Of a stretch of 32,697 nt of DNA, positions 1 to 32,697 are shown piece after piece. Under the pieces are notes generated by a model, which saw only the letters and a list, made by a program, of their open reading frames with translations, was not told where the DNA came from and did no database searches. The DNA is taken from the IMG/VR virus record IMGVR_UViG_3300001041_000932, positions 1 to 32,697 of that record. The stretch is one strand, 5' to 3'. Source of the DNA: a virus. Numbering within the stretch: the stretch's first letter is position 1; every line of letters begins with the position of its first letter. The position numbers and the translations under genes were made by a program.

Positions 1-29
1 GACGCATTATGTTTAGTAGCATATGCAAG

Positions 30-64
30 AAATCGACCCCCTGATTAAGCCAGGGGGTCGATTT
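30..64. terminator. Bidirectional intrinsic terminator
   Basis: A perfect 14-bp inverted repeat (30-43 with 51-64) around a 7-nt loop forms a stable GC-rich stem flanked by A on the left and T on the right. It lies just downstream of the leftward gene at 89-436 and can stop transcription entering or leaving on either strand. Confidence 0.75.
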
Positions 65-88
65 AATAATGAGAGGTGAAGGAAAATT

Positions 89-436
89 TCAATTCGCTTT
101 ATTATTGGTTTCTTGATTGGCGTTGCTATTGGTAAGCTCTTTGATTACCTCTATGGCACATATAAAGGCAGATAGAGATAGGGCGAAGAGAATGGTTGTT
201 GCAATAATTACCGACATATATAAAAACGATTCGGGAGAAACATAGCCGTTAATTATCAATAGCGTCAACAACAGAGCTGTTGGAAAGCTAAAATAAAACT
301 CTCTCTTGACTCTATCTATGTATTCCTTTGATGTATTCCCACTGGTACTCTCATCACCTTTAAAGATATACTGTAACCATTTTGCAAGATATGTAGCAAT
401 AATTCCGGAAACAATGCCGACGGTTAAATCATTCAA
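89..436 (-). CDS. Small membrane protein, unknown function
   Basis: The 115-residue product has an N-terminal hydrophobic stretch (about residues 4-22), a charged middle rich in Lys, Glu and Arg, and two further hydrophobic segments (about 50-64 and 68-92), so it is likely a membrane protein with two or three spans. Translation starts at TTG behind a GGGGG-type ribosome binding site about 8 nt upstream. It reads leftward into the terminator at 30-64. I do not recognise a family; a phage or plasmid accessory membrane protein is the most that can be said. Confidence 0.6.
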   Translation of the reverse strand: MNDLTVGIVSGIIATYLAKWLQYIFKGDESTSGNTSKEYIDRVKREFYFSFPTALLLTLLIINGYVSPESFLYMSVIIATTILFALSLSAFICAIEVIKELTNSNANQETNNKAN

Positions 437-519
437 AATATTTCCCCCTACTTTCGTTAAGGATAGTCAGAGATAAATTCTAATTCGACACAAAGGAGGA
501 AAACCCTGTAAATAAAAAG

Positions 520-539
520 AAACGCCCCAAAAGGCGTTA
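520..539 (-). terminator. Intrinsic terminator of recombinase gene
   Basis: The hairpin AACGCC / GGCGTT (521-526 with 533-538) is followed on the minus strand by a U-rich run. It overlaps the stop codon of the recombinase gene, so the transcript ends right after translation stops. Confidence 0.75.
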
Positions 540-1541
540 TTGAACCAAGTATTGCTTATGCGACTGTTTTCTTTTTTCGTCGGACAGGACAGAGTAAATT
601 AGCGTTGTAGCCGGATCCACGTGCCCGAGTAATCCCTGGACCGCGACTAGATCCGCTCCGTTGTTTAACATGAGCGTCGCGAAAGTATGGCGAAATATAT
701 GCGGATGCACGTTTTTCTTGACCTCTGAGCGGCCGGCAATGATTTTGACCTCGCGTTGGATGCCCTTGGTCGATAGTCTCCTGTATGGTTTGCGCACGGT
801 TACGAATAGCGCGTCCACAGTGTCGGAACGCTTCTTTAAGTATTTCTGCAAGTGGTACATGGCCTTGAATGAGAAGTAGACTGTTCGTTCTTTATTGCCC
901 TTACCGACCACTTGAACTGACATTGCCTGATAGTCAATATCTTGGCGATTTAGTTGTTGTACTTCAGTGAGACGGGCGCCTGTCGCGTAATAGACTTCAA
1001 TCATTGCGCGTTCGCGCGGGGTTACGCAAGCCTCGCGGATCATCTCCAGTTCCTCGATAGTCAAGGCCTTCGGGGTTCTTTGCTCCTTTTTTGGTGGTTT
1101 GATCTGCTTGGTTACGTCGTTGGGAATTATTTTCTCTGCTGCCAACCATCCGAACATTGATTTCAGAACAGACAATTTCTTGGATATTGACGAGGTTTTA
1201 AGGTAGTCAAATTCTCCGAGATAAAGACGGATATCAGATGTGGTTACTTCATCAGTGGCCTTCGAGACGTGTTCGGAGAATATCCGGAGTTCCAATGTGT
1301 AGCTATCTAGGGTTAAAGGGCTTAGACCTTCGAGACGTTTCCCAGCCAAGAACAGCTTTATCTTAGCCGCTAGATCGGGATGGCCGTTAGGAATCAAGGC
1401 AGGTTTGATGTCGTACTGGGACAGGATCATGATTATAGTCTGCTGGAGTTGAAGCTTGTCCACTTTTGGGCAAAGTGAGTTAATGGCGCACATTATCTGC
1501 TCCAGCAGGATCTCGGCGGTCGAGCTAAGTATTTGAGCCAT
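537..1541 (-). CDS. Tyrosine recombinase, XerC/XerD-like
   Basis: This 334-residue protein cuts and rejoins DNA at specific sites through a covalent phosphotyrosine intermediate. The SAM-like core-binding domain lies at about residues 58-140. The catalytic domain follows with Arg190 (ATGARLTEV), a Lys in GKGNKER, His281 and Arg284 (HPHIFRHTFA), His307 (LLGHVD) and the nucleophile Tyr316. All pentad residues are present, so it should be active. It starts at ATG with an AGAGGAG site upstream. The compact Xer-like form without an arm-binding N-terminus fits either element integration or multimer resolution; the sequence does not decide. A large hairpin (1565-1605) precedes the gene. Confidence 0.93.
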   Translation of the reverse strand: MAQILSSTAEILLEQIMCAINSLCPKVDKLQLQQTIIMILSQYDIKPALIPNGHPDLAAKIKLFLAGKRLEGLSPLTLDSYTLELRIFSEHVSKATDEVTTSDIRLYLGEFDYLKTSSISKKLSVLKSMFGWLAAEKIIPNDVTKQIKPPKKEQRTPKALTIEELEMIREACVTPRERAMIEVYYATGARLTEVQQLNRQDIDYQAMSVQVVGKGNKERTVYFSFKAMYHLQKYLKKRSDTVDALFVTVRKPYRRLSTKGIQREVKIIAGRSEVKKNVHPHIFRHTFATLMLNNGADLVAVQGLLGHVDPATTLIYSVLSDEKRKQSHKQYLVQ

Positions 1542-1564
1542 ATCTTCTACTCCTCTTGTCTAAC

Positions 1565-1605
1565 CCGGAGCGATCACTTACAATAATAAACGTAAGGCGC
1601 TCCGG
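1565..1605 (-). promoter_or_regulatory. Two-tier hairpin in recombinase leader
   Basis: CCGGAGCG (1565-1572) pairs with CGCTCCGG (1598-1605), and inside it CTTAC pairs with GTAAG. There is no T-run on the minus strand, so it is not a normal terminator. It sits between the small ORF at 1639-1854 and the recombinase, upstream of the latter's ribosome binding site. It may control mRNA processing or recombinase translation. Confidence 0.5.
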
Positions 1606-1638
1606 TGTCCTTCTATGAGCACTCGTTCGGCTGCCAGG

Positions 1639-1854
1639 CTATGGACGGGTGCTTACCTTTGCGTATTTGTCAAATTTCTCGTTGATCCATTTGGCCGACT
1701 GCTCATACGCGGAAGCTCGGCCTTGTCGCCATTCATCCCCGGTCCTTTCGTAGTCGCTCTTGGTTTCAACTGCGCATTCTTCAATAAATTCAACATCGCT
1801 CTTGATAGAGATTAGTAATTCGATTAGCTGCTTTTTAGTTAGGTTTGCAAACAT
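1639..1854 (-). CDS. Small acidic hypothetical protein
   Basis: The 71-residue protein begins MFANLTKKQ and is predicted to be mostly helical and charged, without membrane segments or recognisable motifs. A longer start at GTG (1861-1863) abuts the AAGGAG site with no spacing, so the ATG at 1852-1854, 8 nt downstream of that site, is preferred. It lies in a leftward operon between the DUF2786 gene and the recombinase. The leader holds a GC-rich hairpin also found upstream of 12115-12336. Function unknown. Confidence 0.55.
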   Translation of the reverse strand: MFANLTKKQLIELLISIKSDVEFIEECAVETKSDYERTGDEWRQGRASAYEQSAKWINEKFDKYAKVSTRP

Positions 1855-1864
1855 GGTTATCACT

Positions 1865-1896
1865 CCTTTCCGCCGGTATTGGCCCCGGCTGGCGGT
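1865..1896 (-). promoter_or_regulatory. GC-rich leader hairpin, copy 1
   Basis: GCCGG (1872-1876) and CCGGC (1885-1889) form a stem whose loop contains ATTGGC on the plus strand; outer CCGCC / GGCGG arms can extend it. The ribosome binding site of the next leftward gene follows at once. A closely similar element lies at 12345-12372 in the same position relative to another small gene. Confidence 0.5.
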
Positions 1897-1899
1897 TTA

Positions 1900-2574
1900 T
1901 TAAGAACTAATTCTTCCATTTGGAGAACTGAAGCTTTTTCCGTCCTTGTAACCAGTCGAACGAGCGGAAGAACTTCCGGAACTAGCTATGCTTGAATGGC
2001 TACCTTTTTTTAGTTTCATATTTTCGTATTCTTGTATTACTAGGGCATCCTTAACTAGGACTAAGCCCCAATTACTCTCAACTATTTGTTGCTTAAACCT
2101 ATCGCGTAAACCTTGAATCCAACCACCCATATAGTCGTTTCGTAATCCTGCATCGGTGCTCATACCCTTAGATTTTCTTTCCTTAGAAAATTGCTTCACA
2201 CCATATTTAATAGAATCGCATGCGAACTCGAATGTTATTTTTGCCAAATCGACATCTTGATCTAGCCCGAGGAAAACAATGCATGAATTTCCATTTCGCG
2301 TGTTGGTATAATTGTGGCATCTAAAATTCTCTGCAATTACTCGGGCAATTCCTTTCTTCCACCAAGCTAGTCGCTCGTAGTCCGTCTTCATTCTGACAAC
2401 GTTTTTAACGCGAATATTATCTCCTTGTGCATCAACCTCAGATTGAGAAATTCCATTTTCAATCATAAGTTTTTGGGCCATGAGGATGCAGGATTGAGCC
2501 TCTTCTTCACTTGGGTTATTAGCGGCTTTATTTAAGAGTAAGTGAACCTTGTGGACTATTTTTTCGTTGGTCAT
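1900..2574 (-). CDS. DUF2786-family protein
   Basis: The N-terminal 50 residues (KVHLLLNKAANNPSEEEAQ followed by AQKLMIENGI) match the DUF2786 pattern, a short helical domain common in phage and plasmid proteins of unknown role. The rest (about 60-200) is a mixed domain, and the C-terminus is Ser/Gly-rich and probably disordered. Length is 224 residues. The start ATG has an excellent AAGGAGGG site. It is the first gene behind the leftward promoter at 2608-2636, so it is probably the most strongly expressed gene of this small operon. Confidence 0.75.
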   Translation of the reverse strand: MTNEKIVHKVHLLLNKAANNPSEEEAQSCILMAQKLMIENGISQSEVDAQGDNIRVKNVVRMKTDYERLAWWKKGIARVIAENFRCHNYTNTRNGNSCIVFLGLDQDVDLAKITFEFACDSIKYGVKQFSKERKSKGMSTDAGLRNDYMGGWIQGLRDRFKQQIVESNWGLVLVKDALVIQEYENMKLKKGSHSSIASSGSSSARSTGYKDGKSFSSPNGRISS

Positions 2575-2607
2575 GCTTGTTTCCCTCCTTAAATTTGATC
2601 TTAAGTT

Positions 2608-2636
2608 ATTATAACATAGTTACGTAACCATTGCAA
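2608..2636 (-). promoter_or_regulatory. Leftward promoter with shared -35 box
   Basis: On the minus strand TTGCAA (2631-2636), a 17-bp spacer and TATAAT (2608-2613) with an upstream TG make an almost ideal sigma-A promoter for DUF2786 and the genes to its left. The spacer holds the 10-bp palindrome GTTACGTAAC (2619-2628), a possible operator. The -35 hexamer is its own reverse complement and also serves the rightward promoter. Confidence 0.8.
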
Positions 2637-2658
2637 TACTTTTGAGCTATGGTATAAT
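2631..2658 (+). promoter_or_regulatory. Rightward promoter with extended -10
   Basis: TTGCAA (2631-2636), a 16-bp spacer and TGG-TATAAT (2650-2658) form an extended -10 promoter for the small RHH gene at 2677. It is back to back with the leftward promoter and uses the same -35 box. Confidence 0.75.
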
Positions 2659-2676
2659 AACTTTGAGGTGATTATT

Positions 2677-2832
2677 TTGAGTATAGGGAAAGATAAGGTT
2701 AGGTCAAACCTGATCATAGAAAAGGATATGAAGAAGGAATTGGAAGAAATAGCGAAGAGGCAGAACAGAAGTTTTAACAATCTTGTGATAACTATTCTTA
2801 AGGAGTACGTGGAAAAGAACGCCGAGGCTTGA
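2677..2832 (+). CDS. Small ribbon-helix-helix regulator
   Basis: The 51-residue product has a short strand (RSNLIIEKD), a helix (MKKELEEIAKRQN) and a second helix (SFNNLVITILKEYVEKN), the layout of Arc/CopG-type DNA-binding proteins, which bind operators as dimers. It starts at TTG with GAGGTG six nt upstream. Being the first gene after a pair of overlapping divergent promoters, it probably represses one or both; that is inference. Its stop codon lies inside a terminator hairpin. Confidence 0.75.
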   Translation: MSIGKDKVRSNLIIEKDMKKELEEIAKRQNRSFNNLVITILKEYVEKNAEA

Positions 2833-2854
2833 GCCCTGGCGTTCTTCATTTTTT
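2817..2854 (+). terminator. Intrinsic terminator after RHH gene
   Basis: GAACGCC (2817-2823) pairs with GGCGTTC (2838-2844), with an inner GGCT/AGCC stem, followed by a T-rich stretch to 2854. It overlaps the RHH stop codon and separates that short transcript from the lysis genes. Confidence 0.75.
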
Positions 2855-2882
2855 ATGGGTAGCAACGAAAGGATGGCGAAAG

Positions 2883-3293
2883 ATGAACGCAAAAGAGTTA
2901 ACTCTAAACACCTTTATCGCGGCAGTGGGAACAATTATAAGTGCATGTCTTGGAGGATGGGATGCCGCACTGAGGGTTTTAATTGGCCTCATGATCGTCG
3001 ACTATGCAACTGGATTCTTGGGCGCAGTCAAGGATCACAAAGTAAACAGCGAGGTAATGTACTGGGGAGGACTTCGAAAGGCCGGAATCCTTGTTGTGTT
3101 AGGCATTGCCGTTCAACTTGATCAGATGGTCGGCAACTCTGCACCGATTCTCCGGACGCTGGCAATTTACTTTTATGTGTCTAGGGAAGGCATTTCGGTG
3201 ACGGAGAACTTGGGTATTCTCGGGGTGCCGCTACCGCCCGGTATTACCAAGGTGTTGACTCAATTACAAGAGAAAGGGGATGAAACGAAATGA
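2883..3293 (+). CDS. Phage holin (TcdE/phage_holin_4 type)
   Basis: The 136-residue membrane protein belongs by appearance to the TcdE-like holin family: hydrophobic segments at about residues 8-26, 30-46 and 64-82, a MIVDYATGFLGAV motif after the second segment, a basic middle (KDHKVNSE) and a charged C-terminus. Holins oligomerise in the membrane and let the endolysin reach the wall at a set time. The ATG at 2883 has a GAAAGGA site 9 nt upstream. Its stop overlaps the amidase start (ATGA), so the two are translationally coupled. Confidence 0.88.
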   Translation: MNAKELTLNTFIAAVGTIISACLGGWDAALRVLIGLMIVDYATGFLGAVKDHKVNSEVMYWGGLRKAGILVVLGIAVQLDQMVGNSAPILRTLAIYFYVSREGISVTENLGILGVPLPPGITKVLTQLQEKGDETK

Positions 3294-4105
3294 AAGCGGT
3301 AATTAATTACGGTCATGGGCGAAAAGACGTTGGGTATGATCCGGGAGCGGTCGGACCAACGGGATACCAAGAGGCTACCGAGAACCGTGAGGTTGGCGAG
3401 AAGGTAGTTGCAAAGCTGAAATCCAACGGCTGGGATATACTCGCCATTCAAGATGGTGACCTAGACGATGTCACCGACCAATCGAACACTTACAAACCAA
3501 ATGCCTTCCTCTCGATCCACGCCAACTCCTTCGCTGATCCGGGTGCGCATGGGGTTGAAACCATAGCGCTCGGGCCTGGTGGGATGGGCGAGAAGATAGC
3601 CCGGGAGATCCAAAAGGAGTTAGTGGCAGCCACCGGACTCGCTGATCGAGGGGTGAAGTTTTCCAACCTGCACGTACTTAGGGAGACAAAGGGTTATCCT
3701 GCGGTTTTGGTGGAGATCGGCTTTATTTCCAATCCGGAGGAAGAAGCGCTGATGAAGCAGGATACTTGGGATGAGATTGTAGCTTCGGCGTTATGCAGGG
3801 GGTTTAGCCGGGGTTCAGGAGTGCCTTATGTAGAGCGGATAGAGGGGGTAATAGGCGTGGGATTAGATGTAGCGGTTTTACTAAACACCAAGGAGGATTT
3901 CTGGGCGGGGGCTGACGTAGCTGCCAAGAATGGCAACTGTGCGGTGTTTGTGCGTGGTGAGGGTCGATCTGTTCCTGCCGAGGCTATGAGGGCCAAGCAG
4001 CTAATCATAGTTGGCGGGGCCACGACCAAGCACCCGAACGAAGTGCTTCTCTCTGGGGAGACGAAGTTCGACACGGCTGAGGCGGTTGGGAAGTATTTGA
4101 GGTAG
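3290..4105 (+). CDS. N-acetylmuramoyl-L-alanine amidase (endolysin)
   Basis: This 271-residue endolysin cleaves the amide bond between MurNAc and the L-Ala of the peptide stem. The Amidase_3 fold spans about residues 1-175 with His9 (NYGHG), a Glu near residue 31, His77 (SIHANS) and the catalytic Glu142 (VEIGF). The C-terminal third (about 185-271), with IIVGGA and AEAVGKYL, resembles a cell-wall-binding-2 type repeat and probably anchors it to the wall. There is no signal peptide, so release depends on the upstream holin, with which it overlaps by 4 nt. A diverged copy of its last codons lies at 4468-4497. Confidence 0.92.
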   Translation: MKAVINYGHGRKDVGYDPGAVGPTGYQEATENREVGEKVVAKLKSNGWDILAIQDGDLDDVTDQSNTYKPNAFLSIHANSFADPGAHGVETIALGPGGMGEKIAREIQKELVAATGLADRGVKFSNLHVLRETKGYPAVLVEIGFISNPEEEALMKQDTWDEIVASALCRGFSRGSGVPYVERIEGVIGVGLDVAVLLNTKEDFWAGADVAAKNGNCAVFVRGEGRSVPAEAMRAKQLIIVGGATTKHPNEVLLSGETKFDTAEAVGKYLR

Positions 4106-4119
4106 GAAGGAGGTCTAAC

Positions 4120-4464
4120 ATGCCTAAAGCAAAACTTAGGCCATGCAAAGACGGTGCTCAAGAATACAATCTGCTATGGATTTGGTGCCCAGGATGTAAC
4201 GAGTACCACGCTGTTAAAGTAAATATTCCTAGTGGCTGGGGATGGAACGGAAACCAAGAAGCGCCAACTATTACACCTTCAATATTAGTGCGGGGCACAA
4301 AGCCGATCAGCGACGAAGAGGCCGAAAGAATCCTGCGAGGAGAGCACATCGAACCAATACGGACGGTTTGCCATAGTTTTGTCACAGACGGAAAGATTCA
4401 ATTCCTCGGAGATTGCACCCATGTACTTGCAGGTCAGACGGTGGAATTGCCAGAGGTAGATTAA
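4120..4464 (+). CDS. DUF6527-like protein
   Basis: The 114-residue protein has a CPGC motif near residue 23, a WGWNG segment, TPSILV, and a conserved tail (CHSFVTDGKIQFLGDCTH then LAGQTVELP) that I recognise as the DUF6527 phage family, sometimes mislabelled ammonia monooxygenase. Two Cys pairs could bind a metal. It starts at ATG with GGAGG upstream, 14 nt after the amidase. Because an amidase-like 3' end follows it, it looks like cargo inserted or exchanged at the amidase end. Its role is unknown. Confidence 0.75.
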   Translation: MPKAKLRPCKDGAQEYNLLWIWCPGCNEYHAVKVNIPSGWGWNGNQEAPTITPSILVRGTKPISDEEAERILRGEHIEPIRTVCHSFVTDGKIQFLGDCTHVLAGQTVELPEVD

Positions 4465-4467
4465 ATT

Positions 4468-4497
4468 AGCTACGCAGTCGGTAAATATTTAGGGTAA
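4468..4497 (+). pseudogene. Remnant of an amidase 3' end
   Basis: Read in frame this gives YAVGKYLG followed by stop, against EAVGKYLR-stop at the amidase C-terminus. Six consecutive residues are identical while the codons differ only at third positions (GCA/GCG, GTC/GTT, GGT/GGG, AAA/AAG, TTA/TTG), the mark of a diverged coding homologue. It is best explained as the tail of a second, mostly lost amidase allele. Confidence 0.6.
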
Positions 4498-4782
4498 TGC
4501 CCATACTTGATGATTTGGGGATAAAAAGCAAAGATACTTGATGCCCCGCAACTCAAGCACCACAAGGGACAGGGTGGTTGTCAGAATTCATGCTAAATAT
4601 GCCGAATAATATGCCAAAAATGAAGAGTCTATCTGTTCAAGCGAAGTGGTTGATTTGGCTTTTTAAATCAAGTGAATGCATTTCGGAATATTTTTAACCG
4701 AAAAAAGGGAATATTTTTTGGAATATTTTACGTTTAAATAGTAAATCGGCAAGCGCTTGTCAATATGAAAGGAATGATTTAA
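4498..4782. other. AT-rich intergenic region with repeats
   Basis: No convincing gene lies here. It holds two copies of ATACTTGATG (4503-4512, 4533-4542), two of ATATGCC near 4600, three of GGAATATTTT (4685, 4708, 4720) and the palindrome CAAGCGCTTG (4750-4759) just before the next gene. A 35-codon ORF at 4590-4697 has only a poor ribosome binding site. It may be a recombination or promoter region. Confidence 0.45.
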
Positions 4783-5001
4783 ATGCAGGAAGAAAAAGTA
4801 TGGTATAAATCCCTCACCCTATGGGGTGCAATTGTTACGGTCCTAGCCGCACTAGCTGGGATATTTGGCATTGACATTGACTCGAACACACAGAAAGAAG
4901 TCGTTGAATATCTTGTCGTTGGAGCAAGTGCTATCGGCGGATTAGTAGCGGCCTATGGGCGTATTAGGGCGAAGGCCAGGATAGTTAAAGTTATTAAATA
5001 G
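4783..5001 (+). CDS. Small holin-like membrane protein
   Basis: The 72-residue protein has a short charged head, a first hydrophobic segment (about residues 11-30), a polar turn with IDIDSNTQ, a second segment (about 42-60) and a basic tail (RIRAKARIVKVIK). This two-span hairpin with a basic C-terminus is typical of small phage holin or holin-like proteins near lysis genes. AAAGGAATG precedes the ATG. It ends at a strong terminator. A second holin, or an antiholin for the gene at 2883, is a fair guess. Confidence 0.7.
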   Translation: MQEEKVWYKSLTLWGAIVTVLAALAGIFGIDIDSNTQKEVVEYLVVGASAIGGLVAAYGRIRAKARIVKVIK

Positions 5002-5008
5002 ACATGAT

Positions 5009-5045
5009 AAAGCCCCGGGTCGTAATGACTCGGGGCTTTTTTGCG
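5009..5045. terminator. Strong, possibly bidirectional terminator
   Basis: AAGCCCCGGGTC (5010-5021) pairs with GACTCGGGGCTT (5027-5038) with one wobble, followed by T6 on the plus strand. On the minus strand the stem also ends in a short T-run, so it likely ends both the lysis transcript and the leftward operon arriving at 5051. Confidence 0.85.
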
Positions 5046-5050
5046 TTTTA

Positions 5051-5212
5051 TCAGTTACTTTCCTTAAATAAATCAGGTTTGGCTTCAGCAAGTGCCTTAG
5101 CTCTCCTTAAGAACTCAATCTTAGTAATTCCGAGTTCCTTGCATACTTTTTCAAAGGATTCTTTTTCTTCCGGGAATACATCGAATCTAAGTACTACTTT
5201 GCCTTGTGCCAT
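5051..5212 (-). CDS. Small RHH-like protein, last gene of operon
   Basis: The 53-residue product begins MAQGKVVLRFDVFPEEK, with a strand then two helices (EEKESFEKVCKELG and KIEFLRRAKALAEA), again the ribbon-helix-helix layout. Its ATG overlaps the previous gene's stop (TAATG), so translation is coupled. It is the distal gene of the leftward operon, before the 5009-5045 terminator. It could be a DNA-binding accessory or regulator of the module; no target is visible. Confidence 0.65.
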   Translation of the reverse strand: MAQGKVVLRFDVFPEEKESFEKVCKELGITKIEFLRRAKALAEAKPDLFKESN

Positions 5213-5712
5213 TATAGATTATTCTCCTTCATGAATATTATTTTTGCACGTTCGAAATCGGAATCAACCTTATCTTTAGCCATCGGAGCTGCCTTAACCA
5301 GCATATTGACCACGTCTTTCTGTAGATACCATGTAATTGGCTTGCTATGCGAATATTCCAGATTATCCCCGAACAGGTGCAGGTTTATGGTTTCCTGAGA
5401 CGCAAGAGAAGAAATACACTTAACATGGTCCTCGCGAGTGAGATTAAAAAACACTTCCATCTTGCATGGATCTCCTGGATAGTCATGGATCGTGATCGGC
5501 ATCCGGATGAGGGGGAATCCGTTGATTGAGTGTAATTCGACGCTTATTTCGATCTTGGCCGTTTTCATTTCTCGGGATTTGATCTCCTTGGTGGATAGGC
5601 GGACCAGAAGGTCTGTTTGCCAGTTTACGCCGTCCGCAGATGCGAAAGTAGGGAGACAACCGTAGCCGATTTTTCGGAAGGCTTGGATTTCGATGTAATT
5701 TAGCTCAATCAT
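5212..5712 (-). CDS. Hypothetical protein in modification operon
   Basis: The 166-residue protein has no motif I recognise. It starts MIELNYIEIQAF, is soluble and mixed in character, with no signal peptide or transmembrane segment. The ATG follows an excellent AGGAGG site 9 nt upstream. It is the next gene after the methyltransferase (7-nt gap) and overlaps the start of the small RHH gene, so it belongs to the same transcript. A helper role in the module is inferred from position only. Confidence 0.65.
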   Translation of the reverse strand: MIELNYIEIQAFRKIGYGCLPTFASADGVNWQTDLLVRLSTKEIKSREMKTAKIEISVELHSINGFPLIRMPITIHDYPGDPCKMEVFFNLTREDHVKCISSLASQETINLHLFGDNLEYSHSKPITWYLQKDVVNMLVKAAPMAKDKVDSDFERAKIIFMKENNL

Positions 5713-5719
5713 ATATATA

Positions 5720-6379
5720 TTACCTCCTAAAAACTCTATAACTCAAACCGTTCTTTGATATTTTTTCAAGCATTACGGATAGCCTTTTGTGATTCAACTC
5801 AGTTCCAACAAACTTCTTACCATTCTTTTGGGCGTTTATTCCAACTAATCCGCGCCCCATACAAAGGTCACCAATACAGATATAATCCTCATTCTTGCAA
5901 ACCCACTCGATAATGTCCTCCTCGTCCATATAGTCAAGCGGGAGCTTTTTACGCTTTGCGCTGCCTCTAATAACGTAGCATAGATTTTCCTTTTTATGAT
6001 AATAAGTGCTGTTATAAAATGTAACGTGCTTATAAATAGTCTTCATTTCCTGTATAAACTCGCTTAAATACTCTTTCCCAACTTCAACATAACAGACTAC
6101 CGGGTTTATTTCAGCGATGCACTCAAAGAGTCTTTTATAAAACGTTGTAAAGCTGTCTTGATAATCCTGTCGTTCCGCTTTTGTGTAGAATGTATTCAGG
6201 TTACCAAGGTTCCACGGTGGGTCTACGAAAATTAAATCAGCAGGCCACATAATGCCCGGGAGGGGATCGAATATATTGTGAACCTTAACGGTGCTTCCGT
6301 CGTCGAAAATAGCGAATTGACCATCACTAATGGGGTGACGAAGGTAAGCATCTCCATAGTTCCACTTAACCAACTTCAT
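5720..6379 (-). CDS. DNA adenine methyltransferase, beta-class layout
   Basis: The 219-residue protein carries the catalytic motif DPPW (residues 53-56) followed late in the chain by the AdoMet-binding segment DLCMGRGLVGI (about 171-181) and FVGTELN. The order catalytic motif first, binding motif last, marks a beta-class amino-methyltransferase; DPPW favours N6-adenine over cytosine. The protein is small with little room for a target recognition domain between the motifs, as in many phage solitary methylases. No cognate restriction enzyme is nearby. It overlaps the ParB-like gene by 14 nt. Confidence 0.85.
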   Translation of the reverse strand: MKLVKWNYGDAYLRHPISDGQFAIFDDGSTVKVHNIFDPLPGIMWPADLIFVDPPWNLGNLNTFYTKAERQDYQDSFTTFYKRLFECIAEINPVVCYVEVGKEYLSEFIQEMKTIYKHVTFYNSTYYHKKENLCYVIRGSAKRKKLPLDYMDEEDIIEWVCKNEDYICIGDLCMGRGLVGINAQKNGKKFVGTELNHKRLSVMLEKISKNGLSYRVFRR

Positions 6380-6965
6380 CCACCTCAGTCATTTCCCAAG
6401 ACTTTGAGTAGATCTGTTTTTTGAATAGCTCAGCAATGCCTGTAATCTGCTTGAGCCTGAATACTTCCTCGATTTCCATGCCTAGCTTTTGTGCTACCTC
6501 TTCGTCAGGAACACCTTGCTCAATTAAGGCCTGCACTAGATCACCCATGAGTTCCACCTGATGCACTCCCCGGGCTCGGTTAAATTGGACGGTGGCCTCC
6601 ATGCGTTGTGCTGGGGTAAGGTCTAGGACAATGATTGGAATTTCTTCTGCATCTAACCATATTTCCAGAATGCTGTCTCTATGGAAACCGTCTATAATAA
6701 CGAACTTTTCCAAATCATCATCCCATGCTGTAACGATCCCGAAACAAACTCCATTACTCAAGATGGATGTTTCTAAAAGTTCCATGTTGTTTCTTGGCAC
6801 GCTGTTTGGATTGTAGTTATTAGCCTGAACGAGATCTCTCGGCACGATGATAGGGCACATAACAGGGAATGATATATCGCCTTTCTTTGTTTTTATTTTC
6901 GGAAAGTCTGGTATTTCGTAGACTCCGTATTTAGTAGCTATTCTTCTCACAGTAATTCCCTCCAT
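6366..6965 (-). CDS. ParB-like domain protein, IbrB-like
   Basis: This 199-residue protein has a ParB/sulfiredoxin-like domain: VPRDLVQANNYNPN, then LLETSILSNGVCFGIV, then the signature IIDGFHRDSILEI (DGFHR at 92-96), followed by a helical region (about 118-175). There is no ParA beside it, so chromosome or plasmid partition is unlikely. Its overlap by 19 nt with a PAPS-reductase-like gene matches the IbrA-IbrB pairing known from phage-related elements, where ParB-fold partners act with PP-loop enzymes. Biochemical role here is inferred; it could bind nucleotide and DNA to guide a base or backbone modification. Confidence 0.8.
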   Translation of the reverse strand: MEGITVRRIATKYGVYEIPDFPKIKTKKGDISFPVMCPIIVPRDLVQANNYNPNSVPRNNMELLETSILSNGVCFGIVTAWDDDLEKFVIIDGFHRDSILEIWLDAEEIPIIVLDLTPAQRMEATVQFNRARGVHQVELMGDLVQALIEQGVPDEEVAQKLGMEIEEVFRLKQITGIAELFKKQIYSKSWEMTEVDEVG

Positions 6966-8065
6966 TTCTTAATAGTGGCCTCCCTGGGATCTGGCTTGTT
7001 ATCGATAGGGAGATTGTTCTCGTAGTCGTTCAGAACTAACTGACGGCACTGCTGGCGAGCAACATGGGGATTCGTGAGGTGTTTTCCGAAACGCTTTACG
7101 AAGATATCTTTCTTGGTTTCGTCCGGGTAGGTTTCAAGCAGGAAGTCTCTGTATTCTATCCACGTCTTGTAATTCTTCGGCAGTTTTTGAACTCTTAGCA
7201 TCTTAGAATCTTTGCCGTACAGATTGCCAATACTGATACCCTTAACCCTTTTGAGCAACCGATTATAAGTACTAGGTTCAAACTCCGGCAACTCAACCAG
7301 CGCCTTGAAGGACTTCTCGTGGATTAAACTAGATACGCGGATTTCCTGTATCCCCATGCCCTTTTTGTACATATAGTCATAGATTTTCGAATACTTCAAT
7401 TTTGTATCATAGATATATTTCCATATATCATGGAAATTCCAATCATAGAGAGGATAGAAGGCAACGCTTCCGCGTTTCATCTTAGTGCACCAGAAAGTAT
7501 TTTGGTACCCGGGATTCTTAGCGACAGCTCGCCACCGGTTGGGGCTTTCCGTGGCGCGTAGGCCAACGAGAAAGGCTGTATTTTCGCGGGAGTTCTGAAA
7601 GTTTTCTAACGCATCATAAAACCCAAATCCTTTGTTTTTATCCCTGACGGTTTCCGTTTCTATGGGCCATGGTTTGTGCTGAATGGAACCGGTTTTCTTA
7701 CTACGCATCCACAATTTGTGTTTGCCAGCTTCCCAGCATATGAGTTGGCCTTCCGTTAGACTCGTGGCGTTGGTGAGCTTAAATTCGATCTGTAGCCATA
7801 GCGGGATAGTGTTCTCAGGATACAGTTTCATGAGGTACTCAATCTGCTTAATTGTGCTGTCGTATACCACCTCTTCATCCAGAAAGAATATGCCGATCTT
7901 TCTTCCGCGTTTATTAGCCTCCAAGAGCGCTAAATGAACCAAGACCGTGCTATCCTTGCCGCCACTTATCGATACAACAATGTTCTCGAACTCGTCAAAA
8001 ATGTACGACATCCTCTCCTTTGCCGAGACCAGTACCGACTTATTTATATAAACTTGCTTGAGCAT
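6947..8065 (-). CDS. PAPS-reductase-like PP-loop enzyme, IbrA-like
   Basis: The 372-residue protein carries the PP-loop SISGGKDS (about 32-39), which binds ATP pyrophosphate in the adenine nucleotide alpha hydrolase family, then FFLDEEVVYDST, LVGLRATES and a WCTKMKRG segment with a Cys. The C-terminal third looks like the DUF3440 region found with this subgroup. It is not a biosynthetic CysH: no sulfate assimilation genes are near, and a ParB-like partner, a DNA methylase and a helicase are. Related enzymes such as DndC/SspC-type proteins act in DNA sulfur modification, so nucleic-acid modification is plausible but unproven. It overlaps both neighbours. Confidence 0.85.
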   Translation of the reverse strand: MLKQVYINKSVLVSAKERMSYIFDEFENIVVSISGGKDSTVLVHLALLEANKRGRKIGIFFLDEEVVYDSTIKQIEYLMKLYPENTIPLWLQIEFKLTNATSLTEGQLICWEAGKHKLWMRSKKTGSIQHKPWPIETETVRDKNKGFGFYDALENFQNSRENTAFLVGLRATESPNRWRAVAKNPGYQNTFWCTKMKRGSVAFYPLYDWNFHDIWKYIYDTKLKYSKIYDYMYKKGMGIQEIRVSSLIHEKSFKALVELPEFEPSTYNRLLKRVKGISIGNLYGKDSKMLRVQKLPKNYKTWIEYRDFLLETYPDETKKDIFVKRFGKHLTNPHVARQQCRQLVLNDYENNLPIDNKPDPREATIKKWRELL

Positions 8066-8915
8066 AGATTGAATCCAACCTCGCTTTCCACGTTACAAAC
8101 TCGTTAACAATCACGGTGTCGATAGGTAGGGTGGTGCTTAGATATTTGATCTTGGCCATGCCAGTCGTTTTAATAAAATCGTTAAAACTTAGTCGCCGAT
8201 AGTGAGTGTCAATAACAATGTATTTTCCTTGTTTATCTATTTCGTCATAGGTTTTGACGTTATCTAGCTTGAATCGCTTGTTTCTTGCGACGTATAACTC
8301 CTCAGGGATAATTGCACATTTCTTAAGATCACCAGCGAATAGTTGCAGGGACCTCGGTATAGTATCTGGGTCCTTATTACCCAAATTATCGAAGAGTTGG
8401 TCCCGTTTTTTCGCGTATTGCTCCTTATTTTTGTCAGTGATCTCAACGTTGATTGTTTCGATCTTGACGCGGAAGGGCTTAATCTTAATATCCTCAGCTT
8501 GCAAAAATACATAATCAAAGGACTTCCCTTTGTATTTGCCTTTATTATCAAAGTCCAATAAGATCATGAAATCGTTCTTATCGGAGATGATCGGGAAGAA
8601 CTCAAAGATAATCTTATGTGGAGTCTGGTTAAGATAGTGGTGAGCACAGTTGTAGATCAACTCACTTCGGTTCGCGGTCCGCATGCAGCCATCCATAATG
8701 ATAAGGCATGTATTATCTATCTCTTCAAGAAGTCGGTAGAAGAACTTATACATTTCGATGTCTGCGTACTCGATGTACTCGATGTCGATTGGTACGCTGT
8801 ACTTGACCGGAAACTTCTTGAAGTAGAAACAATAGACTTTTTTGATGTCGGTTGCTTGCAGATATGCGTCGATTTCCTTTTGTTTCTCACGGCTGTTTAG
8901 GCCTATTCTGATCAT
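8040..8915 (-). CDS. Conserved-context hypothetical protein
   Basis: The 291-residue product has no clear family to me. A hydrophobic strand followed by acid (CLIIMDGCMRT, about residue 90) and the N-terminal pattern of short strands and helices suggest a nucleotide-type alpha/beta domain, but there is no Walker A. The middle is charged (EITDKNKEQYAKKRDQL). It overlaps the helicase by 4 nt and the PP-loop gene by 26 nt, a degree of coupling that suggests equal amounts of the three proteins or a complex. Confidence 0.7.
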   Translation of the reverse strand: MIRIGLNSREKQKEIDAYLQATDIKKVYCFYFKKFPVKYSVPIDIEYIEYADIEMYKFFYRLLEEIDNTCLIIMDGCMRTANRSELIYNCAHHYLNQTPHKIIFEFFPIISDKNDFMILLDFDNKGKYKGKSFDYVFLQAEDIKIKPFRVKIETINVEITDKNKEQYAKKRDQLFDNLGNKDPDTIPRSLQLFAGDLKKCAIIPEELYVARNKRFKLDNVKTYDEIDKQGKYIVIDTHYRRLSFNDFIKTTGMAKIKYLSTTLPIDTVIVNEFVTWKARLDSIYAQASLYK

Positions 8916-10324
8916 AAACCCTTAATCAACTCCCTAAGTTTGTTTTTATCACCTTGAGACTTCTCCACCTCCTGGCGAAACGATGCGGCGGCATTCTCCT
9001 TGTTAGACAACGCTTTATTGATCCTATCGTCAATACTTCCGGAACAATAAATATCGATGTAAGTTACGTCATGCTCCTGGCCTATGCGGTGGTCCCGGTC
9101 CTCGGCCTGTAAACGTTCAGAGTACTTAAACCCGTTGTTGTAAAATATGACAAAGTGCGACTCATTCAAGGTTAGGCCGTGGCCGCCACAGCTCGGGGTT
9201 GACACAAAGAACCGCGCTGGTCCTCGGAATAGTCCAACTTGTGCGGGACGGTCCTTTTCCTTGATCCCTCCATGGAATTGTGAAACAGAATCCTCGCCGT
9301 ACTTATCAGACAGAGCTTTTACTATCCCGCGTATATCATACATAAACTTGGCCCAGACAATGATCTTCTTGCCCTCAGGGATATCCGCAACCGCATCCAT
9401 AAATGTCTCCATCCGGTAATGTCGGAACTCGAATAACTTCATTTTGCCCTTAACGCGGTAATTCCAGAATCCACATACGATCTCCTGCAGGGCCGTAAAC
9501 ATGCGGAAGATAGAAGTCGAGTTAAAATCTTCGCGGTCCAATTCGGCTAGGAATTTCTCTTTGGCTAAGTGGTATTCGTGAGCTTGTTTATCAGTCATAT
9601 GGAAATATCGTGTTTCGTAGAGTTTTTTAGGGAGATCAAGACATTCCTCTTTTGTAATTTGGTAGACATACGGCTTAGTTTTAGCGGCTAGGTATGCGGT
9701 GTTGTGGCTCCTCACAATCCGACCCGGGAACTTCTCGGAATACTCAAGGTGGTTGGCAGCAAAACTGTAGAAGGAGTTATACCCGAGGATCTTGGGCGAG
9801 AGAAAACGCATCTGTGCGTAAAGGTCTACAACACCTTGGGAGAGGGGAGTGCCGGTTAGAATTAGGCGATACCTTGAGCGCGCGCTCATGGCCGTGATCC
9901 GTGTCGTGCGCTTTGAGTCGTGGCCCTTAATATAGCTCGATTCGTCCAAGATAACGAACGTTTTAGCCGTGATTAGCTTATTCGCAGCCAAGACCATGCG
10001 TGTACTACTACTCATCGACTCGATGCCGATAATATACCACAACGCCTTCGGTATTGATCGCTCCCGCGTCTTGCTCCCAAAAACGTAGATATCGGCATCG
10101 GTGCAGTCGGTGTGCTTGAGTATCTCTTGCCGCACGGTTTCTTTGAGTGATACTGGACAAAAGTAAACAACCTTGTCTATCTTATGTTGGCGACGGTAAA
10201 CAATTTCGAAGGTTGTTCTCGTTTTCCCTGTCCCCATGTCCATGAAGAGTCCGCCTATGGTAGTGGGAACCATTTTTTCTACAGCCGGTACTTGGTGGGG
10301 GAGAAGGTTAGTCTTTAAATTCAT
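8912..10324 (-). CDS. SNF2-type DNA helicase/translocase
   Basis: The 470-residue ATPase has superfamily 2 motifs in order: a Q-like LLPHQ, Walker A MDMGTGKT (28-35), motif II DESS (127-130, in place of the usual DEAH/DEGH), motif III TGTPL (157-161), and in the second RecA domain SQFHGG, STPSCGGHGLTL and the SNF2-like QAEDRDHRIGQ near residue 410. It would translocate on duplex DNA and remodel bound proteins. Such helicases are common in phage replication or modification clusters. It overlaps its neighbours by 4 and 17 nt. It has no nuclease domain. Confidence 0.9.
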   Translation of the reverse strand: MNLKTNLLPHQVPAVEKMVPTTIGGLFMDMGTGKTRTTFEIVYRRQHKIDKVVYFCPVSLKETVRQEILKHTDCTDADIYVFGSKTRERSIPKALWYIIGIESMSSSTRMVLAANKLITAKTFVILDESSYIKGHDSKRTTRITAMSARSRYRLILTGTPLSQGVVDLYAQMRFLSPKILGYNSFYSFAANHLEYSEKFPGRIVRSHNTAYLAAKTKPYVYQITKEECLDLPKKLYETRYFHMTDKQAHEYHLAKEKFLAELDREDFNSTSIFRMFTALQEIVCGFWNYRVKGKMKLFEFRHYRMETFMDAVADIPEGKKIIVWAKFMYDIRGIVKALSDKYGEDSVSQFHGGIKEKDRPAQVGLFRGPARFFVSTPSCGGHGLTLNESHFVIFYNNGFKYSERLQAEDRDHRIGQEHDVTYIDIYCSGSIDDRINKALSNKENAAASFRQEVEKSQGDKNKLRELIKGL

Positions 10325-11468
10325 CCAACACCTCCGTATCGTCAGGTATTTCTAGCACTGGAGCCCTGCTTGTTACAACGGCATAATCCTTTTCTTTCGG
10401 CTCCATGGCGATGCCGATAATCGAGTTATTACGCACCTCCTCTGCTCTTGTGATAACATCCCTAGCTCCGCTCGAAATCTCAAACTTATACATCTCCGCA
10501 AAGTCTAGCACCTCCGCGAAGTGCTCAGGCGAAACGACTACATTCGGCTTATCGTATTTTGCACCAGTGATGGATTTAGCTCGTCGATACAGATTTTCGT
10601 CTCGCGACCACGAAATAACGAACCATCCGAAGTATTTACCCTCTACTACACGAGATATCCACCGTGTACATTCTGGTTTGTAGTCGGCGTTAATTGCTCT
10701 CTCGCGGATCTCAGCGTCGAAGATCCGGATGGAGAACCCTGCGTATAGGAGTTTGTTTCCGGCTTCAGCAGCGCGGTCCTCAATGGTGCCATTCTTCATC
10801 CTTATTCTTCGTTTCCATGATCCTTCGGACCATACCATGTTTAGTTCTTTTTTCACAAGTTCGCGGAAACTATCTCGTTTCTCGGGGAATCTTATTTCTA
10901 GCAGATCGTCAAGGATGCGTATTTCTGCGACAGTCTCAGTTTTCGGATTCTCCGGCCGGACGGTGGCTTCCGCAAGAATATCCTTGACAACTTCCTTAGG
11001 CGGCATAATCTCTTCATGCTTGATCGTTTCTAATTCTGCGTTTAAAAGCTTCATGACCCCTAGTGAGTCCCTAACTAAAAACCGTCGATCTATCCACCAG
11101 TGGGCTCTTGTTTTTCCCGCCTTGATGTGTTCGATCGCATCCCGCATATTGGCTTGGGTATCAATGTGCCCTAATCGCTTATCTGCCGCAACCGAATCCA
11201 TGTATGAAAGCAGTTCTATCCTGATTGATTCGGCCCACGGAATCTGCTTCTCTGTGCCGGTTAGTGCAGGGAGATTGTTATCCTTCGCGGCTTCGGCAGC
11301 TTCTCGGTTCGCCTCTTTGCGACGGCGTTGCAGATCGACTTGGTAGCATTCGGAGCAGAGCTTGTCGGCTTCGATGTGTTCTAATTTCCATTCGCAGTCC
11401 TTAGTTTTCCCGATCAGGGCCACGGTTTCCTCGTGGCCGCAGGAGCGGGTGACGGTGTAGTTAGCCAC
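10308..11468 (-). CDS. Zinc-ribbon-headed protein of unknown function
   Basis: The likely start is GTG at 11466-11468, giving MANYTVTRSCGHEE; an ATG 21 nt upstream is possible. The N-terminal 45 residues hold Cys-Gly-His and a later CSECY pair, a likely zinc ribbon, followed by a basic helical stretch (QRRRKEANREAAEAA). The remaining 300 residues are mixed alpha/beta with WWIDRR and WISRV motifs and no family I know. It overlaps the helicase gene by 17 nt. A nucleic-acid-binding partner of the helicase is a reasonable guess. Confidence 0.7.
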   Translation of the reverse strand: MANYTVTRSCGHEETVALIGKTKDCEWKLEHIEADKLCSECYQVDLQRRRKEANREAAEAAKDNNLPALTGTEKQIPWAESIRIELLSYMDSVAADKRLGHIDTQANMRDAIEHIKAGKTRAHWWIDRRFLVRDSLGVMKLLNAELETIKHEEIMPPKEVVKDILAEATVRPENPKTETVAEIRILDDLLEIRFPEKRDSFRELVKKELNMVWSEGSWKRRIRMKNGTIEDRAAEAGNKLLYAGFSIRIFDAEIRERAINADYKPECTRWISRVVEGKYFGWFVISWSRDENLYRRAKSITGAKYDKPNVVVSPEHFAEVLDFAEMYKFEISSGARDVITRAEEVRNNSIIGIAMEPKEKDYAVVTSRAPVLEIPDDTEVLDEFKD

Positions 11469-12024
11469 TGCCCCACATCCAAGCCACAAACTTGTCAGCG
11501 TCCCATCCTAGCTCATCGCACGCGTCGAAGATGGAATCCATCCAGTCGGGATGATATTCATTACCTTCGCCAACGATCTTGTCAACTGACTTGAGATACT
11601 GAGCAAATGCTTCGCGTCCTTCTTTGCCTAACTCTACGAGCTCAGGGATCGACTTGAATTTTAGTATTTCGGACATCCAAAACTTTTTACGATAGATCTC
11701 TTCCATATCGCTTGGCTTTGCATATACCTCGACGTGATCATAATTTCCCTCGTTCACGATCTGGTTAAAAAATACGTCAACTTGCAACATCTGATCGCTA
11801 ATCGTCATGTGAGGCGCAGGTGTAACCTTAAAGCTAGAACCATGATCAGGCGCTACTCGCTTACTTGCCCACACTTGACTAATCTCATTATCCTTAATAC
11901 GGATCTCAATAGAGAATTCACCGAAAGGATATTCTCCGGTTACGACAACTGCGTAACGACCGTGGCCGAACTTAAAGTTTTTTACTGCTTCAAACGCTTC
12001 GCTGGTTAGTTCTATTAGGTTCAT
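11461..12024 (-). CDS. Hypothetical phage-type protein
   Basis: The ATG at 12022-12024, behind AAGGAGG with an 8-nt gap, is clearly the start (MNLIELTSEAFEA); an open frame extends further upstream without a site. The 187-residue product has a strand-rich first half (YAVVVTGEYPFGEFSIEIRI) and an acidic helical second half ending in Trp-rich AWMWGSG. No motif is recognised. It overlaps the next gene's start by about 8 nt. A structured leader with two hairpins lies upstream (12044-12112). Confidence 0.65.
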   Translation of the reverse strand: MNLIELTSEAFEAVKNFKFGHGRYAVVVTGEYPFGEFSIEIRIKDNEISQVWASKRVAPDHGSSFKVTPAPHMTISDQMLQVDVFFNQIVNEGNYDHVEVYAKPSDMEEIYRKKFWMSEILKFKSIPELVELGKEGREAFAQYLKSVDKIVGEGNEYHPDWMDSIFDACDELGWDADKFVAWMWGSG

Positions 12025-12043
12025 GGCTTCATCCTCCTTATTT

Positions 12044-12112
12044 CTGGGCCTATAACCCTTGAGCGCCGCACCCTTTCGGGTGGTCCTGGCTTGCACAGGA
12101 CTGGGCCTAGCG
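12044..12112 (-). promoter_or_regulatory. Structured leader with GAAA tetraloop hairpin
   Basis: On the minus strand GTCCTG pairs with CAGGAC (12083-12101), followed directly by CACCC-GAAA-GGGTG (12069-12082), a stem closed by a GNRA loop. The pair is flanked by direct repeats of AGGCCCAG at about 12044-12052 and 12101-12109. It precedes the ribosome binding site of the 11461-12024 gene and looks like a folded RNA element; its ligand or partner is unknown. Confidence 0.5.
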
Positions 12113-12114
12113 GG

Positions 12115-12336
12115 CTAGGAAATTTCAGGATACAATGTCTCGTTAATCATCTCCTGAAGCTTCTTCGCTTCAGGAATCATCCATTTCGGCGAATTTTTAG
12201 CCTGTTCTGAATCAGGCTCACATATCGAATAGTGCTCCCCATCCCAATTCCGAATATAGACAGTAGGTGATCCCATAGATGTCCTGACCACTATTTCTGG
12301 CCCTAGCTCCCATTTACCGATTTCAATTTTTTCCAT
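12115..12336 (-). CDS. Small hypothetical protein
   Basis: The 73-residue protein starts MEKIEIGKWELG; its first half is strand-like (IVVRTSMGSPTVYIRNW) and its second half a helix (EAKKLQEMINETLY), suggesting a small folded domain. The ribosome binding site (AAAGGGCG) sits just 3' of a GC-rich hairpin shared with the leader at 1865-1896. It is the second gene of the operon from the 12625-12653 promoter. Function unknown. Confidence 0.6.
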   Translation of the reverse strand: MEKIEIGKWELGPEIVVRTSMGSPTVYIRNWDGEHYSICEPDSEQAKNSPKWMIPEAKKLQEMINETLYPEIS

Positions 12337-12344
12337 TTCGTAAC

Positions 12345-12372
12345 GCCCTTTCGCCGGATTGGCCCGGCTGGC
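12345..12372 (-). promoter_or_regulatory. GC-rich leader hairpin, copy 2
   Basis: GCCGG (12353-12357) and CCGGC (12364-12368) form a stem around ATTGGC. Stem, loop and following GGCTGGC match the element at 1865-1896, and both lie immediately upstream of a small gene's ribosome binding site in a leftward operon. A shared protein- or RNA-mediated translational control is possible. Confidence 0.5.
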
Positions 12373-12379
12373 CTAATTC

Positions 12380-12589
12380 CTAAACTCCAAACATCGACCA
12401 TTCTTCCTCGATTGCTACTGGCTGTAATCCACTCAGTACCTTTTCTCTAAGTATGCTTAATTTACTTTTCTCCATCAGCATGCTGTCAAATTTTTCGCGT
12501 CCCATTAATGCAACCTCATTGTTGATTGTATCAAGTTTATCATTCAGTAGGTCCAGGACTGTTTTTAGATCATTTTTATTTAGTTCCAT
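12380..12589 (-). CDS. Small coiled-coil-like protein
   Basis: The 69-residue protein is almost wholly helical with a heptad-like run (DLKTVLDLLNDKLDTINNEV and later KLSILREKVLSGL). It is the first gene after the promoter at 12625-12653, behind a GAGGGA site. Strong position and small size suggest an early regulator or anti-host protein, but no family is recognised. Confidence 0.6.
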   Translation of the reverse strand: MELNKNDLKTVLDLLNDKLDTINNEVALMGREKFDSMLMEKSKLSILREKVLSGLQPVAIEEEWSMFGV

Positions 12590-12624
12590 TTCATTCCCTC
12601 GCTCTCAACTCTTGATCTTAATTA

Positions 12625-12653
12625 ATTATACAGCACGTTACGTTATGCGTCAA
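12625..12653 (-). promoter_or_regulatory. Promoter of modification operon
   Basis: On the minus strand TTGACG (12648-12653), 17 bp, TATAAT (12625-12630) form a near-consensus promoter. Its spacer carries ACGTAAC, and downstream the start region reads TTAAGATCAA. Both blocks also occur in the promoter at 2608-2636. An 18-bp inverted repeat TTCGTAA-TAAT-TTACGAA (12672-12689) lies about 20 bp upstream of the -35 box and may bind a regulator. Confidence 0.8.
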
Positions 12654-12690
12654 GGGATAAACAGGGGTATTTTCGTAATAATTTACGAAT

Positions 12691-12720
12691 AAAAAAAGCC
12701 CCCACTTTCGTCAGGGACCA
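12691..12720 (-). terminator. Terminator of coiled-coil protein gene
   Basis: On the minus strand GTCCC pairs with GGGGC across a 10-nt loop and is followed by seven T. It lies 7 nt after the stop of the gene at 12727-13596 and isolates it from the modification operon. Confidence 0.65.
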
Positions 12721-12726
12721 ATAATT

Positions 12727-13596
12727 TCACACCTTCGTCCGTGTTTTACCAAGTTCGAACTCGTGAATCCTTGCGGTCAAAGTCTGAATCCGATCTTGGA
12801 GAGTATCGATTTTGACCGTATATTCGTCTTTAAGTTTAGCTGTTGATTCGAGCACACGATTATTGGCATCGATCCCTGCCGCATGAATCTGCAGGTCAGC
12901 CATTTTTTGCATAGAGGCCAATTCGCCGGCATGAGTCTTTTCTCTGGTTGTAATAGCTTGCTCTTTGATTTCGATCACATGGAGATGTTGAGATGATTCT
13001 GTAATGAGTTTTTCGATTTGGCGCCGAGACTCTTTGCGCTGCGCCCTAAGCTCTTGTACTTCAGCTTCCATTTCAGCCACGGTCCCGATCCGCGCCTCCA
13101 AGGTTTCGTTTTGATTTGTTAGTAGCTCGATAGTTATACGATTAGATTTATTAACGGCTTCAAGCTCGCTATTTCTCTCAGAAAGCTCTTTGAGCTGATC
13201 CTGAATTTCGGCCAAATCCAACCGAGCTTTGTCGCGCTCAACTTCAGCATGAAGACGACTCTTATCTACCTGGTCGACAATTCCTTGATGCACTCGTTTT
13301 TCTTGATCGATGCTTTCTGTGAAGTTTTCCTTCAGGTCATGAAGTTTCTGGACCATGTTTGTAAAGATTGATTCGGCATGGGATAGGTGGTAACGAAGCT
13401 GCTGCATATCCTCGGTTTGCTCAGTGTCGCTACTGGCTAATAAATTCGTTTTGAATTGTGTAACCATGGCCGCGAATAGTTCTTTTTGGCTAAGGCCAGT
13501 TACTTTTAATAGCTCGCCCACAGATTCAGTAATGTCACTTGTGGTTTTTACCGAGTATGTAGGCGGGACTGCCTTAATTTCCTTTTCATCCGACAT
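12727..13596 (-). CDS. KfrA-like DNA-binding coiled-coil protein
   Basis: The 289-residue protein has a short N-terminal DNA-binding-type region (residues 14-50: YSVKTTSDITESVGELLKV then GLSQKELFAAMV, resembling an RHH or HTH) and then about 220 residues of nearly unbroken coiled coil rich in Glu, Gln, Arg and Leu. This plan recalls plasmid KfrA and similar phage proteins that bind their own promoter and form filaments; the identification is by architecture only. The gene stands alone with its own promoter, operator-like repeats (13621-13684) and terminator, which fits autoregulation. Confidence 0.7.
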   Translation of the reverse strand: MSDEKEIKAVPPTYSVKTTSDITESVGELLKVTGLSQKELFAAMVTQFKTNLLASSDTEQTEDMQQLRYHLSHAESIFTNMVQKLHDLKENFTESIDQEKRVHQGIVDQVDKSRLHAEVERDKARLDLAEIQDQLKELSERNSELEAVNKSNRITIELLTNQNETLEARIGTVAEMEAEVQELRAQRKESRRQIEKLITESSQHLHVIEIKEQAITTREKTHAGELASMQKMADLQIHAAGIDANNRVLESTAKLKDEYTVKIDTLQDRIQTLTARIHEFELGKTRTKV

Positions 13597-13620
13597 GATT
13601 TAAAACCTCCTCCAAGATAG

Positions 13621-13684
13621 GTATACTTTTTACCCTTGATATAAGCGGTGTTTACTTAGGTAAACTTGTAAACTTTTTGTATAC
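13621..13684 (-). promoter_or_regulatory. Operator-like repeats in coiled-coil gene leader
   Basis: GTTTAC (13650-13655), GTAAAC (13660-13665) and GTAAAC (13668-13673) form an inverted plus direct repeat, bracketed by GTATAC at 13621-13626 and 13679-13684. They lie just downstream of the -10 box over the expected start of transcription, where a bound protein would block the promoter. The likely binder is the gene's own product. Confidence 0.6.
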
Positions 13685-13688
13685 TATT

Positions 13689-13717
13689 ATTATAGCGCCA
13701 ATATTTGTTAGTTGCAA
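13689..13717 (-). promoter_or_regulatory. Promoter of coiled-coil protein gene
   Basis: On the minus strand TTGCAA (13712-13717), a 17-bp spacer and TATAAT (13689-13694) make a strong sigma-A-like promoter. The -35 hexamer is the same palindrome as in the 2608-2658 pair. Confidence 0.78.
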
Positions 13718-13722
13718 GAGCA

Positions 13723-13752
13723 TAAAAAGACACCGGGGATTAAACCCAGTGC
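13723..13752 (-). terminator. Terminator of plasmid-type operon
   Basis: On the minus strand CACTGGG pairs with CCCCGGTG (one wobble and one bulge) and is followed by TCTTTTT. It lies downstream of the 13777 gene and ends the long leftward operon of secreted and DNA-processing proteins. Confidence 0.75.
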
Positions 13753-13776
13753 GATAAGGTGTTGTAAAAGGAGAGC

Positions 13777-13980
13777 TTAGCCGCTCTCCTTTTTGTTTAT
13801 CCCGATCTTTATTTCGTAGACCGACTTTTCAATCTCCCTCACCGACTCGATCAACTCCGAATTTGCCTGTCGTACACCATTCCTGACAGCCATCTTGATT
13901 AGGTAGTAGAGGAGAATGAGGGACAGGAACCATAGGCAGAGGAAGAGAAGAGTGTTAGGGAGAAGGAATGCGTCGTGCAT
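13777..13980 (-). CDS. Small single-span membrane protein
   Basis: The 67-residue protein has one strongly hydrophobic segment (about residues 9-30) followed by a basic turn (RNGVRQ) and an amphipathic helix (ELIESVREIEKSVYEIKIGI). It would sit in the cytoplasmic membrane with a helical tail. A GAAAGGAATGATCCC leader gives the ribosome binding site. It is the last gene before the 13723-13752 terminator. Function unknown. Confidence 0.65.
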   Translation of the reverse strand: MHDAFLLPNTLLFLCLWFLSLILLYYLIKMAVRNGVRQANSELIESVREIEKSVYEIKIGINKKESG

Positions 13981-14003
13981 GGGATCATTCCTTTCAATAG
14001 TGG

Positions 14004-14978
14004 TTAATCATTTTGCGATATTACGCTAATCGTATCGGTCTTATAATCTGATTTAGCCGTAACGTTTTGAAGGATTAATGCCCCGAAGGCATTTTTAGCC
14101 CTGTATGTCATCTTAACGATTAAGTGGTCGCCTTTATCCGAGTATGTCGTTTTTTCGTGATCGAAGCTCTTTGGGTCGTTCAGGTTCTTTTTGAGTAAAT
14201 CTACCAGATGGGTATGCGATCCATCCCAAACGCTAAATTGCCCCTTAACCCATGTCTGGTATTGCTTTTGGGTATATAGTCTTTCAAAATCCTCCTTTAC
14301 CTCAGCTTTCTCGGAATCTTTTAGATGGTTGAAATATTTGTCTTCAATTTCGGCGAAATGCTTTAATTCATCTTCAGTAAATAATTTGTATTGGCTCATA
14401 ATCAATAACGCCTTATCTGAGTCTGTAATCTTAGCTGCCTCAGCTTTTTCGCGAGCTATCTGCTCAGCGGTCTTCCCTGGTTGTGAAGCTGTCTTTGGCG
14501 ATGTGGCATCTTCTCCTCCGACGATATTTCCGATCGCGCCAAATATAACTAGATAGCCCACGATAGCTACAGCCATTTTCCACTTAGTCTTCGACCGAAA
14601 ACCTAAGATTTTATTCCACCATTTTCGAGGAATTTCCTCTAAGCGTATATTGGTATTTGCTGTAATTAAAGAAGCAACTTCTTTGCCTTTTTGGTTTACC
14701 TTTAATTCATAAGTCCTGGTATCGCTTTTTAGCATAAATACTGACTGAGTAAACAAATGGTCAACGGTTGCACTTGTCCAGTTCTCCCACTTATCTTCGG
14801 ACAACTTACTGGCAGACCCGTTCTTAAAATCGTACTGCTCAAATCCCGTAGCCGAAAAGACTAAATATGAATTTGACTTACCTTGAACATTCGTGACAAG
14901 CGCCGGAAAGATTCCTAACTGATTTAAATAAATCTTAAATGCGTCTATCGGTTTTTGTTGCTTCTCTTTCTTTGCCAT
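14004..14978 (-). CDS. Membrane-anchored two-domain protein
   Basis: The 324-residue protein has an N-terminal basic stretch and a strand-rich cytoplasmic domain (about 10-120), one membrane span (about 135-152, VAIVGYLVIFGAIGNIVGG), a Lys/Ala/Glu-rich linker (165-190) and an external C-terminal domain (about 235-324). The tail, with DLLKKNLNDPKSFDHEKTTY and KNAFGALILQNVTA, resembles small secreted-lipoprotein domains of Bacillota. The start ATG follows AGGAGAGTG. It belongs to the same leftward run as the M23 and SpoIIIAC-like genes and may be an envelope part of the same machinery. Confidence 0.65.
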   Translation of the reverse strand: MAKKEKQQKPIDAFKIYLNQLGIFPALVTNVQGKSNSYLVFSATGFEQYDFKNGSASKLSEDKWENWTSATVDHLFTQSVFMLKSDTRTYELKVNQKGKEVASLITANTNIRLEEIPRKWWNKILGFRSKTKWKMAVAIVGYLVIFGAIGNIVGGEDATSPKTASQPGKTAEQIAREKAEAAKITDSDKALLIMSQYKLFTEDELKHFAEIEDKYFNHLKDSEKAEVKEDFERLYTQKQYQTWVKGQFSVWDGSHTHLVDLLKKNLNDPKSFDHEKTTYSDKGDHLIVKMTYRAKNAFGALILQNVTAKSDYKTDTISVISQND

Positions 14979-15085
14979 TTAACACACTCTCCTAATCTTC
15001 GCATACAATTATATCTCTTCCTTATAAGCCGGGCTATTCCTGCAACTCGACAGGATTAATTGTTTTACGCTAAGTTTTGCAACGG

Positions 15086-15763
15086 TCACAACGCCAGCAA
15101 CGGCAAGAGCTTCAACAACATCAGCGCAACTCCTCCGAGTATGAGTGTGTTCCCAACTGCCTTTGCGGCTTCCGGAGTGGGGGCAGGTGCAGGGACCTCA
15201 TCCCTCGGATTAACAACCGATTCGATATCAACGTCCGTGACCAAATGATTCTTCACAGTCCCGGCAAAGTCCTCAAAGTTGCGGTTATCCCTAAAATGTC
15301 TCCCGATCTCAACTGTGATTTCATCCGTCACCCCGTGATCCGGGTCAATCGTCCGTTTGTATTTAAAAACATCTTTGTCGTATCTACCGTTATTGAGTTG
15401 GCCTTTGATCTTATTCTTCAAGTAGTTACCTATCTTATTACCAACGTTATCCAACCTACTTGCATCCATTGTTCGTGGTATACCGATGGCTATTTGTTTT
15501 CCTTTGGCTATCCTTTCCCATGTTGATAATGGTGCGTAACCCAGTGCTGGATGATCCTCTGACCAGAACATTCCGTTGAGGGAGATGGGGTTATTTTGTG
15601 GCATTGGATAGAGATAAAACGCGAATGGGGAAGTGTTCAGATAGGCGCTAGGGGTTGTTGCTTGTGCCATGAAGGGGTTTGATAGGGAGATGCCAACTAG
15701 AATCATCAGCGTGGCAATGGCGAGTGTACGACGAACAGTAGACTTGCGCAGGACTAAGATCAT
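15086..15763 (-). CDS. Secreted protein with C-terminal membrane anchor
   Basis: The ATG at 15761-15763, about 9 nt after GGAGG, starts the gene; a TTG three codons earlier abuts the site and is less likely. A signal peptide (basic RKSTVRR, hydrophobic about residues 13-27, cleavage probably after AQA) is followed by an extracellular region, a Pro/Ala linker (PAPAPTPEAAKA) and a C-terminal hydrophobic segment (about 204-225). No sortase motif is present. It is likely an extracellular protein held in the membrane. Family unknown. Confidence 0.65.
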   Translation of the reverse strand: MILVLRKSTVRRTLAIATLMILVGISLSNPFMAQATTPSAYLNTSPFAFYLYPMPQNNPISLNGMFWSEDHPALGYAPLSTWERIAKGKQIAIGIPRTMDASRLDNVGNKIGNYLKNKIKGQLNNGRYDKDVFKYKRTIDPDHGVTDEITVEIGRHFRDNRNFEDFAGTVKNHLVTDVDIESVVNPRDEVPAPAPTPEAAKAVGNTLILGGVALMLLKLLPLLAL

Positions 15764-15764
15764 A

Positions 15765-15956
15765 TTAATCAACCTCCAATTTTGCCTTTAATTCTTCTAG
15801 GGATTTCAGAAGTTTCTCTATAGTTTCCCTATCTGGTGGGGAAATCCTCAAAAGAGTATTCAACTTGGCAAACATTACAATCATCTTCCAATACCATATT
15901 TCGGCAGTAATCCTACTCTTAATCACCCCGACAATTGGTTTTTTCACGCGAAACAC
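15765..15956 (-). CDS. Small basic protein
   Basis: The 63-residue protein is basic at its N-terminus (MFRVKKPIVGVIKSR), has a moderately hydrophobic centre (AEIWYWKMIVMFAKLNTLL) and ends in a charged helix (ETIEKLLKSLEELKAKLEV). It lies between the M23 peptidase (1-nt gap) and the secreted protein, whose ribosome binding site lies in its own 3' end. Possibly membrane-associated. Function unknown. Confidence 0.55.
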   Translation of the reverse strand: MFRVKKPIVGVIKSRITAEIWYWKMIVMFAKLNTLLRISPPDRETIEKLLKSLEELKAKLEVD

Positions 15957-15957
15957 C

Positions 15958-16635
15958 TCACTTCATAAAATCTTTGGGGTCAACAGCCTTCCCTCCAATC
16001 CTAATCTCAAAATGCAGGTGAGGACCTGTTGAATTCCCGGTAGTCCCGATCTCAGCAATCTTGTCACCGCCTAGAATCATCTTTCCCTCCGGTACTAATA
16101 CCTTTGAGCAGTGGGCGTAAAGCGTTCCGTAATTATTGCCATGATCGATGATGATGTACAGCCCATAAGTACTATCTTCAGCAACTTTCTCCACCGTTCC
16201 GGGACGACTAACCCTAATCGGATCGCCTATCTTCCCAGCAATGTCCAGTCCGTGATTGTTCTCGTTGTAGCCTTGGGTAACTTTTCCCTTCACCGGCCAA
16301 TCAAACTTCGCATTGCCGGTTAATCTCTCCCAAATCCCCTGATATCCTACGCTCCCGGCCGGGGAAACGGCATCTCCGATTTGCTTCTGGACCCCTTTGC
16401 TTTCGCCGAGTAAATCATTAACCTTATCCCGTCCTTGGCTATAGGTCTGAGCGGCTACATGAATATCGTTACTGAGTTGTTTAAATGGTGCGGCTACCCC
16501 AGACAGGACCATCAACCCAAGACTAACGACACCTAACCACTTAACGAGCATCGCCATATCTTTGCCGGCAGAATGACGAACGTATAAATAAACAACCAGA
16601 TACAAGGCACTTAGCCTAACAAAATCAGCGATCAT
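15958..16635 (-). CDS. Membrane-anchored M23 peptidase
   Basis: The 225-residue protein has two N-terminal hydrophobic segments (about 5-20 and 29-49), a linker and a LytM/M23 domain (about 112-225). Metal ligands and catalytic residues are visible: His128 and Asp131 in HGLDIAG, His175 in LYAHCS, and HLH at 206-208 in STGPHLHFEI. It should cut peptidoglycan cross-bridges or stem peptides at the outer face of the membrane. In conjugative elements such enzymes open the wall for the transfer channel; in sporulation SpoIIQ uses this fold as a structural partner of SpoIIIA proteins. Its gene overlaps the SpoIIIAC-like gene by 4 nt. Confidence 0.9.
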   Translation of the reverse strand: MIADFVRLSALYLVVYLYVRHSAGKDMAMLVKWLGVVSLGLMVLSGVAAPFKQLSNDIHVAAQTYSQGRDKVNDLLGESKGVQKQIGDAVSPAGSVGYQGIWERLTGNAKFDWPVKGKVTQGYNENNHGLDIAGKIGDPIRVSRPGTVEKVAEDSTYGLYIIIDHGNNYGTLYAHCSKVLVPEGKMILGGDKIAEIGTTGNSTGPHLHFEIRIGGKAVDPKDFMK

Positions 16636-16838
16636 TTGAACACATCGCCAATCTGCTTAAGAAAACCGATAGAAGCGGCAAGGACCATTCCAGAAACAGA
16701 AATTAGCGCAAGGGTTTCAGCGTAATAAATCCACTCAGACTTCCCGAAAACTTTAAGACCCAGCTTTATAACTTGGAGACCAACCGCAATCCCGAGTATT
16801 GAGAGGATTGGGGCTGCCGCTGAGATTCCTGGGAACAT
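16632..16838 (-). CDS. SpoIIIAC/SpoIIIAD-like membrane protein
   Basis: The start is the ATG at 16836-16838 behind AAGGGGG, giving 68 residues, the usual length of SpoIIIAC. Two hydrophobic helices (about 10-30 and 40-60) are joined by GKSEWIYYAE, and the end reads FLKQIGDVF, a pattern like the SpoIIIAC/AD family (IAGIG, GKKEY, LFKxVxxVF). In sporulation these proteins help form the channel between mother cell and forespore. Here the gene lies between a DNA-processing gene and an M23 peptidase, so it is more likely part of an element-encoded membrane channel. Assignment is by pattern, not by search. Confidence 0.65.
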   Translation of the reverse strand: MFPGISAAAPILSILGIAVGLQVIKLGLKVFGKSEWIYYAETLALISVSGMVLAASIGFLKQIGDVFK

Positions 16839-17548
16839 TGCGATTCCCCCTTTTTCGCGTTGTGTACGTTGAAACAAAACTTCTTGACTTCATCTAGGGT
16901 TAGGACTTCGACGAGGTACGAATAGGCCCGATCATTCTTAACGATTTTCTGAATGATGTCAGTTGGTCCATCTGTCACAATGAGGATGGTAAAATTCTGC
17001 TCCTTATTCAAGTCAATCCACCAATGAGGACGGGCCCCTTGGGATTTCTCCTGAATAAGTTTTTTTGCCAGATCATTGTATTGCTTAATCTTCTTGAACT
17101 CATTACCGGATTCGTGCCGATTAAATTCACAAAAGAAAGGTTTTAGTTCGGGAGTTTTGAACGTGATAAATTGATCCGGTTGGACGATGGGGAGAAATTC
17201 CTTTGGTTCGTTCTGGAAGGTTAGATGGAACTTGCTCTCCCTGGCCCTAATGGTCATAAAGGTATAGATCCAACTCTTCCCAATGGTGTGCTCGACGTTT
17301 CTTGGGGCCTTCTCGTCAACTAACCAAAAGTAATCCTTCTCGGAAAACGATATACGATTTCCGCGCTTAATACGTTTTTTCTTAACTAGCCTCCTAGTGC
17401 AACGATGGACCATTTCCACAGATAATCCAGCGAACTCAAGCAAATGGATTTGATCCGTGTTCAAGCAGTTGCAGCGCTCTAGGTGAGCTAGAACCCGTAA
17501 ATCTCGGGAGTAGCCCTTTACGTGACTTGCTTGACTTGTGTTGCTCAT
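16766..17548 (-). CDS. Replication-relaxation family protein
   Basis: The best start is the ATG at 17546-17548 (MSNTSQASHV), 9 nt after GAGG; an ATG two codons upstream and a longer open frame exist. The N-terminal part (about 12-70: RDLRVLAHLERCNCLNTDQI ... RRLVKKKRIKRG) is a winged-helix type domain, followed by a mixed domain with FCEFNRHESGNEFKKIKQY, the nuclease-like core seen in the Replic_Relax family. Members help open or process DNA for plasmid replication or transfer and often neighbour FtsK-like ATPases, as here. It overlaps the FtsK gene by 113 nt and the SpoIIIAC-like gene by 73 nt. Confidence 0.78.
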   Translation of the reverse strand: MSNTSQASHVKGYSRDLRVLAHLERCNCLNTDQIHLLEFAGLSVEMVHRCTRRLVKKKRIKRGNRISFSEKDYFWLVDEKAPRNVEHTIGKSWIYTFMTIRARESKFHLTFQNEPKEFLPIVQPDQFITFKTPELKPFFCEFNRHESGNEFKKIKQYNDLAKKLIQEKSQGARPHWWIDLNKEQNFTILIVTDGPTDIIQKIVKNDRAYSYLVEVLTLDEVKKFCFNVHNAKKGESQCSQESQRQPQSSQYSGLRLVSKL

Positions 17549-18800
17549 AGTCATGCACCTCGCCTTGAATATCTTCGTATGGCATAGCGAACTGGGGGAG
17601 TCTGGAAAGGAGTTCGTGGTAACGGTCGGGATCGGAAACAACAGAAGGGAAATACATAGACTGAACCTCTATCTCTTCATCCCAGTCGAATATTGCTCGG
17701 CCCTTAGCCTTCTTTGGTATGAAGGCTGCTTTGCTATTGCCTAAAATCATGTTGGAGTTCACGGTATCCTTAACCCGGTAAACGAGATTAGCGTCAAACA
17801 TAGCTTTCAACTCAGGGAATGAACCGATCTTACCGAGCGCACCGGAACTAGGGCGTTGGATTGCTCCGACAGTAAATATTCCCTGAGATCTGCCAACATG
17901 GAGAAGCCGATGATAGGAGTTATAGGCATCCTTTGTTAACTCTCCCATCTCATCGCAACACAGAACGATTGCCGGCATCTTGTGCCCGATCTGAAGGAAC
18001 TCCGGAAAGTTTCTTGCGCCGGTTGAATTAACAATCGGAGCCCTACGGTCGTTCTCGTCGTTAACCCACTGCAGGAGTTTTTCGATGTGATGGGGTTTTT
18101 TTGCCCACAAAAGTCCATGCTTTTCGAGATACTGAAACTCACCTAGTTTAGGATCCAGCATAACGGGTATTACACGAGGCTGTTGGTCAATGCGGTTCAT
18201 ACTCAGAAGGGTATAGAGGATTACGTGTTCGATGTTTGACTTCCCGCTGCCCATCATGCCAACGATGAGGAGTGTGAGCATTTCGGCAAGATCCTTGACG
18301 ACAAGTCCGTTAATGGAGTAGCCCACAGGGAAGGGGAGTAGCATACCTTTCTTGATATAGGGGGAGGGGTCGAACTCGTAGGGATAGGACTTCTTGCGGT
18401 CCACGTTACTAACTGTCATATGCACCGCCATTCCGTGGGCTTCGATCTGACAGGTGCCATCCTCACCTAAAGCATCAGCAAAGGTCTGCTCTAAGGACTT
18501 GAACTTCTCGAAGTTGTGTCCAGGCGGGAGGTTGATCACAAAGAACCATGTTTCGTCAGAGTGGTCATCCATGGACTTGATTCGGCTTATGATCTCCTTC
18601 AGGCTCTTAGGGGCCTCCGATTTAGATTTAGGCTCCTTGGGTTCGTCGAGTCTCTTCTCGATGATGAGGGGACGGTAATCCTCTCCGTAGACGTGGACTA
18701 TGACATCGTAGATCTTGGCGGGGATACCGCCGCCTCGTTCTCTGCCGCGCCGCCACTGCCTCATGGCGTGGTCGTAAAGATCATGTCGTTCTGTTGTCAC
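17436..18800 (-). CDS. FtsK/HerA-type DNA translocase ATPase
   Basis: This 454-residue ATPase has Walker A GMMGSGKS (181-188) and Walker B IVLCCDE (278-284), with MLDPKLGEF after the first and VGAIQRPSS after the second, the layout of FtsK/SpoIIIE and TcpA/TraB-type coupling proteins. No N-terminal transmembrane segments are seen, so it either acts in the cytosol or docks on a membrane partner. Such enzymes pump DNA through a channel during conjugation or packaging. The C-terminus is Ser/Lys-rich. The AAACGTTT array lies just upstream of the gene. Confidence 0.88.
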   Translation of the reverse strand: MTTERHDLYDHAMRQWRRGRERGGGIPAKIYDVIVHVYGEDYRPLIIEKRLDEPKEPKSKSEAPKSLKEIISRIKSMDDHSDETWFFVINLPPGHNFEKFKSLEQTFADALGEDGTCQIEAHGMAVHMTVSNVDRKKSYPYEFDPSPYIKKGMLLPFPVGYSINGLVVKDLAEMLTLLIVGMMGSGKSNIEHVILYTLLSMNRIDQQPRVIPVMLDPKLGEFQYLEKHGLLWAKKPHHIEKLLQWVNDENDRRAPIVNSTGARNFPEFLQIGHKMPAIVLCCDEMGELTKDAYNSYHRLLHVGRSQGIFTVGAIQRPSSGALGKIGSFPELKAMFDANLVYRVKDTVNSNMILGNSKAAFIPKKAKGRAIFDWDEEIEVQSMYFPSVVSDPDRYHELLSRLPQFAMPYEDIQGEVHDYEQHKSSKSRKGLLPRFTGSSSPRALQLLEHGSNPFA

Positions 18801-18865
18801 TTCGTTCCTCCCTTCTCTTCTTCGCGGGGTTTTGGCTAGTGTTTATGCGGTTTTTAGCTTGTTCA

Positions 18866-18971
18866 CCGTTTGATAGGGCAAACGGGCTGGAATACGGGGT
18901 GTTAAACGTTTGTGCACTCGTTTTGTATTTTGAGATGGAAAACGTTTGAAGCAGAGGGATATCAAACGTTT
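18866..18971. repeat. AAACGTTT repeat array (operator, iteron or oriT candidate)
   Basis: Three perfect copies of the palindrome AAACGTTT (18904-18911, 18940-18947, 18964-18971) are preceded by an inverted pair CGTTTG-N6-CAAACG (18867-18884). They fill the 161-nt gap upstream of the FtsK-like gene; the last copy overlaps the stop codon of the RHH-like gene. Regular copies of one palindrome in a gap next to replication and translocation genes suggest a binding site for a replication, transfer or regulatory protein. Confidence 0.65.
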
Positions 18972-19204
18972 GGGGCAGGATGGGTTTTGCATCGGATGAG
19001 TTCATGAGCTATGAGACGTGCATCGGCTGGGGTGATGGGGTCTGCTAGCTTACCTAACGCTCCCATCTCAGCCAACTTCAGCCGAACTCCATCCCTGACC
19101 ATATCAGCCATTTCTCCTTCCTCAAGATTCAGTCTCTTTACAGCTTGTTGAATGTCTTTGTCTCGCTTACGGAGTCTTGCCTTAAGAATTGTTATGTCGC
19201 TCAT
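18962..19204 (-). CDS. RHH-type small DNA-binding protein
   Basis: The 80-residue protein starts MSDITILKARLRKRD and shows a strand, a first helix (KDIQQAVKRLN) and a second helix (EGEMADMVRDGVRLKLAEMG), fitting a ribbon-helix-helix fold, then a short tail. GGAGGT lies 6 nt before the ATG. It heads the long leftward operon and lies beside the AAACGTTT array, so it is the best local candidate to bind that array, as plasmid relaxosome or copy-control proteins do. That link is inferred. Confidence 0.6.
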   Translation of the reverse strand: MSDITILKARLRKRDKDIQQAVKRLNLEEGEMADMVRDGVRLKLAEMGALGKLADPITPADARLIAHELIRCKTHPAPNV

Positions 19205-19292
19205 GTGTGTACCTCCTGTGCTACGTGTGTGCTTTAGCTGTGACTCAAGGGTGTTCCGTCTGTGTCACAAATTACCTGTTGTAATATTATTA

Positions 19293-19300
19293 GTAATTAC
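19293..19300. promoter_or_regulatory. GTAATTAC operator candidate, copy 1
   Basis: One of three perfect 8-bp palindromes around the XRE gene cluster (others at 19869-19876 and 19957-19964). This copy lies upstream of the leftward operon that begins at 19204, where a bound repressor could keep the plasmid-type genes silent. Confidence 0.5.
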
Positions 19301-19351
19301 CGATAATTATTCGTAAACGCTAAAAAAATAAAATAAAAAAATTGGCCCAAT

Positions 19352-19552
19352 TTAATCGAGCCAATCATACCAAATATATTCGACTTTAGTGTTTAATGCT
19401 TTAGCGATTTTTAACGCTATACGAAGGGATAGATTTGGCTTTTTGTCATTAACTATTTGACTTATTTCTGATTGCCTAATACCTGTTATTTCTGAAAGCT
19501 TAGTTTGACTAACACCTTGTTTTCGTAGGATTTCCCACAACCTACTATTCAT
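19352..19552 (-). CDS. Small XRE-family repressor, copy A
   Basis: The 66-residue helix-turn-helix protein starts at the ATG at 19550-19552 (MNSRLWEILRKQG); an open frame runs further upstream without a better site. The HTH is SQTKLSEITGIRQSEISQIVN, followed by ALKIAKALNTKVEYIW. It is a paralogue of the neighbouring gene at 19608-19838: both share RLxEI, the Q..LS..TGI.QS.IS.I.ND.K core and the KV.YIW ending. Probably a lysogeny-type or plasmid-control repressor. Confidence 0.8.
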   Translation of the reverse strand: MNSRLWEILRKQGVSQTKLSEITGIRQSEISQIVNDKKPNLSLRIALKIAKALNTKVEYIWYDWLD

Positions 19553-19607
19553 ATCATCACCACAGGTAAAATATTCCATATAAATAACAGAAATCCTTCT
19601 TTTTATT

Positions 19608-19838
19608 TTAATAATAAGGCCATATGTAATCAACCTTACTTCCGAGGGCTCTGGCTATCTTTTGAGCGGTAGTAAGGTAAATGGCTTTCCGGTCATTAAT
19701 TATTTTGCTTATGTCACTCTGGGGGATGCCTGTTAATCTAGAAAGCTCTCTTTGTGTTATTTTATTTCTGTGCATTATTTCTTCAAGTCTATTTTTGGGT
19801 TGATACACTCTCTCATCACCGAAGTCTACTTTCGGCAA
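19608..19838 (-). CDS. Small XRE-family repressor, copy B
   Basis: This 76-residue HTH protein appears to start at TTG (19836-19838) behind AGAGGA; GTG ten codons in is an alternative. The HTH (TQRELSRLTGIPQSDISKIIN) and the C-terminal KIARALGSKVDYIW match copy A closely, so the two arose by tandem duplication and have since diverged. It is the first leftward gene in the divergent control region with GTAATTAC sites upstream, and faces the rightward XRE gene at 20026. Confidence 0.8.
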   Translation of the reverse strand: MPKVDFGDERVYQPKNRLEEIMHRNKITQRELSRLTGIPQSDISKIINDRKAIYLTTAQKIARALGSKVDYIWPYY

Positions 19839-19868
19839 TCAAGGAACATTTCCTCTGAAAAATAGACG

Positions 19869-19964
19869 GTAATTACTAATATATGTGATAACATATCAAT
19901 TGTAGTGTCGATTAATTAGCAAATTTAGCGTAAACTATGCACTTGTTTCGGGAGTCGTAATTAC
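19869..19964. promoter_or_regulatory. Divergent operator region with GTAATTAC copies 2 and 3
   Basis: GTAATTAC occurs at 19869-19876 and 19957-19964, with the inverted repeat ATATGT-GATA-ACATAT at 19881-19896 between them. The region separates XRE genes transcribed in opposite directions. I could not fix either promoter's boxes with confidence. Confidence 0.55.
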
Positions 19965-20025
19965 CAAATTCGACACGACTCAAGATGTAAGCTTATAGGT
20001 AGCATCAAGGGAATGGCATACACGA

Positions 20026-20217
20026 ATGGTCGGCAAAAGAATCGCTGAATTCCGTAAGGATAGAGGATGGACTCAAAAGGAATTAGCTAAAGTCACGAAG
20101 TTAAGCAAGGGGCACATAGCGGCTATCGAGGAGGGAAGGGAGATCCCGAAAATAAAAACAATAGCCATAATAGCGGAATGTCTAGACGTAGATCTGCAAT
20201 CACTCTTAAGGAAGTAG
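20026..20217 (+). CDS. XRE-family HTH regulator
   Basis: The 63-residue protein is almost entirely an HTH_3 domain: RIAEFRKDRGWTQKELAKVT, KLSKGHIAAIEEG, then PKIKTIAIIAECLDVDLQSLL. It is transcribed away from the two leftward XRE genes, which gives a two-repressor switch layout. The ribosome binding site (AAGGGA) is rather far from the ATG, so expression may be low. Its closest functional analogy is a Cro-like or anti-repressor partner. Confidence 0.82.
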   Translation: MVGKRIAEFRKDRGWTQKELAKVTKLSKGHIAAIEEGREIPKIKTIAIIAECLDVDLQSLLRK

Positions 20218-20267
20218 CAGTAAATTATTTATTTAGTATTCGACAAGATACCCCTTGAAGTAAATCT

Positions 20268-20281
20268 AGAACATGTGTTCT
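20268..20281 (+). promoter_or_regulatory. LexA-box-like palindrome
   Basis: AGAACA-TG-TGTTCT contains GAAC-N4-GTTC, the core of the Gram-positive LexA/DinR box. It lies directly before a -10-like TAATAT (20281-20286), with TTGAAG 20 bp further up. A second TGTTCTAAT follows at about 20295. It is placed to control the 20335 gene by DNA damage; a phage repressor site is the alternative. Confidence 0.5.
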
Positions 20282-20334
20282 AATATAGAAAAGATGTTCT
20301 AATTGCGGCAGAGAGTTAGGAGTTGAGCATAAAA

Positions 20335-20625
20335 ATGAGTACAGAAGAATACATTCGTCCCAAAAGGTTATTGAATGCAATTGTGGATAACTTAATAGAA
20401 GAAAGGGTTTTTGCTGGTACGAAGTGTGACAATGATAGCAAGATCGAGAGAGAGTTGATATCCTTAAGTAATACCATCAGAGAAAGAATGACTTCAGATC
20501 AGGACCTATTTGTAAGGTATGAAGAACTGTCTACAATGATTGAAAATTCCTCATTAAGCGCTGCCTATAGGCAAGGATTTCATGATGGTATTAAGTTGTT
20601 TAGGGAGATGTTTTTCGAAGTCTGA
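20335..20625 (+). CDS. DUF6809-like hypothetical protein
   Basis: The ATG at 20335 lies 12 nt after AGGAG; a TTG four codons upstream abuts the site. The 96-residue product has an all-helical look with IRPKRLLNAIVDNLIEERV, a central acidic region and the tail SAAYRQGFHDGIKLFREMF. The pattern (YEEL, then a GF..G motif near the end) resembles the DUF6809 group of small clostridial phage-associated proteins. A LexA-box-like site precedes it and a very strong terminator follows. Confidence 0.6.
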   Translation: MSTEEYIRPKRLLNAIVDNLIEERVFAGTKCDNDSKIERELISLSNTIRERMTSDQDLFVRYEELSTMIENSSLSAAYRQGFHDGIKLFREMFFEV

Positions 20626-20746
20626 AGAAGCTTAGAGACCTTACGTGGTGTTGTATGTAATACACCAGCAGGACACAAACTGGACGAAAATCCGCTTTAC
20701 ATGCTAGTGTCAAATTCTCCAAACGTTAATTGTGAAGAAATTACAG

Positions 20747-20789
20747 ATCCCCCAACCATGCATGGTTGGGGGATTCCTTATTTTTTATG
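20747..20789 (+). terminator. Strong intrinsic terminator
   Basis: A perfect 28-bp palindrome (20747-20774, arms ATCCCCCAACCATG) is followed by a T-rich tract up to 20787. It ends the rightward 20335 transcript and would also hinder leftward readthrough from the integrase gene. Confidence 0.85.
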
Positions 20790-20793
20790 AACC

Positions 20794-20851
20794 TATAAAA
20801 CCCTATAAAATTTTAGTTGCATGACACAAGTATGACACACTGTATGACACA
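20794..20851. repeat. ATGACACA direct repeats beside integrase
   Basis: ATGACACA occurs three times at 11-12 bp steps (20821-20828, 20832-20839, 20844-20851), and CCTATAAAA twice just before (20793-20800, 20802-20810). They lie between the terminator and the integrase stop codon. Short direct repeats beside an int gene are typical of arm-type integrase sites near attP; the core site itself is not identified. Confidence 0.55.
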
Positions 20852-20857
20852 AAAAAA

Positions 20858-21898
20858 TTAAATCAAATCTACTGCTTTTTTTAATTCCTCAATATCTTTA
20901 TGGGTGTAAACCTTGTCGGTGATATCATTACTGGCGTGTCCCATAATTCTTTTAATACTCACCTTATTCGCGCCGGCATTATCCATTAGAGTGGCGAAGG
21001 TGTGCCTACAATCATGCGGACGATGATCTGGCATTTCCAATTGCTCCATAATAATCTTCCATTTCTCTTCGTAGTAATTCCAATACTTCATTTGTTTGTT
21101 TTCGTGATTTACGATTAAAAACTCGTGCCCCTTATCCTTCCTCTCAGCTATATATGGGAGGATTTTTTTATTAATAGGTATGATTCGATTTTTCCCTGCT
21201 GCTGTTTTGAGGCCGCCTTTCATGGTCCTATTCTCAATGTCGATATCTGCTGTTTTTATCAAAAGTAATTCGCCAACACGTAGACCGGTATAAATCATAA
21301 TCAAAGTGGTGTCTATAAAATCCATCCTATCAACGTTATTAGTTAATAACGCAATCTCATCTTGTGTAAATGGCCTCCGGGTGCTTTCTGATTCGTTCTC
21401 TCCTATCTCGACAAATTTCGAATAGTCCTTATCTACAATATCATTTTCAAGTGCGTACTTGAAAAGCTGATTAAATAAAACTTTGATCTTTTTTAAAGTC
21501 CCGTGACCTTTCTCGCATTGGTCAATTACGCTTTGCATGTGTGGTTTTTTGATCTCGGTGAATTTCGTATCATATAGGTCTGTAGAGTGATTATAGGCGG
21601 CATTATATCCATTTATGGTTGATTTTGAGTTTGTTTTCTTGAATTTTTCCTCCGACCATTTTCCGTAAAGCTCAGAGAAGGTAATTGCTTGATCTATAGA
21701 ATATGGATTTTTATGGTATTCAGCTAAAGCAAGAAGGGCTTCTTGGCGCGTTTTAAAGTATCCGATAGGCTTGTAAAGCTGTTTAAGCTTACCTTTATCT
21801 TCGTCAAGTTCCCACCCTGTAGTGACCCTTGCGCGGAATGGTCGTCTTCGTTTTCCTGATAACTTACTAATATTTCCGAAGCCATTGGGGTTTCTCAC
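20858..21898 (-). CDS. Phage/ICE tyrosine integrase
   Basis: The 346-residue integrase has an arm-binding N-terminal domain (about 1-65: RRRPFRARVTTGW ... YFKTRQEALLALAEY), a core-binding domain (about 70-160) and a catalytic domain with Arg207 (TGLRVGE), Lys231, His295 and Arg298 (HDCRHTFA), His321 (IMGHAS) and nucleophile Tyr331 (KVYTHK). It is complete and differs from the Xer-like recombinase at 537, having the arm domain typical of temperate phages and ICEs. It follows the CI-like gene by 6 nt and is probably co-transcribed with it. Repeats beside its 3' end may be its arm sites. Confidence 0.93.
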   Translation of the reverse strand: MRNPNGFGNISKLSGKRRRPFRARVTTGWELDEDKGKLKQLYKPIGYFKTRQEALLALAEYHKNPYSIDQAITFSELYGKWSEEKFKKTNSKSTINGYNAAYNHSTDLYDTKFTEIKKPHMQSVIDQCEKGHGTLKKIKVLFNQLFKYALENDIVDKDYSKFVEIGENESESTRRPFTQDEIALLTNNVDRMDFIDTTLIMIYTGLRVGELLLIKTADIDIENRTMKGGLKTAAGKNRIIPINKKILPYIAERKDKGHEFLIVNHENKQMKYWNYYEEKWKIIMEQLEMPDHRPHDCRHTFATLMDNAGANKVSIKRIMGHASNDITDKVYTHKDIEELKKAVDLI

Positions 21899-21904
21899 CG
21901 TCTA

Positions 21905-22249
21905 TCACCCTTCTGTCATTACCTCGAGTCTACCAATAATTTTTAATTGATCTTCGTCTGGCAACTTTCTAAATAATGAAACAGCATACTGCTCTCCTTC
22001 AGATAGCCCATTGATTGGGCTATCTCTTTTTTCGCCCCTATACATTTCATCAAGAGTAATTCCTAGTAAGTCGCAAATCTCCATTAGTACTGCAGCGTCA
22101 ATGGAATTTGTCCCATTCTCCCACGAAGAAATTGTATTGTGCTTAATTCCTAACTCTGCAGCCAACTGTCGCTGCGTAAGACCTTTTAAATCACGATAAT
22201 ACTTAAGATTTCTGGCAATGTTCTCCTTGATTTCCTTGATATCATCCAC
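21905..22249 (-). CDS. CI-like XRE repressor
   Basis: The 114-residue repressor has an N-terminal HTH (LKGLTQRQLAAELGIKHNTISSWENG, in part) and a short C-terminal oligomerisation-type region with EGEQYAVSLFRKLPDEDQLKII. It lacks a peptidase domain, so it is not inactivated by RecA-type self-cleavage. Transcribed divergently from the Cro-like gene at 22417 across three matching operators, it is very likely the lysogeny repressor. GGAGGTATAGCGGTG precedes the start. Confidence 0.85.
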   Translation of the reverse strand: MDDIKEIKENIARNLKYYRDLKGLTQRQLAAELGIKHNTISSWENGTNSIDAAVLMEICDLLGITLDEMYRGEKRDSPINGLSEGEQYAVSLFRKLPDEDQLKIIGRLEVMTEG

Positions 22250-22283
22250 CGCTATACCTCCTTTGCTCTGAATTTAATAACTC

Positions 22284-22313
22284 ATTATACTTCATAGCTT
22301 TACTTATATTCAA
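22284..22313 (-). promoter_or_regulatory. Probable promoter of CI-like gene
   Basis: On the minus strand TTGAAT (22308-22313), an 18-bp spacer and TATAAT (22284-22289) form a fair promoter. Operator O3 starts 8 bp upstream of its -35 box, where a bound repressor could activate or repress. Confidence 0.55.
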
Positions 22314-22320
22314 TACAAAT

Positions 22321-22398
22321 ATTCACGTAATATGAATATGTATGTTGACAGTTCATAAATTATGAACTAGTATAGTAATAAATTCATAATTCATGAAC
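22321..22398. promoter_or_regulatory. Three 17-bp operators of the CI/Cro switch
   Basis: O3 ATTCACGTAATATGAAT (22321-22337), O1 GTTCATAAATTATGAAC (22351-22367) and O2 ATTCATAATTCATGAAC (22382-22398) share TTCA...ATGAA arms. Centres are 30 and 31 bp apart, close to three helical turns, so dimers would bind on one DNA face and could cooperate. O1 is a perfect palindrome about its central A and probably the strongest. Confidence 0.82.
22345..22373 (+). promoter_or_regulatory. Rightward lytic promoter (PR-like)
   Basis: TTGACA (22345-22350) is a consensus -35 box; with a 17-bp spacer the -10 is TAGTAT (22368-22373). The spacer is exactly operator O1, so repressor binding and polymerase binding exclude each other. 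It drives the Cro-like gene and probably the right-arm genes. Confidence 0.75.
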
Positions 22399-22416
22399 AA
22401 GGGAGGTTGATTAACT

Positions 22417-22635
22417 GTGGCAGATAGAACGATAGGCACTAGCATAAAGCAATACATGGCGAATAAGGGGATAAGCCAAGCTTTCATTTCGTCCAAAACA
22501 AAAATTCCTACAAATATCCTTAACCCTATCTTGAATGGAAAAAGAAATCTGCTTGCAGAAGAATACTTTATTATCTGCGAGGCTTTGGACGTACCCCTGC
22601 AAACATTCAAGGAATCAGAAAATCAAGCAAGTTAG
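22417..22635 (+). CDS. Cro-like XRE regulator
   Basis: Starting at GTG behind AGGGAGG, the 72-residue protein has SIKQYMANKGISQAFISSKT, IPTNILNPILNGKR and EEYFIICEALDVPLQTF, a single HTH domain. Its place as the first gene after the operator-embedded rightward promoter makes it the likely Cro counterpart to the leftward CI-like repressor. Confidence 0.83.
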   Translation: MADRTIGTSIKQYMANKGISQAFISSKTKIPTNILNPILNGKRNLLAEEYFIICEALDVPLQTFKESENQAS

Positions 22636-22645
22636 GTTGGTGTGT

Positions 22646-22852
22646 ATGATGGGGACAAAAAGTCTCTCAGTTCATGAAGCGGCCGAGATTATGGGGAAGT
22701 CAGATCAATTCGTAAGAATTGGACTGCAGAGAGAAATCCTACCATTCGGATCTGCAGTTAAGTTAAGCACCAGGTGGACTTACTACATTTCTCCAACTAG
22801 GTTTTATGAATACGTGGGCAGGGATGATGTCCGTTGTGAAAAAGTTGGTTAA
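22646..22852 (+). CDS. Excisionase/HTH_17-like small protein
   Basis: The start is one of two adjacent ATGs at 22646 and 22649. The 68-residue product has a MerR/Xis-like winged helix: LSVHEAAEIMGKSDQFVRIGLQ then LPFGSAVK and WTYYISPTRFYEYVG. Such proteins bind DNA and either help integrase excise the element or regulate early genes. It lies directly after the Cro-like gene in the same transcript. Confidence 0.72.
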   Translation: MMGTKSLSVHEAAEIMGKSDQFVRIGLQREILPFGSAVKLSTRWTYYISPTRFYEYVGRDDVRCEKVG

Positions 22853-22883
22853 CGAGACACCCAACACCCAGAAAATGGCGGCG

Positions 22884-22917
22884 AGCCTAAAGATGTGGTA
22901 GGAGGCTAAAAACCACA
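22884..22917 (+). promoter_or_regulatory. Possible compact RNA pseudoknot
   Basis: AGCCT (22884-22888) can pair with AGGCT (22903-22907), while TGTGGT (22894-22899), lying between them, can pair with ACCACA (22912-22917). The interleaved order gives an H-type pseudoknot with loops of 5, 3 and 4 nt. It lies in the 186-nt gap upstream of the 23039 gene. No known riboswitch is recognised. Confidence 0.35.
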
Positions 22918-23038
22918 CCCAAGACAATGGGTCCATATTTCTAACCTCGGATTCAAGTCTTTGCGTTGACTACAGGACACAACTTACTCTTCGCCACTTC
23001 CCTTATTAAAAGTATCTCACAAAAGGAAGGTGCAATAA

Positions 23039-23518
23039 ATGTCAAGAATCGCAACTAAATGCGCAGGTAATGCGTTCCATATTGCTCGAATAAGCGCGAT
23101 TACGAGCAATGAAATGTTTAGCAGTCGCGAAGGCGTAGCGGAGATCACCGGTATAGAGCGAACACGACTTGGCCGAATTGAGGCCGGAACCTTGACTCCA
23201 TATCCAGAAGAAGTGTTGTTACTGGCTCACGTTTATAATGCTCCAGAGCTTTCGAATCATTATTGCTCCAAGGAGTGTCCTCTTGGAAAGCAAACAATAC
23301 GTCCGGTTGAAACTGGTGATTTGGACCGCTTGACCTTAAAAGCATTATCGGCTTTACAGGATATAGTTCCGATCAAAGATATGCTTATCAACGTTGCTGC
23401 TGACGGAGTGATAAGCGATGCAGAAAGACCAAAGTTCAAACAAATTTTAGATGCCTTATACATGATTGCGGATAATGCTGAATCATTAAGGTTGTGGGCT
23501 GAGAAGAATCTGAAATAG
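23039..23518 (+). CDS. XRE-family protein with C-terminal helical domain
   Basis: The 159-residue protein has an N-terminal HTH-like region (about 10-70: FHIARISAITSNEMFSSREGVAEITG ... RTRLGRIEAG, in part), a Cys-containing linker (HYCSKECPLGK) and a C-terminal helical domain (90-159) resembling phage regulators of this plan. AAGGAAGG precedes the ATG. As the first gene after the long leader it may be an early regulator. Confidence 0.75.
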   Translation: MSRIATKCAGNAFHIARISAITSNEMFSSREGVAEITGIERTRLGRIEAGTLTPYPEEVLLLAHVYNAPELSNHYCSKECPLGKQTIRPVETGDLDRLTLKALSALQDIVPIKDMLINVAADGVISDAERPKFKQILDALYMIADNAESLRLWAEKNLK

Positions 23519-23532
23519 ACGGGCGTCCGCAC

Positions 23533-23555
23533 CGAAACTTAACTCGGTCACGAAA
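23533..23555 (+). repeat. Leader repeat type 1, copy 1
   Basis: A 23-nt block beginning CGAAACTT and ending CACGAAA matches 24200-24222 at 20 of 23 positions. Here ACCGA and TCGGT around it can form a short stem. It ends next to the ribosome binding site of the 23571 gene. Confidence 0.55.
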
Positions 23556-23570
23556 AAGGAGGGAATGTAA

Positions 23571-23765
23571 ATGGCAAGCCTTGCAGCTAATATACGTATT
23601 TGTGATTTGGATCAATTCAAGTCCTTGCTTCATCATTTCAGTAATCTAGTAAAGCACATCGAAAAAGGAGATTACAAAGATAGTTCCGGTAATGACTTGA
23701 AAAAATGTGATGCTTATTTGGAACTCGAATCATCACTCGCGAAAAAAGCTGCTCACGAAGTGTAA
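23571..23765 (+). CDS. Small hypothetical protein
   Basis: The 64-residue, mostly helical, charged protein starts MASLAANIRICDLDQF behind AAGGAGG. Nothing in it is diagnostic. Its 3' end carries a hairpin that on the other strand is the terminator of the opposing 23789 gene. Leader repeat type 1 precedes it. Confidence 0.6.
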   Translation: MASLAANIRICDLDQFKSLLHHFSNLVKHIEKGDYKDSSGNDLKKCDAYLELESSLAKKAAHEV

Positions 23766-23778
23766 GTTCGCAAGCAGC
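23742..23778 (-). terminator. Terminator of opposing gene
   Basis: GCTGCT (23748-23753) pairs with AGCAGC (23773-23778), with an inner CGAA/TTCG stem, and is followed on the minus strand by six T. It serves the leftward gene at 23789 and lies within the 3' end of the rightward 23571 gene. Confidence 0.7.
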
Positions 23779-23788
23779 CAAGGAGTTT

Positions 23789-24112
23789 CTAGAATTCAAT
23801 TTTCCGTTCGAAGTATTTAATTTCCGCTGTCTTTTGCATATCTTCCCATTTGTCGAAACTAGTAGTCCTTAAAATGTGTTCGTCGAATTCATCATCCGGA
23901 ATAGCTGCGAAGTCCTCTACGGAATTCACCTTAAATCCTCCGGATTCCAGAAGCTCTTTGAATGATTTGAATTCAGTGTACTCACTCATGAAATCTGGAT
24001 TAAACAATTCTTCAAACGAAACCTCCCTTTCTTCGGATAGTTCTTTGGCTGCTGATTCCATTCGCCTTAGTTCCTTTTCGAGTTTATCAAAGCCCTCGAA
24101 TTTCATCCCCAT
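23789..24112 (-). CDS. Acidic phage-associated protein, counter-oriented
   Basis: The ATG at 24110-24112 follows GGGAGGTGAG; an open frame upstream has no site. The 107-residue product starts MGMKFEGFDKLEKELRRMES, then an acidic stretch with FEELFNPDFMSEYTEFKSFKELLESGG (in part) and DDEFDEHI. I know this pattern from unnamed Bacillota phage proteins but not its function. It runs against the right arm and has its own terminator, so it may be expressed in the lysogen. Confidence 0.7.
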   Translation of the reverse strand: MGMKFEGFDKLEKELRRMESAAKELSEEREVSFEELFNPDFMSEYTEFKSFKELLESGGFKVNSVEDFAAIPDDEFDEHILRTTSFDKWEDMQKTAEIKYFERKIEF

Positions 24113-24199
24113 ATTCTCACCTCCCTTTATTAATTTACCATTTCGATAAAAGGAAAAGAATTCCTGTAAATAATGGAAGTGAGCCAAGAACATTCGTAT

Positions 24200-24222
24200 C
24201 GAAACTTGGCTCGGGCACGAAA
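24200..24222 (+). repeat. Leader repeat type 1, copy 2
   Basis: Second copy of the block at 23533-23555. Here GAGCCAAG (24181-24188) and CTTGGCTC (24205-24212) form an 8-bp hairpin overlapping it. It lies just upstream of the zinc-ribbon gene's proposed start. Confidence 0.55.
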
Positions 24223-24235
24223 TCAAGAAAGCGAG

Positions 24236-24427
24236 GTGAACAAACTGGAAAAGCAAACAGAAAAGGCCACTCCAAACGGCAATTCGGAGCAGCCAAAAAG
24301 ATTATGGTGTGCATGCGGATCGGAATTAATTAAAACTTGTCCTGAGTGCAATGGCCGTTTTTCAAGAGAGGCAAATTACTGCGGCCGTTGTGGAGCTAAG
24401 CTGATAGACGCTATTCAACGTTCTTAA
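24236..24427 (+). CDS. Small zinc-ribbon protein
   Basis: The 63-residue product has WCACGSEL, CPECNGRF and YCGRCGAKL, four Cys pairs or near-pairs fit for one or two zinc ribbons. The frame could begin at ATG 24173, but that stretch contains the hairpin leader repeat shared with 23533, so the GTG at 24236 is preferred although it directly abuts GCGAG. Its 3' end overlaps the opposing zinc-ribbon gene by 17 nt. Likely a nucleic-acid or protein binding adaptor. Confidence 0.65.
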   Translation: MNKLEKQTEKATPNGNSEQPKRLWCACGSELIKTCPECNGRFSREANYCGRCGAKLIDAIQRS

Positions 24428-24614
24428 TCTTCGTCCCACAACTCGGGCAATGTATTTCAGTTTTATTCGGAAAATCCTTAGTGCATTTCGGACATTTAAC
24501 TATCATCGGTTCCCCACAACGTGTGCAGAAATCTTCGGGACCAGGAATTAATTTATAAGTAGTTTTGTAATTACACTTTGGGTTACTGCAGAATTCAGCA
24601 AATCCAACAATCAT
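24411..24614 (-). CDS. Small double zinc-ribbon protein, counter-oriented
   Basis: The ATG at 24612-24614 follows GGAGGTAGGTGAT. The 67-residue product carries FCSNPKC, FCTRCGEP, KCPKCTKD and HCPSCGTK, enough cysteines for two zinc sites. It converges on and overlaps the end of the other zinc-ribbon gene (24411-24427). Function unknown; the cysteine pattern is typical of double-zinc-ribbon proteins. Confidence 0.7.
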   Translation of the reverse strand: MIVGFAEFCSNPKCNYKTTYKLIPGPEDFCTRCGEPMIVKCPKCTKDFPNKTEIHCPSCGTKIKNVE

Positions 24615-24700
24615 ATCACCTACCTCCTTTCTTTGGCTGATAACCTTAGCAATTACCAATTCAACGGATGGGAGGAAGTTCCTGCAAGGAGAGGATTTCT

Positions 24701-25354
24701 ATGACCAACCCAACATTAGTTAAATCGGAAACCTTCGGAACTATTCAATGCGACTTTTGGCAAGATGGAAATCAAAACATCTTAATGACAAGAGAGCAGA
24801 TCGGGAGGGCATTGGAATATAAAGACCCACAAAAAGCTATTGATAATTTGCACTCAAAGCATCGCGAGAGATTGGACAAACTTTCAGTTACCCTCAAACT
24901 GAGGGGTACTGACGGGAAGGAATACGACACCTGCGTTTATTTCGCAAAAGGAGTTTACGAGATTTGTCGATGGAGTCGCCAACCAAAGGCTGATAGTTTT
25001 ATGGATTGGGTATGGGATGTAGTTGAAGTGCTCCGCAAATCTCCTAACATCGAAGGATTTCAAATCTTCCGAACTCTCGACAAAGACCACCAACGCGAAA
25101 CTATGGATCGCCTAAAATCCAACCTAGCACAACCCGTTCAGGTGGATTTCATTAAAGCCAACACAATCGCCAACAAGGCTGTATCTTCCCTGCACGGCTA
25201 TCCCAAGATGGTCAAAAAAAGCGAAATGACACCGGATATGCTCGTGCAACGTCAGGAAATCCTCGAAGAGATCGTAAGTCTAATGGCAGTCAAGGAAAAG
25301 TTTAATCTGGATCTGCAGGTTAGTAAAACGGTTTATGGCAAGTACTTGAATTAG
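24701..25354 (+). CDS. BRO-N domain antirepressor-like protein
   Basis: The ATG at 24701 lies behind AAGGAGAGG (MTNPTLVKSETFG); the frame opens 11 codons earlier without a site. The 217-residue protein has a BRO-N domain (about 10-105: FWQDGNQNILMTREQIGRAL, YKDPQKAIDNLH, CVYFAKGVYEICRWS), a DNA-binding fold of phage antirepressors, and a helical C-terminal region (about 120-215). Antirepressors of this type inactivate CI-like repressors on induction. Confidence 0.85.
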   Translation: MTNPTLVKSETFGTIQCDFWQDGNQNILMTREQIGRALEYKDPQKAIDNLHSKHRERLDKLSVTLKLRGTDGKEYDTCVYFAKGVYEICRWSRQPKADSFMDWVWDVVEVLRKSPNIEGFQIFRTLDKDHQRETMDRLKSNLAQPVQVDFIKANTIANKAVSSLHGYPKMVKKSEMTPDMLVQRQEILEEIVSLMAVKEKFNLDLQVSKTVYGKYLN

Positions 25355-25357
25355 CAT

Positions 25358-25372
25358 TGTGAAAACATTGGT
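25358..25372 (+). repeat. Leader repeat type 2, copy 1
   Basis: TGTGAAAACATTGGT occurs here and again at 25922-25936. In both places a GGAGGGA ribosome binding site follows within 10 nt and a small gene starts just after. Confidence 0.6.
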
Positions 25373-25394
25373 CATTGGAGGGAGGTGAAAAGGG

Positions 25395-25685
25395 ATGAAC
25401 TATAAAGTTGTCATTGAAGAGCAAATCGTTGAATTACAAGACAGACAAAAACAGCCAACAACACCGGATCAATCTTGTCTGATAGCCAGAACGATCATTG
25501 AGTTAGTAGAAATGGCAAAATGTCTTCCGGAAGAAAAAGAAATAGCCGAACCGAAAGTGCAAGTTTCAGAACGGCAAATAGTAGTCAACTTATTAGCCAA
25601 TGTATCGAGCGATGTATCAGCGGAAGATATTGCTAAGGAAATCGTTAAGGGTCTTGAGTTCGCTTCAGCTTCTCATAATCTCTAA
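25395..25685 (+). CDS. Hypothetical protein
   Basis: The 96-residue product has a helical first half (EEQIVELQDRQKQPTT ... ARTIIELVEMAKCL) and an acidic/hydrophobic second half (RQIVVNLLANVSSDVSAEDI). The ATG has a GGAGGTGAAAAGGG leader. Its end overlaps a putative opposing gene at 25645. No family recognised. Confidence 0.6.
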   Translation: MNYKVVIEEQIVELQDRQKQPTTPDQSCLIARTIIELVEMAKCLPEEKEIAEPKVQVSERQIVVNLLANVSSDVSAEDIAKEIVKGLEFASASHNL

Positions 25686-25824
25686 GGATTGAGGCACAGA
25701 CTTGCGCGGCAGTCTTGGCGGTTCTTGCATTCAGTGCAACAAAAGCGTTATTGTCTGGATTCGGGTTTTTCTCATTATATCTTTCTAGAAAATCATTGAG
25801 TAATTTATCGAAGTCAATTTCCAA
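25645..25824 (-). CDS. Possible small counter-oriented gene
   Basis: A TTG at 25822-25824, 9 nt after GAGGTG, would give a 59-residue acidic, helical protein with a DFDKLLNDFLERYNEKNP N-terminus and a VALNARTAKTAAQVCASILRD tail. It fills a gap otherwise without a gene and looks protein-like, but it overlaps 25395-25685 and has no clear promoter. Confidence 0.45.
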   Translation of the reverse strand: MEIDFDKLLNDFLERYNEKNPNPDNNAFVALNARTAKTAAQVCASILRDYEKLKRTQDP

Positions 25825-25921
25825 ATTATTAATCACCTCGTTTCGTATCGACATGGATAGTCCGAACAGCTTACCATTTCGACACTAGAGAGGAAAAGCA
25901 TGTATCAAGATGGAGTAATGC

Positions 25922-25936
25922 TGTGAAAACATTGGT
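25922..25936 (+). repeat. Leader repeat type 2, copy 2
   Basis: Exact 15-nt copy of 25358-25372, followed by GGAGGGATGTGAA in place of GGAGGGAGGTGAA, just before the 25948 gene. Confidence 0.6.
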
Positions 25937-25947
25937 GATGGAGGGAT

Positions 25948-26283
25948 GTGAACAAAACGGAAGCAAAAACCATCCAGCAGGATATAGAGAATGGAACGCT
26001 ACCCATTGAGGCTGTCTGTGAAATGCTGGCAAATTCACTAGATGCTAATGCCTTATTTATATCACTGTTTCAACGCGAACAAGACACAGTTCTTAGTAAT
26101 GGGGCAATGATCTTAGATGAATTTATAGCCACAAGTAAAGGCATGTTGACTGGTAGCCTATTAATGGAACGACTTCTGAATAAATATGTAAGCCGCGAAC
26201 AGGAACGGGCAGATACCCTTGCATTGGCCCTAGATGTATTAAAAGGGGCAAAAAATACCGAGAAATCACTCAGCAGTTTATAA
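25948..26283 (+). CDS. Hypothetical helical protein
   Basis: The 111-residue product is predicted all-helical (AKTIQQDIENGTLPIEAVCEM ... LLNKYVSREQERADTLALAL). The only ordinary start is a GTG three nt after GGAGG, unusually close. No motif recognised. Leader repeat type 2 lies upstream. Confidence 0.6.
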   Translation: MNKTEAKTIQQDIENGTLPIEAVCEMLANSLDANALFISLFQREQDTVLSNGAMILDEFIATSKGMLTGSLLMERLLNKYVSREQERADTLALALDVLKGAKNTEKSLSSL

Positions 26284-26287
26284 GGAG

Positions 26288-26707
26288 GTGAAAACCACGA
26301 AAGAGCAGATCACCAACAAAGACCAGGCGTTTGAAACACTATTAGAGATCAACAGATCACCACGAATTGGATGGATCACCAAAGGCAGCCGCGCAAAATC
26401 AAATGAGAACATCGAGATATCTCGAGAGCTCGCGAAGGAGCTGGCTAATAAAACCGTCTACTTTTACCAAACGCTTGAGTTGCTCCCGTGCGATCCGTTT
26501 TGCAACTGCAGCGAAATAGAGGCCCTGCTACTAAAAACGGTCCAAGAACTGCCTAATGGTGACACGGTAGATGAGCTTGAGCAAATCATGTTTAGATTTT
26601 GCCCTTCATGCGGGAAAAAGTTCGAACGAAAGCGAGGTGAAGGAAAGCATGGCAAAAGCATCCCTAACAGCGTGGATCAAGGGCCTAACGCTAACCCCGA
26701 CATTTGA
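26288..26707 (+). CDS. Cys-containing hypothetical protein
   Basis: The 139-residue product has CDPFCNC and, near the C-terminus, FCPSCGKKFERKR, probably one zinc site shared across a helical region (CNCSEIEALLLKTVQEL). The only canonical start, GTG at 26288, lies inside the AAGGAGGTGAAA sequence, so initiation there, or at a nearby unusual codon, is odd. It follows the previous stop by 4 nt and overlaps the next gene by 59 nt. Confidence 0.6.
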   Translation: MKTTKEQITNKDQAFETLLEINRSPRIGWITKGSRAKSNENIEISRELAKELANKTVYFYQTLELLPCDPFCNCSEIEALLLKTVQELPNGDTVDELEQIMFRFCPSCGKKFERKRGEGKHGKSIPNSVDQGPNANPDI

Positions 26708-26924
26708 AAACCTACCAGACCCTAAACCAACAACTCCCGGCGGATATCTAAAAACCTTGACCATGCCAAAATGTAAGTCCTGCAATTGGATTCTGCACTC
26801 TGGACACAAAAGCTTCTGCAATCATCCTAGATCGCCAGAGGCCACGAAGAGGAATAACGCGACCCGTATTCCTTCAATTAATACGAAGTTATCGCCAGAG
26901 TGGTGCCCGTTGAGGATTGTGTAG
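26649..26924 (+). CDS. Cys-rich hypothetical phage protein
   Basis: The ATG at 26649 follows GAGGTGAAGGAAAGC. The 91-residue product has CKSCNWILHSGHKSFCNHP and ends in SPEWCPLRIV. A CxxC...C...SPxWCPLR ending is common in small phage zinc proteins. It overlaps the previous gene by 59 nt in another frame; both look coding from their motifs. Confidence 0.65.
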   Translation: MAKASLTAWIKGLTLTPTFENLPDPKPTTPGGYLKTLTMPKCKSCNWILHSGHKSFCNHPRSPEATKRNNATRIPSINTKLSPEWCPLRIV

Positions 26925-26940
26925 GGGAAAGGAGGAAGCA

Positions 26941-27459
26941 ATGGAGTTATGCCCCAAATGTGGTTGCCTATCGTACTTCGACTCATACTTTCGAAAAATG
27001 ATGTGCAATACTTGCCAACATACATGGAAGGAGGAAGGGAAAGTGGAGAACTTCCAAATAGAAGTAAAGGTAACGGATCTCGAAACATTTAAGCGAATCG
27101 TAGCGGAGAACGAAATATTAAAACTGCAGCTCGAGAAACTCAAGGCAGCAAGCAAGGAAGCTGCTGAAATCCTTAGAGATATGGTTGACGTAGCGAATGC
27201 AACAGGGAGCGCTTATTTGTATCGAAGAGATACCGAAAACGTTTTAAGGGTTATAAAAGCGTTGGCAGTTGGAGATAACGAACCCCACCCCGACGGCCCA
27301 CCATCCTCGCCAGACGGTTCTGGAATTAGCCAAGGGATCAAGAACATACTCCATGACATGCGCAATATGCCAGATGGCTCAACTTACTCAATTGCGCTGG
27401 TGCGTGAAATGCTCCATAGCCTCTTGGATGAGGAAGGGAGCGAAGACGATGCTCCGTAA
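26941..27459 (+). CDS. Zinc-finger-headed coiled-coil protein
   Basis: The ATG at 26941 follows AAAGGAGG. The 172-residue product has an N-terminal zinc ribbon (LCPKCGCLSYF ... CNTCQHTW), a coiled coil (about 50-85: AENEILKLQLEKLKAASKEAAEILRD, in part) and a C-terminal acidic region with a Pro/Asp-rich linker (HPDGPPSSPDGSG). Likely a DNA-binding adaptor; no family known. Confidence 0.65.
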   Translation: MELCPKCGCLSYFDSYFRKMMCNTCQHTWKEEGKVENFQIEVKVTDLETFKRIVAENEILKLQLEKLKAASKEAAEILRDMVDVANATGSAYLYRRDTENVLRVIKALAVGDNEPHPDGPPSSPDGSGISQGIKNILHDMRNMPDGSTYSIALVREMLHSLLDEEGSEDDAP

Positions 27460-27637
27460 GATCCTAGAATCATTCGTCGGTCCATTATCAAGCTCTGAAT
27501 TCGCCACAGTCATGGACCTAGTCAGAACAGATGTGAAAGTTAACCGCGTCGCCTTTAAACGGAGGACAAGCACTAAGGAAGCGGTTGACATTGCGTTAGG
27601 TTGTTTCATGGCACTCCAGAGGGGACGGGTAGCTTAA
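27449..27637 (+). CDS. Small basic hypothetical protein
   Basis: The start is the ATG at 27449, overlapping the previous gene's end by 11 nt, with GGGAGCGAAG upstream. The 62-residue product (MLRKILESFVGPLSS ... RRTSTKEAVDIALGCFMAL) is helical and mildly basic. No family recognised. Confidence 0.6.
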   Translation: MLRKILESFVGPLSSSEFATVMDLVRTDVKVNRVAFKRRTSTKEAVDIALGCFMALQRGRVA

Positions 27638-27663
27638 GTATTCGAGAGGAGGTGAAAGAAATA

Positions 27664-27876
27664 ATGAAAACCCTTAATGATGCACTTGAATTAAGCGAGA
27701 AGGATGAGCTCATGAACGAGTTGAAGGAACATGTCGCGCTCCGGGACAACATGGGCGGATCTCTCTATTGGAACACCATGAACGATGAGTGTTGTGCCAT
27801 AGCAACACGGTGCGCAAGACTAGGTTGCGACAGGGCGGAAATAGCTAAAACTCTCGGTCGGGGTAATTTTATGTAG
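27664..27876 (+). CDS. Small acidic hypothetical protein
   Basis: The ATG at 27664 lies behind GAGGAGGTGAAAG. The 70-residue product starts MKTLNDALELSEKDELM, has several Cys (NDECCAIATRCARLGCDRAE) and a helix-turn-helix-like tail (RAEIAKTLGRGNFM). It could be a small regulator; weak evidence. Confidence 0.6.
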   Translation: MKTLNDALELSEKDELMNELKEHVALRDNMGGSLYWNTMNDECCAIATRCARLGCDRAEIAKTLGRGNFM

Positions 27877-27891
27877 AAGGAAGGTAAGCGG

Positions 27892-28644
27892 ATGGATATC
27901 AAGGAGCCCAATTTATCCATAGTTGTTTTAACACCTGACCAAAAGGTTGTAGCCATGAAAGCCGCCAAAGATTTAATGCATGGTGCTAGTTACATCCGTG
28001 AAATGGTTGAAGGTGATACCTTAACGGCCGAGATGCGAGACAGTATGTGCAACCTCATGGATCATTACACGAAGGAAATTTGCGAACCACTAGGTTATGC
28101 TTCGGCAGCCGCGCAGAGAATTGAAGAGAAACACGCTGACATTCGCAGGCTTAACGGTCGCATCCACGAACTTGAACGTCAGTTAGGTGAAGCTGCCCCA
28201 ATTGACACCGTTCCCAATCTGCTCCGTAATCTTAAAGATGTCGTGGATGAGTGGTGGAAAGGACAGGGATTCGGCTGGATTTTTGAACTTCAATACAGTC
28301 CATACGGTTCAGTTAATCTAAAGTTTAGCTTTTCGTTCGACCATGTTTTCTCAATGTCAAATACGCCGGTGAGTGACAAGAAGACTAAAACGGATAAACG
28401 AAACAACTTGGAAAAACAGGGTTATATCTTTCTCGTTGATGAGAGTGAACACCGTTTGATGGACTGTGATACTAATCGAATCTTGTCTCAATGTCTATTA
28501 ACCAAGCGTTTCCCATCGATCACGATTCGTTACTGGGAGAATCGACACGTTCACAAGAGCGACAAGTTTGCTCTCTGGGGAATCCACGCAGTTATTCAAG
28601 ATATTAAGGACCTAGCGGTGCCAAGCGATATATTGCCGGGCTAA
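27892..28644 (+). CDS. Hypothetical phage protein
   Basis: The 250-residue product has an N-terminal helical region with a short coiled coil (about 80-105: AAQRIEEKHADIRRLNGRIHELERQ, in part) and a C-terminal globular domain with Trp-rich WWKGQGFGWIFELQYS and strand-like segments. AAGGAAGG precedes the ATG. No family recognised, but size and neat spacing make it a real gene. Confidence 0.7.
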   Translation: MDIKEPNLSIVVLTPDQKVVAMKAAKDLMHGASYIREMVEGDTLTAEMRDSMCNLMDHYTKEICEPLGYASAAAQRIEEKHADIRRLNGRIHELERQLGEAAPIDTVPNLLRNLKDVVDEWWKGQGFGWIFELQYSPYGSVNLKFSFSFDHVFSMSNTPVSDKKTKTDKRNNLEKQGYIFLVDESEHRLMDCDTNRILSQCLLTKRFPSITIRYWENRHVHKSDKFALWGIHAVIQDIKDLAVPSDILPG

Positions 28645-28668
28645 CCAAGGCGGAAGGAGGCGCACCCA

Positions 28669-28881
28669 ATGGTAAAACAAGCACTCCAAACATGCACATG
28701 CGGTCTAAATCTCAAGCTACCAGAAGGCGAAGTCCGAACAGTCTGCCGTAGATGCGGAGCCAAGTGGGAGATCGATTGCGGAGGGTTTTGGTTTAGCCAG
28801 ACTGTGTTTGAGCCTTTTGTGGCAAGGGTGAAAAAGCAGACGAGAAAAAAGAGAAAGGCAGGAGCAAGGCGATGGCGTTAA
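28669..28881 (+). CDS. Zinc-ribbon protein with basic tail
   Basis: The 70-residue protein has CTCGLNLKL and CRRCGAKWEIDCGG, a compact zinc site, then a very basic C-terminus (KKQTRKKRKAGARRWR) fit to bind nucleic acid. GGAAGGAGG lies upstream. It overlaps the next gene by 10 nt. Confidence 0.68.
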   Translation: MVKQALQTCTCGLNLKLPEGEVRTVCRRCGAKWEIDCGGFWFSQTVFEPFVARVKKQTRKKRKAGARRWR

Positions 28882-29228
28882 CCTCAAAACTGTTGCCCTA
28901 TAAAGTAATAATTCCCTTCGTTGGTGAAGAGTTGAAAAGAATTTGGAACGTTGTTGGCGACCGGCTCATGAAAGTCGATTGGATCAAGCTTGAGGTAGAA
29001 GCTTATCAAAATTTGCAGAAAAAGAAACAACATCACAAACGTTGGGCGAAGCTTATGCAAAGTGGCGGCATGGTTCGGGATAGCGAAACCGATAAATCGA
29101 ATCATAAAACGTTGGCCACGGTAACCGACAGAGGGATTACCGTTGAGTACATGGATGGGCGAATGATCGGGCAGAGGCATGTCATCCCGTTGTTTATCGA
29201 TTCGACTCAGTGGGGAGGGATGAAATGA
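28872..29228 (+). CDS. Basic hypothetical protein
   Basis: The 118-residue protein has a helical first half (VGEELKRIWNVVGDRLMK ... QKKKQHHKRWAKLMQ) and a strand-rich second half (TLATVTDRGITVEYMDGRM). Start ATG lies behind GGAGCAAGGCG inside the previous gene's end; its stop overlaps the next start. Family unknown. Confidence 0.65.
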   Translation: MALTSKLLPYKVIIPFVGEELKRIWNVVGDRLMKVDWIKLEVEAYQNLQKKKQHHKRWAKLMQSGGMVRDSETDKSNHKTLATVTDRGITVEYMDGRMIGQRHVIPLFIDSTQWGGMK

Positions 29229-29479
29229 AAAACTCATTAGGTGATCTAAACAACCATTTGTTCGCGCAGTTAGAACGTTTAGGAGACGAAGAGACCAAGG
29301 AAGAAAAATTGGTAGAGGAAATCAACAGGGCAAAAGCTATTACTCAGGTTGCTGTGCAAATTATCTCTAATGGAAAACTGGTGCTCGATGCCCTAAAGGT
29401 AAAGGATGAATACTTGGGTGGAGAAAGCAAGAAGATGCCAGCCATGCTTCGCGAAGCGTTTGTTCCATCAGGTGATTAG
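29225..29479 (+). CDS. Small phage helical protein
   Basis: The ATG at 29225 lies 4 nt inside the previous gene's end, behind GGGAGGGATGAA. The 84-residue product (MKNSLGDLNNHLFAQLERL ... EEINRAKAITQVAVQIISNGKL) matches a common pattern of small phage proteins upstream of or near HNH genes, of unknown function. Confidence 0.7.
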   Translation: MKNSLGDLNNHLFAQLERLGDEETKEEKLVEEINRAKAITQVAVQIISNGKLVLDALKVKDEYLGGESKKMPAMLREAFVPSGD

Positions 29480-29480
29480 C

Positions 29481-30125
29481 GTGAATCGAAAGTACAGCGA
29501 CGAGCAGGTGGGGTATATACGAGAGAATATCACAGGACGGAGCTTCAAGGAATTAACAGCTATGTTTAACGCTCGATTTGGAATGGACTTAAAGGTTTCG
29601 GCAGTGATTTCGTTTGCTGATCGTAATGGCCTTCACAACGGTCGCGATTCGCGCTTTAACAAAGGCTATGCCCCTACACAGTTTAAGAAAGGGCATGTTC
29701 CGTTCAATAAAGGAACGAAGGGAATCAGTTATTCAGGGATGGAGACAACTCAATTTAAGAAAGGTAACAAGCCTGCCAATTGGGTGCCTCTAGGGTCAGA
29801 GAGAATCACCAAAGACGACTATATCCAAATCAAAGTGCAGGACGGTAAGCTGCAAAAGAACTGGCGAGGCAAACATATCCTAGTCTGGGAGGAGCATAAC
29901 GGCCCCCTTCCTAAAGGACATGTTATTGTTTTTGGCGACAAGGATAAGCGGAACTTTGATCTTGAAAATCTTATCCTCGTATCTCGAAAACAACTTGTAA
30001 GGCTTAATCAGCACAATCTAATTCAGGGTAACGCTAATCTTACTAGGACGGGGGTTATTATCGCAGATATTTGTAACACCATCGGCGAGAGGAAGAGAAG
30101 TAGAAAGGAGAGCCAAATTGGATAA
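29481..30125 (+). CDS. HNH endonuclease
   Basis: The start is GTG at 29481 (MNRKYSDEQVGYIREN), just after the previous stop. The 214-residue protein has an N-terminal HTH-like region (about 5-45), repeated FKKG.(V/K)P.NKG elements (about 60-100) seen with NUMOD-type domains, and an HNH core (about 125-185: HILVWEEHNGPLPKGHVIVFG then NFDLENLILVS). The second His of the usual motif is replaced by Phe (VIVFGDKD), as in some phage HNH proteins. It could be a homing or packaging-type nuclease. Confidence 0.8.
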   Translation: MNRKYSDEQVGYIRENITGRSFKELTAMFNARFGMDLKVSAVISFADRNGLHNGRDSRFNKGYAPTQFKKGHVPFNKGTKGISYSGMETTQFKKGNKPANWVPLGSERITKDDYIQIKVQDGKLQKNWRGKHILVWEEHNGPLPKGHVIVFGDKDKRNFDLENLILVSRKQLVRLNQHNLIQGNANLTRTGVIIADICNTIGERKRSRKESQIG

Positions 30126-30516
30126 ATTCGAACTTGAAACAATCAACGTCCTACTAATCGACATCCTGCGCGAACTCGGAATATCTACACGCGTTAAGGG
30201 TTACCAACACATTATCACCGCCGTTAAAATCCTAAGGGAAAATCCGGATTCCATCAATGCTATGACTAAAGAGTTATACCCAGGGGTCAGCAAAATTCAC
30301 GGCGAGGATATCAGAGGTAGTCGCATTGAAAAGGGCATCAGGACTGCAGTGGGATCGAGCAAGGCCGATGACGTTACGTGGCACAGGATACTCGGAACAG
30401 CCGGACACCTGACAAACACAAAGTTTTTAGCAGCATTGGTCAGGGAGATTGAGGTCAGAGCTAAGCTATTTGAGATCAAAAAAGGGATTAAGGGGGTTGG
30501 TGAACAGGTTGGATAA
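30118..30516 (+). CDS. Stand-alone Spo0A_C-like protein, copy 1
   Basis: The start is TTG at 30118 with AAAGGAGAG upstream. The 132-residue protein resembles the C-terminal DNA-binding domain of Spo0A without the receiver domain: LRELGISTRVKGYQHI, then KELYP, then RIEKGIRTAVGS and TNTKFLAALVREI (Spo0A: IGVPAHIKGYxYL, KxLYP, RVERAIRHAIE, NSEFIAM). The recognition-helix segment is partly diverged. Free effector domains could bind or block Spo0A boxes. It overlaps the HNH gene by 8 nt and copy 2 by 8 nt. Confidence 0.75.
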   Translation: MDKFELETINVLLIDILRELGISTRVKGYQHIITAVKILRENPDSINAMTKELYPGVSKIHGEDIRGSRIEKGIRTAVGSSKADDVTWHRILGTAGHLTNTKFLAALVREIEVRAKLFEIKKGIKGVGEQVG

Positions 30517-30856
30517 ATACGAACTCCAGACAATTAGTATCCTCCGCGAACTCGAAATACCAGCACATATCAAAGGATACCAAAACATCGTGGCTGCAGT
30601 TAAATATCTCCACAAAAACCCAAACGCAATTTATCACATGATGAAAGAACTTTATCCAGAGGCCGGAAAAATGTGTGGCGAGGAAAAGCCTGGTCGCGTC
30701 GAACGTGGCATACGACACGCGATAAGTCAATCAACTGTAAGGCAATCGACGTGGATCAAGTTGTTAGGCAGAACTGGTCCCATGCCAAACGGAGAGTTCT
30801 TGGCGGCGTTGGATGAGGCAGTACGAATTAGAATGGCGGGTGATAGCGTTGAGTGA
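30509..30856 (+). CDS. Stand-alone Spo0A_C-like protein, copy 2
   Basis: A paralogue of the previous gene: it starts at TTG 30509 (LDKYELQTISILRELEIP against LDKFELETINVLLIDILREL); GTG at 30500 is an alternative. The 115-residue protein keeps the Spo0A_C signature well: IPAHIKGYQNI, KELYPEAG, RVERGIRHAIS and PNGEFLAALDEAV. There is no receiver or phosphorylation site, so it would be constitutively active in DNA binding, or act as an inhibitor by heterodimerisation. It overlaps the next gene by 8 nt. Confidence 0.82.
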   Translation: MDKYELQTISILRELEIPAHIKGYQNIVAAVKYLHKNPNAIYHMMKELYPEAGKMCGEEKPGRVERGIRHAISQSTVRQSTWIKLLGRTGPMPNGEFLAALDEAVRIRMAGDSVE

Positions 30857-31592
30857 AACGGAGATATTGACACCAGGACCGGAGATGGACGAGGCGGTCG
30901 GTAAGATCATGGATGCAACGCCTAAAATTGTCTGGTGGGCAATGGATCAGGAGGAAGATGGAATATTCCTAAGGTTTACCGATCTCAACATAGCCAATAA
31001 CTGGCTGGATGATATCAAGTGCCACATGATGCCAAATAGTATCTACAACGGAGTTCACCTTGTTCGCAAGGAAATATACCCACGGTATTCAGAGGACATA
31101 TCAGCAGCGTGGAAAGTCATTCAATGGATCAAGCCAAATTACTGGGTGCAAGTGACCGAGAGCAGAAAATGCGCTGCGTGTGAAGTTGGGGAATACGGGA
31201 GTAATGGTGCCGTTGCCGTGGGAAGAGGAAAGGAAGCGCCAGAAGCAATCTGCAGACTTGCGTTGATTATGGACGCGAAAAAGCCTCTGCTGCAAACAGA
31301 GGCCCAAAGGGAAATCACTCATTTGAATTGTACCATAGATCCAGAAAAAGTTGAATCATTCAAAAGTCAATGGAACTCTATAGATCTATCAAAAATTGAA
31401 TCGTTGGCGGATTTTCCGTTAGTTAAGAGGGGTCCTGATTGTGAGATATGCAAATGTTTTAATTGCGGTGAATTGATCGAGTGTCATCACACAAGACCAT
31501 CCGCGTTGTACCATTGCGGGTCGCTTTGTAAGGGATTGCTCCCTATTAAGGAATGTAAGATTTTTGACAGGGAGGATGAAGTCGATGACTAA
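30849..31592 (+). CDS. Phage ABA-sandwich protein with Cys-rich tail
   Basis: The start is TTG at 30849; GTG at 30840 is possible. The N-terminal half (about 1-145) matches the phage ABA-sandwich domain: PEMDEAVGKIMDATP, then YPRYSEDISAAWKVIQW, then VAVGRGKEAPEAICRLALI. Such proteins normally end there. Here a tail of about 100 residues follows with CEICKCFNCGELIECHHTR and YHCGSLC, a likely zinc module. The junction carries a minus-strand terminator-like hairpin (31283-31303), suggesting fusion of two formerly separate genes. Confidence 0.78.
   Translation: MSETEILTPGPEMDEAVGKIMDATPKIVWWAMDQEEDGIFLRFTDLNIANNWLDDIKCHMMPNSIYNGVHLVRKEIYPRYSEDISAAWKVIQWIKPNYWVQVTESRKCAACEVGEYGSNGAVAVGRGKEAPEAICRLALIMDAKKPLLQTEAQREITHLNCTIDPEKVESFKSQWNSIDLSKIESLADFPLVKRGPDCEICKCFNCGELIECHHTRPSALYHCGSLCKGLLPIKECKIFDREDEVDD
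31283..31303 (-). terminator. Terminator-like hairpin inside a gene
   Basis: GCCTCTG (31283-31289) pairs with CAGAGGC (31297-31303) around a 7-nt loop, and on the minus strand five T follow. On the plus strand no T-run remains. It lies at the junction of the ABA-sandwich and Cys-rich parts of the 30849 gene, and may be a relic of an intergenic bidirectional terminator. Confidence 0.5.
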
Positions 31593-31719
31593 TCTATGTG
31601 ACACTTGCAAATTTGACCGCTTTACTAATTGCAAAGCAACATCCATCGACTTTATGTACAGAATCGGTTGGGGAGGATCAATAATTAGTTGCAAATATTA
31701 CGAGCAGAAAGAGGGTTAA
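31585..31719 (+). CDS. Tiny Cys-rich protein
   Basis: The ATG at 31585 follows GGGAGGATG and overlaps the previous stop by 8 nt. The 44-residue product, MTNLCDTCKFDRFTNC through ISCKYYEQKEG, has four cysteines in a CxxC...C...C order, fit for a single zinc. Small zinc proteins are frequent in this arm. Confidence 0.65.
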   Translation: MTNLCDTCKFDRFTNCKATSIDFMYRIGWGGSIISCKYYEQKEG

Positions 31720-31723
31720 TTAA

Positions 31724-32416
31724 TTGGTAATTTCAGAAGAACATCTCCGCGAAGTATGCAAGGCTGGACAGGGTGCTGAATGCTGCAGATATATTGTTTT
31801 GGGCGACGCTCTTGAATGTTCCAAAGGTACGCCCTTAGGTGTACTTCTTGATAGTAGGGCCAAGCGTGGCGAAATTTTAGCCCAAGGGGATAATTGTGAC
31901 GGGCTTGCAGCCCCATCTAACGAATCAGCAGCAGGGGGAGAAGTAAAAGTGAAGATTATCGATCAAGCGTCTAAGGATACAGGGATTTTCCCAGAGGACT
32001 TGAGAAAATACCATTGCGTTAACGAATTCCGTAATAAATTTAATATGCTTTGTGACGGACCTTGCGAAGCTTGCTGGAATCAGGAGGAGCGCGAGGAAGG
32101 AACGAACGATTCCGATGTTTTGGCAACAGTCACGGACGAAGAAGCTGAGCGCAGAGAAAAGTTTCATCTCAAAATGGTTGAGGCTATGAATTTGGTGAAA
32201 AAGGCCGAGGAGATTATGGAAGAGGCTCAAAAGGAAAAGAAAGCATGGTTCGTAGAGATGAGTGAAAAGTACAGAGTTACCGAGAATCCTATTTGCTTCG
32301 ATCCTAAAACCAAGACTTTACGGAGGGTTGAAAGGTTCGGCGGAATAGAGACTCTATCGAAAGTGATCGAGATGTTGGCAGGAGGGCTAAGGAAGTCTTC
32401 TAAGTTAGGATTCTAA
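31724..32416 (+). CDS. Phage accessory protein, two regions
   Basis: The start is TTG at 31724 (MVISEEHLREVCKAGQG) behind AAAGAGGG. The N-terminal 60 residues, with CKAGQGAECCRYI and GDNCDG, match a frequent small phage cassette and include several Cys. The C-terminal part (about 130-185) is a charged helix (EEAERREKFHLKMVEAMNLVKKAEEIMEEA, in part) likely to form a coiled coil. The 230-residue length suggests two cassettes joined. Function unknown. Confidence 0.68.
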   Translation: MVISEEHLREVCKAGQGAECCRYIVLGDALECSKGTPLGVLLDSRAKRGEILAQGDNCDGLAAPSNESAAGGEVKVKIIDQASKDTGIFPEDLRKYHCVNEFRNKFNMLCDGPCEACWNQEEREEGTNDSDVLATVTDEEAERREKFHLKMVEAMNLVKKAEEIMEEAQKEKKAWFVEMSEKYRVTENPICFDPKTKTLRRVERFGGIETLSKVIEMLAGGLRKSSKLGF

Positions 32417-32440
32417 ATAAAAGAGAGCGAGGAAATATAA

Positions 32441-32697
32441 ATGTCAGTAAAGGAAACGAAAACCCAAGAACAGTCTCAGGAAATTGCGCTTTTAGGCGAT
32501 GGAGCTGTATTTGTAAAACGTACTGCCTCTGGCCTTGTCAAGGCTGTCAAAGCACAAATTAAACTTGAGGAGAAGAAAGGCCATCTCGCGGAAATCCAAG
32601 GGAAGGTGATGGTCACCGGAGCCGGATACAACGAAATGAATAAGGTTGCAGGGGTTTCTGTTATCACTCCCGAGAAATTAACCTTGCCGGATGGATC
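32441..32697 (+). CDS. Phage protein, C-terminally cut by window end
   Basis: An open frame starts at ATG 32441 (MSVKETKTQEQSQEIALLGDG) behind GCGAGG and runs without stop to the end of the window, at least 85 residues. Segments EIQGKVMVTGAGYNEMNKVAGVSVITPEKLTLPDG (in part) resemble a conserved phage early protein group found near recombination and replication genes. The family cannot be fixed from this part. Confidence 0.7.
   Translation, partial: MSVKETKTQEQSQEIALLGDGAVFVKRTASGLVKAVKAQIKLEEKKGHLAEIQGKVMVTGAGYNEMNKVAGVSVITPEKLTLPDG

Follow-up and report, generated by a model that had tools for sequence, protein, structure and literature searches.

A stretch of viral DNA (the window, 32,697 nucleotides) carries a minus-strand operon in which an FtsK/SpoIIIE-type DNA pump is encoded beside membrane proteins of sporulation-like appearance, which raises the question of what such a gene set does on a virus. 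The window is part of an 82.6-kb contig (G001, 100% identity) that is a tailed, contractile, temperate phage: it has the Caudoviricetes genes for terminase, portal, capsid, sheath and baseplate, and it encodes two tyrosine recombinases as well as its own holin and amidase. Its host is probably a spore-former. A sequence-only reading of the window, which proposed a miniature sporulation-type transfer apparatus, had put every gene in the right place on the minus strand but missed that the structural genes on G001 mark a tailed phage, with a DNA delivery machine of its own. The features are as follows.

18962..19204, minus strand: small protein of 80 aa, encoded upstream of ftsK; a possible ribbon-helix-helix protein on visual inspection, with no Pfam match
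18792..18927, plus strand: element E, probably non-coding, with an inverted repeat and CAAACG repeats
17436..18800, minus strand: FtsK/SpoIIIE-type motor, 454 aa, without an N-terminal transmembrane (TM) segment
16766..17548, minus strand: RR, a Replic_Relax protein (MOBC superfamily), 260 aa; PD...E...K positions in common with Bacillus-phage RR proteins
16632..16838, minus strand: two-TM SpoIIIAC homologue, 68 aa, from profile comparison
15958..16635, minus strand: M23 protein, two N-terminal TM segments plus a LytM (M23) domain, from Pfam and hydropathy
15765..15956, minus strand: small protein of 63 aa, 45% identical over 49 aa to the same-slot protein of L176
15086..15763, minus strand: SP, with a signal-peptide-like N terminus, ectodomain and C-terminal TM segment; no known family found
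14004..14978, minus strand: accessory protein, 324 aa, single TM segment; its counterpart at this position in L176 is 46% identical
13777..13980, minus strand: possible accessory protein, 67 aa, single TM segment, from hydropathy
12727..13596, minus strand: coiled-coil protein, 289 aa, 69% identical to the final gene of the L176 cassette

TM segments were called from Kyte-Doolittle windows, which gave two in the 68-aa protein, two in the M23 protein, one N-terminal and one C-terminal in 15086-15763, one each in 14004-14978 and 13777-13980, and none in RR. AlphaFold2 models of SP and RR from five-row alignments were unusable (pLDDT 47.8 and 33.0, respectively). The slot upstream of ftsK holds proteins of 72 aa in L178 and 88 aa in L176, with no BLAST similarity to the 80-aa protein of the window. 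A weak relative (27%) of the window coiled-coil protein lies past the actin-like gene of contig G005.

This gene set is more than a chance neighborhood, as gene overlaps, conserved order and purifying selection all indicate. In the window, ftsK overlaps the RR gene by 113 bp, the RR gene overlaps the 68-aa gene by 73 bp, and the latter overlaps the M23 gene by 4 bp; overlaps in relatives are comparable, with 101 to 113 bp between ftsK and the RR gene in 5 of 7 loci examined. The order FtsK-RR-SpoIIIAC-like-M23 is kept in contigs L003 to L007 (of which L004 and L007 yield identical matches), where no further window gene matched at an E value of ≤1e-4, bar a weak coiled-coil match in L003 and L006. 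Among L003, L004 and L006, dN/dS was 0 to 0.16 for all five genes, while silent sites between the window and its relatives are saturated (pS 0.69 to 0.95). What is new here is that this overlapping core recurs, together with element E, across differing phage backgrounds. Repeated viral scans returned the same six contigs, and a search of genome contigs with pattern A1 gave 43 stretches, none of them a relative.

Is the 68-aa protein truly related to SpoIIIAC, which is described as a component of the secretion complex between mother cell and forespore? Pfam gave DUF5362 alone, below threshold (0.027). In profile-profile alignment with hhalign, the 68-aa family matched SpoIIIAC without gaps at a P value of 1.1e-7, compared with 0.011 to 0.48 for controls; the SpoIIIAC profile was built from 9 of 13 SpoIIIAC loci, leaving out L143, L145, L148 and L150. 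A SpoIIIAC set mixed with SpoIIIAD fragments gave 4.3e-5, and SpoIIIAD gave 0.0021. When profile A2 of the 68-aa family was run against 18 genomes, its best match was spoIIIAC (E=4.7e-4), which it reached in 2 of the 17 genomes having the gene, with five other matches at E≤1 elsewhere. Matches to SpoIIIAC at P<1e-3 were found for 8 of 31 small two-TM open reading frames near a motor gene versus 0 of 82 elsewhere. With the curated models, TIGR02848 matched the L005 member (E=0.0015) and not the window member, and PF06686 gave 13.7 bits in G004, against a cut-off of 24, and no match in the other six records. Profile similarity thus identifies the 68-aa protein as a distant SpoIIIAC homologue, below curated cut-offs. 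The sequence-only reading had staked its SpoIIIAC claim on such a profile comparison, and both the hhalign result and the top match of A2 bear it out. By tblastn, the protein found matches at E=7 only, in 1 plasmid record and 8 phage records.

The rest of the sporulation channel is not matched in the same way. The M23 protein carries a Peptidase_M23 match (E=1.6e-29), and the SpoIIQ model ranks 8th among 14 M23 models, so that by model ranking the domain is generic and the SpoIIQ identity proposed for it falls away. The zinc ligands of M23/LytM domains are HxxxD plus HxH. The window, L003 and L004 have Asn in place of the first histidine of HxxxD, which L005, L006, L176 and L178 have, and a zinc ligand has likely been lost in the window copy. 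Inspection of 20 bacterial loci by eye showed a coupled M23 gene in two of them, L176 and L178. No other SpoIIIA family (AA, AB, AE to AH) was found among the ten window proteins scanned, and there was no second candidate for PF06686, which covers both AC and AD, with one candidate per record; the N-terminal region of the M23 protein was tried as a second SpoIIIAC/AD domain and rejected (P values of 0.023 and 0.48). The window therefore resembles the SpoIIIA-SpoIIQ channel in having one SpoIIIAC homologue and a membrane-anchored LytM-fold protein, and differs from it in having no other SpoIIIA protein among those scanned and an M23 protein that is not SpoIIQ-specific. Of the proposed conduit built from sporulation-type parts, the SpoIIIAC homologue stands, and SpoIIQ and further SpoIIIA proteins are not supported; a transfer or secretion conduit as such may still be what these genes encode. 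That the M23 protein simply aids infection or lysis, the operon being ordinary phage equipment, is very improbable. Several phages do have holin and amidase genes, annotated or recognized by eye, close to the FtsK-RR pair, but the M23 and two-TM genes share 4 bp in the window as well as in L003 and L005, and the window phage has a holin and an amidase already.

The RR frame at 16766-17569 matched Replic_Relax (PF13814) at E=7.7e-5, scoring 23.3 bits where the cut-off is 25.3. Relatives exceed this cut-off (L176 with 28.8, L178 with 44.3, L177 with 39 and phage SpaA1 with 43.2 bits), and the window RR is 41% identical to that of L176 and 34% to that of L178. The PD, E and K positions are common to 12 of 12 aligned RR proteins. 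In the window RR, Asn or Thr stands two residues past the E, and the profile of the window RR matched that of Bacillus-phage RR proteins weakly (P=0.0019, probability 14%). MOBC proteins are described as related to restriction endonucleases, and the ICE/IME literature lists PF13814 as MobC and treats a MobC-family gene with a DNA-pump gene next to it as a mobilization pair. Because Replic_Relax is filed there as MobC, a relaxase-family protein is present, contrary to the sequence-only reading, which had seen none. By homology, RR belongs to the MOBC relaxase family, and its nicking activity is putative. On plasmid pGIAK1, a Replic_Relax protein adjoins VirD4 and VirB4 genes. RR found no tblastn match at 0.01 in plasmids or phages.

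The motor matched FtsK_SpoIIIE (PF01580) at E=2.5e-10, and its hydrophobic segment at residues 166 to 182 was taken for a core strand since it directly precedes Walker A. In Bacillus and Geobacillus phages (SpaA1, GBSV1 and 268TH007) and Priestia plasmids, the motor gene is likewise followed by the RR gene with a small two-TM gene nearby. All 7 of the loci read there have a two-TM gene of 95 to 144 aa upstream of ftsK-RR, suggesting a motor anchor, and, given the Priestia loci among them, the pair also occurs on plasmids. A membrane segment is fused to the N terminus of the motor in L213 and absent in L217 and L220, so the anchor idea draws mainly on gene order. Unlike the window, these loci have no M23 gene annotated adjoining the pair, and their two-TM protein is not significantly SpoIIIAC-like (P=0.021 for the Bacillus-phage protein). 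Phage 268TH007 has a 96%-identical sibling in which the FtsK-RR block is missing (PMC9476937).

FtsK-RR of SpaA1, GBSV1, 268TH007 and pG5MAi6_3 sits between lysis and integrase/regulator genes, a location that would suit defense or superinfection exclusion, in which the FtsK-like ATPase and a PD-(D/E)xK-like membrane partner would destroy or block incoming DNA. Other features fit this idea: the next gene after SP is DndB/DGQHR-like in L006 (3.8e-10), with a weak match also in L003 (0.001); the LytM domain and SP have diverged in L005 while the core is still similar; and FtsK proteins resemble PADLOC entries (L178 to mad8, 1.2e-18; SpaA1 to SspH, 1.4e-34; window to SspH, 2e-10). This FtsK similarity is generic, however, RR has no meaningful PADLOC match (best 0.027), and the conserved cis-element indicates action on the phage's own DNA, leaving defense quite unlikely. 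A search with 10 proteins found no complete known PADLOC defense system, only FtsK-domain likeness to SspH, mad8 and HerA and weak coiled-coil and RR matches.

That cis-element, element E, spans ∼136 bp upstream of ftsK, and its left edge contains the ftsK start. It holds the inverted repeat CCGTTTG-n6-CAAACGG plus CAAACG repeats, occurs once per record, and is conserved next to ftsK in clostridial-type cassettes, with its orientation relative to ftsK inverted in the window. Despite saturated silent sites, it is 69 to 71% identical to its counterparts in L003, L004, L005 and L006, and local scores of 69, 64 and 61 compare with a mean of 16 to 17 and a maximum of 26 to 27 for 500 single-base shuffles. 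Short open reading frames cross it, and the gap lengths in its alignment are not divisible by three; judged from the alignment, it is probably non-coding. As single-stranded DNA, the window copy folds no better than shuffles (z=-0.44, both strands), with z values of -1.39 for L003 and -2.40 for L005. We regard it as a candidate oriT- or centromere-like site; it could alternatively be an operator or centromere. Another reading is that the module starts the replication of an extrachromosomal prophage or partitions it, with the envelope proteins serving only to tether the complex. Besides the CAAACG repeats, such vertical maintenance would account for a relative on a prophage-like circular plasmid and for the actin-like (ALP_N) gene that adjoins the cassette with a small partner in G003 and, judging by sequence similarity, also in G005; one paper calls Replic_Relax proteins essential for plasmid replication and relaxation. 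Against it, the window phage encodes a pair of tyrosine recombinases and partition needs no wall hydrolase, making it distinctly improbable.

Conjugation systems bear on our preferred reading, a DNA-translocation module. As in the mobilization modules of IMEs (VirD4 plus MobC/PF13814), the PF13814 protein adjoins a DNA-pump gene; unlike in them, the motor is FtsK-like without an N-terminal TM segment rather than VirD4, a tailed phage carries it, and the nic site is a candidate only. The window additionally has the adjoining conserved DNA site. The PF01580 motor gene of TcpA coupling proteins also lies directly upstream of a relaxase-like gene, with non-canonical relaxases rather than PF13814 as partners in one survey. 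ConQ shows the same arrangement of a PF01580 motor gene directly upstream of a relaxase-like gene. Unlike TcpA and ConQ elements, window-type phage contigs have no T4SS match: the single VirB4 model used, PF19044, matched 0 of 7 virus records, which may be fragments (controls, 8 of 14 genomes, 4 above cut-off), and the VirD4/TraG-type model PF12696 matched 0 of 6, in agreement with the earlier statement that VirB4 is absent. In genome G1258, a VirB4-like gene (29.9 bits to PF19044 over 75 positions) lies ∼10 kb from the cassette, with sugar genes between, accompanied by VirB6-, VirD4- and M23-like genes by eye. Typing called 126 of 170 plasmids with an FtsK match (partial, <60% identity) non-mobilizable, and a mobility route may therefore be overlooked.

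Surveys of bacterial genomes bear on another possible destination, the forespore. At E≤1e-35, FtsK profile A1 matched 6 of 398 genomes of the phylum and 0 of 206 of the C. puniceum family, a set without a known positive; profile A7 matched 396 of 398 because host FtsK/SpoIIIE is matched too, and 14 genomes with short, near full-length family members were picked by eye among the A7 matches listed. The RR profile gave only short, stop-containing matches in 2 of 391 C. puniceum-class genomes and none in 300 Sporomusa-class genomes, again a set without a known positive. spoIIIAC/AD is present in 20 of 20 genomes picked for the FtsK family versus 46 of 60 others of the class sample (P=0.0115; 14 of 14 when restricted to class hits, P=0.038), the controls coming from one class and 6 of the 20 hits from the phylum sample. 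This enrichment, the SpoIIIAC homology and the actin-like gene with its partner in G003/G005 would fit a module that pumps prophage or phage-plasmid DNA over the sporulation septum, its SpoIIIAC-like part at the septal membranes, leading to spore inheritance. We consider this unlikely, if a close alternative: the sporulator enrichment is modest, many FtsK-family members have no SpoIIIAC-like protein, and simple patterns found no sporulation-type promoter or Spo0A box in seven upstream regions. Sporulation genes reported on gut phages include spoIIIE (PMC10294663), in a paper whose main text has neither the word spoIIIA nor spoIIQ.

We therefore lean, tentatively and with somewhat less than even confidence, to a prophage-borne DNA-translocation module for mobilization-type transfer between cells. 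We infer its complex formation, nicking, pumping and destination as follows. RR, as a Replic_Relax/MOBC-like protein, would assemble on element E together with the small protein encoded upstream of ftsK; the SpoIIIAC-like two-TM protein would hold the FtsK motor, which has no N-terminal membrane segment of its own, at the membrane; the motor would pump the DNA of the phage through a passage in the envelope or septum; and the membrane-bound LytM protein and SP ectodomain may prepare or hold the cell wall on the outside. Against such a module, the phage already has a tail, and T4SS pore genes were not found on the contigs.

The broader proposition, that temperate phages of spore-formers carry a self-contained DNA channel made of a SpoIIIAC-type protein, an FtsK/SpoIIIE-type pump, a wall hydrolase and a dedicated cis-site, is doubtful; if true, prophages would have a second, non-virion route for DNA, into the forespore or a neighboring cell, and SpoIIIAC-type proteins would also be membrane parts of DNA pumps. 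SpoIIIAC relatives tied to phage DNA pumps hint at the role of the two-TM protein and possibly at the origin of SpoIIIAC. A working module would give tailed prophages a route of transfer or inheritance besides the virion.

We confirmed the operon behind the sequence-only reading, which had proposed a miniature sporulation-type transfer apparatus: the genes for FtsK, a Replic_Relax protein (RR), a 68-amino-acid (68-aa) protein with two transmembrane (TM) segments, an M23 protein and a signal-peptide-like protein with an ectodomain (SP) lie in this order on the minus strand.

17436-18800, minus strand: FtsK, first in operon order
16766-17548, minus strand: RR, directly after FtsK
16632-16838, minus strand: 68-aa two-TM protein, after RR
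15958-16635, minus strand: M23, after the 68-aa gene
Between M23 and SP, minus strand: 63-aa protein
15086-15763, minus strand: SP, after the 63-aa gene

Overlaps measure 113 bp for ftsK/RR, 73 bp for RR/68-aa and 4 bp for 68-aa/M23; across the seven compared loci, that of ftsK/RR spans 101 to 113 bp in five and 38 bp in the bacterial locus L177, and a 25-bp gap takes its place in L180, also bacterial. The cassette was found in five further contigs (L003 to L007; the L004 and L007 matches are identical), where no other window gene was matched at E ≤ 1e-4, save for a weak coiled-coil-gene match in L003 and L006. The five cassette genes show dN/dS values of 0 to 0.16 among L003, L004 and L006. 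Compared with these three, L005 encodes FtsK, RR and 68-aa proteins that are 81 to 88% identical and M23 and SP proteins that are just 47 to 50% identical, with the M23 divergence mostly in the aligned LytM domain. Beside these similar core genes, the LytM domain and SP ectodomain of L005 (12187-14146) are strongly divergent, as if the outward-facing parts varied or were exchanged. A DndB/DGQHR-like gene lies immediately 3' of SP in clostridial-type cassettes (L003:13912-15540, 0.001; L006:14014-15453, 3.8e-10).

The proposed kinship of the 68-aa product with SpoIIIAC was borne out, at a distance. hmmscan with the window protein alone did not find SpoIIIAC; PF06686 was matched by one of five family members (0.087) and, among virus records, reached 13.7 bits in G004 and nothing in the other six, while the L005 member matched TIGR02848 (0.0015, 58 ungapped positions). 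When a profile of the family (A2) was searched against 18 whole genomes (17 with PF06686 matches), six of them yielded seven matches in all at E ≤ 1. Of the top three, two are spoIIIAC genes (first, 4.7e-4; third, 0.049) and one is not (second, 0.034); the spoIIIAC genes of the 15 other genomes went unmatched. With hhalign, the family aligned gap-free to nine SpoIIIAC proteins (P = 1.1e-7, 24% identity) and gave P = 0.02 against SpoIIIAD; a first run had given 4.3e-5 with a set in which SpoIIIAC was mixed with SpoIIIAD fragments, and 0.0021 with SpoIIIAD. Controls with the M23 N terminus gave 0.023 against SpoIIIAC, 0.48 against SpoIIIAD and 0.011 against the 68-aa family. As a wider control, every 55- to 125-aa ORF that lies around one of 33 FtsK-family members and has two or more TM segments was compared with SpoIIIAC. 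Eight of 31 ORFs near the motor gene were SpoIIIAC-like at P < 1e-3, versus 0 of 82 others, whose best value was 0.015 (Mann-Whitney 1e-6); of these eight, the clostridial-type and window proteins account for five, which are closely related and so not independent, and the remaining three come from L177 (3.7e-5), the bacterial locus L216 (2.3e-4) and phage SP-15 (7.9e-4). The two-TM proteins of L176 and L178, the bacterial loci nearest the window in gene order, were not significant singly (0.1 and 0.055); five motor-adjacent proteins pooled, these two included, gave 8e-4 against SpoIIIAC and 4e-4 against A2.

L176 keeps the full gene order through the coiled-coil gene, at 32 to 69% identity excluding the two-TM protein. 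By eye, L178 has the FtsK-RR-TM-M23 core without SP; in L177, L179, L180, L181 and L216, FtsK-RR is accompanied by one to three small TM genes and by no coupled M23, an M23 gene sitting just upstream in L180; and many Bacilli loci have FtsK plus an RR-like gene and lack small TM genes of this kind. spoIIIAC/AD occurred in 20/20 genomes picked for an FtsK-family member versus 46/60 others (P = 0.0115), with controls drawn from one class sample and FtsK-family genomes from two; within the class sample, all 14 genomes with a member have it (P = 0.038). A search of seven upstream regions with simple patterns found no sporulation promoter. Two Priestia plasmids carry SinI and Spo0E-family genes, which are sporulation regulators, just 3' of ftsK and its partner (L163:2669-2800; L165:5944-6120).

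Other parts of the proposal fared differently. The M23 protein had been taken for a SpoIIQ fold, which the domain, a generic LytM, does not bear out. Wall cleavage by the window copy is doubtful because a likely zinc ligand is lost, and would be likelier for its relatives. PF13814 Replic_Relax appears as MobC in the ICE/IME literature (PMC5357655, excerpt), so the statement that no relaxase was present is not right at family level. Excerpts elsewhere describe MOBC as related to restriction endonucleases (PMC11389934) and the Replic_Relax family as indispensable to plasmid replication and relaxation (PMC3756968). PD, E and K are common to 12 aligned RR proteins; window-type proteins carry Asn or Thr two residues past the E. 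Between window-type and Bacillus-phage profiles, the RR match is weak (P = 0.0019) and the motor match strong (3.6e-25), the motors being 21 to 25% identical. In line with the reported lack of a VirB4-type gene, one VirB4 and one TraG-type model found no type IV secretion gene on the phage contigs, records that may be fragments. In the bacterial genome G1258, a VirB4-like gene with VirB6-, VirD4- and M23-like genes (these three by eye; C1:3150353-3157480) lies at a distance of ~10 kb from an FtsK-RR-TM-M23 cassette in the chromosome and may or may not be part of the same element.

The window comes from an IMG/VR virus record and equals positions 20376-53072 of the 82.6-kb contig G001 (100% identity over its full length). 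Since G001 encodes TerL, portal, S78 protease, capsid, contractile-tail sheath, tape measure and baseplate J, and the window further encodes holin, amidase and two tyrosine recombinases, the element is a tailed and probably temperate phage rather than an ICE. Its nearest relatives by terminase (70 to 80% identical, best 80 of 146) come from genera such as Chengkuizengella, Sporosarcina, Anaerobacillus, Maledivibacter, Paenibacillus, Sporomusa and Clostridium; 17 of 18 searched genomes of this kind have spoIIIAC/AD (PF06686 matches). At window 6366-8065 (minus strand), two overlapping genes encode a PAPS-reductase-like and a ParB-like protein (the latter by eye, without Pfam match), a pair that may resemble IbrA/IbrB, and a DNA methylase-like gene adjoins it. 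Virus records G003 (C1:80228-81558; ALP_N E = 1.3e-10) and G005 (C1:60954-62308) carry an actin-like gene with a small partner, both oriented divergently to the cassette, so these phages may be plasmid prophages.

A stretch of ~136 bp (18792-18927) is conserved directly upstream of ftsK in L003, L005 and L006 (alignment scores 69, 64 and 61; shuffled maximum, 26 to 27), its orientation relative to ftsK being inverted in the window versus these contigs. L176 scores 29, equal to its own shuffled maximum, and thus appears to hold just a trace. CAAACG occurs four times in 161 bp here (0.1 expected). Each record has one copy; a search of 1.25 Mb of fetched DNA showed no further one at E < 1, and scanning viral contigs for its pattern returned cassette contigs only. 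Short ORFs run across the stretch, and alignment gaps that are not multiples of three argue against coding. Predicted single-strand folding of the window copy is not unusual. An oriT, a centromere-type site and an operator are all possible candidates. By eye, its far end in clostridial contigs resembles the remnant of a ribosome site plus start codon.

Among the titles and abstract openings listed by searches of the open-access literature, we found no report of a phage SpoIIIAC homologue or of this cassette. The transfer-apparatus interpretation stands in part, with its SpoIIIAC-type component and without the claimed lack of a relaxase or the SpoIIQ-like M23. Sharpened by these results, it becomes that of a putative DNA-translocation module carried by a phage, which combines a SpoIIIAC-type part in the membrane with a conserved cis-site.
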